NCBI GenBank assembly: GCA_019894885.1
Contig: JAGXNP010000005.1
Location: 1-45,983, forward strand
Reading direction: 5' to 3'
Source of the DNA: Promethearchaeota archaeon
Lineage (GTDB): Archaea; Asgardarchaeota; Lokiarchaeia; Sigyniarchaeales; SOKP01
Length of the DNA stretch: 45,983 nucleotides
Made by a program: the position numbers and the translations under genes. The notes beneath the pieces are model-generated. The model was not told the DNA's origin, did not search any database, and saw only the letters and a list, made by a program, of their open reading frames with translations. Below are positions 1 to 45,983 of the stretch, in pieces (positions within the stretch are counted from its first letter, which is position 1; each line of letters starts with the position of its first letter).

Positions 1-807
1 ATTTAAAAGTATCCTTCTTTTTCCTATGGGTTTTACCCATTTAACAAAATCTAACTCTTTTATTCTTGGAATTATTTGTTCTCTATTTATTCCTTCATCA
101 ACTTTAAATTCCACAATATCTCCTTCTCCTAATCTTCCCTTTAAATTGTTAGGAGTTCCCTGAGTTATTATTTTTCCATGATCTATGATAATTAACTCAT
201 CAGACAAATCATCAGCTTCTTCCATGTTATGAGTAGTTAAAATAATTGTTGTTTTTTTCTCTTGAAAATCCTTAATAAAATCCCACACAACTCTGCGAGA
301 TTGAGGGTCAAGTCCAGCCGTAGGCTCGTCAAAAAAAATTAATTCTGGTTCATGTATTACCGCCATTAATACATTTACTCTACGTTTCATTCCTCCTGAA
401 TATGTCTTTACTAAAGAATTTGCTCTTTCTAAAAGATTCATCTGACCAAGAAGATCATCCGTTCTTTCTTTATAATCCGCTTTTTTTAATCCATGCATCT
501 GTGCAATTAAATTGATATTTTCACGTGCAGTTAATCTTTCATAGAGGACTATTTCTTGGGGACAAATTCCTATACATTCTTTAATCTTATTAGATTCTTT
601 TTTAAGATCATATCCTAAAATAGTTGCTTTCCCACTGGTAGGAGGGAGAACAGTACTCAACATAGATATTGTTGTTGTTTTCCCCGCACCGTTAGGACCT
701 AAAAAACCAAATAACGAGCCTTTCGGTATTGCTAAATCTATTCCATCTACAGCATGAATATCTTTATAATATTTTTTCAGATTATTAGTTTCAATTGCTA
801 AATCCAT
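1..807 (-). CDS. ABC transporter ATP-binding protein (3' end outside window)
   Basis: This gene is absent from the ORF track because it runs off the left edge. Read on the minus strand from the ATG at 807 it gives 269 codons without a stop, beginning MDLAIETNNLKKYYKDI. All ABC ATPase motifs are present: Walker A GPNGAGKTT, a Q-loop in CIGICPQE, the signature YSGGMKRRV, Walker B LIFFDEP followed by TAGLDP, and the switch histidine in TTHNMEEADDL. The pattern fits the CcmA/DrrA-type exporters (drug, lipid or Na+ export class), whose ATPase pairs with a separate ABC-2 permease. The permease would be expected downstream, beyond base 1, so the substrate cannot be told. The C-terminal accessory region (from about residue 220) has begun when the window ends. 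Confidence 0.93.
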   Translation of the reverse strand, partial: MDLAIETNNLKKYYKDIHAVDGIDLAIPKGSLFGFLGPNGAGKTTTISMLSTVLPPTSGKATILGYDLKKESNKIKECIGICPQEIVLYERLTARENINLIAQMHGLKKADYKERTDDLLGQMNLLERANSLVKTYSGGMKRRVNVLMAVIHEPELIFFDEPTAGLDPQSRRVVWDFIKDFQEKKTTIILTTHNMEEADDLSDELIIIDHGKIITQGTPNNLKGRLGEGDIVEFKVDEGINREQIIPRIKELDFVKWVKPIGKRRILLN

Positions 808-844
808 TTTTTATATCACTTAGAATAAACTGAGTTTCACAGTG

Positions 845-880
845 TTGTATTTAAGTTTGAATATTATTGTATTTAAACCA
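845..880 (-). promoter_or_regulatory. Candidate TATA boxes for the ABC ATPase gene
   Basis: On the minus strand the sequence holds two archaeal-type TATA elements, TTTAAATAC (870-878) and CTTAAATAC (about 848-856). The nearer one is about 46 bases ahead of the ATG, which would give a 5' leader of about 20 bases. The match to the archaeal box is good, but in such AT-rich DNA chance matches are common. Confidence 0.4.
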
Positions 881-1027
881 ATTTTAGACCATTTTTTGAA
901 TTATAGATTTATTTAATATACATGCGAATAAAAATGAATAACAACTCCTATAAGTTTAATTAATAATGTTAGAAAGTGGAATAATATATCTGATCTAATT
1001 TCGATATCAGAAAAAAAAGGAAAAAAA

Positions 1028-1567
1028 TTAAGGAATTATAATAATTCCAAAGAAATCTAATACAATAAACCCTAGAGCAATTAACTCTAAGATCATCCAG
1101 ATACTTCTTTTTAAACTTCTAAAACTTTTAAATCCTTCACCTGAATAATTTATTATATTATATATTACGATGATTATCCAAGCTGTCAATAAGAACACGA
1201 TGGGCAGTGATAGTGTCAGTAAATTATATCCAACAAAGTCTAACAAATATTTGTAGCCAAGGAATGTAAATGCGATTATTACGAATGTAAATCCAAGACC
1301 GAAAGAATATTCTGCAAATGTTAGAAATTGCTTAACTTTCTTTAGATCTAAATTCTTTAATTTCGATTCAAATTGAGCTTTAGAGTTTGTAGATACTGAA
1401 TTTACAAAGAGAATGAACGCTAACATTAGGAGAAAAGTTACAGATACAATCCCATTACTAGGTATATTTTGCCAAATTAAAGCGAGTATAGTTAATATTA
1501 CTCCTATCATCGTAGTGCTCAAAATGATCCAATCTCTAACATTGAGTTTTTCTTCTTTTTTTTCCAC
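1028..1567 (-). CDS. Small membrane protein of unknown function
   Basis: A 179-residue protein starting at GTG. It opens with a short charged cytoplasmic stretch (MEKKEEKLNVRD) and then has about five hydrophobic segments: roughly residues 13-30, 38-55, 85-105, 113-140 and 155-178. A basic and polar loop (SKAQFESKLKNLDLKKVKQ) lies between segments 2 and 3. I recognise no family motif. It stands alone between the ABC ATPase, which runs the same way, and the divergent fusion gene to its right, so an accessory role to the transporter is possible but unsupported. The opposite-strand ORF 1413..1634 is a shadow of this gene. Confidence 0.75.
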   Translation of the reverse strand: MEKKEEKLNVRDWIILSTTMIGVILTILALIWQNIPSNGIVSVTFLLMLAFILFVNSVSTNSKAQFESKLKNLDLKKVKQFLTFAEYSFGLGFTFVIIAFTFLGYKYLLDFVGYNLLTLSLPIVFLLTAWIIIVIYNIINYSGEGFKSFRSLKRSIWMILELIALGFIVLDFFGIIIIP

Positions 1568-1749
1568 TTTTTATCATCATTTTATATGGTTGTTAAACTA
1601 TACTTCGCTTCATTGTTATAAAAATTTTGAGTAATCTTGATTATTAGATTGATAAATAGAAATTATTGTCATTATGAATAATAATTAATCCTACGCTTTG
1701 ATTTGAACAAGGTTATTTCGTAAAAGTCATCAATTTTTATTATGGAAGT

Positions 1750-2661
1750 ATAAGCCTACGGCATCAAAAATTAAGGCTGCATAAGAACGGGGCAAAATTT
1801 CCTATAAGTAAAGCCTATATTGATGACGAACTCTTAGATCCTGAAATTTCCTATACTCTTATTTTGATCCCTGAAGTTAAAATCGCTACCCAAACTATTG
1901 TTTCACTAACTTTTTTTAAAAGAAAAAGCGGACCTCTCCTATACTATTATTATCCTGAGAATTCTTTAAATGTGATAGAAAAAACTAGTGTAGCAAATAG
2001 TATGGAGTCTTTATATAAATCTGCATATACTGAAAGATACTTTATTCACCAATCGAGTAATCTATCTTCATTAAATTATTATTTTGAAATTCACTCGGAT
2101 TGGGCTCGCGGGAATAAAGAGATGTTAATGATTAGTGTTATCCTCAATACGAGAATAACTAAGTCAATTGAAGACATAATTCTTTCGATTTGTATCGATT
2201 TTGAAACAGAATTAACAGTTATTAAAGATATCTACAAAGCATTATATGATAAAGATTTAGATATGTTTTCCGATGAAGAACAATCAGATATAGAAAAAAT
2301 CAGTAGAAATCTGCGTGCGAAAATAAAAGAATTTTATAAAAAAATAAGAATATTAGACAGTCAAAAATTTACAAAGGTTATATTCAAAGGTTCAATGGAA
2401 ATAGAAAAGAAATTAGACCTAATTCACATTGCTCAAGGAATTAAAGATGCAGAGTTTAATCCAGAGAGATTTCCCGGATTAGTTATGAAAATTGAGAAAC
2501 CAAACGCCACAATTCTTATGTTTTCTGATGGTAAATTGATGATAACTGATTTGAAAAATACATCTGAAGTAGATATAGTGGTTGATATTTTTATGGAAAA
2601 ACTTAAGAGTATAGGTATTATTATACCTAAACCAGAAATTACAATAGAGAGTTCCAAATAA
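1750..2661 (+). CDS. Fusion protein: AbrB-like N-terminus, longin-like middle, single TBP repeat at C-terminus
   Basis: The ORF track starts at a TTG (1864), but the same frame stays open back to 1702 and reads like protein: HKNGAKFPISKAYIDDELL, a pattern like an AbrB-type swapped hairpin (basic strand, G, IxK, YI). No ATG, GTG or TTG lies in frame upstream; I placed the start at an ATA (1750), but an ATG at 1742 is one frameshift away. In track numbering, residues 10-125 (FFKRKSGPLLYYYYP...NYYFEI...LMISVIL) resemble a longin/roadblock-like sheet-helix domain (tentative). Residues 174-252 match one full repeat of archaeal TATA-binding protein: LDLIHIAQGIKDAEFNP, RFPGLVMKI, ILMFSDGKLMIT, and a closing helix. 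Both DNA-kinking phenylalanines of a TBP repeat are kept (F203 in FPGL, F220 in LMFSDGK). Normal TBP has two such repeats; here there is one, so a DNA-binding form would need a dimer. A role in transcription is inference. Confidence 0.8.
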   Translation: MSLRHQKLRLHKNGAKFPISKAYIDDELLDPEISYTLILIPEVKIATQTIVSLTFFKRKSGPLLYYYYPENSLNVIEKTSVANSMESLYKSAYTERYFIHQSSNLSSLNYYFEIHSDWARGNKEMLMISVILNTRITKSIEDIILSICIDFETELTVIKDIYKALYDKDLDMFSDEEQSDIEKISRNLRAKIKEFYKKIRILDSQKFTKVIFKGSMEIEKKLDLIHIAQGIKDAEFNPERFPGLVMKIEKPNATILMFSDGKLMITDLKNTSEVDIVVDIFMEKLKSIGIIIPKPEITIESSK

Positions 2662-2819
2662 TTAGTTTTGATTTAATTAAAGAATTAAACATCTTTTTTT
2701 CTCACTTATATTAAAAGTTAAATTATGATTTCACGCTTTCTAATATCATTTTTAGGATTATCTTTCAGTAAACTAACAGACCGTATTACTTTAATATTGG
2801 TTAATGGTAAAATTAAATT

Positions 2820-2993
2820 ATGTCATCAAAAGTAGTTTCTTATTTCGACTGGACCTTAGGATTCAAAAGTAATACTACGGATAACACTTTAAAATTTAAA
2901 AGTACGAAAAAATCCAATTTGAATTCAATTGGAATATCAGATGCTGAATTTAAGATACATCTGAGTAAATGGAAGGAAAATAATTTCTCTTAA
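2820..2993 (+). CDS. Small protein, 57 residues, unknown
   Basis: This short ORF is not in the ORF track. It begins MSSKVVSYFDWTLGFKS and ends in a lysine- and serine-rich tail (HLSKWKENNFS). A TATA-like CTTTAATATTGG is centred about 26 bases before the ATG, the spacing expected for a leaderless archaeal transcript, and there is no other gene in the 430 bases between the TBP-repeat fusion and the giant membrane protein. An internal near-repeat (TLGFKS / TLKFKS) is visible. No family is recognised. The rest of this intergenic stretch (2662-2819, 2994-3092) shows nothing but AT-rich sequence. Confidence 0.45.
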   Translation: MSSKVVSYFDWTLGFKSNTTDNTLKFKSTKKSNLNSIGISDAEFKIHLSKWKENNFS

Positions 2994-3092
2994 ACCTAAT
3001 AATTCTGCTACTTTTTGGATTTTCTTGTTTTATTTAATGTCTTTGTTCTACTTCTCTATTGTTAGAGTTCGAATAATTAAAACTACTTAAAA

Positions 3093-6000
3093 CTATACTA
3101 CAATTTCAGTAAGATAAAGAACAACTAATAATATAGTCCAAATAACTGTTAGCACTATTAAAATTATTGTAGTATAAAACCTCCACTTTATTGAAATCTT
3201 CTGTTTCTTTTCAATTCTGTAAATATAAATCGCAAGTATTGCTCCTAATATAATTATTGAAGACAATATCAGAATTATACCGAAAATAATAGAGGTTAAG
3301 TATGGTAATATCAAAGCAAATACGAATATGGTAAAACATATCCAAAGTCCTATAAAACGCTGCATTCTTTGTTTAAAAACTTGATCTACATCATCTGTTT
3401 TCGCGAATGGGAGTAAAAGGATTAAAATTCCCGCAGTTGCTCCACCTAAAAGAGATGCGTGATCCCATCTCAACAATCCTAAAACAATGTTGGAGAAGAG
3501 TATTCCAACTATTATCCCTACAAACAGGCATAAAATAATTCCTATCAATTTAAAGTGTTTTTTCAAGAAATTGAAAATAGAATAACAAACACCAACAAGG
3601 AAATTTTTAAATTTAATCAGAGCAAATCGTAGATTATCTATAATATTATTTAAGAATTTTTTCAATTCTTCTAACATAAAAATAAACAGGTATAACAACG
3701 TCCCTATTAATATCCAAGAGAAGCTCCATCCAGATGAAGTTAGATTAAGAGTAATTAAGCTTAATAGCAAGAACATTAATACGGAGTACAAGAAGGAAAA
3801 TAATTTGCTGCGTTTAAAAGGTTTGAATAGAACTAAATTTACTATCATAAAGATGAATAGTGATATGCACAAGTTTAAAATTAGATTCGGATTTATAATA
3901 AATTCTAATGTTATAAAAATATCTATCGATAGAAGGGTTTCAATACAGATAAAACCTGAAATCCGGATAAAATTCCTAGCCTTATCACTTACAACTTTAA
4001 TAAACTTGTCGATGAAGGTTAAAATTAGTAAGATAATAAACGATAATATCAATAAATTAAACGAAATAAAATAATCCGGATTAGTATAATATAAAGGCCA
4101 TGTGATTAAATCGAAGTAGACGATTAGAATTAGACCATTTTTAATCTTGGATATGTTGGAACTGATATAATCCCATTCTGATATTAACCGAAATAAGTAT
4201 GCGATTTGTATTATAAATAATATTATCGTGATAGGGAAAAGCTGTGGGAAAAACAATGAATTCCAATCAATGTAGAATAAGATTGAGAAACCTATCATAA
4301 CGATCCATGAAGTGATGATAAAAAATTTCGAGGTTTTCTTTAAAAACTTTAAAATAAACTTATCTAACAAACCTATCAAATGTGTTAGAATACTTAAAAT
4401 CAAGATAGCTATATGGAATTCTATACCAAATGCAGTCAACGAATTAAAGATGCTAGCTATTAGAAAGAAATATAAACCTATCCCTAAGTAATTCTGTCTA
4501 TTAATTTTCCATTTTCCAAATATTTCTAACTTTTCGGGATTAAATTTACTCCTAACATTGAAATATGAGATGTTAGTGTAATATTGCATTGATAAAAATA
4601 TCAAAAATATATAAAAAAGTGAAGTTATTGAAAAGCCATATAAATGAAATAAAATCAGAAGAAGAGTCCAGGAGATATTTAAGTAACTTAAACAGTGAAC
4701 AACATCAATATACCCTGCTTTTAAACGCTTTATGCCATATATTTCTAAAATACTGATTAAGAATAGAATAATCTGAGAATAAAGCAGACTTTCGAAAAAG
4801 CCAAAAAATAATCCAAAGAGTCCGAGAAATAAGACAGATATCTCTAAGTAAATGGTAAATACTAAAACTGAATAGAGTTTCTTTGTCTTTATAACCCATT
4901 CCTCGCTTTTTATAACAACTTTCGATAGATGTATTGAGTAAGCGGTAAGTATAGTTTCAGACAGTATAACTAAAACGATTCTTAAAAAATCGAGTATTGA
5001 GAATGTTATAAAAAGAGCGAGCCAGAAAATACCAAAAAACAATTGGAATGCTATGAAAGTAGAGAAAAGAATAATATTCTTATATTTTATTTCGACTGTA
5101 CGATTTAAAAAGCCATTTAATAGAAACATCAGAAATGAAAAGACAGCAAGAACGAAACTCCATGAAGGAATTCCTAATAATAATGGGTTGTAGGCTAAAA
5201 GTAAGTCATTCAATAATAGAGAAAGGTAAATACTAATCACAATAAAAATCATATTCAGTAGAATTGCTTGAGATTGATTTCTAATTTTTTTTATTCTACT
5301 AGCATCATATTTAATAATTACTTCGATATAGTAAGATAGGTAGTGTAAAGTATAGAACTGTAACATCAAAAATACTACTAAATTTAAAACAAATAATGTT
5401 GCATCCGTTCCTGTAAATTGAACAAAATAAATTAATGATCCGATCGAAATTACAAGAAATGCTACAATATTCAACAAATAGGTGATCTTTTCTATAGTTC
5501 TCTTTAAAATGTGGATATCTAATAGGGTGGAGAGGAAAAATATAGTAACGGATAATAAAATAGCTCCATATAAGTTAATATTCATTAACTCCTGAATCAA
5601 TCCAAGACTCAACAAACCAAGTTCAAAATGCGATAATAGTGACATAATTGAATCAAATTTCGTCATACCATAATCCTTTTCAGACCGCTGTTCTTCGATT
5701 TTCTTTATAAATAATAATCTTGATACCGAAAAATAAGCAGAATAAATTAAAAGTGAAAGTAAAACTATAAAATAGAGAGACTGAAATAATTCTATCAATA
5801 TTATAAATTGTAAGGTCAATAATGTTAATGCTAAAGGTGAAATGTACCATAAAATAAAACGATATTCATATAATGCTGGTCTAATAAAAATTAAATTAAC
5901 AAATATGAATATCGCACACAATAAAAAGATAGATCCTGGTAAGAAAACATAAACCAAAGAAGATAAAGTAAGCGATGTTCCAATCGATAAAATTACTAGA

Positions 6001-9000
6001 GGAAATATCTTTTTAAGGGGCATTATCATTCGGAATTTGTTAAATACAAGAACTGAGCCGCCAAAAACTGTAATTGCTAAAGATAAAGCGATGATTTCGA
6101 TATTAGGAATTAACATAAATGTATTGTAGGTAAAAAAGGAGAAATTTACAATTAATATTGACGAGATTATGGTATTAAAAAAAGTTCTGTTGAGTTTAAG
6201 AATCCTTGAAGAAAATAGACTGAAAGCGAGTATTATAAAAGAGAGGTTAATTGATATAAAGAAATTTAGAATTATTGAATTAATGATCAAAAAAATAGTT
6301 AGAAAAATACCTATCAGAGAAAGAAAATAAGAACTTACAAGTATAATGTTTTTCAAATTTTTTAAATTTGGGAAAAATGATAAAATTACGAAAAAGAATC
6401 CCAATACGATTAGATTAATTGATAAGCTAATTTCTAATGGTAATGAAATTTCTTGGAATAATATAACGAGGAAGCTTACATTTATAAAGATGTAAAATAG
6501 CCATAAGAGAGTAATGATCTTCCACATTTTCATTCTATAAATCACCGGCATTAGAAGAGATACTGCAAAAACAAAAAATACTATATTAGTAATCACTATA
6601 TTGTCAAAAAAGACATTTTGACTAAACCAGTATAAGAAGAATAAGCTAAAACTCCAAACTATTAGTAGAATCCTTGAGAAATGTTTTTTTATCCATGAGT
6701 ACCAAAAAGGTAGAGAAAGCAAAACACAAATTGTAAAAGATATTATAAATGAACCACTTATATTGAGGATCCCAAAGAAATTTAATGTGTTAGTATAAAT
6801 ATTAATGTCGGTAAAACTCTCGTTAATGATATAAAAATTTACGAAGGGAACAATAATCCATAACCTCCACCCTGTTTTCCATATTACCCAAGAGAATTTC
6901 CAGTAGTAAAAGCCTACTGATAGGTAGAATAGAAGGATGCCAATATTGATGGTTATAATAAGCAAGAAAGGATCCCATACAGGTAAATTAAAAGAGGCAT
7001 TTAAGAAAAAATACATAAAAGTTGGAATAGAAATAATGTAGGATGAAAAAGCAATATAGAAAGAACGTCGTCTGAAATTCTCAGGAGCTTTATTATAGGT
7101 TCCTACATAAGAAATACTGGTAACGCTTAAAGTTAGAGTGAATGTCAGTATTGGATTAAAATCTATAAAAATGGGATTATTAAATAGAATATAATAAGAC
7201 AAGAAACTTATTAGGTTAAATACCATAAGCAAAACACAAGGTCGGATGAACCACTTATAAAGATCATTTTTTTGCTTGTAGTAGAAATTACCTGTTAATA
7301 TTAAAAATAAGAACAGAGAGAAAGAAATGTTATAAATTAAAGGAATTATGGTATTGTAGAGTAGTAAATTAAAGGTTATAATCGATATTAATAGATATAA
7401 AGCGAATTTTTCGATTACATTAACATTCCGTATGTTTAACACAATAGAAAAGAACAAGACAATCATTAACGAAAAATTGAAATAAAAAAGATAAAAAGGG
7501 AAGTCGAATAGGTCGAGTGAAGGAAGTAACATATAATAATTTAATGTTGTAATCAATTTTACTAAAATTAACCAGCTAAGTGAGAAGTAACTAATAGTTC
7601 GAAATACATAATTGCGATTCCTATTGGAAATAAGTAGATAGATCATAATAATAAAAAATACATAAGAAAAATATTCGAAAACACTCGGAAATATAGAAAA
7701 GAAAGTAAATAGAAGTAGAGTTGGACCTAGTAATATTTTTATTAGTTTGAATTCAGACACATTCTCAATTATATCATTGTATTTAACCAGATAATAATTG
7801 AATAACGAATAGATACCACAGAATAAAATAATAAGTCGTAGTGGTTGATATGCGCTGTAAAATGGAAAAACTTGACTATAATTCCAATATAATTCACTGA
7901 ATATAATAATTAAGCCAAAATAGAAAATATAATAGATGAGTCTTTTGTAAAATGCTAGAGAATCATCAGAGATAAAAAAGTTATTTCTTAGATAATAAAT
8001 GGTAATAGGACTGATGAAGAGTAAAAATACTAAAGGTAAACCAATCCTTTGTATCAGAGATAATTGAGCAGGGATAATTAAAATATAGAAACACAATAAA
8101 ATTTTAATTAATACCCATGCGGATAAATCAAAAGCCCACCTAAGTCTTGAAAATTGAATTTTGAATAAGTAGCGACTGACTGTTGATACTAGTAGGTAAC
8201 TTAACAGAAATATTCCAACATATGTTGTTAATGTTAATAGTAGGGACTCTTGAAGCTGAAATAGCGTATGTATACTTTGCAATGGAAACAGAAAAATAGT
8301 AAGCGAAGCTACTATAAATTCGATGAAAAAATAAGATATATTTTTAGTATATTCATATATTTTATAGATTCTGTAATAATCTAATTTACTTTGTTCGTTT
8401 TCAAATATCCTCTGCTTGAGATTTTCAAGCGGAATTAAGATAACGAGATTCAAAACAAGAAATACTAATGAGGAACAACTGATATCGATTCCAACATTAT
8501 GAGTAAAGGAGTTTAAAACTACAAAAAACTTCGCAGAGATAATAAAAGATAAAATCACCCAGGTGATAATCTGGCAAGTTTTAACAGAAACGAAATAGGA
8601 TTCTTTAAGTTTATATTTATCAAAGAGAAATTCTAAAAAAACTAAGAATCCAAAAAATAAAGCAATTGCAGCACTATTGATTATATAATAATCTACAACT
8701 AAACCTAATCTATTAAAATCTAATCCTATTAGATAAGGAAGCGAAATTACTAATACAGATATGACTAAACTGTCGATTATTAACAATCTCTCTATAAATC
8801 TGGTGAAAATATTCTTATTTAGGGAATAAAATAGAGGGAATAATAGAGATATGCCTAAGATCAGCAGAGGAATATTATATGCATAAACGGAAGTAGATAG
8901 AAACAAAAATAGATAAAAAGAGATGAGAATACTGGTGAAACACAAAGTTACTATATTAAATCCATTCGAAATTTTTTCTGAAAATAAAATTCTCTTCTTG

Positions 9001-11231
9001 GATAAAAAATTGATAATCAAGCAAATAAGAACGATCGATATGTATGCTGAAAAAATTGGTTCAAATTGGAGTTGTTGGTTAAATATGGAGAACATTATGA
9101 AGAAAGCTTCTAGCATTATTAAATAGCTAATATAATTTTCAATTACCATAACTTTTTCATGGGATATAACATCTATCTTAACTCCCAATTTTAAAGTGTA
9201 ATAACACGCAATAGTTATATAGAGAATATTAAGCACGATTAACGAATTTAAAATTGTAAAAAATAGAGTAGTAATTAAATAGAAGTTGAATATAAAGACT
9301 GACAGAACTATGATGCTGGAGCAAAAGAAATGATATATCAGGAAGGATTTTCGATTCATAATATTTTTTTTATGGAGATAATAGATGGGAATATAAGAGA
9401 GCAAGCTAACTAAAATAAGAGGTATAAAATATACCAAGAACGAGTCCTTAGTGTAAATCGCACTATAATATCCCACCATAAATAAACCTAAATATAACGT
9501 AAATGAGTTTAATATCAACGCCAGGACCTGAGGAAAGATTTTACTTTCCTGTGAATCCAGATATACAATTAGGCTTATTATCGTTAATGATAAAAACGAA
9601 GAAATAAGTAAGTCTAATTTCATATAAATCATGAAAAATGTTAGAAGCAAAGCAAAAACTTCGAATACAATAGGATAAGATATAATATTCAAATAAGATC
9701 TAGATTTTGATTCTTTGAGCATTCTTATTTTCTTTCCATAAGAAATTAGGATGACTAGACAAATGGATATAAACAATAGGTCAAATAGAGTTCCAATAAT
9801 TAGATGTGCGCTAAAATATATTACAATTATAAGCAAGTTCAAAGCAAAAAACAAAAACATGAGCACCCATGAGGAACTATAAGTGTAAATTGCGATGAAT
9901 TTAGGTTTTAATACCTTTTCGCCATACAAGTAATAAATCGGAGCAAAAACCAAGAAACAAAAAATAATCGGGGTAATTAAATATACATAAAAATCATTTA
10001 TATTTGCGTCTAAAAAGAAAAATCCAACAATAACAATATCAAATATCAAGATAAATAATGTCAATGTTATTTTTACTTTTCTAGGAACAACTACTACATT
10101 CGAAGGAATTAGATTAAATATGACACCAATAACGCAACAAGAAAGGAACAAAGCAAGAAATTCGTCCAAAAGGAATACAAAACTGAAGATTCCATAAAAT
10201 AATAAGAAAATTTCAATTAATAGCGTAAAACTATCAACTCTAATTATAAAATTGAAGGTAGAATCTTTAACTTTTTTTAGAATGTGTCCAAATCTAAGGT
10301 TAAATAAAATAAAAACTGAAAGATATACTAGATCTAGAAGCAGAATCACAAAATTATTCCAAAAAATTATAAATAATGTAAAAAAAATCGAGAAAAGTAA
10401 AAACCAGCAAACATAATAGCTATATACCAAGCTAATTTCTCGAGAGAATATGCGAATTATATAGTTGAAAAGCACGAATAAAAGGAATATTATTGGAAGT
10501 AAAATTGAACATAAAATTAATTCTCCTTGAAATACCTCAGGAATTCCCAATGCTACATTATTAATAGTAACTATAACAAACCAGGTAGTTTCTAATAGTA
10601 AAAAGAGGATCACAATACAATAATTAAAAAGTTTCCAAGGTTTTTCGTATAACCGAAAGCGAGCATAAGAAAAATAAAAGGAAAGTAATGTAATTGCTAA
10701 AACAATAATGGTGTGAATTAATATATTGGAGATTAACAGTACATTTGGATCGACTATGAACTGTAAATATACAAATTCGATTATTGGAAAGAAAGAGTAT
10801 AAAATTATTGTAAAACTGGCAACAACGAGCAGATTTTGAATTATTAATACCGTTTTTTCTTGAAAATACTTAAGCCTCTCAAAAACTTGAAATATTACAT
10901 ATGAAGATAGTGAGAGTAAAAGAAATTGAACATTTAAAAGCCCTATTCCAAAATAAAATGGAAAGATCCAAAAGATTATAACGAATAACATTCCTAAACT
11001 ACTAAAAAGATATATATACCTGCCGTAAAGAATGGTAGTAAAGTTCGCTTTTTCTTCGTAATAGGTGAGAATCAAAATTATTGGTAATGTAATAATACTG
11101 ACTAAAGGATTATTATTCAATGATGAAATTGAGAGGATTAGAAGAATTAAACTGACTGAGACAATAAAATTTAACTTTATAAAAGTTTTAATCTCACCAG
11201 TATCAACCTCTTCAGCATTGTTAGAACTCAT
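3093..11231 (-). CDS. Giant polytopic membrane protein made of ~180-residue repeats (2,712 aa)
   Basis: The product is 2,712 residues and almost entirely hydrophobic, with dozens of likely transmembrane helices joined by short basic loops; only the first ~16 residues are clearly soluble. The N-terminal half shows a repeating unit opened by a Pro-hydrophobic motif: PIIFLLFVLFNYI, PIIFCFLVFAPIYYL, PLILVSLLSYIPIYYL, PLLILGISLLFPLFYSL, then PLVFLLFISPITIYYL. Counting by hand, three successive units are about 175, 183 and 184 residues, each with about six helices, so the whole protein may hold some 14 diverged copies. There is no signal, catalytic motif or nucleotide site I can identify. A late DHASLLGGATAG resembles part of a rhomboid helix but lacks its catalytic histidine. 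The start overlaps the end of the upstream membrane gene by 11 bases, so the two are probably co-translated. Function unknown. Confidence 0.85.
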   Translation of the reverse strand: MSSNNAEEVDTGEIKTFIKLNFIVSVSLILLILSISSLNNNPLVSIITLPIILILTYYEEKANFTTILYGRYIYLFSSLGMLFVIIFWIFPFYFGIGLLNVQFLLLSLSSYVIFQVFERLKYFQEKTVLIIQNLLVVASFTIILYSFFPIIEFVYLQFIVDPNVLLISNILIHTIIVLAITLLSFYFSYARFRLYEKPWKLFNYCIVILFLLLETTWFVIVTINNVALGIPEVFQGELILCSILLPIIFLLFVLFNYIIRIFSREISLVYSYYVCWFLLFSIFFTLFIIFWNNFVILLLDLVYLSVFILFNLRFGHILKKVKDSTFNFIIRVDSFTLLIEIFLLFYGIFSFVFLLDEFLALFLSCCVIGVIFNLIPSNVVVVPRKVKITLTLFILIFDIVIVGFFFLDANINDFYVYLITPIIFCFLVFAPIYYLYGEKVLKPKFIAIYTYSSSWVLMFLFFALNLLIIVIYFSAHLIIGTLFDLLFISICLVILISYGKKIRMLKESKSRSYLNIISYPIVFEVFALLLTFFMIYMKLDLLISSFLSLTIISLIVYLDSQESKIFPQVLALILNSFTLYLGLFMVGYYSAIYTKDSFLVYFIPLILVSLLSYIPIYYLHKKNIMNRKSFLIYHFFCSSIIVLSVFIFNFYLITTLFFTILNSLIVLNILYITIACYYTLKLGVKIDVISHEKVMVIENYISYLIMLEAFFIMFSIFNQQLQFEPIFSAYISIVLICLIINFLSKKRILFSEKISNGFNIVTLCFTSILISFYLFLFLSTSVYAYNIPLLILGISLLFPLFYSLNKNIFTRFIERLLIIDSLVISVLVISLPYLIGLDFNRLGLVVDYYIINSAAIALFFGFLVFLEFLFDKYKLKESYFVSVKTCQIITWVILSFIISAKFFVVLNSFTHNVGIDISCSSLVFLVLNLVILIPLENLKQRIFENEQSKLDYYRIYKIYEYTKNISYFFIEFIVASLTIFLFPLQSIHTLFQLQESLLLTLTTYVGIFLLSYLLVSTVSRYLFKIQFSRLRWAFDLSAWVLIKILLCFYILIIPAQLSLIQRIGLPLVFLLFISPITIYYLRNNFFISDDSLAFYKRLIYYIFYFGLIIIFSELYWNYSQVFPFYSAYQPLRLIILFCGIYSLFNYYLVKYNDIIENVSEFKLIKILLGPTLLLFTFFSIFPSVFEYFSYVFFIIMIYLLISNRNRNYVFRTISYFSLSWLILVKLITTLNYYMLLPSLDLFDFPFYLFYFNFSLMIVLFFSIVLNIRNVNVIEKFALYLLISIITFNLLLYNTIIPLIYNISFSLFLFLILTGNFYYKQKNDLYKWFIRPCVLLMVFNLISFLSYYILFNNPIFIDFNPILTFTLTLSVTSISYVGTYNKAPENFRRRSFYIAFSSYIISIPTFMYFFLNASFNLPVWDPFLLIITINIGILLFYLSVGFYYWKFSWVIWKTGWRLWIIVPFVNFYIINESFTDINIYTNTLNFFGILNISGSFIISFTICVLLSLPFWYSWIKKHFSRILLIVWSFSLFFLYWFSQNVFFDNIVITNIVFFVFAVSLLMPVIYRMKMWKIITLLWLFYIFINVSFLVILFQEISLPLEISLSINLIVLGFFFVILSFFPNLKNLKNIILVSSYFLSLIGIFLTIFLIINSIILNFFISINLSFIILAFSLFSSRILKLNRTFFNTIISSILIVNFSFFTYNTFMLIPNIEIIALSLAITVFGGSVLVFNKFRMIMPLKKIFPLVILSIGTSLTLSSLVYVFLPGSIFLLCAIFIFVNLIFIRPALYEYRFILWYISPLALTLLTLQFIILIELFQSLYFIVLLSLLIYSAYFSVSRLLFIKKIEEQRSEKDYGMTKFDSIMSLLSHFELGLLSLGLIQELMNINLYGAILLSVTIFFLSTLLDIHILKRTIEKITYLLNIVAFLVISIGSLIYFVQFTGTDATLFVLNLVVFLMLQFYTLHYLSYYIEVIIKYDASRIKKIRNQSQAILLNMIFIVISIYLSLLLNDLLLAYNPLLLGIPSWSFVLAVFSFLMFLLNGFLNRTVEIKYKNIILFSTFIAFQLFFGIFWLALFITFSILDFLRIVLVILSETILTAYSIHLSKVVIKSEEWVIKTKKLYSVLVFTIYLEISVLFLGLFGLFFGFFESLLYSQIILFLISILEIYGIKRLKAGYIDVVHCLSYLNISWTLLLILFHLYGFSITSLFYIFLIFLSMQYYTNISYFNVRSKFNPEKLEIFGKWKINRQNYLGIGLYFFLIASIFNSLTAFGIEFHIAILILSILTHLIGLLDKFILKFLKKTSKFFIITSWIVMIGFSILFYIDWNSLFFPQLFPITIILFIIQIAYLFRLISEWDYISSNISKIKNGLILIVYFDLITWPLYYTNPDYFISFNLLILSFIILLILTFIDKFIKVVSDKARNFIRISGFICIETLLSIDIFITLEFIINPNLILNLCISLFIFMIVNLVLFKPFKRSKLFSFLYSVLMFLLLSLITLNLTSSGWSFSWILIGTLLYLFIFMLEELKKFLNNIIDNLRFALIKFKNFLVGVCYSIFNFLKKHFKLIGIILCLFVGIIVGILFSNIVLGLLRWDHASLLGGATAGILILLLPFAKTDDVDQVFKQRMQRFIGLWICFTIFVFALILPYLTSIIFGIILILSSIIILGAILAIYIYRIEKKQKISIKWRFYTTIILIVLTVIWTILLVVLYLTEIVV

Positions 11232-12159
11232 TGATTTTATACCTCCTTAGGAATTTGCTGTAGAATGAAGTTACGTATAATCTGATTTTAAAGTAAAATG
11301 CTAAGAACACGAGAGACAATAACGATATGGTTATGATTTCTATGAGGTCGTGATGAATACCAACATAAATATAGACGATAACTATAACGAAGGGCATTTG
11401 AATTAACAGCACGAATACTAAACCTAATAAAGAATTTACAAATTTTTTCTTAAAAATTGTTAAGTCCTCTAAGAACGGTTTCTTACTGCCGATCGAACTC
11501 GTAATATTTTTAAAGTTTTTTACGCTGGAGAGTCGAGAAATAACATAAAAAATGATGTTCCAAATGAGAGGAAATAACCAAGAGACTTTTGTATTAAAAG
11601 TATAAGAGAGGAATACTATATGAACAATGTAATTAACAAATACCATGATATTATAAGGTTGGCTAATAATTTGAGAAGAAGAAATTGCATACTTGAATTT
11701 CTCTTCCGTAGGATCAAAAAAACCAATGGGTTGAAAATAATAATAATAATATACAATATTATACAAGATAATAAAAGAAATTAAAGGTAAAAGCTCAAAG
11801 TAGTTCTCTCCTGGAGTAAGTAACACAAAAATAGGGGTAACGATTAAAGCTAAGATCGTAATTAAGAAGACGATATTAATTCTTGCGGAAGGATTGTTTA
11901 ACTTATTGGAAAAAAAGGGAACTTTCCTGTATTTGTCGAATGCCTTATAAAAGAATAATAAAACAAACATAAAAGTTATAACAGACAACCCAACTGAAAC
12001 ATAAAGGTCTTTACCTATAAAAAAATAAATGAAAAATCCAACAACTGCTATTAATGACGGAACAATCATTAAATAAAAACTAAACCACCAAATTTTCCAA
12101 AGTAATTCGGTTGCCTTTTTGATCTTTTCATCAGAATAGCTGATTTTATTAGATTTCAT
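11221..12159 (-). CDS. Multi-pass membrane protein in operon with the giant protein
   Basis: A 312-residue protein with a charged N-terminus (MKSNKISYSDEKIKKATELLWKI) and about eight hydrophobic segments: near residues 22-50, 53-72, 92-112, 121-142, 168-190, 195-210, 240-270 and 275-295. Its hydrophobic and aromatic style (LLPLISFIILYNIVYYYYYF) resembles single units of the giant protein that follows, and its stop overlaps that gene's start by 11 bases, which suggests translational coupling and joint function. I see no conserved catalytic or transport motif. It could be an ancestral or partner unit of the repeat protein; that is inference. Confidence 0.8.
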   Translation of the reverse strand: MKSNKISYSDEKIKKATELLWKIWWFSFYLMIVPSLIAVVGFFIYFFIGKDLYVSVGLSVITFMFVLLFFYKAFDKYRKVPFFSNKLNNPSARINIVFLITILALIVTPIFVLLTPGENYFELLPLISFIILYNIVYYYYYFQPIGFFDPTEEKFKYAISSSQIISQPYNIMVFVNYIVHIVFLSYTFNTKVSWLFPLIWNIIFYVISRLSSVKNFKNITSSIGSKKPFLEDLTIFKKKFVNSLLGLVFVLLIQMPFVIVIVYIYVGIHHDLIEIITISLLSLVFLAFYFKIRLYVTSFYSKFLRRYKINEF

Positions 12160-12310
12160 TTTAACAAAATAGTAATTGAATCTATTCTGAGTTATAAGTA
12201 AATTTTCATTAAAAAATGTTTATACGAAGTAAGGTGTAAAATCAAATAAAATATGGTGAAATTATAACTTAATTGATAAATTACGGTAGAACACGATAAA
12301 AATATGAAAT

Positions 12311-13633
12311 TTATTGAAATTTGGGTAAGAACTCACTCTGTAATTCTTTCATCTCGGTGAAAATTCTTTCTGCTATCTCAAAACTCCCCACATTAGGATC
12401 TATTGCTAATGCATTGATTGCTACTTCTTTGGATTTAGTAAGAATCGCTTCAACGCACAGATCTTGGATACTTGCTTCAATTCGTAGAACAGCTGCAATG
12501 TTTATCGGTAATTTTCCCCATTTAACTCCGCGTATACCCGATTTACTAATTGTTACCGGACACTCAACAATCAAATCTTGTGGTAAATTTTCTATGATTC
12601 CATCGTTTGGAATGTTGACAGCGCTCTCATAGGATGGTTGGTTAGTTATTATCGCTTCAATAATAGGAACTGCACGCTCTCCTGATATTCCTTTTGAGTG
12701 CATACCTTTTTTGAGATATTTTCCCTCTTTAAGTCGCTTATAATTCCTCATAACCTTCCTATAGATTCGTTCACCGTGCTTTTCAGTTCTATTAATCCAA
12801 TCTACCATATCTTGTGTTTCAGTAAATTCCTCACCAAACTGTAAATATTCACCAAGATGATTATCCCCTACATATGGAAAATAACCAAATCTTTTGAAAA
12901 CTTCAAATGTCAATGAAGAGAATTCGAACTTATGTTCTTGTTTTTTAAAATACTCTAGAGCTATTTTGTTAAATTTTGGCATTAAATCCATTCCAGAAGA
13001 GATTTCCTCAAGTCCCATTAAAAATCCAAAATGATTTAATCCATATGGTTTTAGTTTTAAATTCTCTAAGTTTTTATTGAGCATTTGAGGTAAATGGTAA
13101 ATGAGAGCACCAATTTGATGGCATAGCCCAATAAATTTAAGGTTTGGTGTGGTTCTTTTGATGGCTAGGCATACTCTTGCCATTGGATTAGAAAAATTTA
13201 TAAATAAAGCGTTTGGACATATATCTTCGACATCTTTTACAATATCTACAATTGGAGGTACTATTCTAAAAGCATGCATAGTTCCCCCTGGACCACCACA
13301 TTCGCCTAAAATTTGTTTTGACCCGTACTTTCGTGGAATTTTATAATCTTCTCTCCACAATTTAAAGCGATTTCCTACTTCTATGGAATTAATTATGAAA
13401 TCTGCGCCCTTTAATGCATCTCTACGGTTTGTAGTGTGCTCAATAATAAATTTATCGTTGTGGATTTTGTTTTCGGTTGTAATTAATTCATAAATTATAT
13501 TTAAATGTTCTTTATCGATGTCGTGTAATACTATTGTCGATCCATGCAAAAATTCACTTTGAAAGAGATCCAATAACGTAGAAGGTCCAAAAGAGGTACT
13601 GCCTGCTCCTATTAAAACTATTTTACATTTCAT
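12311..13633 (-). CDS. Glycoside hydrolase family 4 (alpha-galactosidase/6-phosphoglycosidase type)
   Basis: The 440-residue product has the marks of GH4, enzymes that cleave glycosides by NAD+-dependent oxidation at C3 with a divalent metal. The N-terminus is a Rossmann dinucleotide site (IVLIGAGSTSFGP). Further motifs are GECGGPGGTMHAFRIVP (about 110-126), FINFSNPMA (about 144-152), the metal-binding cysteine in GLCHQIG (C171) and the metal-binding histidine in LNHFGF (H201). Length is normal for the family (about 430-470). The substrate cannot be fixed from sequence; GH4 members act on alpha-galactosides, alpha-glucuronides or phosphorylated disaccharides. Start is the ATG at 13633, and a TATA-like ACTTAAATAA lies close upstream. 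The gene seems to be transcribed alone. Confidence 0.9.
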   Translation of the reverse strand: MKCKIVLIGAGSTSFGPSTLLDLFQSEFLHGSTIVLHDIDKEHLNIIYELITTENKIHNDKFIIEHTTNRRDALKGADFIINSIEVGNRFKLWREDYKIPRKYGSKQILGECGGPGGTMHAFRIVPPIVDIVKDVEDICPNALFINFSNPMARVCLAIKRTTPNLKFIGLCHQIGALIYHLPQMLNKNLENLKLKPYGLNHFGFLMGLEEISSGMDLMPKFNKIALEYFKKQEHKFEFSSLTFEVFKRFGYFPYVGDNHLGEYLQFGEEFTETQDMVDWINRTEKHGERIYRKVMRNYKRLKEGKYLKKGMHSKGISGERAVPIIEAIITNQPSYESAVNIPNDGIIENLPQDLIVECPVTISKSGIRGVKWGKLPINIAAVLRIEASIQDLCVEAILTKSKEVAINALAIDPNVGSFEIAERIFTEMKELQSEFLPKFQ

Positions 13634-13760
13634 TATTCTTTAGTATTATTTAAGTAAATTGTATCTATTAGTGGTATAATATCTTCTGTAAAGTTTAATG
13701 AGTTTAAAGCGTTATTGATTACTATTATTAACACTATTGTAAAAGATTTTTCAAATAATA

Positions 13761-13809
13761 AAACAAATGGGAATTAACACCCACAATATTTATTAGTGTT
13801 CATTTGTTT
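13761..13809. repeat. Long inverted repeat upstream of the first small-gene cassette
   Basis: Two matched pairs of arms nest here: AAACAAATG (13761-13769) with CATTTGTTT (13801-13809), and inside them AACAC (13776-13780) with GTGTT (13796-13800). The centre is ACAATATTTATTA, which could serve as a TATA box for the leader-like ORF starting at 13823. A dyad around a promoter suits a DNA operator, or an RNA hairpin if transcription starts further upstream. No equivalent is seen ahead of the second cassette. Confidence 0.5.
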
Positions 13810-13822
13810 CATCTTTATAATA

Positions 13823-13900
13823 ATGAATTTTTCACGGCATAATACTGATTCATGGGTTGGCTGTAAGAGCGCCAAGATTCCCTTAGTAACAGTATTATGA
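13823..13900 (+). CDS. Leader-like short ORF, 25 codons (cassette copy 1)
   Basis: An ATG-started ORF of 25 codons that begins MNFSRHNTDSW and ends IPLVTVL, with its TGA just before a 13-bp hairpin. It has the same position and form as the 27-codon ORF in the second cassette, which argues that it is either translated as a leader peptide or part of a structured 5' RNA. The same bases form a stem of 10 bp (CATAATACTG 13838-13847 with CAGTATTATG 13890-13899) and an inner stem TTGGC/GCCAA, so coding and structure overlap. No family is known to me. Translation is unproven. Confidence 0.35.
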   Translation: MNFSRHNTDSWVGCKSAKIPLVTVL

Positions 13901-13956
13901 AGAGAATAAATCCTTTTTTCTCTCTTTTTCTTTTTAATTGTTTGGATTTATTCTCT
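13901..13956 (+). promoter_or_regulatory. Hairpin with pyrimidine-rich loop (cassette copy 1)
   Basis: AGAGAATAAATCC (13901-13913) is perfectly complementary to GGATTTATTCTCT (13944-13956), a 13-bp stem around a 30-base loop made almost only of T and C. It begins one base after the stop codon of the leader-like ORF and lies about 80 bases ahead of the Shine-Dalgarno of the small protein gene. The second cassette has a hairpin with the same loop style and similar 3' arm (GGATTTGCTCTCT). It may act as an attenuator, processing site or transcript stabiliser; which is unknown. Confidence 0.6.
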
Positions 13957-14048
13957 GAGTAAAATGTCTTTCAATTAATAAAAAAAGAGGAATAAGGGCC
14001 TAATTCTTACCGTAAATTCTAAAAAAAAGAATGGAGGTGAAAAAAGAA

Positions 14049-14225
14049 TTGGCAGATAAAGTAGATCCTGAATCAATATTGGAGTATTATAAAGATTGGA
14101 ATTCTGATCTAGCCCCTATCATGATGGCTTTTGATATCTCAGATGCCTATCCGGGTCAGATTGAAAGCGAGGATCAAACAAAAATGGCCTATCTGAGACA
14201 AAAATACAAAAAACTGTCTAAATAA
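14049..14225 (+). CDS. Small acidic protein of the duplicated cassette (copy 1, 58 aa)
   Basis: The track starts this ORF at ATG 14031, but that ATG sits against a perfect Shine-Dalgarno GGAGGTGA (14033-14040). The in-frame TTG at 14049, 8 bases further on, is a better start and matches the layout of copy 2. The product begins M(A)DKVDPESILEYYKDW and ends PGQIESEDQTKMAYLRQKYK plus KLSK. It shares with the copy 2 protein a C-terminal pattern PG[QE]IE-x-E...K-x-x-Y-x-x-x-[KR], so the two are probably paralogues. No membrane segment, no cysteine, no known domain. Function unknown. Confidence 0.65.
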   Translation: MADKVDPESILEYYKDWNSDLAPIMMAFDISDAYPGQIESEDQTKMAYLRQKYKKLSK

Positions 14226-14418
14226 TTATTTTTTTTCAATTTATTCTTCTCTATTATTTATTAACTCTTAAAGCTAAGATTTTGGAAATTCTCTATTTTT
14301 ACAATTTCTAGGTTAATTAAATTGATATATATTCAGTTTCAGATGACCTTAAAAATTATTACTATAAATTCATTATATTCAGATGATTTTTTATAAAATA
14401 GGGATAATAAGTGAAACA

Positions 14419-14427
14419 TTTAAATAG
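14419..14427 (+). promoter_or_regulatory. TATA box for the second cassette
   Basis: TTTAAATAG, preceded by GAAAC as a possible BRE, is centred 27 bases before the ATG of the 27-codon ORF at 14450. This spacing predicts a transcript that begins at or next to that ATG, i.e. leaderless. The remainder of 14226-14418 shows nothing I can name. Confidence 0.6.
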
Positions 14428-14449
14428 CATCATCGTTATATTTATTCTA

Positions 14450-14533
14450 ATGATCTCAAATAATACTACTAAATATTCAATTGTAAGAGTTATAAGCCCT
14501 TTATTAGTTGTAGTATTAGTATTATTATTATAG
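14450..14533 (+). CDS. Leader-like short ORF ending in a Leu/Val run (cassette copy 2)
   Basis: A 27-codon ORF starting at the predicted transcript start. It begins MISNNTTKYSIVRV and ends in LLVVVLVLLL, ten consecutive leucine or valine codons before TAG. The stop abuts a large hairpin. In bacteria a short ORF with a run of regulatory codons just before a hairpin is the sign of branched-chain amino acid attenuation; in archaea this is not an established mechanism, so the likeness is only formal. A 9-bp stem TAATACTAC (14461-14469) with GTAGTATTA (14510-14518) encloses most of the ORF, as in copy 1 but with changed paired bases. Alternatively the peptide is a tiny hydrophobic membrane peptide. 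Confidence 0.45.
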   Translation: MISNNTTKYSIVRVISPLLVVVLVLLL

Positions 14534-14592
14534 ATGAGAGCCGATCCTTCTCGATCTTCTTTTTAATTTTTTCTTGGATTTGCTCTCTCATC
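14533..14592 (+). promoter_or_regulatory. Hairpin with pyrimidine-rich loop (cassette copy 2)
   Basis: GATGAGAG (14533-14540) pairs with CTCTCATC (14585-14592), and GATCC/ATCC (14543-14547) with GGAT (14576-14579), leaving a small internal loop. The terminal loop is T/C-rich and contains CTTCTTTTTAATT, almost the same as TTTCTTTTTAATT in the copy 1 loop. It starts on the last base of the leader-like ORF's stop codon and lies about 70 bases before the next Shine-Dalgarno. Confidence 0.6.
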
Positions 14593-14672
14593 AAAGAATT
14601 TATATATAATTAAATTGAGATCATAAAGGATTCCGGCACCTCAGGATAAGTAAAAAAAAAGGAGGTGAAAAA

Positions 14673-14879
14673 ATGGAAAAAGAAGTTATTGATAAAATTG
14701 AAAATCAGATTACCTTAGAAAATAATATGACCCCTATAAAGGAAGAAAACAAACACACTAACGAAAGTACCTTCTGGAAATATCTAGATTATTCAAACTG
14801 GATTCCAGGAGAAATTGAAGTTGAGGAAGAAATCAATAAAGATTATGATTGGTGGAAAAGAAAATCTATTAAGAAATAG
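14673..14879 (+). CDS. Small charged protein of the duplicated cassette (copy 2, 68 aa)
   Basis: The ATG lies 4 bases after a perfect Shine-Dalgarno GGAGGTGA (14661-14668), much stronger than the start signals of most genes here. The product is highly charged, begins MEKEVIDKIENQITLENN and ends with PGEIEVEEEINKDYDWWKRK before a lysine tail. The C-terminal third aligns with the copy 1 protein (PG[QE]IE, acidic stretch, then aromatic and lysine-rich tail); the N-terminal halves do not. It converges on the aminotransferase gene, whose stop is 17 bases away. Function unknown; I infer a soluble protein under the control of the preceding leader and hairpin. Confidence 0.7.
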   Translation: MEKEVIDKIENQITLENNMTPIKEENKHTNESTFWKYLDYSNWIPGEIEVEEEINKDYDWWKRKSIKK

Positions 14880-14896
14880 TCAAAAATTAAAGTTTC

Positions 14897-16066
14897 CTAA
14901 TTGAGAGTTCTTTCTATTCTTTCTAAGGCTTCTTTTAATTTTTCAATTGGTTGGGTTAAAGCGAATCTTACAAAACCTTCTCCATAAGTGCCAAAGCCCG
15001 TACCGGGAGTTAGGATTACGCCTTCGTTAATTAACTTTTTAACGAACTCCATGCTATTTGTTTCTCCTTCCGGTATACGAGTCCAGACATAAAAAGTCGC
15101 TTTAGGCTTGTCCGTGTTCCAACCGATATCATTAAGACCCTTTACTAAAACATCGCGCCTTTCCTCATATATTTTTACATTATCTCTTACGATTTTAGGT
15201 TTTTCTTCTGATTTATATTCATTTAAACCTTTTATTACAGCTTTTTGGATAAAAACTGGGCATCCCGAATCAATGTGAGACTTAACCTTCCTTAATCCAC
15301 TAATAATATCCTTATCCCCCACTGCCCATCCGCACCTAAATCCTGTCATGCAGAACATTTTTGACGAGCTATTAATTTCTACGTGATTCTGATCTATCTG
15401 CAAAAGCGATGGAGCGATATAATCCTCGTAAGTGAATTCTGAATACGGATTGTCATAGACAATGATGAAATTATAATCCTCTGCGTTATCTACGGCTTCT
15501 TTTAGAAATTCTTTCGTTGCTATTGCGCCAGTTGGATTATTTGGGTAATTTAAATACATTAATTTAGCTTTTTTTAAGATTTTACTTTCAATAACTTCAA
15601 AATTGGGTAAAAAGTCATTTTCTCTTAGTAAAGGAATCGAAAATATTTTTCCATCACATAATTTAGTGGCACCATTTTCATATACGGGATAACCGGGATT
15701 AGGGCATAATACAATATCTCCGGGATTAACAAACACTCTAGCGATATTAGCTACTCCCTCCTTTCCTCCTATTAGATTAGTTACTTCATCATTAGCATCA
15801 AATTTTAAATTAAATCTGACATCATACCACTTCTGTACAGCCTCTCTAAAATCTTGTTCTCCCTTACTTGATGGGTAATTTTGATTTTCGGGGATTTTTA
15901 CTTGATTAATTAGTTCATTAATAATCATCTCTGGAGTCGTTAAATCCGGGTCACCTATCCCTAAGGGGATGAAGTCTATTCCTTCCTTTTTCTTTTCATT
16001 GATTAGTTGCTCAATTTCAGCGAATATGTATCCTGGTAACTTGTTAATCCTATTTGCATATTTTAT
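14897..16066 (-). CDS. PLP-dependent class I/II aminotransferase (LL-diaminopimelate aminotransferase-like), start codon unclear
   Basis: The track begins at ATG 15928, but the frame stays open 45 codons further and encodes the normal N-terminus of the family, KYANRINKLPGYIFAEIEQL and then LGIGDPDLTTPE. No ATG, GTG or TTG occurs in that stretch; the best start positions are an ATA (16066) or ATT (16072), just after an in-frame TAA at 16073-16075. A TATA-like TTTATTTAC lies about 33 bases ahead. Full length would be about 389 residues, normal for fold-type I enzymes. Seen motifs: the PLP lysine in SSSKMFCMTGFRCGW, NYPNNPTGA, and YDNPYSEF. It moves an amino group between an amino acid and a 2-oxoacid in the cytoplasm. 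DapL-like is the closest style I recognise, but aspartate/alanine-type specificity cannot be excluded. Confidence 0.85.
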   Translation of the reverse strand: MKYANRINKLPGYIFAEIEQLINEKKKEGIDFIPLGIGDPDLTTPEMIINELINQVKIPENQNYPSSKGEQDFREAVQKWYDVRFNLKFDANDEVTNLIGGKEGVANIARVFVNPGDIVLCPNPGYPVYENGATKLCDGKIFSIPLLRENDFLPNFEVIESKILKKAKLMYLNYPNNPTGAIATKEFLKEAVDNAEDYNFIIVYDNPYSEFTYEDYIAPSLLQIDQNHVEINSSSKMFCMTGFRCGWAVGDKDIISGLRKVKSHIDSGCPVFIQKAVIKGLNEYKSEEKPKIVRDNVKIYEERRDVLVKGLNDIGWNTDKPKATFYVWTRIPEGETNSMEFVKKLINEGVILTPGTGFGTYGEGFVRFALTQPIEKLKEALERIERTLN

Positions 16067-16307
16067 TTTAATTTAAAACACCAAGCAAATTTTAGTAAAT
16101 AAAAAATTGTATTAACTCATTCACAAATAGATAAAAATCTTATGAAATAGATTAAGTAAAAATGAATTACCTTTATACATAAAACGCGAAATTTTTTTCG
16201 TAGAATTCAGCTTAGTTTATATTCTATAATCAATGAATTAAAATCTAAATTTATTATTATTAACACTAAATGAATAATTATTTGAAAAAAGAGGTAGCTT
16301 ACACTAA

Positions 16308-16721
16308 ATGGGTCGTCATACGAGGTTAAGACAGGTCAAAGATCCTCCACAAAATTTCTATTTTCAATCTGAAAATGACAACTCATCAATCGGATTAAAT
16401 ATCGCAGAATTCGAAGCCTTAAGGTTAAAACATTACATTTCTTTAACCCAAAAAAGTTCCGCTGATACCATGGGAGTGTCCCAACCTACATTTTCGCGAA
16501 TTTTAGAGAAAGCTCACGAAAAACTTACGCAAGCCCTAATAGAAGGAAAAGATATCCGTGTTTATGGAGGGAAAGTTAATCTTAAGCAAGATTATAAAGG
16601 TTACGGATGTTTAAATTGTGATGAAGAATGGGAAGATGAATTAGCTTCTAAAAATCGCAAAGTAAACTGCCACAATTGTAACAGTAAAAAAGTCTATTTT
16701 TTAGTAAGAGAACCCCTCTAA
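16308..16721 (+). CDS. DUF134 (UPF0251) DNA-binding protein with zinc ribbon
   Basis: The 137-residue protein opens MGRHTRLRQV, typical of the DUF134/UPF0251 family, followed by LNIAEFEALRLKHY and a helix-turn-helix (SSADTMGVSQPTFSRILEKA, about residues 53-72). The C-terminal third has two cysteine pairs, CLNC and CHNC, spaced as a zinc ribbon. Family members are presumed transcription regulators and often sit near Fe-S or Mo-Fe cofactor genes; here two Fe-S proteins follow on the same strand 130 bases on, so it may control them. A weak GAGGT lies 13 bases before the ATG. Confidence 0.85.
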   Translation: MGRHTRLRQVKDPPQNFYFQSENDNSSIGLNIAEFEALRLKHYISLTQKSSADTMGVSQPTFSRILEKAHEKLTQALIEGKDIRVYGGKVNLKQDYKGYGCLNCDEEWEDELASKNRKVNCHNCNSKKVYFLVREPL

Positions 16722-16851
16722 TAATATATAACTATGAAGCTGAAGCGTAAAAAAAAGCTTTACCTTTACTTAAACACAGAATTTTAATTAAATTAAAAAC
16801 TTATCAATTTAATTATTTTTAAAAAATTTCATTTTGGGAAGATGAAAATTA

Positions 16852-17961
16852 GTGGATAAAGAACATAATAAAGTATGGTATAAAGCAGCGCTAACTATAA
16901 TCAAAGCAGGACAACTTCCTATGGTAGTTAATGATGATCTTATTGAATTATTGAGACTGATAATGACTGATGAACAAGCTGAGTTTATAACAGTTTTCAG
17001 AAAACCTTCGCTAAGCATTGATCAGTTAAAAGACAAAACTAATTTGGATGAGGAAGCTTTAACACAGACTTTAAACGCTCTAATGGACAACGGAATTATC
17101 GTTGGCGTTCTTAGTAGGAGATCGGGTATTATGGTGTATAGACTTCTTGGACCGTTCCCCGGCCTTTTTGAAATGCAGTTCATGAGAGGAGAAACGGGAG
17201 AAAAACAAAAGAAACTTGCACAAATTTTCGACAATATTTTTAAGGAATTAAGTAAAGGAACTCAAAATAATTACGAAAATATCGTAGAACAATATAAAAA
17301 TTACCCTCCAATAACAAGAGTTGTCCCTGTTGAAGAGGAAATAAAAGATGTTCCTGTTGATAAGATATTACCTTATGAAGAAGCTTCTAGAATAGTAGAA
17401 AAGTATGATGATATCGCTCTAGTTCATTGTTACTGTAGACATGAAAAGGATTTACTTGAACACTCTTGTAGCGTAACAAATGAGAGATTAAATTGTTTTT
17501 TATTAGGAAAAAGCGCACAATTTGCTATTAAACATAATTTTGGTAAATCAATATCGAAAAAGGACGCAAAATCAATAATAAATAATGCGTCTGATGAAGG
17601 CCTCGTTCACAAGGCATTCCATGTTCACCTTAAACCAGAATTAGACGAAGAAGCCCTCTGCAATTGCTGTCGCTGTTGCTGTGGTATATTCTCATTGTTT
17701 TGGGAGGGTATTTCGCCGTACCATTGCTATACAAGTTATTTAGCGGAAGTTGACGAGGATTCTTGCGTTGGATGTGGTACATGTGTAAAGAAGTGCCCTA
17801 TGGAAGCAATTGATTTGGTCGAAAATATTGCATCAATTAATAGTAGTAGATGTATAGGCTGCGGTGTATGTGTTCACCATTGTCCCGAAGAAGCAATGAA
17901 ATTAAAAAGAACAGGGAATCGGGAAGTCTTTGTACCCCCTCCAAAAATAAAAACAACTTAA
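16852..17961 (+). CDS. Fe-S protein: winged-helix-like N-terminus, Cys-rich centre, C-terminal 2x[4Fe-4S] ferredoxin domain (paralogue 1)
   Basis: GTG start; 369 residues. Residues ~30-110 look like a winged helix (LRLIMTDEQAEFITVFRKP ... LMDNGIIVGVLSRRSG). The centre has CYCRH with further cysteines (about 190-215) and a dense CNCCRCCCG cluster (about 267-275). The C-terminus carries two ferredoxin repeats, CVGCGTCVKKCP and CIGCGVCVHHCP, for two [4Fe-4S] clusters. The next gene starts 17 bases on and encodes a paralogue; a third lies at 30706..31767. This domain set recurs in anaerobic archaea, and I know no proven function. A redox-sensing or electron-carrying role in the cytoplasm is inference from the clusters. 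Confidence 0.85.
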   Translation: MDKEHNKVWYKAALTIIKAGQLPMVVNDDLIELLRLIMTDEQAEFITVFRKPSLSIDQLKDKTNLDEEALTQTLNALMDNGIIVGVLSRRSGIMVYRLLGPFPGLFEMQFMRGETGEKQKKLAQIFDNIFKELSKGTQNNYENIVEQYKNYPPITRVVPVEEEIKDVPVDKILPYEEASRIVEKYDDIALVHCYCRHEKDLLEHSCSVTNERLNCFLLGKSAQFAIKHNFGKSISKKDAKSIINNASDEGLVHKAFHVHLKPELDEEALCNCCRCCCGIFSLFWEGISPYHCYTSYLAEVDEDSCVGCGTCVKKCPMEAIDLVENIASINSSRCIGCGVCVHHCPEEAMKLKRTGNREVFVPPPKIKTT

Positions 17962-17978
17962 AAAATAAGGTTTAATAA

Positions 17979-19073
17979 ATGACAGAAAAATCTTGGTACC
18001 AACTAGCTAGAACTATCCTTAGGGCAGGAGGACCTCCCGTCCCTATCAACGATACGCTTTTAGACTTAATAAAGCTGTTAATTAATGAAGAACAGTTAAA
18101 GTTCCTTTTAAATTTTAGAAAACCTATGAACCTCGACCAAATTAAATCCAAAATAAATCTTGAGAATTTCAAATTAAATGAAATGCTTAACGATTTAATG
18201 GATATAGGAATGATAACAGGTATACCCAGTAGAAATACTGGTATAATGGTTTATAGATTAGTTGGTTTTCTACCAGGATTACTAGAATTTACTCTTATGC
18301 GTGGTGAAACTGGACTAAAACAACGGAAAATTGCTGCTTTATGGGATAAATTGTTTAAGGAAGAAGCAATTATAACTCAGAAAAATTACGAAGTCGTAAT
18401 GAAGGCATTTAAAGATGCTCCACCAATTGATAGGGTAGTCCCTATTGACCGTCAAATTGACCCACCTGAAGATATGGTAATACCTGAGGATGATATAAGA
18501 AAAATTATAGAGAAATATGACATTATAGGCGTATCCTATTGCTATTGTAGACATCTTAAAGATTTATTGGATGAACCATGTAAGATAAATGCTCCAAGGA
18601 AAAATTGCTTAAGTTTTGGTAGAACAGCAAAGTTTGCTATCGATCATCAATTTGCTGAACAAATCTCGAAAAAAGAAGCAACAAAAATAATTGAAGAGGC
18701 AGAGGAATTAGGATTAGTTCATAAAGCTTTTCACATAAAGGGAGATCCCACAAATAATGAACTAGCAATTTGTAATTGCTGCAAATGTTGTTGCGGAAAC
18801 CTTCAAGCGTTTTATTCTGGCACATCTCCAACTCATACATATACTTCTTATATCGCCAACATAAACGAAAACGATTGCGTTGGATGTGGTACATGTTTGG
18901 ATGTTTGCCCAATGAATTCAATAGAATTAGAAGATACAACCGCCTTAGTTAATGAGGAAAGATGTTTTGGATGTGGAGTATGTGCTAGTACATGTCCTGA
19001 GAACGCAATAGAATTACGAAAAACAGGACTTAGGAAAGTTTTTATTGCTGCTCCTAAAGTTTCATTATCCTAA
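17979..19073 (+). CDS. Fe-S protein with winged-helix-like and ferredoxin domains (paralogue 2)
   Basis: 364 residues, colinear with the gene just upstream: the same opening (SWYQLARTILRAGGPPVP against VWYKAALTIIKAGQLPMV), the same PFPGL/FLPGL and MRGETG motif after the winged helix, CYCRH, CNCCKCCCG, then CVGCGTCLDVCP and CFGCGVCASTCP. It begins 17 bases after the previous stop, with AAGGT as a weak ribosome site, so the two form an operon and arose by tandem duplication. Divergence is large enough that they are probably not redundant; they might form a heterodimer. Confidence 0.85.
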   Translation: MTEKSWYQLARTILRAGGPPVPINDTLLDLIKLLINEEQLKFLLNFRKPMNLDQIKSKINLENFKLNEMLNDLMDIGMITGIPSRNTGIMVYRLVGFLPGLLEFTLMRGETGLKQRKIAALWDKLFKEEAIITQKNYEVVMKAFKDAPPIDRVVPIDRQIDPPEDMVIPEDDIRKIIEKYDIIGVSYCYCRHLKDLLDEPCKINAPRKNCLSFGRTAKFAIDHQFAEQISKKEATKIIEEAEELGLVHKAFHIKGDPTNNELAICNCCKCCCGNLQAFYSGTSPTHTYTSYIANINENDCVGCGTCLDVCPMNSIELEDTTALVNEERCFGCGVCASTCPENAIELRKTGLRKVFIAAPKVSLS

Positions 19074-19101
19074 AATTATTCCTTTCTGTTATTTAGATAT
19101 T

Positions 19102-20694
19102 TCAGATTAAGCTTTCACCAACAACGCTGGGATGTGGTTTTTTTTCTAACATTTCTAGCAGAGTTGGGACTATGTCCGTTATTTTACAATATGAAACTTC
19201 TTTTTTTGGTATATTTTTTGAACCTCCAATAATAAGCGGAACAACCGTAGATTTTTTAAGACCAATATCATGTAAATACAAATTTTTGTTTTCTTTTTTT
19301 CCATGTTTAATATTATACGCAACATCACCGCAGGTGCTAACTATTATGTCTGCCCTCCTGGGATTTTTAAAGTTCCGCGAAAGCAGATCGGGGTATAATG
19401 GATAGTCAATATGAGAAGTAGCATCCAACCACTCATTTAAAGTGTGAAATTTATTGTCTAATAACTTGCTCGCAATCTCGTCGTTAATATAATTAAACAC
19501 ATCATCATCAACAGCTTCAGTAGAGTACTTAGTTTTAAATTCCTTACCATTTCCTGTATATTCTATAGAACTTTTTATAATTTTACCTGTGTTTTGATCT
19601 TTTCTTTTTAAGTGGATTTTTCCCTTTTTAGAGGTGTTCCCATCGTCACAATAATACATTAATCGGATACCATTAAGAGTAAATAGCTTTTCTAACACAT
19701 TAATTTGATTTGGACCATAATTCTCCATTTCTGAAATTGTTGGATGATTCCAATAGAGTTCATTCGCGTTGCTGTTAGACTTAAAATTGAAAAACCCTAC
19801 GCTATTAAATCCTCCCAAATTCATATTTCCTTTAATGTTCTTTCGCGGGTGATAATGTTTTAGACCATTTTCGTTAAAAAATCCCCCAAAATCCCCTAAA
19901 CTTTTTGCTTTATAGTTTCCATGGTCAGAGGAGATTGCAATAGCGGTTTCTTCTAAATAACCTAATTTTTCTAGTCCTTCGAGTAAGATTCCAAGTACTT
20001 TATCTATGTGAAACAAATTTAGCTTATACATCTCTGAATCAAAACCGTAAAGGTGCATCATTATATCTGAAGATACGAACAAGAGGTTAGAAGCAATTGG
20101 AGCTTCTTTAGTATCAAAAAATTTCTTCGGGTTTTCAAAAGTTTTTAGTAATTTCTTCACGGCAATTAAGTTAGCTTTCATAATGTACTTATTAATGTTA
20201 TGAGAATGTTTTATTAAGAGGTAATACAAGATTAATTTAGTTTTTCTCTCGGGGTAAAGATAACTAGCACCTCTACTAATAAATTGACTAATACTTGCTG
20301 TATTTCCTTCTCCAACCATTTCGAATAAAGTTTTACAGTTCTTACCCAAATCATCGTTTAATTTATAGATTTGAATTCTTTCGTCCGATCCAATTGAATT
20401 ATATGATCTTAAAAAAGGGGGAACCTCATTTCGTTCCATCCAATGAAAAGAGGGCACTCCGTGGCATAATTCCTCTAAGTAATTGCCTGTATATGTACCA
20501 GTCATCATTGACACTTGAGTCGGAAAGGTTAATGAAGGAAAATCTGTTATACAATTTTTTGAATAAATTCCCTCATTCATTAACCGTTTCAAATTAGGAA
20601 GGGACCCATCTTCGATGAGGTTGAAAAATTGATCAGATCTTATATCATCTATAATGCAAAAAATGACATTTTTAATCTGATTCATCAAATTCAT
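19102..20694 (-). CDS. Alkaline-phosphatase-superfamily hydrolase (phosphodiesterase/nucleotide pyrophosphatase type)
   Basis: 530 residues, no signal peptide. The N-terminus has the superfamily's metal site and nucleophile: FCIIDDIRSD (metal aspartates, about 16-17) and FPSLTFPTQVSMMTG with the threonine nucleophile near residue 56, the order seen in type I phosphodiesterases and nucleotide pyrophosphatases. SSDHGNY (about 256-262) supplies the second metal site, and the C-terminus ends in the usual ITDIVPTLLEML and a closing GESL. It hydrolyses phosphate or sulfate esters; the substrate cannot be read. The 365-405 insert (KRKDQNTGKIIKSSIEYTGN region) is polar. It faces the Fe-S genes tail to tail with 28 bases between. 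Confidence 0.82.
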   Translation of the reverse strand: MNLMNQIKNVIFCIIDDIRSDQFFNLIEDGSLPNLKRLMNEGIYSKNCITDFPSLTFPTQVSMMTGTYTGNYLEELCHGVPSFHWMERNEVPPFLRSYNSIGSDERIQIYKLNDDLGKNCKTLFEMVGEGNTASISQFISRGASYLYPERKTKLILYYLLIKHSHNINKYIMKANLIAVKKLLKTFENPKKFFDTKEAPIASNLLFVSSDIMMHLYGFDSEMYKLNLFHIDKVLGILLEGLEKLGYLEETAIAISSDHGNYKAKSLGDFGGFFNENGLKHYHPRKNIKGNMNLGGFNSVGFFNFKSNSNANELYWNHPTISEMENYGPNQINVLEKLFTLNGIRLMYYCDDGNTSKKGKIHLKRKDQNTGKIIKSSIEYTGNGKEFKTKYSTEAVDDDVFNYINDEIASKLLDNKFHTLNEWLDATSHIDYPLYPDLLSRNFKNPRRADIIVSTCGDVAYNIKHGKKENKNLYLHDIGLKKSTVVPLIIGGSKNIPKKEVSYCKITDIVPTLLEMLEKKPHPSVVGESLI

Positions 20695-20783
20695 AAAACT
20701 AAAACTTAGGAATGAAATTAAGTTTTACCAAAAATATGGTGCTTTCTCAAAAGTTTTAATAAACACACCACACAAAATTGTTT

Positions 20784-21168
20784 ATGACTTCAGATATTAA
20801 GTATAGAAAGAGATATACTTACATTTTTGTCTTTTTCTATCTTTGTGAAGGCTTTTCTCAGGGAATACCTAAAATGCACTAACCGTTGTTAACCAAACGG
20901 TACGCGGTGACTTAGTTAAAAATTACTATCCAAACCTTAAAAGCACATATTTTGCTATTTTAGTTTCACTATCAAACTTGGGTCAAAATAGGGTACAATT
21001 ATCGGTGCAGGTCTTTTTGCTCTTTTTGTACTATTTACTACCGAATTTTATTTAATATTTTTCTTTGTTTCCGTTTTCTGTGCTGTGAGTTTGTTAATAG
21101 GTTTCTTAATTTTTAGGAAAATTGATCCCATTGATTATGAATTAAGTAATGCTTCGAGTGAAAACTAA
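20784..21168 (+). pseudogene. Decayed MFS transporter (N- and C-terminal remnants)
   Basis: Not in the ORF track. From ATG 20784 the frame gives MTSDIKYRKRYTYIFVFF and then YLCEGFSQGIPKMH before a stop: the first helix of an MFS carrier of the AmpG-like style. After a gap another frame reads RGDLVKNYYPNLKSTYFAIL and SLSNLGQ, which then shifts at 20988-20992 into IIGAGLFALFVLF ... LLIGFLIFRKIDPIDYEL and a stop at 21168. These are last-helices features of the same transporter class. The remnant spans about 130 codons where a working MFS protein has about 400, so most of the middle is deleted. The live MFS gene at 25.5 kb is of a different subtype. Confidence 0.7.
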
Positions 21169-21202
21169 AATACATCAATTTTCTTTTTTTTTTTTAATTA
21201 GT

Positions 21203-21231
21203 AATATAAGAGAGAAAAAATAAAAAAATAA
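21203..21231 (-). terminator. Oligo-T terminator of the tRNA gene
   Basis: Reading the minus strand just past the acceptor stem gives TTATTTTTTTATTTTTTCTC, two T-runs as expected for archaeal termination. No CCA is encoded: the base after the acceptor stem is T (discriminator U), typical of archaeal tRNA-Thr. The T12 run at 21184-21195 on the plus strand lies just beyond the MFS remnant. Confidence 0.6.
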
Positions 21232-21331
21232 GCCTCCGACGGGATTTGAACCCGCGACCTGCAGATTACAAGTCTCAGCAATTAATAGGGGATAATTAAA
21301 TTCTGCTGCTATACCGCTAAGCCACGGAGGC
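21232..21331 (-). tRNA. tRNA-Thr (anticodon UGU) with a 29-nt non-canonical intron
   Basis: On the minus strand the acceptor arms GCCTCCG and CGGAGGC pair fully. The D arm is GCTTAGCGGTATAGC, the T arm GCGGG-TTCAAAT-CCCGT. After removal of 29 bases the anticodon arm is GCAGA-CTTGTAA-TCTGC, anticodon TGT (21268-21270 on the plus strand), so threonine. The intron (about 21274-21302) does not lie at the usual site after base 37 but within the 5' side of the anticodon stem, between bases 30 and 31. CAGC in the exon pairs with GCTG at the intron's 3' end, flanked on both sides by the same 3-base bulge AGA; cutting after the second bulge base gives an intact stem. That is a bulge-helix-bulge layout for the archaeal splicing endonuclease. 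Confidence 0.93.
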
Positions 21332-21338
21332 TTAAATG

Positions 21339-21360
21339 TTATATATAAAAATAATATTAC
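21339..21360 (-). promoter_or_regulatory. AT-rich promoter region of tRNA-Thr
   Basis: The minus strand upstream of the tRNA reads GTAATATTATTTTTATATAT, with TATA-like elements 10-28 bases ahead of the mature 5' end. The exact box cannot be chosen. The following stretch 21361-21600 holds no gene I can see. Confidence 0.35.
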
Positions 21361-21600
21361 TAGAATTTTTAATTTTTTGGATTTATCTAGCTATTTAAGT
21401 CCATTATTTCAATTTGAAACAAATTATTTCTTCCTTCTATCTTTTAGTGCTTCCTCTCTTGTGAGCCCAATAAATAAATTCTTAATTTTATGGTTTTAGA
21501 CGCACTTAAAATTCAATACAAATAATTATATGTTAACTTTACTTTTTCTTTATTTATATACTATTTATTCTGTATTATCGAAAAGGAGAGTTAATTCACT

Positions 21601-21948
21601 TTGTTTACTAAAGAAGATGTAGAGATTTTAGCGTATCAACGCTATACGTCGGGAGAAGATTACGATAAATCAGTCTGGTACTTAGCTGAGCTTTTAGTTA
21701 AGATCTTGAAAAATGTGAAGAATGGAGACGATATAAAACCATTTGAAACAGATAATTTGGTCTTATTACTAAATGAAAATGTTAATGGGGAACTTATAGA
21801 ACCGACTAAAGACGAAATTAAAGAAATAGCTGAAATTATTTACTACCAACATCCAGAAAAGAGTAAACTTCACTTTTTTGTTGCAGAAAAGCAATTACTT
21901 CTTAATGAAATAAAAAAGGTTATTAAAGAAAATAGAAAAGACCAGTAA
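21601..21948 (+). CDS. Small helical protein, two DUF2934-like segments
   Basis: TTG start, 115 residues, with GGAG about 15 bases upstream. Two stretches look alike and resemble the short DUF2934 helix pair: DVEILAYQRYTSGEDYDKS..YLAELL (about 4-31) and EIKEIAEIIYYQHPEKSK..FVAEKQLL (about 76-102), each with an [A/E]xxIY/AYxxY core and a closing AE-x-x-L. The family assignment is tentative. The protein is soluble and acidic with a lysine-rich end. It is followed at once by a TldD/PmbA scrap on the other strand and gives no operon clue. Confidence 0.6.
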   Translation: MFTKEDVEILAYQRYTSGEDYDKSVWYLAELLVKILKNVKNGDDIKPFETDNLVLLLNENVNGELIEPTKDEIKEIAEIIYYQHPEKSKLHFFVAEKQLLLNEIKKVIKENRKDQ

Positions 21949-21955
21949 TTTTTAC

Positions 21956-22180
21956 TTATTGTGTTACGGCCGTTATTGTACAATCCTTGACTTTTAATGT
22001 TGGTGTAAATGTAGGCGTTAGTACTTCCCACCAATAAATTTGTTTAACATCTTTACCAATTGCAGAAATGTTCGTACAAATTCTTAATAGATTATCAGAT
22101 AAGCGAAGTCTTCTAACTGTTTTTTTAATTTCTCCATTCTCCATTATTAAAATCCCACTATCTCTAATACTTTTGATACA
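21956..22180 (-). pseudogene. C-terminal remnant of a TldD/PmbA-type metallopeptidase gene
   Basis: The 62-residue ORF reads MENGEIKKTVRRLRLSDNLL, ISAIGKDVKQIYWWE, and TPTLKVKDCTITAVTQ. This is the closing part of TldD/PmbA-family proteins (ENGEI, N-L-L, IG-D, P-L-V-D-TI-A). The frame is open only about 12 codons further upstream (SIRDSGILI) to a TGA, and no catalytic HExxxH helix or N-terminal domains exist nearby, so some 380 residues are missing. It is best read as the end of a deleted gene. Between 22181 and the polymerase start nothing else is seen. Confidence 0.65.
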
Positions 22181-22364
22181 TCATATGATATTTATTTTAA
22201 TAATATTAGTTTTTTTAACGATAAAATCTAACAAATTAAGAGAACTTTAGAGTTTCTTAAAAAAAAATGGAAATAAACCTAATCTGTCTCCTATATTAAA
22301 TTATTTTAATCACTAAATATATTAAACTCAGAATAGTTGAGATTAAAACCTCAAAAATAATAAT

Positions 22365-22373
22365 ATTAAATAG
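22365..22373 (+). promoter_or_regulatory. TATA box of the DNA polymerase gene
   Basis: ATTAAATAG is centred about 27 bases before the TTG at 22396. That is the archaeal TATA-to-start distance, and it supports the TTG as both transcript start and first codon of a leaderless message. Confidence 0.5.
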
Positions 22374-22395
22374 AAAGTAATTTGTATTACTAAAT

Positions 22396-25300
22396 TTGGT
22401 AAGTAAATTGCCTAGTCCAAAAAAAACCAAGAAAAAAACTCCTATTGATGAAAAGCAAAGCTCTCTTTTTTCATTCGTAGAAAAAAAAGAAACTGAGAAG
22501 GAAGAAGAAAGCAGTAGGATATTAAAAGAAGAAATACAGGAAACAAAAGAACAATTAAAAACCCAAGTACCCCCTAAACCAAAAGAAATGAATGAAAACA
22601 TTAAAGTAAAAGAAGAACCGGCGTTAAAAAGAGTTCTAAAGAAGGTTTATTTCAAGAGTAATGGTATACCCTTTGGCTTAAAAGAGGATGGTATACAACT
22701 GCAAAATATTAAAAGAGAATCTGTAAGTTCGAAATATATCCGTTATCTAATTGAAAAGGGAGAAATAGTAGAAGATTTGGAGAGAGGTTTGCTTTTAGAT
22801 GTAGATTATGATGGTGGATTAAATAAAGCTTATTGTAAATTTTACGATTTGGACACCAACGATATAAAAATATGGATTGATACAACCGACCACGAGCCTT
22901 ATTGTTTGAGTAAAGAACCAATTTCAATACTTGAACAGCTAACTTATGAAGATCAAGGGGGGAAGGTAAATAAACTTGTAGATTACGAGGGTTTTAAACG
23001 ATTCGAAGAAATTAAAAAGTTTGATTTGCTTAGTGATAAAGAAATACCTATGACTAGGATATTTGGAAAAACACCCATAGATATAGGTGGATCGGGGCTC
23101 AATATTAAAAATATCTTAGCTAAAAACGAGAAAAAAGCGTGGGAAGCGGATATTCGATACCATTTAAATTACATATTAGATCGACAGTTAATCCCGGGAC
23201 TCATTTACAGAATAAATACTGGTAAACTTAAAAAAATTGATTTTAAAGAAAGTTCTGAAGAAACTAAAATGTTAACAAACGAACTGAGAGCCCTGTTTAA
23301 AGATGAAAAGCCAGAAATGCAAGAATTTTCTGAGAAGTTCATAGATATTTTCCTAACACCAATTCCTGAGGTGAAACGTTTAGCGATGGATATCGAAGTA
23401 AAAATAGGAGAACACGATTATAGTATTCCCGATGCTCGCCTTGCAAAACAAGAAATTATTTCCATATCATTTGTAGCTTCAGACGGTTTAAAATTGGTGT
23501 ATATTTTAGAGCGCGAAGAATTCAATTTTGATAAACTCCATGCAGAATTCCCTGATGACGCCAAACTCTACTTCTTTAAATCTGAAAAGGAATTATTAAT
23601 TGAATCCTTTAGAATTATATGGGAATACCCTGTGATTATTACGTTTAATGGAGACAATTTTGATTTAAATTATATGTTTCACAGAGCAGAAAGATTGAAA
23701 ATAGACAAAGATTTGAATCCAATACATGTAAAAAGGGGTTTTGGAATAATGGCGAAGTCAGAATGCGATTTAAGGAAAGGAATCCATATAGATATTTTTA
23801 ACTTCTTCTTTAATCGAAGTATTTCAGGATACGCCTTTGGTGGATCCTATCAAAATGCTTCCTTAAACGCTATCAGCGAATCGTTATTAGGTGAAAAAAA
23901 ATACGAACACGAAGAGGACATCCACGATATGGAATACGATGTTCTTTCTTGGTATAATCTTAAAGATTCAATATTAACCTTAGAATTAACAAAATTCAAT
24001 AATTCATTAGTGTGGAATTTGATCGTTCTGCTATGTAGGATAACAAAGTTACCGATTCACGATATGATACGAAGGCAAATCTCGACATGGATACAAAACA
24101 TTTTTTACTTCGAACATCGTAGAAAGGATTTTCTCATTCCAAGAAAATCAGAAATAAAAGATGCTAAAAAAGGAGGTAAAGTATCATTTAAATTTGATGG
24201 CCAAAAAGTTTTAGGATCCACTAGTATAACTACAATTCCTGAAAGTAATTTTGATGGTCAAAAGTTTTTAGGGGCTTACGTTATTCCCCCCATTCCTGGA
24301 ATTCATTTTAATGTAGTTGTTATGGATTTCTCATCTCTTTATCCATCCATCATAAAGGAGCATAATTTATCATACGAAACTGTTCTGTGTCCTCACAAAG
24401 ATGACGAAAGTAACCTTATAGATGGAACTCCTTATCATATCTGTACTCATAAAATGGGAATCTTTGCTTATGTGGTTGGTTTTTTCCGGGATACGAGAGT
24501 AAAATACTTTAAACCGAAATCTAACGATAATACTCTAACTCAAAAACAGAGAAACTATTATAATACCATCCAACAAGCGCTTAAAGTGTTCATTAACGCA
24601 AGTTATGGTGTTTTCGGAAGCCTTAATTTCCCACTTTTCTGTTTACCTGTCGCAGAAAGTACAACAGGAATTGGTCAATACTCTATAAAACAAACGATAA
24701 AGAAAGCAGAAGAACTTGGAGTCAAAGTACTTTATGGTGATACTGATTCAGTCTTCCTGTTGAGCCCATCAAAAAAGCAAATAAAGGAAATTTCTGATTG
24801 GAGTAAAAAAGAACTTGATTTAGATTTAGAAGCAGAAAAGACATATCAATTCTTAGCTCTTTCACAGAGAAAGAAAAATTACATTGGGATATATCAAGAT
24901 ACTAAATTTGTTGATATTAAAGGGCTTGTAGTAAAAAAGAAAAACACGCCAGATTTTATTAAAAAAGTATTCAGTCAACTTATAGAAATTCTTAAAGAAA
25001 TCACTAACGACGAAGAATTTAAATTAGCGAAGAAGAGAATTATCGAAATTGTTAAAAGTAACTTAAAGAAAATAGGGCAAGACGACACATTCACATTAGA
25101 AGATTACGCTATAAATATCGGCCTGCAAAAAAACCTCAAAGACTATGTAAAAACCATTCCTCAACATGTTAGAGCCGCTAATGCATACATAAAGATAGAA
25201 ATCAACAAGGCACGAGCTAATAACGCTAGTGATGATGAAATTGATGCAATAAAAAGGAGTTATCAAAAAGGAGATGCTGTTAAATTTATTAAAAGTAAAG

Positions 25301-25461
25301 GACCCCTTGGAGCAAAAGTTATTGAAATGGCAAAACTTCAAGATATCGATTCTTCGAAGTATCGCGACCTTTTAAAATCCGCTTTAGAGCAAGTTTTAGA
25401 CGCACTTGGTATGTCATTCGAAGAAGTACAAGGGATTAAAAAGATGGATTCTTTTTTTTAA
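22396..25461 (+). CDS. Family B DNA polymerase with 3'-5' exonuclease
   Basis: 1,021 residues from a TTG. All core motifs are intact: Exo I in LAMDIEV (about 331), Exo II in TFNGDNFDL, Exo III in YNLKDSILTLEL, polymerase motif A in MDFSSLYPSII (about 643), motif B in LKVFINASYGVFG, and motif C in YGDTDSV (about 780). It is therefore an active-looking replicative-type polymerase with proofreading. The extra N-terminus (about 1-85) is lysine- and glutamate-rich and carries KQSSLFSFVEKK, a possible PCNA-binding box, and the extreme C-terminus IKKMDSFF is a second, as in archaeal PolB. Archaea of this kind have several PolB types; which one this is needs a tree. An unusual 19-residue tandem duplication sits just before motif A. 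Confidence 0.95.
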   Translation: MVSKLPSPKKTKKKTPIDEKQSSLFSFVEKKETEKEEESSRILKEEIQETKEQLKTQVPPKPKEMNENIKVKEEPALKRVLKKVYFKSNGIPFGLKEDGIQLQNIKRESVSSKYIRYLIEKGEIVEDLERGLLLDVDYDGGLNKAYCKFYDLDTNDIKIWIDTTDHEPYCLSKEPISILEQLTYEDQGGKVNKLVDYEGFKRFEEIKKFDLLSDKEIPMTRIFGKTPIDIGGSGLNIKNILAKNEKKAWEADIRYHLNYILDRQLIPGLIYRINTGKLKKIDFKESSEETKMLTNELRALFKDEKPEMQEFSEKFIDIFLTPIPEVKRLAMDIEVKIGEHDYSIPDARLAKQEIISISFVASDGLKLVYILEREEFNFDKLHAEFPDDAKLYFFKSEKELLIESFRIIWEYPVIITFNGDNFDLNYMFHRAERLKIDKDLNPIHVKRGFGIMAKSECDLRKGIHIDIFNFFFNRSISGYAFGGSYQNASLNAISESLLGEKKYEHEEDIHDMEYDVLSWYNLKDSILTLELTKFNNSLVWNLIVLLCRITKLPIHDMIRRQISTWIQNIFYFEHRRKDFLIPRKSEIKDAKKGGKVSFKFDGQKVLGSTSITTIPESNFDGQKFLGAYVIPPIPGIHFNVVVMDFSSLYPSIIKEHNLSYETVLCPHKDDESNLIDGTPYHICTHKMGIFAYVVGFFRDTRVKYFKPKSNDNTLTQKQRNYYNTIQQALKVFINASYGVFGSLNFPLFCLPVAESTTGIGQYSIKQTIKKAEELGVKVLYGDTDSVFLLSPSKKQIKEISDWSKKELDLDLEAEKTYQFLALSQRKKNYIGIYQDTKFVDIKGLVVKKKNTPDFIKKVFSQLIEILKEITNDEEFKLAKKRIIEIVKSNLKKIGQDDTFTLEDYAINIGLQKNLKDYVKTIPQHVRAANAYIKIEINKARANNASDDEIDAIKRSYQKGDAVKFIKSKGPLGAKVIEMAKLQDIDSSKYRDLLKSALEQVLDALGMSFEEVQGIKKMDSFF
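24193..24306 (+). repeat. 19-codon tandem duplication inside the polymerase gene
   Basis: Residues 600-618 (FDGQKVLGSTSITTIPESN) and 619-637 (FDGQKFLGAYVIPPIPGIH) share FDGQK-x-LG and a Pro-rich end. The second copy is the normal polymerase segment before motif A; the first is additional. At DNA level TTTGATGG-CAAAA-GTTTT is kept between copies, with changes elsewhere. The frame is preserved. Confidence 0.7.
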
Positions 25462-25484
25462 AATAATTAATTTCTAGGTAATTT

Positions 25485-26780
25485 CTACTTAATATCTTTT
25501 AAATCAACTCCTTTCGTTTCCTTTACAAATAGGAATCCTAAAGGAATTATCAAAAAATTTCCTAAGACAAAAATTATAAATGTCAAACCTAGACCGATTT
25601 CTAGTACGATAAAACTACTCATTAGCAATCCAGTGGTAATACCTACAGCTCCAATTAGGCTTCTAACCCCCATTCCCGTCCCTCTTCTATCGGTAGGCAT
25701 TAATTCTAACGCAATAATTCTAATAATCCCCCATAATCCCCAATAAGAGATGTGACTTATAGCATAACCAAATAGTACTATTAGAAACGCATTTGTTGAA
25801 CTGTATGCCCCCCAAACCCACACAATCACTGAAAAAGGTAATAATAATGACCAGAAACATAGTAATGGTTTTCTTCCAATTCGATCGGCTAGCAATCCAT
25901 TAGTTAAATACGCGATCATAACTGTAAAAATCGTTAAAAAAAACAAAATATTTATTTGTGATTGGGGTATCGTCCCAACATCCGCAATGTACTTCTCAAA
26001 TAAACCTATAAACAAATTCGAAAATCCAAACAAGAAAGATATTATTAATAAAAATATAAATGGTTTCTTGTTATCTATTTGAAAAACTGATTTAATATCT
26101 CCAATGAAAGAGCGAGAATCTCTCTCAGTAGTACCTTTCATGGATTGAAATTCGGTTGTCTCTTTGAGAGTAAAATAAATCACGATGCTTAAAGGAATTC
26201 CAAAAATCATAGGGAAAAATGTCATCCCCCTCCAATTTGGATTTACATCTGTTATAAAAACAAAACGAAAGATTACCATTATAATAGCTCCCAATAATCC
26301 CGCCATTAATATAATGTTTGTATTCAAGGCTCGTTTATTTTGTTTTGATTCTTCATTTGCATAAATTAACCAAATGTCACTCATGAAGAAAAAATACAAG
26401 AAAAATTGAAAAGCGACATACATTACATAACTAACGGATAAAAATATTCCTAATGAAGCAATGCTCATTCCAAGGATTGTAATTACCAACATTCGCTTTC
26501 TTCCAATTTTATCAACTAAATATTGGTTGAAAAACAAAAAGTACATCCCAATTGAAATGATACTTCCTGCTAAAGTTACAATAGAGCTGGTTATATCATC
26601 TGGCACTCCAGGAAAAAATTCACCAACTATTAAAGAAGGAATTGAACCCGGGTAAAGAGTACTATAAGTATCAAGAATTTGAACAAGCATTAATACAAAA
26701 ATAAGATATCTGAAGTAAGATTTTGATCTCATTGATTTATTTTTATCATTATTTTTACTTTCCGTCATATTTATATTCAA
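25485..26780 (-). CDS. MFS transporter (sugar-porter-like)
   Basis: 431 residues with about 12 hydrophobic segments and a soluble polar N-terminus (MNINMTESKNNDKNKSMRSK). The MFS loop 2-3 signature appears as DKIGRKRML (about 88-96) and its second-half counterpart as DRIGRKPLL (about 300-308); ELMPTDRRGTGMG matches the loop 10-11 motif of sugar/metabolite:H+ symporters. It sits in the cell membrane and moves a small solute; the substrate cannot be inferred. It is convergent with the polymerase gene, with 23 bases between the stops. Confidence 0.88.
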   Translation of the reverse strand: MNINMTESKNNDKNKSMRSKSYFRYLIFVLMLVQILDTYSTLYPGSIPSLIVGEFFPGVPDDITSSIVTLAGSIISIGMYFLFFNQYLVDKIGRKRMLVITILGMSIASLGIFLSVSYVMYVAFQFFLYFFFMSDIWLIYANEESKQNKRALNTNIILMAGLLGAIIMVIFRFVFITDVNPNWRGMTFFPMIFGIPLSIVIYFTLKETTEFQSMKGTTERDSRSFIGDIKSVFQIDNKKPFIFLLIISFLFGFSNLFIGLFEKYIADVGTIPQSQINILFFLTIFTVMIAYLTNGLLADRIGRKPLLCFWSLLLPFSVIVWVWGAYSSTNAFLIVLFGYAISHISYWGLWGIIRIIALELMPTDRRGTGMGVRSLIGAVGITTGLLMSSFIVLEIGLGLTFIIFVLGNFLIIPLGFLFVKETKGVDLKDIK

Positions 26781-26889
26781 CTTTAATCGTTTATGATATT
26801 TTTTCGATTCTAATTTATTATAATTTAAAAATAATGTTAAACTTCAATCTTAATAAAGATTTAGGAACAATAGATTCTACCAAATGATG

Positions 26890-27225
26890 TTAAAGAACTA
26901 TATAGAATAAAGTCATAGTTAAACTACAAAAAATTGGATTTAAGATATTATCATCGATTTTTAGACTTAATAAATCAATTATCAAAAATACGATTGCTCC
27001 GCTTAACGATATTATAATCATCTTGGAGGAGGTAACATGTGGCTCAAACAACCATAATGAAAACAAACTGACTCCAAATGATGCAAGAAACCCTGAAATA
27101 TATCCAATTATAGTCTTACTGCTATTTTTAGGGAAGTGGTACTTGCCAAAACCGACTCCCATAATAGAAGCAACCCCATCACCAATACTTGTAATTAAAG
27201 CAGCGGCAGTAAAGATCCCAAATGG
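26890..27225 (-). CDS. Dolichol-kinase-like protein, C-terminal part (out of frame with the N-terminal part)
   Basis: The track gives 90 residues from an internal ATG (27162), but this frame opens upstream at the A7 run and reads PFGIFTAAALITSIGDGVAS, then MGVGFGKYHFPKNSSKT. That is the conserved C-terminal nucleotide-site region of dolichol/phytol kinases (IGDG-A-x-x-G-x-x-x-G-K, then KT-x-x-G). It continues into two more helices. It completes the product of 27195..27974: adding one T to the T7 run on the coding strand joins them without loss. So this is not a separate gene. Confidence 0.75.
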   Translation of the reverse strand, partial: PFGIFTAAALITSIGDGVASIMGVGFGKYHFPKNSSKTIIGYISGFLASFGVSLFSLWLFEPHVTSSKMIIISLSGAIVFLIIDLLSLKIDDNILNPIFCSLTMTLFYIVL

Positions 27226-27974
27226 TAAAAAAAGAGCATTGGAACTAGTGATAGGACTAAGACCGTATTTTTTGTAAATTCGTAGTTTTCGTTCCTTTTT
27301 AGTGTTTTAATTAGCAAATTCGAAAGACAGTCAGGCAAAAGACTATAAATATTCGATTTTTCAAAAATAAAAGATAATCGTATGAAATCCAATGCTGCGA
27401 ACAAAACTACTCCCGTATAGCCTATTGTTAAGATTAAAAACATCCCATACTCATACCCCGAAACTCCATATACTTGATCTGCGTTCCACAAGCCCTCCCA
27501 TATATTTATCGCGAAAATTCGTAAGATAATTATAACCAGCCCTGGAAGTAAATGAAAGATTTTTCTGTGAAAATCAGTTCTTAAAGAGTAAGACTTGTTG
27601 TTAATTTGATTCACGTTCATATAATCATACTTTTCAAGAAATTTTATAATTGTACGGTTTTCCCTAAGCTCAGGTTTATCTTTTAAGACCACTTTAGACT
27701 GATACACCAGAATAAGGAATACTAATAACGGTGCGAAAATACAAATGATACTCATAGAGAAAGACTGATGAAATCTTACAGATTCATTATCCAAGGGATA
27801 AAAATAGGGATATAAAACTCCTGATATTATCCATAATAAAAAAATTATAAACGAATTGATGAAAATATGGTTCTTTGGGAACTCCTTTTTCAATTTAATT
27901 GCAAAAAATAACTGACCAAATCCTATCGCAATAAATAATATCGTAATAGGTAAAGTAATTAAATTGAAAACCAT
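27195..27974 (-). CDS. Dolichol-kinase-like membrane protein, N-terminal part, frameshifted
   Basis: 259 codons, of which about the first 249 are genuine and the last ten read in the wrong frame. About seven hydrophobic segments are visible, and the cytoplasmic loop has DFHRKIFHLLPG (about 133-144), the RK-x-x-H motif of the CTP-dependent polyprenol kinase family (dolichol, phytol or similar alcohol as substrate). The frame breaks at a 7-base homopolymer (27227-27233). The whole would be about 360 residues, a usual length for the family. Either the read has a homopolymer error, or the gene is recently broken, or it shifts frame in translation. A MoaD-like gene lies 50 bases upstream on the same strand. 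Confidence 0.78.
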   Translation of the reverse strand: MVFNLITLPITILFIAIGFGQLFFAIKLKKEFPKNHIFINSFIIFLLWIISGVLYPYFYPLDNESVRFHQSFSMSIICIFAPLLVFLILVYQSKVVLKDKPELRENRTIIKFLEKYDYMNVNQINNKSYSLRTDFHRKIFHLLPGLVIIILRIFAINIWEGLWNADQVYGVSGYEYGMFLILTIGYTGVVLFAALDFIRLSFIFEKSNIYSLLPDCLSNLLIKTLKRNENYEFTKNTVLVLSLVPMLFFYHLGSLLPLL

Positions 27975-28024
27975 ATTCTAATTAAATTTCAATATAAAAA
28001 ATAATTTGTGAAATTGTAAAAAGC

Positions 28025-28297
28025 TTAATTTTTTATCTCGACAAACATTAAGGCCATATTTTTAGGGAATAATCCCACTCTATCACCATCTCTAACTTCC
28101 TTACCGATTCCACAGTATTTGCCGTTTACAAAAATGTGACTAAGTTCATTTTCATTAATTCCGTACTTCTCAAGGATATCATATATATAATGAACGCTAT
28201 TATCTTCAATACTATAGGTAGCAGGGAGCCCCTTTTCAAAGTTAAGCTCCTTTAGATGCTCTCTTAATCTTCCATATAACTTAATTAGTAATGGCAT
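28025..28297 (-). CDS. MoaD/ThiS-like beta-grasp protein without C-terminal Gly-Gly
   Basis: 90 residues with the form of a ubiquitin-like beta-grasp domain: LLIKLYGRLREHL, IYDILEKYGI, then HIFVNGKYCGIGKEVRDGDR and a final strand VGLFPKNMALMFVEI. The FVNG-x(n)-DGD-x-VGLFP core matches MoaD/ThiS and the ubiquitin-like domain found with Mut7-C proteins. Those that carry sulfur or tag proteins end in GG; this one ends VEIKN, so it cannot be adenylated in the usual way unless trimmed. A binding or regulatory role is more likely. It may share a transcript with the dolichol-kinase-like gene. Confidence 0.75.
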   Translation of the reverse strand: MPLLIKLYGRLREHLKELNFEKGLPATYSIEDNSVHYIYDILEKYGINENELSHIFVNGKYCGIGKEVRDGDRVGLFPKNMALMFVEIKN

Positions 28298-28393
28298 CTC
28301 TAAAACACACTCACTACATCAACAAGAAAAATAAAAATATTGGGTTTATTTAATATTAAAAGAAAATAATAAAATATAATTATAAAATAGGAT

Positions 28394-28681
28394 TTAGAGA
28401 CCAAATAATAAGACTCCATCTAAAAATTCGTGAACTTTTTTCAAATTTTCTTCGCCGAGAGTTTTGTCCACTTGGATTTTTACATCCAAAATTGTGCTCA
28501 TAGCTTGGACTACTGCGTTCTGAATCGTACTGTTAAACTGCGACTTTTTTTGATTCTTCTCTTTAAAATATTCAACGCGATCTATCATTGCGTTTTGATA
28601 TTCTTCAGCGGTGGATGTTTTGAGTTCTACGAGTTTCCGTAACTTCAAACCGTCTTTGGTTTCGATTACTTCATCCACCAT
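28394..28681 (-). CDS. Small helical partner of the radical SAM protein
   Basis: 95 residues, charged and helical (LKTSTAEEYQNAMIDRVEYF ... VQAMSTILDVKIQVDKTL), no cysteine, no membrane segment. Its ATG follows directly on the TAA of the radical SAM gene (TAAATG), so translation is coupled and the two are likely made in fixed proportion. No family is recognised. A subunit or chaperone of the enzyme is the natural inference. Confidence 0.75.
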   Translation of the reverse strand: MVDEVIETKDGLKLRKLVELKTSTAEEYQNAMIDRVEYFKEKNQKKSQFNSTIQNAVVQAMSTILDVKIQVDKTLGEENLKKVHEFLDGVLLFGL

Positions 28682-30424
28682 TTATTCTTCACCTAACTCC
28701 GTTTTTCTCATTCCTCCGTTCTGAGCGACTTCTTGTTGAATCTCTTCTCTCGTTTGACCTCTTGTTGTGTCGAACTCTTCTCTGACTTTTTGCGTAATTT
28801 TTTTGGCTACTTGTTTCTCGATACTTTCACGATGGATCGTGTTCATTGTACAAAAACTTACCTCTTTAACAGAACCATCGGGCATTGCTACGCCGAAATG
28901 AACGATGCATCTTTTAACGCGCTCAATATCCATGTTATATGCGTCTTGGAAGTGCATGCTGGAGAGAAGAAGTGTGCCGTGCGTAAAAGAGCTAATACTT
29001 TCCCAATCACCATTCATTAATAATCTACTAAACATTTCCATGAGTTTTCCCGGTTTCTTGGTATATTGTAATATCCCTAATAGGAATCGGGCTCGAAGTT
29101 GTGTTTTGTCTAAAAAGTCAAGACCGCTATCTAAAGTTTTACCTATGTCGCCTAACATTCCTTCAAAGAATTTAATTGGTTGTTTTTCTTTATGTTTCAC
29201 TTTTTCCCAAAATCGGTTGGCAAAATCGATAACTTTCAGAGGATCGAAGTAATCTATAATAGGAACCATCTCTTGCGTGTCGGGATCTACAACCAAGTAA
29301 GTCGCAAAACCACAGTCAGGCGAGCAGGTAAATTCAACAGGTTCTACATCAGCGAGATAAGCTATAATTCTACCAAATTCAACGATGGTTGATAAAGGAT
29401 ACCATGCTTCGTCCATTCTAATTTTACCGCCAGTCTGATTTTCAATTTCCTCTATCACATCAGCGTTAGTGATTCTTAATTCGTCCATCTCTTCAGCTGT
29501 AATACGACCGCATAAGGACACAGGTTGGAAGGTAATCCCTCTTACCACATCAATATTATCAAGAGCAAACTGAATTATGTTTCCAACTTCAATATCTGTA
29601 ATCCCTTTGACAATTGTAGCTACTAAATTAATGGATGATAATCCTACTTTTCTACAGTTTTCTACAACGCGCATCTTATAAGGCATTAAATTCTTAATGC
29701 CTCGTGTCTTCTCGTAAGTTGCATTATTTATCCCATCAAATTGTAAATATAAAGTATCTAAACCCATCTCGTATACTTTTTTAGTCCACTCAAGTCCACC
29801 GTTTTTTTTCTGGAATCCATACCCGTTGGTAGCGACTATTACTTCTTTAAATCCATAATCTTTTGCCATTTTACAAATTTCAGGAAAATCCTTTCGAACT
29901 GTTGGTTCACCACCAGTAAACATAATAGCAACCGCAGGAATTGGTTTGCTTCTGAAGTGTTTCATTATTCTATCGATTTCTTCTAATGATGGTTGAACTA
30001 AATATCCCGATTTTTGGACATTCGCATAACAGAAATTGCAATTGAAATTACAACGATTTGTTAAATCTATTAAAGCCAAAGTACAAGTTGATAAATGTTC
30101 ACTACAAAGACCACAATTATAGGGGCATCCTCTTTCGTCGTCTGAAGTACAATCAGCGGGATTTGCTTCGCCGTCTTTTTCGAATTGCCAAGCGATTGTA
30201 CCATCTTTTTTTTTCATCTGGAAGTGAGTCCACTTATAGTATTTCGCGTTGGAACTAATAATATCCTTAAAATCGCCGTGTTCGGGGCAGTTTTTAACCA
30301 TGAATATTTTTCCATCTTCTTCTTGAACTACTGCGGGTATTCGTTCTAAGCATTCTGGACAGACCGATGCGGTCTTTCTATAGTATTTCTCGTCTAAAAC
30401 ATCTGTTCCATCTAAATGATACAT
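28682..30424 (-). CDS. Radical SAM protein of the Tes/MJ0619 type (lipid or pterin C-C/C-methyl chemistry)
   Basis: 580 residues. The N-terminus has CPECLERIPA and NCPEHGDF, a rubredoxin-like metal site, followed by CPYNCGLCSEH and then the SAM cluster motif CNFNCNFC (about 132-139) and FTGGEPT. This order (CPxC...CPxHG...GLCxxH...CxxxCxxC) is that of the MJ0619 protein, a pterin methyltransferase, and of the tetraether lipid synthase Tes, which joins lipid tails. It needs several Fe-S centres and SAM under anoxic conditions. Which of the two activities it has is not decided by sequence alone; Tes is attractive since archaeal membranes need it. The C-terminal third (about 400-580) carries FCTMNTIHRES near the end. 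It is followed by a coupled small gene and preceded by a palindrome. Confidence 0.85.
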   Translation of the reverse strand: MYHLDGTDVLDEKYYRKTASVCPECLERIPAVVQEEDGKIFMVKNCPEHGDFKDIISSNAKYYKWTHFQMKKKDGTIAWQFEKDGEANPADCTSDDERGCPYNCGLCSEHLSTCTLALIDLTNRCNFNCNFCYANVQKSGYLVQPSLEEIDRIMKHFRSKPIPAVAIMFTGGEPTVRKDFPEICKMAKDYGFKEVIVATNGYGFQKKNGGLEWTKKVYEMGLDTLYLQFDGINNATYEKTRGIKNLMPYKMRVVENCRKVGLSSINLVATIVKGITDIEVGNIIQFALDNIDVVRGITFQPVSLCGRITAEEMDELRITNADVIEEIENQTGGKIRMDEAWYPLSTIVEFGRIIAYLADVEPVEFTCSPDCGFATYLVVDPDTQEMVPIIDYFDPLKVIDFANRFWEKVKHKEKQPIKFFEGMLGDIGKTLDSGLDFLDKTQLRARFLLGILQYTKKPGKLMEMFSRLLMNGDWESISSFTHGTLLLSSMHFQDAYNMDIERVKRCIVHFGVAMPDGSVKEVSFCTMNTIHRESIEKQVAKKITQKVREEFDTTRGQTREEIQQEVAQNGGMRKTELGEE

Positions 30425-30429
30425 ATTTA

Positions 30430-30451
30430 ATTTTACACCTTTATGTAAAAT
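30430..30451. promoter_or_regulatory. Perfect palindrome overlapping the start of the radical SAM transcript
   Basis: ATTTTACA-6-TGTAAAAT lies 5 bases before the ATG at 30424. A TATA-like CTTATAATT (about 30455-30464) places the transcript start inside the palindrome, the classic site for a repressor in archaea. The rest of the 281-base gap to the next gene has an AT-rich run and nothing else recognised. Confidence 0.6.
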
Positions 30452-30705
30452 ATTAATTATAAGGTTAATTAAACAAAATTAACTTTTAAGCTATTTAAAT
30501 ATAATCAGATATCTATTATTATTAATAATATTAAAGTTAGTAATAAGTTTTATAAACGAAGATCGCAGCCCCTTCAACTATTTTATTAGATGTATTTAAA
30601 AATAAACTAATTTATTCATAGTTTAAACGTTTTAGTAATATTATTATAGTTGTTTTGAATCTTTTTTGCAGCGTGTATTTTTTCTTCTATTATTAAGTAT
30701 CAAAA

Positions 30706-31767
30706 TTAACTATTTCTTCTTTTAGCTTCAAGTATTGCTACTCCCATGTCAAATACTCTATTAAATGGTTCCTCACCATCTTTTCTTGGTTTCAAGCTAA
30801 TTGCTTCTTCTTGACATACGCTGGCACATAAACCGCATCCAAGGCATAAATCCCGATTCACTATTGCAATATCTTCTATATTTATAGCTTTAACCGGACA
30901 CCTTTCAATGCAATTTCCGCAAACTACACATAGTTCTTCATCGATAATTGATTCAAACACAGCATTCATGAATTTTTTTTTATCTTGTCCAAATTGAGTC
31001 ATACCTTTCATGGAGGCACAACAACAAGGGCAACAATTACAGATATTAGAGAGGTGTTTCGAATTTGCTCCAGCATGAACTAAACCAGATTCATCTGCTT
31101 CTTTAATGATTTTAATTGCTTCTTCAGCTGTTATTTTTCTTCCGATATTGTTTTCTATATAATATTCAGCAGCAGTTCCAAAGCTTAAACAAGTTTCCAT
31201 TGGGTGTTTACATCCTTCATTTAATAGCTGCGATTCTTTTCTACAAATGCAGTCGGCTACAGCAATAACCCGCGCATTTCTTATTGATTCTTTAAGCATT
31301 AGATACGGAAAAAGCGTGGTATCAGTTTTAATAGTCTCTTCTAATGGAATCACTTTAAAGCCGGGAATATTACTTACACCTATCTCTTCAAGGCCCGCTG
31401 TATGATAATATTCTTTAAAAAGTTGAGCTAGTTCTTTATCAATTTTTTTGACAGAGTATTCATACAAGCCTATCATAAAAGGAGCAGCATTAAATAGAGT
31501 TTTGTCATCTCGCCGTGATCGAAAAATAAGTCCTTTCTTTGCCATTACTTCAAGCTTGTCTTCTATTTCAACCAAAGTTTTTCCTACTCTTTTTGCAATA
31601 CTACTGGCTCCTTCGGGTCTTATAGTTAGGAATGTAGTCAATTCAGCTTCTTCTTCAGTAAAAAGCCACCTTAAGATTTCAATTTCAACTCCAGATTGAG
31701 TTTTACGGAATCCTATTGGAAATTGATCAAGGAATTCTCTTAATTTCTCATACGAATTTACAGTCAT
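30706..31767 (-). CDS. Fe-S protein with winged-helix-like and ferredoxin domains (paralogue 3)
   Basis: 353 residues with the same order as the pair at 16.9-19.1 kb: a winged helix (LRWLFTEEEAELTTFLTIRP), CICRK with further cysteines (about 171-195), CNCCPCCCA, and two ferredoxin repeats CVVCGNCIERCP and CLGCGLCASVCQ. In the last motif the family's usual Pro after the final Cys is Gln, which is tolerated in some ferredoxins. It is more diverged than the other two are from each other. It lies between the radical SAM gene and nicotinate phosphoribosyltransferase, both of the same strand. Function unknown. Confidence 0.83.
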   Translation of the reverse strand: MTVNSYEKLREFLDQFPIGFRKTQSGVEIEILRWLFTEEEAELTTFLTIRPEGASSIAKRVGKTLVEIEDKLEVMAKKGLIFRSRRDDKTLFNAAPFMIGLYEYSVKKIDKELAQLFKEYYHTAGLEEIGVSNIPGFKVIPLEETIKTDTTLFPYLMLKESIRNARVIAVADCICRKESQLLNEGCKHPMETCLSFGTAAEYYIENNIGRKITAEEAIKIIKEADESGLVHAGANSKHLSNICNCCPCCCASMKGMTQFGQDKKKFMNAVFESIIDEELCVVCGNCIERCPVKAINIEDIAIVNRDLCLGCGLCASVCQEEAISLKPRKDGEEPFNRVFDMGVAILEAKRRNS

Positions 31768-31827
31768 AGCACTAAAACTATTATTTTCTTCTATTATCTA
31801 ATACTTATTTTAATTTAAAAATAAAGG

Positions 31828-33219
31828 TTAGGTAAATTTATCTTTTAATAAGTGTGTGAGGTCACTCAATTTTTTAGAAATCCTAACTTTAAATATGTGA
31901 TTCTCTTCTAATTCTCTAAATCTATTTGGCAATTTTTTAATATTTTCTTTATAATATTGTTGAATATTATTCAGTTCAGGTAATTCTGTTATTAATATCC
32001 CGTCTTTCATCACTGGAATAAGAAGTGCCTCTGAATTTGGAGGTGCTGATTCAATATCTAACATTAATACATCTTCTTTAAAATCTCCTTGCTTATTATA
32101 AATTCTGTAGATTTGCTTTTTACCGGGATATGTTAATTTATCCTCACTAATTTTAATTTTAGGTTTACGGTTATATTCTATCAGCTTATAAACGCCCGCT
32201 ATGGTTGGATCGTCGCGAGAAGTCGCTAATTCTGTTCCAACTCCAAAAGCATCTATGGGGGCGTTACTCTCTAAGATTTTTTTTATTTTATATTCGTTTA
32301 GATCTGAACTCGCAACGATTAGCACTTTTTCACATCCATTTTCATCTAGAATTTTTCTCACTTTTTTGGCGTGTTCAATGAGATTACCTGAGTCAATTCT
32401 TACAGCCTTAATCGAGTTTTTAAATTTAGAAATCTTTTTAGCTGCTTGTTCTGTATCGTAGGTATCAATTAAGAGGATGGTATTATCTCCGTAGATATTA
32501 TTATAAACTTCGAAACTCTCCATTTCATTATCAAATCTTTGGATAAAACTATGAGCCATAGTCCCACTTGAATTAATACCTAATTCAATATCAGCGATTA
32601 CATTGCTAGAACCGTTAAAACCTGCAATATAACTAGCTCTCGCAGCGTAAACGCCAGCAAGGGGACTGTGCGATCTTCTCGTACCAAACTCTAATAAAGT
32701 CTTATCTTGAGCTACATTTCTTATTCGAGAAGCTTTCGACGCAATAAGAGTCTGATAATTAACAACATTTAACATATAGGTTTCTGCCAATTGAGCGTGG
32801 AACATCGGACCTTGAATCTTTATAATAGGCTCGTTGGGAAAGAAGTAATTACCTTCTCTCATTGCCCACACATCTAATTTGAATTTAAATTTAGGTAAAT
32901 AATCGTCAAAAAAACTAGAATCGATTTTTTTAAAAACCTCTTTTTTTCTAAGAAAATCTATCGTTTTTTCAGTAAATCTAGCATTCTGTAGGTAATGAAT
33001 CACCTGCTCTAAACCAGCAAAAATTAAGTAATTACGATTTTTAGGATATTTCCTGATAAAAAAATCAAAAACAGCAATATCGTCCTCTTCTTTAATATTA
33101 TTTTCGAGATTGTACTGATAGTAAGCTGCGCCCATTGTTAGTTCGTAAAAATCAGTACTCAAGATTAAATTTTGGTCGTTAATAAATCCCGATTTTGAAT
33201 CTTTCATTATTTTCATCAA
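31828..33219 (-). CDS. pncB: Nicotinate phosphoribosyltransferase
   Basis: 463 residues. It converts nicotinate and PRPP to nicotinate mononucleotide in NAD salvage. Supporting motifs are STDFYELTMGAAYY at the N-terminus (about 21-34), EFGTRRSHSP (about 176-185), the phosphorylatable histidine in GTMAHSF, IDTYDTE, VRIDSGN and DAFGVGTELATS. The length is normal for the archaeal/long form. It starts 2 bases after the stop of the SAP/SWIM gene, so the two are co-transcribed. Confidence 0.92.
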   Translation of the reverse strand: MMKIMKDSKSGFINDQNLILSTDFYELTMGAAYYQYNLENNIKEEDDIAVFDFFIRKYPKNRNYLIFAGLEQVIHYLQNARFTEKTIDFLRKKEVFKKIDSSFFDDYLPKFKFKLDVWAMREGNYFFPNEPIIKIQGPMFHAQLAETYMLNVVNYQTLIASKASRIRNVAQDKTLLEFGTRRSHSPLAGVYAARASYIAGFNGSSNVIADIELGINSSGTMAHSFIQRFDNEMESFEVYNNIYGDNTILLIDTYDTEQAAKKISKFKNSIKAVRIDSGNLIEHAKKVRKILDENGCEKVLIVASSDLNEYKIKKILESNAPIDAFGVGTELATSRDDPTIAGVYKLIEYNRKPKIKISEDKLTYPGKKQIYRIYNKQGDFKEDVLMLDIESAPPNSEALLIPVMKDGILITELPELNNIQQYYKENIKKLPNRFRELEENHIFKVRISKKLSDLTHLLKDKFT

Positions 33220-33221
33220 TG

Positions 33222-34133
33222 TTATTTCTTCTTTAACCCAGTAACTCTCTTTAACATAAATCCTAAAATCCTATCCTTATTTACTCCACCGTTGCATGTA
33301 ATTTTATCCCTTAGTTTAAATTGGTCGCTCGCATAAAGTTTTTCACTTACCCTTATAATTATTTTGTCAACATTTTCAATATCTTCTTTTCGATAATCAC
33401 TTTTTTTTTTCAATTGTGGGCCAAATTCAACATCTTTTAAAGTTATAAGGTAATAGGTGGTTACATTCCCTTGGAAGTCATCTTCTTTCTCTGCTATATC
33501 TGTTATTTCGGCTTCATAGATAGTTATTCTTTTGTATCTAACTAGAAGGGAACTAACAGCACCTTCATTAATTAACATTCCATCCTTTATAACAATTTTT
33601 TCCACATTTTTTCCAAAATCTTTTGGTAGAGGAGTAAGTTTCCAATCTGATAATTTGAAATAATTTTTCTTTAAGGAATAAATAAATCCAACCCAAAAAT
33701 GGTTACATAAACCCATATTTGAACCAACTCTACAATCACAGTCTCTTTCAGGATCATGGATGTTTTTTGAGGTTATAGATAAATACGAACTTGATTTCCA
33801 ATTAAAGCCTTTGAAATTTAATTCGATTTCATGGTTCTTATCATTAACAACCTTTATATCAGTAATTGACTCTCGGTCTTCACCGTTTATTTTTGCAATT
33901 GCAGTTCTAAAATCTTTCGAAATAATTTCTACTTCCTTCTGTTTTAACAATTCTTTCAGTTCTTCCTCAGCTAAAGAATCAAGTACATGATCGATTAATT
34001 CTGATTTCTTAAATTTTGAAAATCCTTTAATACCAAAATCTCTACAGATGCTTTTTAAACCATCGGCATTTAAAGATTGGAGTAAATACTTCAAATATGT
34101 TTTATCGTCTAGTTTTTTGCTCATAATTTCCAC
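33222..34133 (-). CDS. SAP-like and SWIM zinc-finger protein
   Basis: 303 residues. The N-terminus resembles a SAP helix pair (LKSICRDFGIKGFSKFKKSE, about 26-45), a DNA/RNA-binding fold. The centre has CDCRVGSNMGLCNHFW (about 132-147), the CxC...CxH pattern of a SWIM zinc finger. The C-terminal part (about 170-303) has alternating strands and may be an OB-like or other beta domain; it includes a CNGGVNKDR turn. SWIM proteins bind nucleic acid or proteins. It is the first gene of a two-gene unit with nicotinate phosphoribosyltransferase, an unexpected pairing. Confidence 0.75.
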   Translation of the reverse strand: MEIMSKKLDDKTYLKYLLQSLNADGLKSICRDFGIKGFSKFKKSELIDHVLDSLAEEELKELLKQKEVEIISKDFRTAIAKINGEDRESITDIKVVNDKNHEIELNFKGFNWKSSSYLSITSKNIHDPERDCDCRVGSNMGLCNHFWVGFIYSLKKNYFKLSDWKLTPLPKDFGKNVEKIVIKDGMLINEGAVSSLLVRYKRITIYEAEITDIAEKEDDFQGNVTTYYLITLKDVEFGPQLKKKSDYRKEDIENVDKIIIRVSEKLYASDQFKLRDKITCNGGVNKDRILGFMLKRVTGLKKK

Positions 34134-34515
34134 ACTCTATTTTTTAATTGTCTGTAAGTTATTTCTATGATGTTTACCAATAAATAAATTATCCTTTCTT
34201 ATTTAATTATGATTGTCCTAAACCTTATGATTTTATATTTTTAATCCCAAGTCTTATAGTAGTTTTTGTAATAAAATAGTAAAGAAATCCATGCAAGAAG
34301 ATTTATTATTACATTATTCATGTTCGAAATATGACATAATTATCAAAATCTAAATTTTGATTATTAATTTCTTGTAAAAATTTACGGATATATCAATGGG
34401 AATACTTTCGGAACGCGAATTTTACATACCTTTACTCTTAGGAATATAACCAAAATATTTAAAAGTAAGACTTTCCATTTATGATCTATTATATAAACAT
34501 ATATTTAAGTAAAAA
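34134..34515. other. Intergenic region, nothing recognised
   Basis: About 380 AT-rich bases between divergent genes. No ORF of credible composition, no tRNA, no strong dyad. It must hold the promoters of the SAP/SWIM gene (leftwards) and the small gene at 34546 (rightwards). Confidence 0.5.
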
Positions 34516-34523
34516 TTTATAAG
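34516..34523 (+). promoter_or_regulatory. TATA box deciding the start at 34546
   Basis: TTTATAAG is centred 26 bases before the second of two ATGs (34540, 34546). The second is therefore the more likely first codon of a leaderless message. Confidence 0.5.
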
Positions 34524-34545
34524 CATATAAGAAGTGTAAATGAAA

Positions 34546-34755
34546 ATGAGCGACAGTACACCAGAATACTTGAAATACTTTGGTGAAATTAAATTCGCCG
34601 AAGAAAAAAGTTTAAGTGTATGTGATTTTGAAAGCTCTCTTAGGAAACATTTTTCGAAAGAGGAAAAACTGCCAAGAGGGAGTTATAAATTTGCTGAACT
34701 TAATAATGCCAGTATAAAGGATTTCGAAGATTCCTTTAACAGTTATTTCGAATAA
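34546..34755 (+). CDS. Small acidic protein, 69 residues, unknown
   Basis: The track starts two codons earlier at 34540; the TATA spacing favours this ATG (MSDSTPEYLKYFGEI). The product is acidic and rich in Phe, Ser and Lys, with one cysteine and no membrane segment, and ends DSFNSYFE. No family is recognised. It belongs to a set of small orphan proteins in this window (2820, 14049, 14673), but I see no convincing similarity among this one and the others. The following gap to 34978 shows nothing. Confidence 0.6.
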   Translation: MSDSTPEYLKYFGEIKFAEEKSLSVCDFESSLRKHFSKEEKLPRGSYKFAELNNASIKDFEDSFNSYFE

Positions 34756-34978
34756 TTCTATAAAATTTTTTTTAAAAATCTCTTTATATTTTAATTTTTC
34801 TATCCAAATCTAATTTATAATATATTTTAATTTCTGTCATCTAAAATTTAATTTACTATTTGGCAGTCTCTACAGTCTTTTATTTATGTTAGGATTTAAT
34901 TGCTAGAAGTTTAATTTATATTGAAGGAAAATCAATAGAACATAATTTAATCAGTATTTTATAAAATTGGTAATAAAA

Positions 34979-35824
34979 ATGGAATTGTTTGATGAAATTG
35001 AAGAAAAATTAATTAAAACAAATGGGATAAAGCTTCACACTGTTATGATAGGGGAAGGTCCGCCCTTAGTTTTACTTCATGGTTTTCCAGATTTTTGGTA
35101 TGGTTGGAAAAGCGTAATTACAGGTCTTAAAAAGCATTACAAATTAATTATTCCCGATATGCGAGGGTACAATTTATCTGACAAACCTAAAGGTGTAAAT
35201 AAATATAAAATCGAGTTTTTAATAGATGACATTAAAGGATTAATTGAGTCTTTAAGCTTAGGAAAGGTTTCTCTTGCCGGGCATGATTGGGGGGGTGTAG
35301 TGGCGTGGGCATTTGCCGAAAAATATCCTGAATTACTGCAAAAGTTGGCGATATTGAATGCTCCTCACATGAAAATATTCCAACAAAAATTGCGAACAGA
35401 TAAAAGACAGCAAAAAGCGAGTTTTTACATTTTCGAATTTCTAAAACCCAATGGAGAAAAATTTCTTTTTAAGGACGATTATAAGTGGTTAAAATTCGCC
35501 GTTTTCGAAGGGATGAAAAATAAGAACAATTTTACTGATTTCGATAAGGAGCAGTATTTAAGTGCGTGGACACAACCAGGAGCAATTTTAGGAGGAGTAA
35601 ATTATTACAGGGCGAATGTTAGTTTTGATGATTGGACAGGAAAAATTACAGTTCCAACTTTAGTTATCCATGGTATGAAAGATATTGCAGTGTTATCTTC
35701 AGTTTTGGATGAATTACCCGATTATATAGACGACTTAAAAATTGTCCGTGCTGAAAATTCATCACATTGGGTCATGCACGACCAACCAGAATTAGTTATT
35801 TCCTCCTTTAAAGAATTTTTCTAA
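34979..35824 (+). CDS. Alpha/beta hydrolase, epoxide-hydrolase-like
   Basis: 281 residues from the ATG; the track's TTG (34967) adds four residues. Motifs in order: LLHGFPDFWYGW (oxyanion HGFP), DMRGYNLSDKP, the nucleophile aspartate in LAGHDWGG (D107 in track numbering), an acid in HGMKD, and the catalytic histidine in SSHWVMHDQPE (about 267). An Asp nucleophile in GHDWGG is the sign of epoxide hydrolases and haloalkane dehalogenases, both acting through an alkyl-enzyme ester; the HGFP/DMRGY style is epoxide hydrolase. It is cytoplasmic, with a cap domain at about 135-210. Substrate unknown. Confidence 0.88.
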   Translation: MELFDEIEEKLIKTNGIKLHTVMIGEGPPLVLLHGFPDFWYGWKSVITGLKKHYKLIIPDMRGYNLSDKPKGVNKYKIEFLIDDIKGLIESLSLGKVSLAGHDWGGVVAWAFAEKYPELLQKLAILNAPHMKIFQQKLRTDKRQQKASFYIFEFLKPNGEKFLFKDDYKWLKFAVFEGMKNKNNFTDFDKEQYLSAWTQPGAILGGVNYYRANVSFDDWTGKITVPTLVIHGMKDIAVLSSVLDELPDYIDDLKIVRAENSSHWVMHDQPELVISSFKEFF

Positions 35825-35997
35825 CTTTTTGTCTAAATTTTCCCTCTCATTAGCCTATCTATGATTATTAATTATTTTGTGTGATTTAGTTGTCGGTATA
35901 TCTCATTTTTCGATTTAATATAACATAAAGCATAGGTTTATATGCTTACATTTTCATGGAAAATCATAGGAAAATATTTAACTATAATCCGAAATTA

Positions 35998-36006
35998 CTT
36001 ATATAG
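35998..36006 (+). promoter_or_regulatory. TATA box deciding the start at 36028
   Basis: CTTATATAG is centred 26 bases before the ATG at 36028, supporting that ATG over the track's TTG at 36019. Confidence 0.5.
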
Positions 36007-36027
36007 AAAAATTACTTTTTGAAAAAT

Positions 36028-36471
36028 ATGTCAGAAAAAGAAGCTTGGGCTTATCAACTTGATTGGTTAAATATTGTAACAATCTTGGGATTAGATACAA
36101 TTGACCAGATCCCCGAAGATAAAAGAATTAGCGTAATCAAGAAACTCTCTAAACTCTATAGTCCAGAATCTCTGCTATCGTTCATACCTCAAGAATTGGA
36201 TGAATTAGTCGCAAGTGAATTAAAAAGCCTTATGGAAAAAGAATTAAGGACACATGCAAAACAAAAAGAAAGAATGGAAAAGCAATTGAGGAATAGAATG
36301 CCTTCCGTTAAACGACCAGGGGTAATAGGAATTGATATGAACGATTTAAAAGATTTACCTGACGATGTCAAAAAAATGTTTTCTAAAATGTTTATGCAGA
36401 ATGAAGGGGATGACGATAAAGACGACGATAGCGACGATTATAGTGAAGATAAGAACTCTTATTATATTTAA
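36028..36471 (+). CDS. Soluble helical protein with an Asp-rich tail, unknown
   Basis: 147 residues from the ATG (MSEKEAWAYQLDWLN). The middle (about 60-95) is a likely long charged helix (LKSLMEKELRTHAKQKERME). A short conserved-looking piece GVIGIDMNDLKDLPDDVKK follows, and the C-terminus is a strongly acidic low-complexity run of Asp, Glu and Ser ending NSYYI. No domain is recognised. The acidic tail may bind cations or basic proteins; that is inference only. It converges on the PHP protein gene. Confidence 0.7.
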   Translation: MSEKEAWAYQLDWLNIVTILGLDTIDQIPEDKRISVIKKLSKLYSPESLLSFIPQELDELVASELKSLMEKELRTHAKQKERMEKQLRNRMPSVKRPGVIGIDMNDLKDLPDDVKKMFSKMFMQNEGDDDKDDDSDDYSEDKNSYYI

Positions 36472-36500
36472 ACTAAGTTTTGAATAAAAAGAAATAGATT

Positions 36501-38123
36501 TTAATAAATTTTAGATTTCAAGCGATTTATATCTGCTTTCTTTACTTTTTTGTAGAATAAGTAGAATATAAGATATATACTTGATGACCATATAATCCAA
36601 GAGAGGGCTTGATATGTATCCATATTTAAAAGGTAGTTAATGAAATCCTCAATAACGTAAAGCCCTGTGTCTTTAGTATCTCCAGGAATTTCAAAAATCT
36701 TATCATAAAATTGAACGGCCACTAGTGCGTGTGAATTATTTTTTAAATTTTTGAAAATATTTTCAACTGTTTTATTGTTTGGATCATCCAATTTTAATTT
36801 AGTAAAAGTGTTTAAATCTTCATTTGTATGGATATCTGATCCTGCTATACATATCAAATTATTATCTAAGCAATACTGGCGAATGGGTGCATATCTGGAA
36901 TAGCTTCCGCCATTGATAATTTCAAAACCATCAACACCCCAATTTCTTAGTTGTTCAAGAGAATACGGCATTCCATTCCCTCCTTCAGGATTCGCATTAT
37001 AATTATAATGGTTTACTGTTATAAAACCACCATTAGCTTTTACATAACTTATTAACTCAGAAGCGTTCATCGCTTTTGGACCTCCCAAGGTGTAAGATTC
37101 AGGAGGGACGATTTCCTCCTCTAATCCAAAGTAGTTTATATGAATCTCTGGGCTGGTTTCATGATTAGTCCATTCTTCTGCAACCCAAACTGTAAAATCC
37201 AGTCCATTTTTTTTAACGAATTCTCGAGCAGATTGAGCTCCTCTAATATTGTCATGATCGGAAAAAGTAGCTCCTGATATTCCATGTTCCATATACCACA
37301 GTACTCTCTCTTCGGGAGTAAGCCACCCATCAGAAAAAGTGGTATGCACATGAAAATCAAATAAAAATTCATCCTCTTCTAAAGGTGTGGTAGGGATGAT
37401 TCTGTGAGTAGGGAAATTTATAGAAAGCAGAACCACATTAGTACCAAGGAGTAATAATAAAATTCCCGTAAGAAACACAAATTCTTTTTTCAAATTATAG
37501 GTAATTCTTGTCTTTTTTGACTTAGCCCGACGAATATTATTTTCGATTTTTCCAGCAAGGTTAAGTTTAAGTCTAGGATGAATTAACTTTAAAATCGTGT
37601 ATCCAACCTTAATCCCAATTAAAATAAAGCAAAGATGTATTCCAATTTGAATAGGCAGCATAAAATAGCGGTTAACGAAATAAAAACCTTGAATTAAATA
37701 GCCTATCAGTATAATAATTAATATTACAACAAGCGTTATAGATAAAACTTTAAACGCAAAATAGATGAAATCTGTGATGACATGTCTAATGTGATTGTAT
37801 TTTTTTGAAGCTAATTTACTTCTTTTTCTTAAAAACACATAAATAACTCGAAGTATAGGATAAAATATTAAGAACAAGAAAAGCCAAGTGAACTCGTATT
37901 CTAAAGTAGTAGCGATTACCATAAACGGTTCAATTAAATACCTTGCGAATGGTAATAAGCTAAAATATTCCGAAGATACATCAATTTGATTAAGAGCATC
38001 GTAAAAAACAATCGTTCTTGGACCTATTGTTGCTAAAAGTATCAGAATCGCAAACCAAAAAAAAAAAAGTAACGTTAACAGTGAAAATACTTTGTTATTA
38101 CAGATATACGATTTTAACCGCAT
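36501..38123 (-). CDS. Membrane-anchored PHP-domain metal-dependent hydrolase
   Basis: 540 residues. About six hydrophobic helices occupy the first 235 residues. Then comes a full PHP domain: FHVHTTFSDG (metal ligands HxH, about 257-259), TFSDHDN, AEEWTNH, VNHYNYN, and AGSDIHTN near 430. A further helix lies near the C-terminus (about 507-527), before a lysine-rich end. PHP domains act as phosphoesterases on DNA ends, polynucleotides or phosphate esters; the placement after a run of helices suggests an activity at the membrane surface. Which side the domain faces is not decided by sequence. The bases coding this gene also yield the shadow ORF 37136..37372. Confidence 0.83.
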   Translation of the reverse strand: MRLKSYICNNKVFSLLTLLFFFWFAILILLATIGPRTIVFYDALNQIDVSSEYFSLLPFARYLIEPFMVIATTLEYEFTWLFLFLIFYPILRVIYVFLRKRSKLASKKYNHIRHVITDFIYFAFKVLSITLVVILIIILIGYLIQGFYFVNRYFMLPIQIGIHLCFILIGIKVGYTILKLIHPRLKLNLAGKIENNIRRAKSKKTRITYNLKKEFVFLTGILLLLLGTNVVLLSINFPTHRIIPTTPLEEDEFLFDFHVHTTFSDGWLTPEERVLWYMEHGISGATFSDHDNIRGAQSAREFVKKNGLDFTVWVAEEWTNHETSPEIHINYFGLEEEIVPPESYTLGGPKAMNASELISYVKANGGFITVNHYNYNANPEGGNGMPYSLEQLRNWGVDGFEIINGGSYSRYAPIRQYCLDNNLICIAGSDIHTNEDLNTFTKLKLDDPNNKTVENIFKNLKNNSHALVAVQFYDKIFEIPGDTKDTGLYVIEDFINYLLNMDTYQALSWIIWSSSIYLIFYLFYKKVKKADINRLKSKIY

Positions 38124-38184
38124 AATTATAACTTTGTTTTTATCCTTTAAAATAGTTTAAATTTTATTCAAACCGCTTAACAAT

Positions 38185-39369
38185 TTACATAAAAATGTCA
38201 ATCGTTTTAAGGAAATTAGAAAACTTTTGATAAATTCTTGCGTCTACAACTGGAAGGTTCTCGATCAGTAAATCAGTTAATTCTTTCGTGTTAATTTTAC
38301 ATTTATGGTGAGGTTTCATACCCTTTAATACCAAAAAGAGCACAGGAATTTGTATGCTTCTCAAGCCTGAATCAGAGTTTTTGATTGGATCGAATATATT
38401 TTTCAATTTTCGAATAACATAATTATACAGATTTTCATTGCTCCGAAGTTCTCGTTTTAAATATATAGTTTCCCAACGGTATGTTCTATTCATTAATCGA
38501 ATTTTTTTGACGCATTTGGTATAGTTCTCGTTATTGGTTACTGTGATTAAAAATATTCCTCTTATGAATGAAAAATCCGAGGAACATGCGGATTCAGAGG
38601 ATCCCGGATTAAAAATCCAGTCGTCTAAGATAAATTGTAAATGATAATGACCAAGTGCTAAATAATTTACTCTATCCTTTAGTATTTGAATTCTTTGGTA
38701 ATTAACACCAGGAACTTGTGCCATTTGGCCTTCAATCCCAAAATGCTGAAGAAGAATGTGAAAGAGATTGTCGTCTCTTACGATTCCGTCCCTCAATTTT
38801 GAAAGATATTCTTCTGGATTTTGCCCTAAGTATCTTGTACCATAAATAATTACATCTTTTATTCTGATCTTGCCACCTTTCCCCGTTTTAAAGTCGTATT
38901 CTTTAAATATTTCATCTGGCGCTAATTCTACATCCGCATCCAACAAAATGATTAATCCTAAACTCGCTAATAACTTCAACCAAGACTGATCCCGCTGTTT
39001 AAACCTTTGTCCTCTCGAAAATTTACGGATATCGTGATTTCCTTCAATTGCTACAATTTTAATTCGATTATCGGTCTCATTTTTAAATTTATTAAGTAAA
39101 TTAACTACTCTAGTTAACTTTCCAGGCAACATTTCTAAAGAAGTAAAAACATCACCCCCTAACAGAATAAAGTCTACTTGATGAATAACCGCGGTCGTCA
39201 GGATTTCTTCGAACGCACTTATAAAATCGTTCGCGCGATCTTCGTTTCGATATTGATGGCTACCTAAATGAATATCGCTCGCATGTATAAACTTTATTAA
39301 ACTTGTCACTGCTTTTTGAGCTTTTACTATGCTCTCCGATTGAATATTGGTTCCATTAGCGCTCGTCAT
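38185..39369 (-). CDS. Mre11-like DNA repair exonuclease
   Basis: 394 residues. The calcineurin-type metallophosphoesterase core is complete: IHASDIHLGSHQY, LLGGDVF, IEGNHDIRKFSRGQR, LLQHFG and LALGHYHLQ. GQRFKQRDQ-x-WL and the ALGHYH/PGS pair (FNPGSSESA) are as in Mre11/SbcD. Mre11 pairs with the ATPase Rad50 at DNA breaks; no rad50 lies in this window, which is unusual since the two are often adjacent in archaea. The N-terminal 28 residues before KFIHASDIH are extra and polar. The C-terminal part (about 280-394) would be the capping region and is poorly conserved. Confidence 0.85.
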   Translation of the reverse strand: MTSANGTNIQSESIVKAQKAVTSLIKFIHASDIHLGSHQYRNEDRANDFISAFEEILTTAVIHQVDFILLGGDVFTSLEMLPGKLTRVVNLLNKFKNETDNRIKIVAIEGNHDIRKFSRGQRFKQRDQSWLKLLASLGLIILLDADVELAPDEIFKEYDFKTGKGGKIRIKDVIIYGTRYLGQNPEEYLSKLRDGIVRDDNLFHILLQHFGIEGQMAQVPGVNYQRIQILKDRVNYLALGHYHLQFILDDWIFNPGSSESACSSDFSFIRGIFLITVTNNENYTKCVKKIRLMNRTYRWETIYLKRELRSNENLYNYVIRKLKNIFDPIKNSDSGLRSIQIPVLFLVLKGMKPHHKCKINTKELTDLLIENLPVVDARIYQKFSNFLKTIDIFM

Positions 39370-39483
39370 AACTATCTATCTTAAATTATCATTTAGCAAA
39401 AGTAATAAATAAGATTTAACAACAATTTATAAATTAAAAAAGTCTAAAGAAGTAGTGAAACCATAGAAAAGACAAATTTATTA

Positions 39484-39492
39484 ACTTTATAC
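39484..39492 (+). promoter_or_regulatory. TATA box of the NMN adenylyltransferase gene
   Basis: ACTTTATAC is centred 27 bases before the GTG at 39515. This predicts that the message starts at that GTG, or has a 60-base leader if translation begins at the ATG at 39575. Confidence 0.45.
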
Positions 39493-39514
39493 GATATATT
39501 CGAATAATATTCTT

Positions 39515-40150
39515 GTGAAAATTTATTATTTTTTCAATCGAATACGTAAAAAGCTTCTTAGAATTATAATTACTATGCCAAAAAACAAATTTAAATATGA
39601 TTTAGGCACGATTCATGGAAGATTTCAAATTTTCCATAACGACCATATGAAATTTTTAATGGCCGGAAAAAAATTATGCAAACACTTAATAGTGGGAATC
39701 ACTAACCCGGATCCATCTCTAACGAAAGAACACGACTCAAATCCACATCGCAGTACGCCTGTTGCTAACCCTTTAACATACTATGAGCGATATGTAATGA
39801 TTAAAGAAGCTTTGTTAGAAGAGGGACTCAAGTTCTCAGAATTTTCAATAGTACCGTTTCCTATTAATGTTCCTGAGTTGCTAAAATATTATGTCCCCAT
39901 GGATGTGGTGTTTTTCCTCTCGATTTACGATGGTTGGGGAAGACAAAAGAAAGTGTATTTAGAGTCGTTAGGGTTAAAAGTTCATGTTCTATGGGAAGTA
40001 CCGTTAGAGAAAAAAGGATTGAGTGGAACCGATATTCGCTATTCAATGATAAAAGGAGAACCCTGGGAACATTTCTTGCCCACCGCTGTCGTCAAACTTG
40101 TAAAAAAATGGGAAATAATAACAAGAATAAGGGAATTAAGCATAAAATAA
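39515..40150 (+). CDS. nadM: Nicotinamide-nucleotide adenylyltransferase (archaeal NadM type)
   Basis: 211 residues from GTG. It makes NAD from NMN and ATP. The nucleotidyltransferase signature is HGRFQIFHNDHMKFL (the HxGH-like FHxxH), followed by IVGITNPDPS, NPLTYYERYVMI, FPINVPELL and the second ATP motif SGTDIRYSMI. The core starts at YDLGTIHGRFQ; the first 20 residues (KIYYFFNRIRKKLLRIIIT) are basic and hydrophobic and not typical, so the ATG at 39575 (MPKNKFKYD) may be the true start. It completes the pathway that nicotinate phosphoribosyltransferase (31.8 kb) feeds, though on a separate transcript. Confidence 0.9.
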   Translation: MKIYYFFNRIRKKLLRIIITMPKNKFKYDLGTIHGRFQIFHNDHMKFLMAGKKLCKHLIVGITNPDPSLTKEHDSNPHRSTPVANPLTYYERYVMIKEALLEEGLKFSEFSIVPFPINVPELLKYYVPMDVVFFLSIYDGWGRQKKVYLESLGLKVHVLWEVPLEKKGLSGTDIRYSMIKGEPWEHFLPTAVVKLVKKWEIITRIRELSIK

Positions 40151-40235
40151 ATTAAATCGTTCTATTATTTCATCTTAATACTGCAACCTAAGACTTAGAA
40201 TCCCAATCTTAATAGAAATTTTGAGGATCATTTCT

Positions 40236-42920
40236 TCAATTTTCCGAGGAAGCTAACGGAATTAAAAGAATAAAGTTACTTCCCTTGGAATAATCTCCAG
40301 GAACTTTATCTTCTACCCAAATAAAACCATGATACCTATCTATAAGAATCTTAACGAGCGTTAATCCAATGCCCATTCCTTTGGTGTATTCGTCTTTTTT
40401 GTGCCCTTTTTGAAAAATATTTTCTTTCCTTTCGTTAGTAATTCCTATTGCATTGTCGATAAATTCCATTTTTAGAAATTGAACTCCGTCTTTTTCTTCC
40501 TTGGTTAAACGTATCGTTATTTTTTTGATAGAATTTTGGTTATGTTTTATAGCGTTAATTAAAAGATTTTCAAAAACATCAAGTATTAGATCGTTTGCGA
40601 ACACAAAAATTTGTGTAATGCCGGAATCGACGCTAATTTCAACGCTTTTTCCCTCATAACATTCGTTAATGTATTTAATACATTTTGTTAGTGATTTGCA
40701 AATATCAATGGATTTAAGGACAGGTTTATCACTATTAATTTCCGACATTCTTTGGACATTTTTGATTAAAAGTTTTGCTCTCATAACTTGCTCTCTGATT
40801 CTAGTAAGATTAACTTTTACATCTTTCGCTTTCTCTGGATCTTCTAAAAAAAGAGAACATAGTTGGGAAGAACCATTAATAACAAAGAGAATATTCGAGA
40901 TGTCGTGAGCAAATAAATTTTTATAAAAATCCGCTTGATCGTACGCGACTCTATATTTTTCTTCGGATTCTAGTAATTTTTGTCGGATTTTTTTTTGTTC
41001 AGTAATATTTCGATTTATACTACCTAACATAAATCCTTTTTTTGTTCTAATTGAGAAAGGTAACAGTTGAATACATTGATAAGAGCCATCAGCGCTTTGG
41101 ACGTCAATTTCTTGGAGCTTATTAAGCCATGGAGCTTTCCCTGTTTTAAAAAAGTTTTCTAAAATGGATTTTAGTAAATTATAACTCTTAAACGTCCTAT
41201 ATTTCTCTGGCATATCCCTATAAAAAGCTTCCCAAGCGAGTTGACCAATTCTATCCTTTTTTTGAATTCCAGACATTCTTTCTTGCTCCTTATTCCATTT
41301 AATTATAATCCCATTTTCATCTGTGAGAGTAACACCATCTTGGGATTCTTCAAAGAATTTCTGAAACAATTCCTCGCTTTCTCGAATTTTTTCTTCCACC
41401 TTTTTCCTTTCTGAGATGTCTGTAATTATGACTTGGATTAAATTGGCGTCTCCAACTTTCACCATTGCAGTTTGAACTTCTATCCACTCTAAATTAGGTT
41501 CTATTAAATTTTTATTCAAAATATCCATTTGAAATTCAAAAGTATCTGAAAATCCTTTATGGAATAAATCCTTGTATATAGTTTTAAGCTTCTTTATATG
41601 TTTTAAAGGAATAAAATTTAAATTGAGAAAATTTTTACCAATTAAATCGTTTTTATTCATATCTTTTAAATACTTGAGCGTGTTTTGATTGAAATCAATA
41701 AGATCTCCTTTTTCATTTATTAAAATTATCATATACGGAGAATTTTCGAACAAGTGTCGATATTTTTCTTCTGATTCTTTAAGAGCTTTTTCAGTTTTTT
41801 TCCTCTCGGTAATATCGCGAGATATAAATAAGTATTTTTGATCACCTTTTTCATCAGTAAACATTTTTGCCTTGTTCTCAACCCATACCCAATTACCATT
41901 TTTATGTTTTATCCTCGTTTCATGCGTATTTTCTCCATATTTGAACAATTTGACCATAAACCGTCGGACTTTTTTATAATCATTAGGATGGTTTAACATA
42001 CTTGAATTTTTACCTAATAGTTCTTGCTTAGTGTAACCTAATAAATTTTTGAGAGAAATTTCGTTTACATATTCCATTTCAAATTTTTCGTTTAAAACTC
42101 TTATGAGATCGTTAGATTGTTCCGTAATAAGACGATAGTTTTCTTCGGATTCCTTTAATTTAAATTCAATTGATTTTCGTTTTGCTATATCTCTTAGTAT
42201 AATGATTCCTTTTAATTCACCCCTGATGCCAGTAAATGTTTTCCCGATTGCTTCCATCCACACGTAATAACCTTCTTTGTGTCGATATCTTATTTCTGTT
42301 ACCGCCTGACCGTCTTCGATTCCTTTTTTTACACTAAGAAGTGCTGTTTTTATATCATCAGGGTGGATAAAATCTAATCCTGAGAACCCAATAATTTCTT
42401 CTTTTGAATATCCTAATAAATTCTTAAGTGCTTGCTCATTTACATATTCAGCTTCGTATTTTTCATTAGTCATTATAAGTATATCGTTTGCGTTTTCTGT
42501 AATAAGATGGGAAATCTCCTCAGATTCTTTAGCTTTCTGTTCTAAGAGGTTTTGCTTAGTTCTATTTATCGTTTGAACTAAAATAAAGTCAGGGGGAATA
42601 AAATCCGTTTTAACTAATAACGATTTGACCTCATTTGATATATTGCAAAAATATTTAATATCTTTTGAAATAGATGTAGATTTATTAGCACATTCTTTTA
42701 AAACACGCATTAAATCTATGTTCTCTTTATAGTATTCTGATGCTATAGAACCCAATTTATTCTTAATTTCTCCGTTTGTTTCTAAGTAGGCTGCGTTATT
42801 ATAATCAATTAAAAAAAGATTATTTTGCCGATTTTGCCAAGCATAAATAGGAATTGGGATAGTATTCAAAAATGATTTTAATTTTTTTGGTGATTTTATT
42901 AATATATTTGCCAAACTCAT
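40236..42920 (-). CDS. Multi-PAS sensor histidine kinase
   Basis: 894 residues and no membrane segment, so a soluble sensor. After a degenerate PAS-like N-terminus (about 15-120) come four PAS domains at roughly 135-250, 255-375, 380-500 and 505-630, each closing with a D-I-x-x-R/E-x-K linker (RDITERKKTE, TDISERKKVE). The phosphoacceptor helix has FAHDISNILF (about 665), an HDxxN-type box. The ATPase domain shows the N box LINAIKHN, DNAIGI (G1) and GMGIGLTLVK (G2). No response regulator lies beside it, so the partner is elsewhere. What the PAS domains sense cannot be read. Confidence 0.93.
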   Translation of the reverse strand: MSLANILIKSPKKLKSFLNTIPIPIYAWQNRQNNLFLIDYNNAAYLETNGEIKNKLGSIASEYYKENIDLMRVLKECANKSTSISKDIKYFCNISNEVKSLLVKTDFIPPDFILVQTINRTKQNLLEQKAKESEEISHLITENANDILIMTNEKYEAEYVNEQALKNLLGYSKEEIIGFSGLDFIHPDDIKTALLSVKKGIEDGQAVTEIRYRHKEGYYVWMEAIGKTFTGIRGELKGIIILRDIAKRKSIEFKLKESEENYRLITEQSNDLIRVLNEKFEMEYVNEISLKNLLGYTKQELLGKNSSMLNHPNDYKKVRRFMVKLFKYGENTHETRIKHKNGNWVWVENKAKMFTDEKGDQKYLFISRDITERKKTEKALKESEEKYRHLFENSPYMIILINEKGDLIDFNQNTLKYLKDMNKNDLIGKNFLNLNFIPLKHIKKLKTIYKDLFHKGFSDTFEFQMDILNKNLIEPNLEWIEVQTAMVKVGDANLIQVIITDISERKKVEEKIRESEELFQKFFEESQDGVTLTDENGIIIKWNKEQERMSGIQKKDRIGQLAWEAFYRDMPEKYRTFKSYNLLKSILENFFKTGKAPWLNKLQEIDVQSADGSYQCIQLLPFSIRTKKGFMLGSINRNITEQKKIRQKLLESEEKYRVAYDQADFYKNLFAHDISNILFVINGSSQLCSLFLEDPEKAKDVKVNLTRIREQVMRAKLLIKNVQRMSEINSDKPVLKSIDICKSLTKCIKYINECYEGKSVEISVDSGITQIFVFANDLILDVFENLLINAIKHNQNSIKKITIRLTKEEKDGVQFLKMEFIDNAIGITNERKENIFQKGHKKDEYTKGMGIGLTLVKILIDRYHGFIWVEDKVPGDYSKGSNFILLIPLASSEN

Positions 42921-42934
42921 GAGAAGACCCTTTA

Positions 42935-43176
42935 ATTTTATATTGTTAATTATTTTAAGTGTTTAATTTTCAACCCTAAAGCTGGTGCTTAGTTATGATT
43001 TTCTTAGCCTAAAGAAAATCTATTCTACATTATTAGTCAATGATTTATTTTATAAACTTTATACATTTTAGTGAATATTTGAAATTTTTTTGGTTAAATA
43101 GAGTTTACATTATCTTCAATAAATCGCTATTAGCTCTCACATTATACAATTTTATTACCTTAAAACTAGTTTTGAA
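42935..43176. other. Intergenic region, promoter side of the histidine kinase
   Basis: A minus-strand TATA-like ACAATATAAAATT (about 42935-42948) lies about 22 bases before the kinase ATG. Apart from this I see nothing in the stretch. The track ORF 43040..43234 has a hydrophobic start but no family look, and covers the hairpins to its right. Confidence 0.4.
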
Positions 43177-43219
43177 ATTACTGGAGGTTCTTTCCAGTAA
43201 TGCATTTCTTAAAAGAAAT
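43177..43219. terminator. Two tandem perfect hairpins after the gingipain-like gene
   Basis: ATTACTGGA-7-TCCAGTAAT (43177-43201, 9-bp stem) is followed after two bases by ATTTCTT-AA-AAGAAAT (43204-43219, 7-bp stem). They lie about 22 bases beyond the stop codon of the protease gene, so they are most simply 3'-end structures of its transcript. Archaeal termination normally needs only T-runs, so RNA stabilisation is another option. Confidence 0.55.
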
Positions 43220-43241
43220 ACACTGAAGGATTAAAAACGAG

Positions 43242-45401
43242 CTAAAACCGTGAATCTTTTTTGAAACTTCTCACACTTTTGAAGACAACTATGCATGAAC
43301 TACCGAAAAGAGAAACTATTAACAGCGATAATACAACGATAGGAATGTAACTCAATGGGGGTTCTATCTTGAAACTAATTATTTGATTGCCAATAATCGT
43401 ATTATTACAATAGTCACGAGCTACAAACATCATGATGTAATCACCAGGTTGTAACTTATTTAACATAAAACTAAATCTCTTTCGATTCTGGTTCCATGAA
43501 TTGAGATATTGGTGGAATTCGTACGTCTTCATATCATTTGTGGAAACTAAGAGAAATAAACTTTCTAAACCCGATTCATTCTCGTTCAATCTTATGTCGA
43601 ACTGCATGTTGTCCAAAACAGTTGGTTCAAGAGGTAAACAATATACATTCGCAATTTCTGGTTGAATCGTGTCAGGAATCGTTCTAAAGCTATAGTTGGA
43701 GGGAATTAAATTATGACCTGTGATAACAACGCTATAATTTTCGTACGGTCGGTCAGGCAACCTAATGATAACTTGACCGTTCTTGTCGGCACATACCGTA
43801 TGATAACTACCATTAGAAGATTTAAAATGGACTCGAGCGTAAGGAACAAGTTCAGAATTAACATCATTAATTGAAGTATTTATCAACTGCCCTGAGAAAT
43901 AATAATCCTCAAAGGGATATTGAATATTTATAGGCGCCTTGGTGTAAATATCGACTATCGGATCTCCAAGCAAGTTATAAGTTAGAATGTTTTTTCTCTC
44001 AAATTCGAATCGAATCGAACTTCTATCTTCTCTATCTCCAGTAAAATAATCGCTCTCTAAATACGCTACTTTAGAATCAAATAAAGCTTGACCTTGCCGA
44101 AACTTTTTCTCCTCAAAAAACTGCTGCCAAAACAACTTAGCGTTCCCCCTATTAAGTTTTTCTAAATAATAATCATAATCCAAATACCAAGTTACGCGAA
44201 GCCCGCCAATATAACCAATAGCACCAGAGCTACTTTGCTTAATAAGACGTTCTCCTATGCTGTTATCCTCTTTACCAGCAAAAGAAATATCGTAAGAGCT
44301 AGTAGAACAAGCGTCGGCGTAAAATAAGGAGGGCATATACATATTACTGCTTGATAAAGCATCTACATTGTTATAATAACTTGAACTAAATGATAAACTA
44401 ACATCGGTAATTTTAGAGGGGTCCCCATGACCAGCAATAATAACAGTTGAATATCCTGAATTAAATTCAGAACGGAAACTAGTCGTAGTAAGAGAGTCAA
44501 GATTATTTGGGGATGGTGGTTCGCTTGGGTTAAAATTAGAAGTTGTTTTTGTCAAATGGGTAAAATTGCTTTCAGAAATTACAGAATTTTGCCAAATGTA
44601 TTCTGTAAGGCGTGCTTCGTCTTCAGGAGGAGAATTCGACGATATACCCCCAGCTAAAAGCATTTGATTCATCCAGCTACCTATAAAGGGGTCACTCTCG
44701 TATTTAAGGGTTTTATTAATCATATACGCTAACTCGGAGGGATTACTCGCAGGAAGTCTGCCAACATAGACGTCTGGAACCCAAGTTATCTCGTCAATTC
44801 CGTTAGCGTTATATACTTCCGATTCTCCATAGTATCCATCTCCATCGTCGTCCCAAGTACCAGAAAGCGATGAATAGTAAAAATCTGTGGGTTTTAAAGT
44901 ACTTGAACCAACATTCTCTGATCCATCATATAAAACCGTATCAGGATTATATACATATCTTATGGGAATTAAACTCTCTTCAGCGTCACCAGCCAGAAGA
45001 ACCCATCGAATGTTTTCCTTTTCGTAAAAATCCTTTATCATGTTCCTAATCTTCTCGGGAGTATCAACACCGTCGTATTCCGAAAAATTCGAAAGAATTT
45101 GAGTTTTTACTCCAATACTATCTCTCCATTCTTTTAAAGGTTTTACAGCGTCAATAAATTGACTGTCGTTGGGTGTAATTATTAGCATTTCCGTTTTAGG
45201 ATCGTTCCAAGAAACTTGATTAATACCGGGAAGATGTGTGAGATCTAGAGTAGAGTTATAATCGTTGAGAAGTATTGTACTTGCGACAACTGGTCTATCA
45301 CTCTTAAAAAATAAATGAGAGAAGGATAGTATCGAAGGAAAAAACAAAATCAATAACAAGATAATGGAACTTCTTCTTTTCAAGAGATTAGGTTTTTTCA
45401 T
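43242..45401 (-). CDS. Surface-anchored gingipain-like cysteine peptidase (C25 family)
   Basis: 719 residues with an N-terminal signal segment (about 12-32) and a C-terminal transmembrane anchor (about 683-708) with a basic end, so most of it is outside the cell. The catalytic pair of family C25 is visible: His in IIAGHGDPS (H325) and Cys in YADACSTSS (C365). WVLLAGDAEESLIP and VPDVYVGRLPA are typical of the family; DDDGDGYYGE (about 184-193) looks like a calcium loop. After about 485 come two beta-sandwich-like domains, including AYARVHF-type carboxypeptidase-regulatory/Ig folds and a D-N-E-SG bend near 610. It degrades or processes proteins at the surface. Target unknown. Confidence 0.88.
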   Translation of the reverse strand: MKKPNLLKRRSSIILLLILFFPSILSFSHLFFKSDRPVVASTILLNDYNSTLDLTHLPGINQVSWNDPKTEMLIITPNDSQFIDAVKPLKEWRDSIGVKTQILSNFSEYDGVDTPEKIRNMIKDFYEKENIRWVLLAGDAEESLIPIRYVYNPDTVLYDGSENVGSSTLKPTDFYYSSLSGTWDDDGDGYYGESEVYNANGIDEITWVPDVYVGRLPASNPSELAYMINKTLKYESDPFIGSWMNQMLLAGGISSNSPPEDEARLTEYIWQNSVISESNFTHLTKTTSNFNPSEPPSPNNLDSLTTTSFRSEFNSGYSTVIIAGHGDPSKITDVSLSFSSSYYNNVDALSSSNMYMPSLFYADACSTSSYDISFAGKEDNSIGERLIKQSSSGAIGYIGGLRVTWYLDYDYYLEKLNRGNAKLFWQQFFEEKKFRQGQALFDSKVAYLESDYFTGDREDRSSIRFEFERKNILTYNLLGDPIVDIYTKAPINIQYPFEDYYFSGQLINTSINDVNSELVPYARVHFKSSNGSYHTVCADKNGQVIIRLPDRPYENYSVVITGHNLIPSNYSFRTIPDTIQPEIANVYCLPLEPTVLDNMQFDIRLNENESGLESLFLLVSTNDMKTYEFHQYLNSWNQNRKRFSFMLNKLQPGDYIMMFVARDYCNNTIIGNQIISFKIEPPLSYIPIVVLSLLIVSLFGSSCIVVFKSVRSFKKDSRF

Positions 45402-45825
45402 TTTAGTATCCGAAAGGTAATAACCTTAGATAAATAATATAATAGAGCTATTTAATTATAACATCTTTGATTTTATTTAAAAGCTATATTGTTTAAATAT
45501 AACCAGTACTAAAAGAACGAAGGTTAAAATATTTCGATGTAAGTTTTAACACTATAAAAGATCTTTATTTCGTTTGATTTCTTAGATAGTAGTAGGTTTC
45601 AGTGGATTGAATAAGTAAAGTTAATATCCCTTTCTCACTTTATCCTTTAATTTATCAAGGAATTTTTCTCGATCTACACAGAAACCCTATTTAAAAGTTT
45701 AGTAACCTTGGAACTCTTTAATATTTTCAAATTAAATATAAAATAAAATAAAATAAAAGTAGATTAGTTATTGCTTTCGTTTCACATTAAATAAATAAAT
45801 AATTAGTCTATTTCTCTATTATCAA
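45402..45825. other. Intergenic region between divergent genes
   Basis: About 420 AT-rich bases. A simple-sequence run of AAAAT units lies around 45736-45757, and AAATAAATAAATAATT at 45789-45804 may be the TATA region of the DUF2061 gene. No ORF or RNA gene is seen. Confidence 0.45.
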
Positions 45826-45983
45826 ATGAAATTAATACAAAAGTTAGTAAAAAAGAAGGACACTCTTAAGGAGAGTTTCTTTAAAAGCGTAATATATAGG
45901 ATAATTACAATCTTACTTGGAATGTTAGTTATTTTCATAGTTACAGGGAATTTGTTTGCTGCCTTTTCTATCGGATTTGCCAC
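45826..45983 (+). CDS. DUF2061 membrane protein (5' part; runs off the window)
   Basis: Not in the ORF track because it is cut by the right edge. The 52 codons present read MKLIQKLVKKKDTLKESFFK and then SVIYRIITILLGMLVIFIVTGN. The pattern D-T-x-K-x-S-x-x-K-[SA]-x-x-[YW]-R followed by a helix and a T-G-N/D turn is that of DUF2061, a short two- to four-helix membrane family of unknown function, often beside sulfate-activation genes in bacteria. What follows lies outside the window. Confidence 0.75.
   Translation, partial: MKLIQKLVKKKDTLKESFFKSVIYRIITILLGMLVIFIVTGNLFAAFSIGFA

What the first reader, a model, noticed from the sequence alone, without database searches (positions are those of the whole stretch)
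3093..11231. 2,712-residue membrane protein of tandem ~180-residue units
The motif Pro-hydrophobic(8-10)-Pro-hydrophobic-Tyr recurs, and three neighbouring units count to about 175, 183 and 184 residues by hand. Nearly the whole protein is hydrophobic. I know of no archaeal membrane family of this size with such repeats and no catalytic domain. With the overlapping 312-residue membrane gene it forms a two-gene unit. It could be a scaffold that shapes or thickens membrane, or a lipid-channelling array; both are speculation.
Basis: partly seen in the sequence, partly recalled or inferred. Interest (0 to 1): 0.72.

Follow-up and report, generated by a model that had tools for sequence, protein, structure and literature searches.

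The report
Giant modular Lokiarchaeal membrane repeat protein
Lokiarchaea carry, usually as a single copy per genome, a gene for an enormous protein of about 90 membrane-crossing helices, partly built of duplicated blocks whose number changes between close species; it matches no family or solved structure searched here, and its job is unknown.

Summary
The 2,712-residue ORF is a real, conserved gene and the repeats are real, but they cover only part of it. Three units of 184 residues (residues 315-870, 6 helices each; 111-165 bits against 7 for reversed sequence) lie in the N-terminal third, and two units of about 260 residues (8 helices) at 1856-2375. The rest, including the best-conserved part (1321-1761), shows no clear periodicity. 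The overlapping 312-residue gene is the protein's N-terminus: it is fused to the giant in most relatives, so the intact molecule has about 3,024 residues, roughly 90-95 transmembrane helices and no gap between predicted helices longer than about 45 residues. Relatives of 2.5-4.3 thousand residues occur in 59 of 79 genomes of the same order and in 0 of 149 other genomes of the phylum, normally one per genome. Unit number differs between close species by recent tandem duplication, in steps that keep an even number of helices. Ka/Ks is about 0.27. Nothing matches Pfam, NCBIfam, PHROGs, PADLOC or the PDB. Best reading: a membrane-embedded repeat scaffold with variable arrays around a conserved tryptophan-rich core, PIEZO-like in layout only (membership tested, not met). 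Function is unproven.

The parts
11221..12159 (-). 312-aa ORF, 6-8 predicted TM helices: the N-terminal segment of the giant protein, encoded separately here
   Evidence: fused in frame to the giant in most relatives; topology
11241..11248 (-). AAGGAGGT, Shine-Dalgarno-like, 9 nt before the giant's ATG, inside the end of the upstream ORF
   Evidence: junction sequences, similar GAGG motif in most split relatives
3093..11231 (-). 2,712-aa giant membrane protein, about 81-87 TM helices
   Evidence: 35 full-length ORFs of 2,524-3,331 aa including this one; Ka/Ks about 0.27
10290..11231 (-). N-terminal module, residues 1-314 (its end, from about 196, is weakly related to the A units)
   Evidence: conserved Q132, Y186, N256, W276; lag 180 match
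9738..10289 (-). repeat A1, residues 315-498, 6 TM
   Evidence: 111 bits
9186..9737 (-). repeat A2, residues 499-682, 6 TM
   Evidence: 122 bits
8622..9185 (-). repeat A3, residues 683-870, 6 TM
   Evidence: 165 bits
5949..7271 (-). most conserved core, residues 1321-1761, found in all order-level relatives
6681..6905 (-). core motif, residues 1443-1517: Trp/Lys interfacial helix, broken helices, invariant W, P, N, GS
4887..5666 (-). repeat B1, residues 1856-2115, about 8 TM
   Evidence: 188 bits
4107..4886 (-). repeat B2, residues 2116-2375, about 8 TM
   Evidence: 268 bits
3096..4106 (-). C-terminal module, residues 2376-2712, with conserved EKxxISIKWRFY near the end

Best explanation
A single integral-membrane scaffold protein of about 3,024 residues, split here into two overlapping, probably translationally coupled genes. 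About 90-95 short-looped transmembrane helices form a long array: a conserved N-terminal module, an expandable block of A units (6 helices, or shortened copies of about 130 residues), a conserved Trp-rich core, an expandable block of B units (about 8 helices) and a C-terminal module. Shown: size, split/fusion, repeats, unit-number changes, purifying selection, order-restricted and normally single-copy occurrence, absence of any recognised domain. Inferred: the arrays act additively as a membrane-embedded ribbon that spreads in, organises or bends the bilayer, and the core, with its interfacial Trp/Lys helix and broken helices, is the working site that either anchors the cytoplasmic face or responds to membrane state.
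For: Unit number varies in whole units between close relatives: two species about 93% identical over their first 600 residues (L056 3,124 aa, L057 2,745 aa) differ by one B unit and one shortened A unit, with neighbouring copies 81-85% identical. This fits an additive array better than a compact fixed fold. Units have even helix numbers, so topology is kept. Lys/Arg-rich and Lys/Arg-poor loops alternate along AF2 helices, and in a hydropathy-only segmentation 80 of 88 loop-to-loop changes alternate against a permuted mean of 58 and maximum of 72. Gaps between predicted helices never exceed about 45 residues. AF2 models are rows of helices and their weak Foldseek hits are mostly alpha-solenoids and toroids. 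Ka/Ks about 0.27 along the length.
Against: No functional data. AF2 pTM is only 0.38-0.42, so the overall shape is not established and the Foldseek hits (none below E 0.001) are not evidence of kinship. Conserved acidic residues inside helices (E214, E340, E2130, D2437) and conserved P/N in the core could equally belong to a transporter. Local gene order (GH4, aminotransferase) suggests nothing structural. The very clean in/out charge split of the charge-guided topology (188 against 9) is not discriminating, because a null reached nearly the same ratio.
Confidence: 0.42

Rival explanations
1. A giant transporter or channel: the conserved core is the translocation unit and the arrays are accessory helices that tune or anchor it.
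For: Core has broken and short helices, a short beta hairpin outside the membrane, and invariant W, P, N and G-S; conserved acidic residues in several inward-to-outward helices.
Against: No match to any transporter family or fold; unit number varies between close species; no nucleotide-binding or substrate-binding domain in the protein. ABC transporter genes lie downstream mainly in one related genus.
Confidence: 0.27
2. A membrane-embedded enzyme or flippase acting on lipids or lipid-linked glycans, with the arrays as a lipid-channelling surface.
For: A family 4 glycoside hydrolase gene lies upstream in many loci of the window's family (27 loci); large lipid-facing surface.
Against: No conserved catalytic-type residue cluster in the alignment; gene order is not kept in the more distant families.
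Confidence: 0.15
3. A sensor of membrane tension or thickness analogous to PIEZO, with variable blades and a central gate.
For: Size, tandem helical units, no soluble catalytic domain, conserved centre with interfacial Trp/Lys helix.
Against: No PIEZO hit by Pfam or by profile against PDB chains; no cap domain; unit sizes differ.
Confidence: 0.12
4. Not a functional protein: a hydrophobic open frame in AT-rich DNA, or an assembly artefact.
For: DNA is about 27% G+C here; some relatives are broken or cut (L033 in-frame stop, L063, L064).
Against: 35 full-length ORFs, Ka/Ks 0.27, conservation down to about 20% identity across families, independent assemblies.
Confidence: 0.02

Closest known systems
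PIEZO channels (eukaryotic mechanosensitive channels)
   Same: About 2,500-2,800 residues in one chain; tandem multi-helix membrane units; no catalytic domain (PIEZO features from general knowledge)
   Different: No sequence match; more than twice as many helices; repeats of 6 and about 8 helices rather than 4; no large extracellular cap or long cytosolic regions; unit number varies between close species
Giant proteins of Asgard archaea (aloposon genes Otus and Ephialtes, and other Asgard proteins over 3,000 aa; PMC8813620)
   Same: Very large Asgard proteins of unknown function
   Different: Aloposon genes are tandem pairs in mobile elements integrated at tRNA genes with a MinD/ParA gene; here a single gene (or split gene) spread through one order, no tRNA in the window. 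Whether this family is among the other giants in that paper's figure could not be checked
DUF2339-type bacterial polytopic membrane proteins (lead from memory)
   Same: Long chains of transmembrane helices, function unknown
   Different: No Pfam hit; far fewer helices

Membership tests
PIEZO | sequence homology to PIEZO models or structures | tested here: not met
   no Pfam family at E up to 1 or in 30 relatives at E up to 0.1; no PDB chain at E up to 10 for single sequence or two profiles
PIEZO | fold similarity to solved PIEZO blades | tested here: inconclusive
   no PIEZO among listed Foldseek hits, none below E 0.001, but models have pTM 0.38-0.42
PIEZO | repeated 4-helix units | tested here: not met
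   full units are 184 residues / 6 helices and about 260 residues / 8 helices; shortened copies of about 130 residues occur in relatives
PIEZO | large extracellular cap domain near the C-terminus | tested here: not met
   no gap between predicted helices longer than about 45 residues
PIEZO | tension-gated ion conduction | not testable with these tools
   needs electrophysiology
Aloposon giant genes | tandem pair of giant genes next to tRNA with MinD/ParA gene upstream | tested here: not met
   no tRNA in the window; single giant gene; upstream genes are GH4 and aminotransferase
DUF2339 or any other Pfam/NCBIfam membrane family | HMM match | tested here: not met

The most novel reading that the evidence does not exclude
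A new class of membrane machine confined to Lokiarchaea: a modular ribbon of about 90-120 transmembrane helices whose length evolves by adding or losing even-helix blocks, and which senses or shapes the membrane of these archaea, an independent archaeal counterpart of PIEZO-like giant membrane scaffolds.
Probability: 0.22. Interest if true: 0.9.

Novelty: categorically new. Interest (0 to 1): 0.68.

Why it matters
By helix count this would be among the most extreme single-chain membrane proteins described (PIEZO has about 38, from general knowledge); the largest relative seen, 4,296 aa, has roughly 105-125 by hydropathy. It is conserved under purifying selection and normally single copy in the archaeal order in which it was found. 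It shows that membrane proteins can grow by adding multi-helix blocks much as soluble repeat proteins do. It also gives a concrete, order-specific candidate for the unusual membrane architecture of Lokiarchaea.

Tried and rejected
Family searches (Pfam, NCBIfam, PHROGs, PADLOC) and PDB sequence searches with single sequences and profiles: nothing above noise. Two AlphaFold models with Foldseek against PDB and viral models: no hit below E 0.001. Core profiles across 228 genomes of the phylum: nothing outside the order. Search for stand-alone one-unit proteins: none, except one marginal match in a 335-aa ORF (G157, E 7.7e-4). Weak lag of about 1,030 between residues 850-1440 and 1890-2460 (hhalign 34-39 against a reversed maximum of 29): possibly an ancient large duplication, not claimed. 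Charge-guided topology as proof of membrane orientation: rejected, because a shuffled null reached nearly the same ratio; only the hydropathy-only and AF2-based alternation are used. Neighbouring GH4 and aminotransferase genes as a functional clue: rejected as general, since they are not adjacent in the more distant families. Mobile-element or virus origin: no support found.

Full report
WHAT IS THERE. The window is one contig (G000:C235) of a 3.2-Mb genome bin; named relatives found by DNA scan of GTDB genomes are all Candidatus Lokiarchaeota or Lokiarchaeia. ORF 3093-11231 (-) encodes 2,712 residues without interruption. Composition is 17.6% L, 15.8% I, 12.2% F. The 312-residue ORF 11221-12159 (-) lies directly upstream and overlaps it by 11 bp, with AAGGAGGT ending 9 nt before the giant's ATG.

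REPEATS. Self-comparison of a profile built from 35 full-length relatives, with the protein's own composition as background, gives the strongest mean lag at 184 (z 6.1), then 368. The best 90-column diagonals score 93.7 (residues 315 against 499), 72.8 (354 against 722) and 61.0 (1885 against 2143), while the reversed profile never exceeds 29.5. Iterated HMM searches give three full A units in the window protein, 315-498, 499-682 and 683-870 (111, 122, 165 bits; reversed best 6.6-7.4), 18-28% identical to each other. A second family, B, has two copies, about 1856-2115 and 2116-2375 (188 and 268 bits; reversed best 4.9), 28% identical. All-against-all hhalign of 200-column windows agrees: up to 166 for A, up to 93 for B, reversed maximum 29. 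A stretch at 196-338 is also related to the A array (54.0). Remaining self-similarity (34-39, lag about 1,030) is too close to the null to claim.

ONE PROTEIN, SPLIT. In L024, L029, L032, L034, L035, L041-L054, L056-L059, L061 and others the homologue of the 312-aa ORF is the N-terminus of the giant ORF itself; it is separate in most of the window's genus and in L055 and L060. Separate genes overlap by 4-44 bp or lie within 3 bp of each other. The simplest reading is one protein of about 3,024 residues that is split in some lineages; the direction (fission or fusion) was not tested with a tree.

TOPOLOGY. Hydropathy gives 79-87 helices in the giant and 5-8 in the upstream ORF, with a mean spacing of 31 residues and no gap between predicted helices above about 45 residues. 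In a segmentation that ignores charge, Lys/Arg content of successive loops alternates at 80 of 88 steps (permuted mean 58, maximum 72 of 2,000). On the independent AF2 helices of residues 683-1860 the alternation is nearly unbroken, for example 2.7, 0.5, 3.7, 0.8, 3.9, 0.2, 4.0, 0.2, 3.0. Charge-guided topology gives 95 helices in all, but its in/out charge ratio is not discriminating against a null. A units span 6 helices and B units about 8, so adding or removing one keeps orientation.

RELATIVES AND VARIATION. The giant is found in 56 of 79 genomes of the order by single sequence and in 59 of 79 by a core profile, with 0 of 149 outside the order but in the phylum. Genomes carry one core match each; the exception, G002, is a gene cut across two contigs. 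One genus (g15) lacks it in all five genomes, two of them more than 90% complete. One family has longer forms of 3,508-4,296 aa, with about 81-125 helices by hydropathy. Full-length forms elsewhere in the order are 2,524-3,331 aa. Differences are in whole units: L056 (3,124 aa) and L057 (2,745 aa) are 92.7% identical over their first 600 residues, yet L056 has one more B unit (two copies 81% identical) and one more shortened A unit (neighbours 85% identical). L041 (3,331) and L044 (3,074) differ by 257 residues, one B unit. Ka/Ks against the two closest orthologues is 0.27 and at most 0.36 in every 300-codon block. Unit matches occur only inside giant ORFs, apart from one marginal match.

CORE. 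Residues 1321-1761 are most conserved (mean column identity 56% over 22 relatives). Invariant even with the most distant family included are W, P, N, G-S and several further W and P positions. Here AF2 breaks the helix row: a Trp/Lys-rich short helix near 1444-1457, a short helix 1460-1472, a small beta hairpin near 1483-1491, then short helices to 1516. Confidence in exactly this stretch is low. Conserved acidic residues sit inside several inward-to-outward helices, including E214, E340, E2130 and D2437.

STRUCTURE AND FAMILY SEARCHES. AF2 for residues 683-1860: pLDDT 69.7, pTM 0.38. For residues 1240-1850: pLDDT 75.1, pTM 0.42. Foldseek against PDB and viral models: nothing at E below 0.001; the weak PDB hits are mainly alpha-solenoids and toroids. 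No family in Pfam, NCBIfam, PHROGs or PADLOC, and no PDB chain, matches; the only sub-threshold NCBIfam matches are chance-level (E about 0.1). The papers searched gave no description of such a family; PMC8813620 mentions many unrelated giant genes across Asgard archaea without naming this one in the text.

HOW IT LIKELY WORKS. Shown: an intrinsic membrane protein of about 90 helices, modular, with unit-number change, a conserved core, and selection. Inferred: because array length changes between close species while the core and ends are conserved, the arrays probably act additively as a membrane-embedded scaffold, with the core as anchor or sensor. A transporter with accessory helices is the main rival. 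No result here decides between them.

LIMITS. Genomes are mostly bins, so absence in single genomes is weak evidence. Helix counts are hydropathy-based. Structure predictions used 30 sequences. Occurrence outside the phylum was tested only with two degenerate core peptides over GTDB genomes, which reaches close relatives only.

Noticed in passing
window 1864-2661 (+): 265-aa ORF (TTG start) with a single TBP repeat at its C-terminus (PF00352, E 1.5e-18, residues 176-249) after about 175 residues with no Pfam match; an unusual arrangement for a TATA-binding protein. Homologues at two related loci.
   Followed up: partly
window 12311-13633 (-) and 14897-15928 (-): GH4 glycosidase and class I/II aminotransferase genes stand upstream of the giant in many loci of the window's family (27 and 23 loci), but not in the more distant families.
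   Followed up: yes
window 16852-17961 and 17979-19073 (+): Two adjacent, similar proteins with paired 4Fe-4S-type cysteine motifs in tandem, both with homologues at the same six related loci; a third similar protein at 30706-31767 (-).
   Followed up: no
L077:17966-19189 (-): A flotillin/SPFH (Band 7) gene lies directly upstream of the 3,932-aa relative; a gene of similar length (413 aa) holds the same place in L076. Possibly relevant to membrane organisation.
   Followed up: partly
L033:11425-11447: The relative in G026 is interrupted by an in-frame stop (ORFs of 2,065 and 796 aa, same frame): true split, pseudogene or sequence error not resolved.
   Followed up: partly
L063 and L064: In two single-contig genomes (G067, G068) only about the first 811 or the last 1,300 residues of the giant are found at the locus.
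   Followed up: partly
G157:C90:10351-10617 (-): Marginal match (E 7.7e-4) of the A-unit profile to a 335-aa ORF outside the order; the only hint of a stand-alone relative.
   Followed up: no
window 3853-8684 (-): giant residues 850-1440 against 1890-2460: Weak collinear self-similarity at a lag of about 1,030 residues, slightly above the reversed null; could be a trace of an ancient duplication of a large block.
   Followed up: partly
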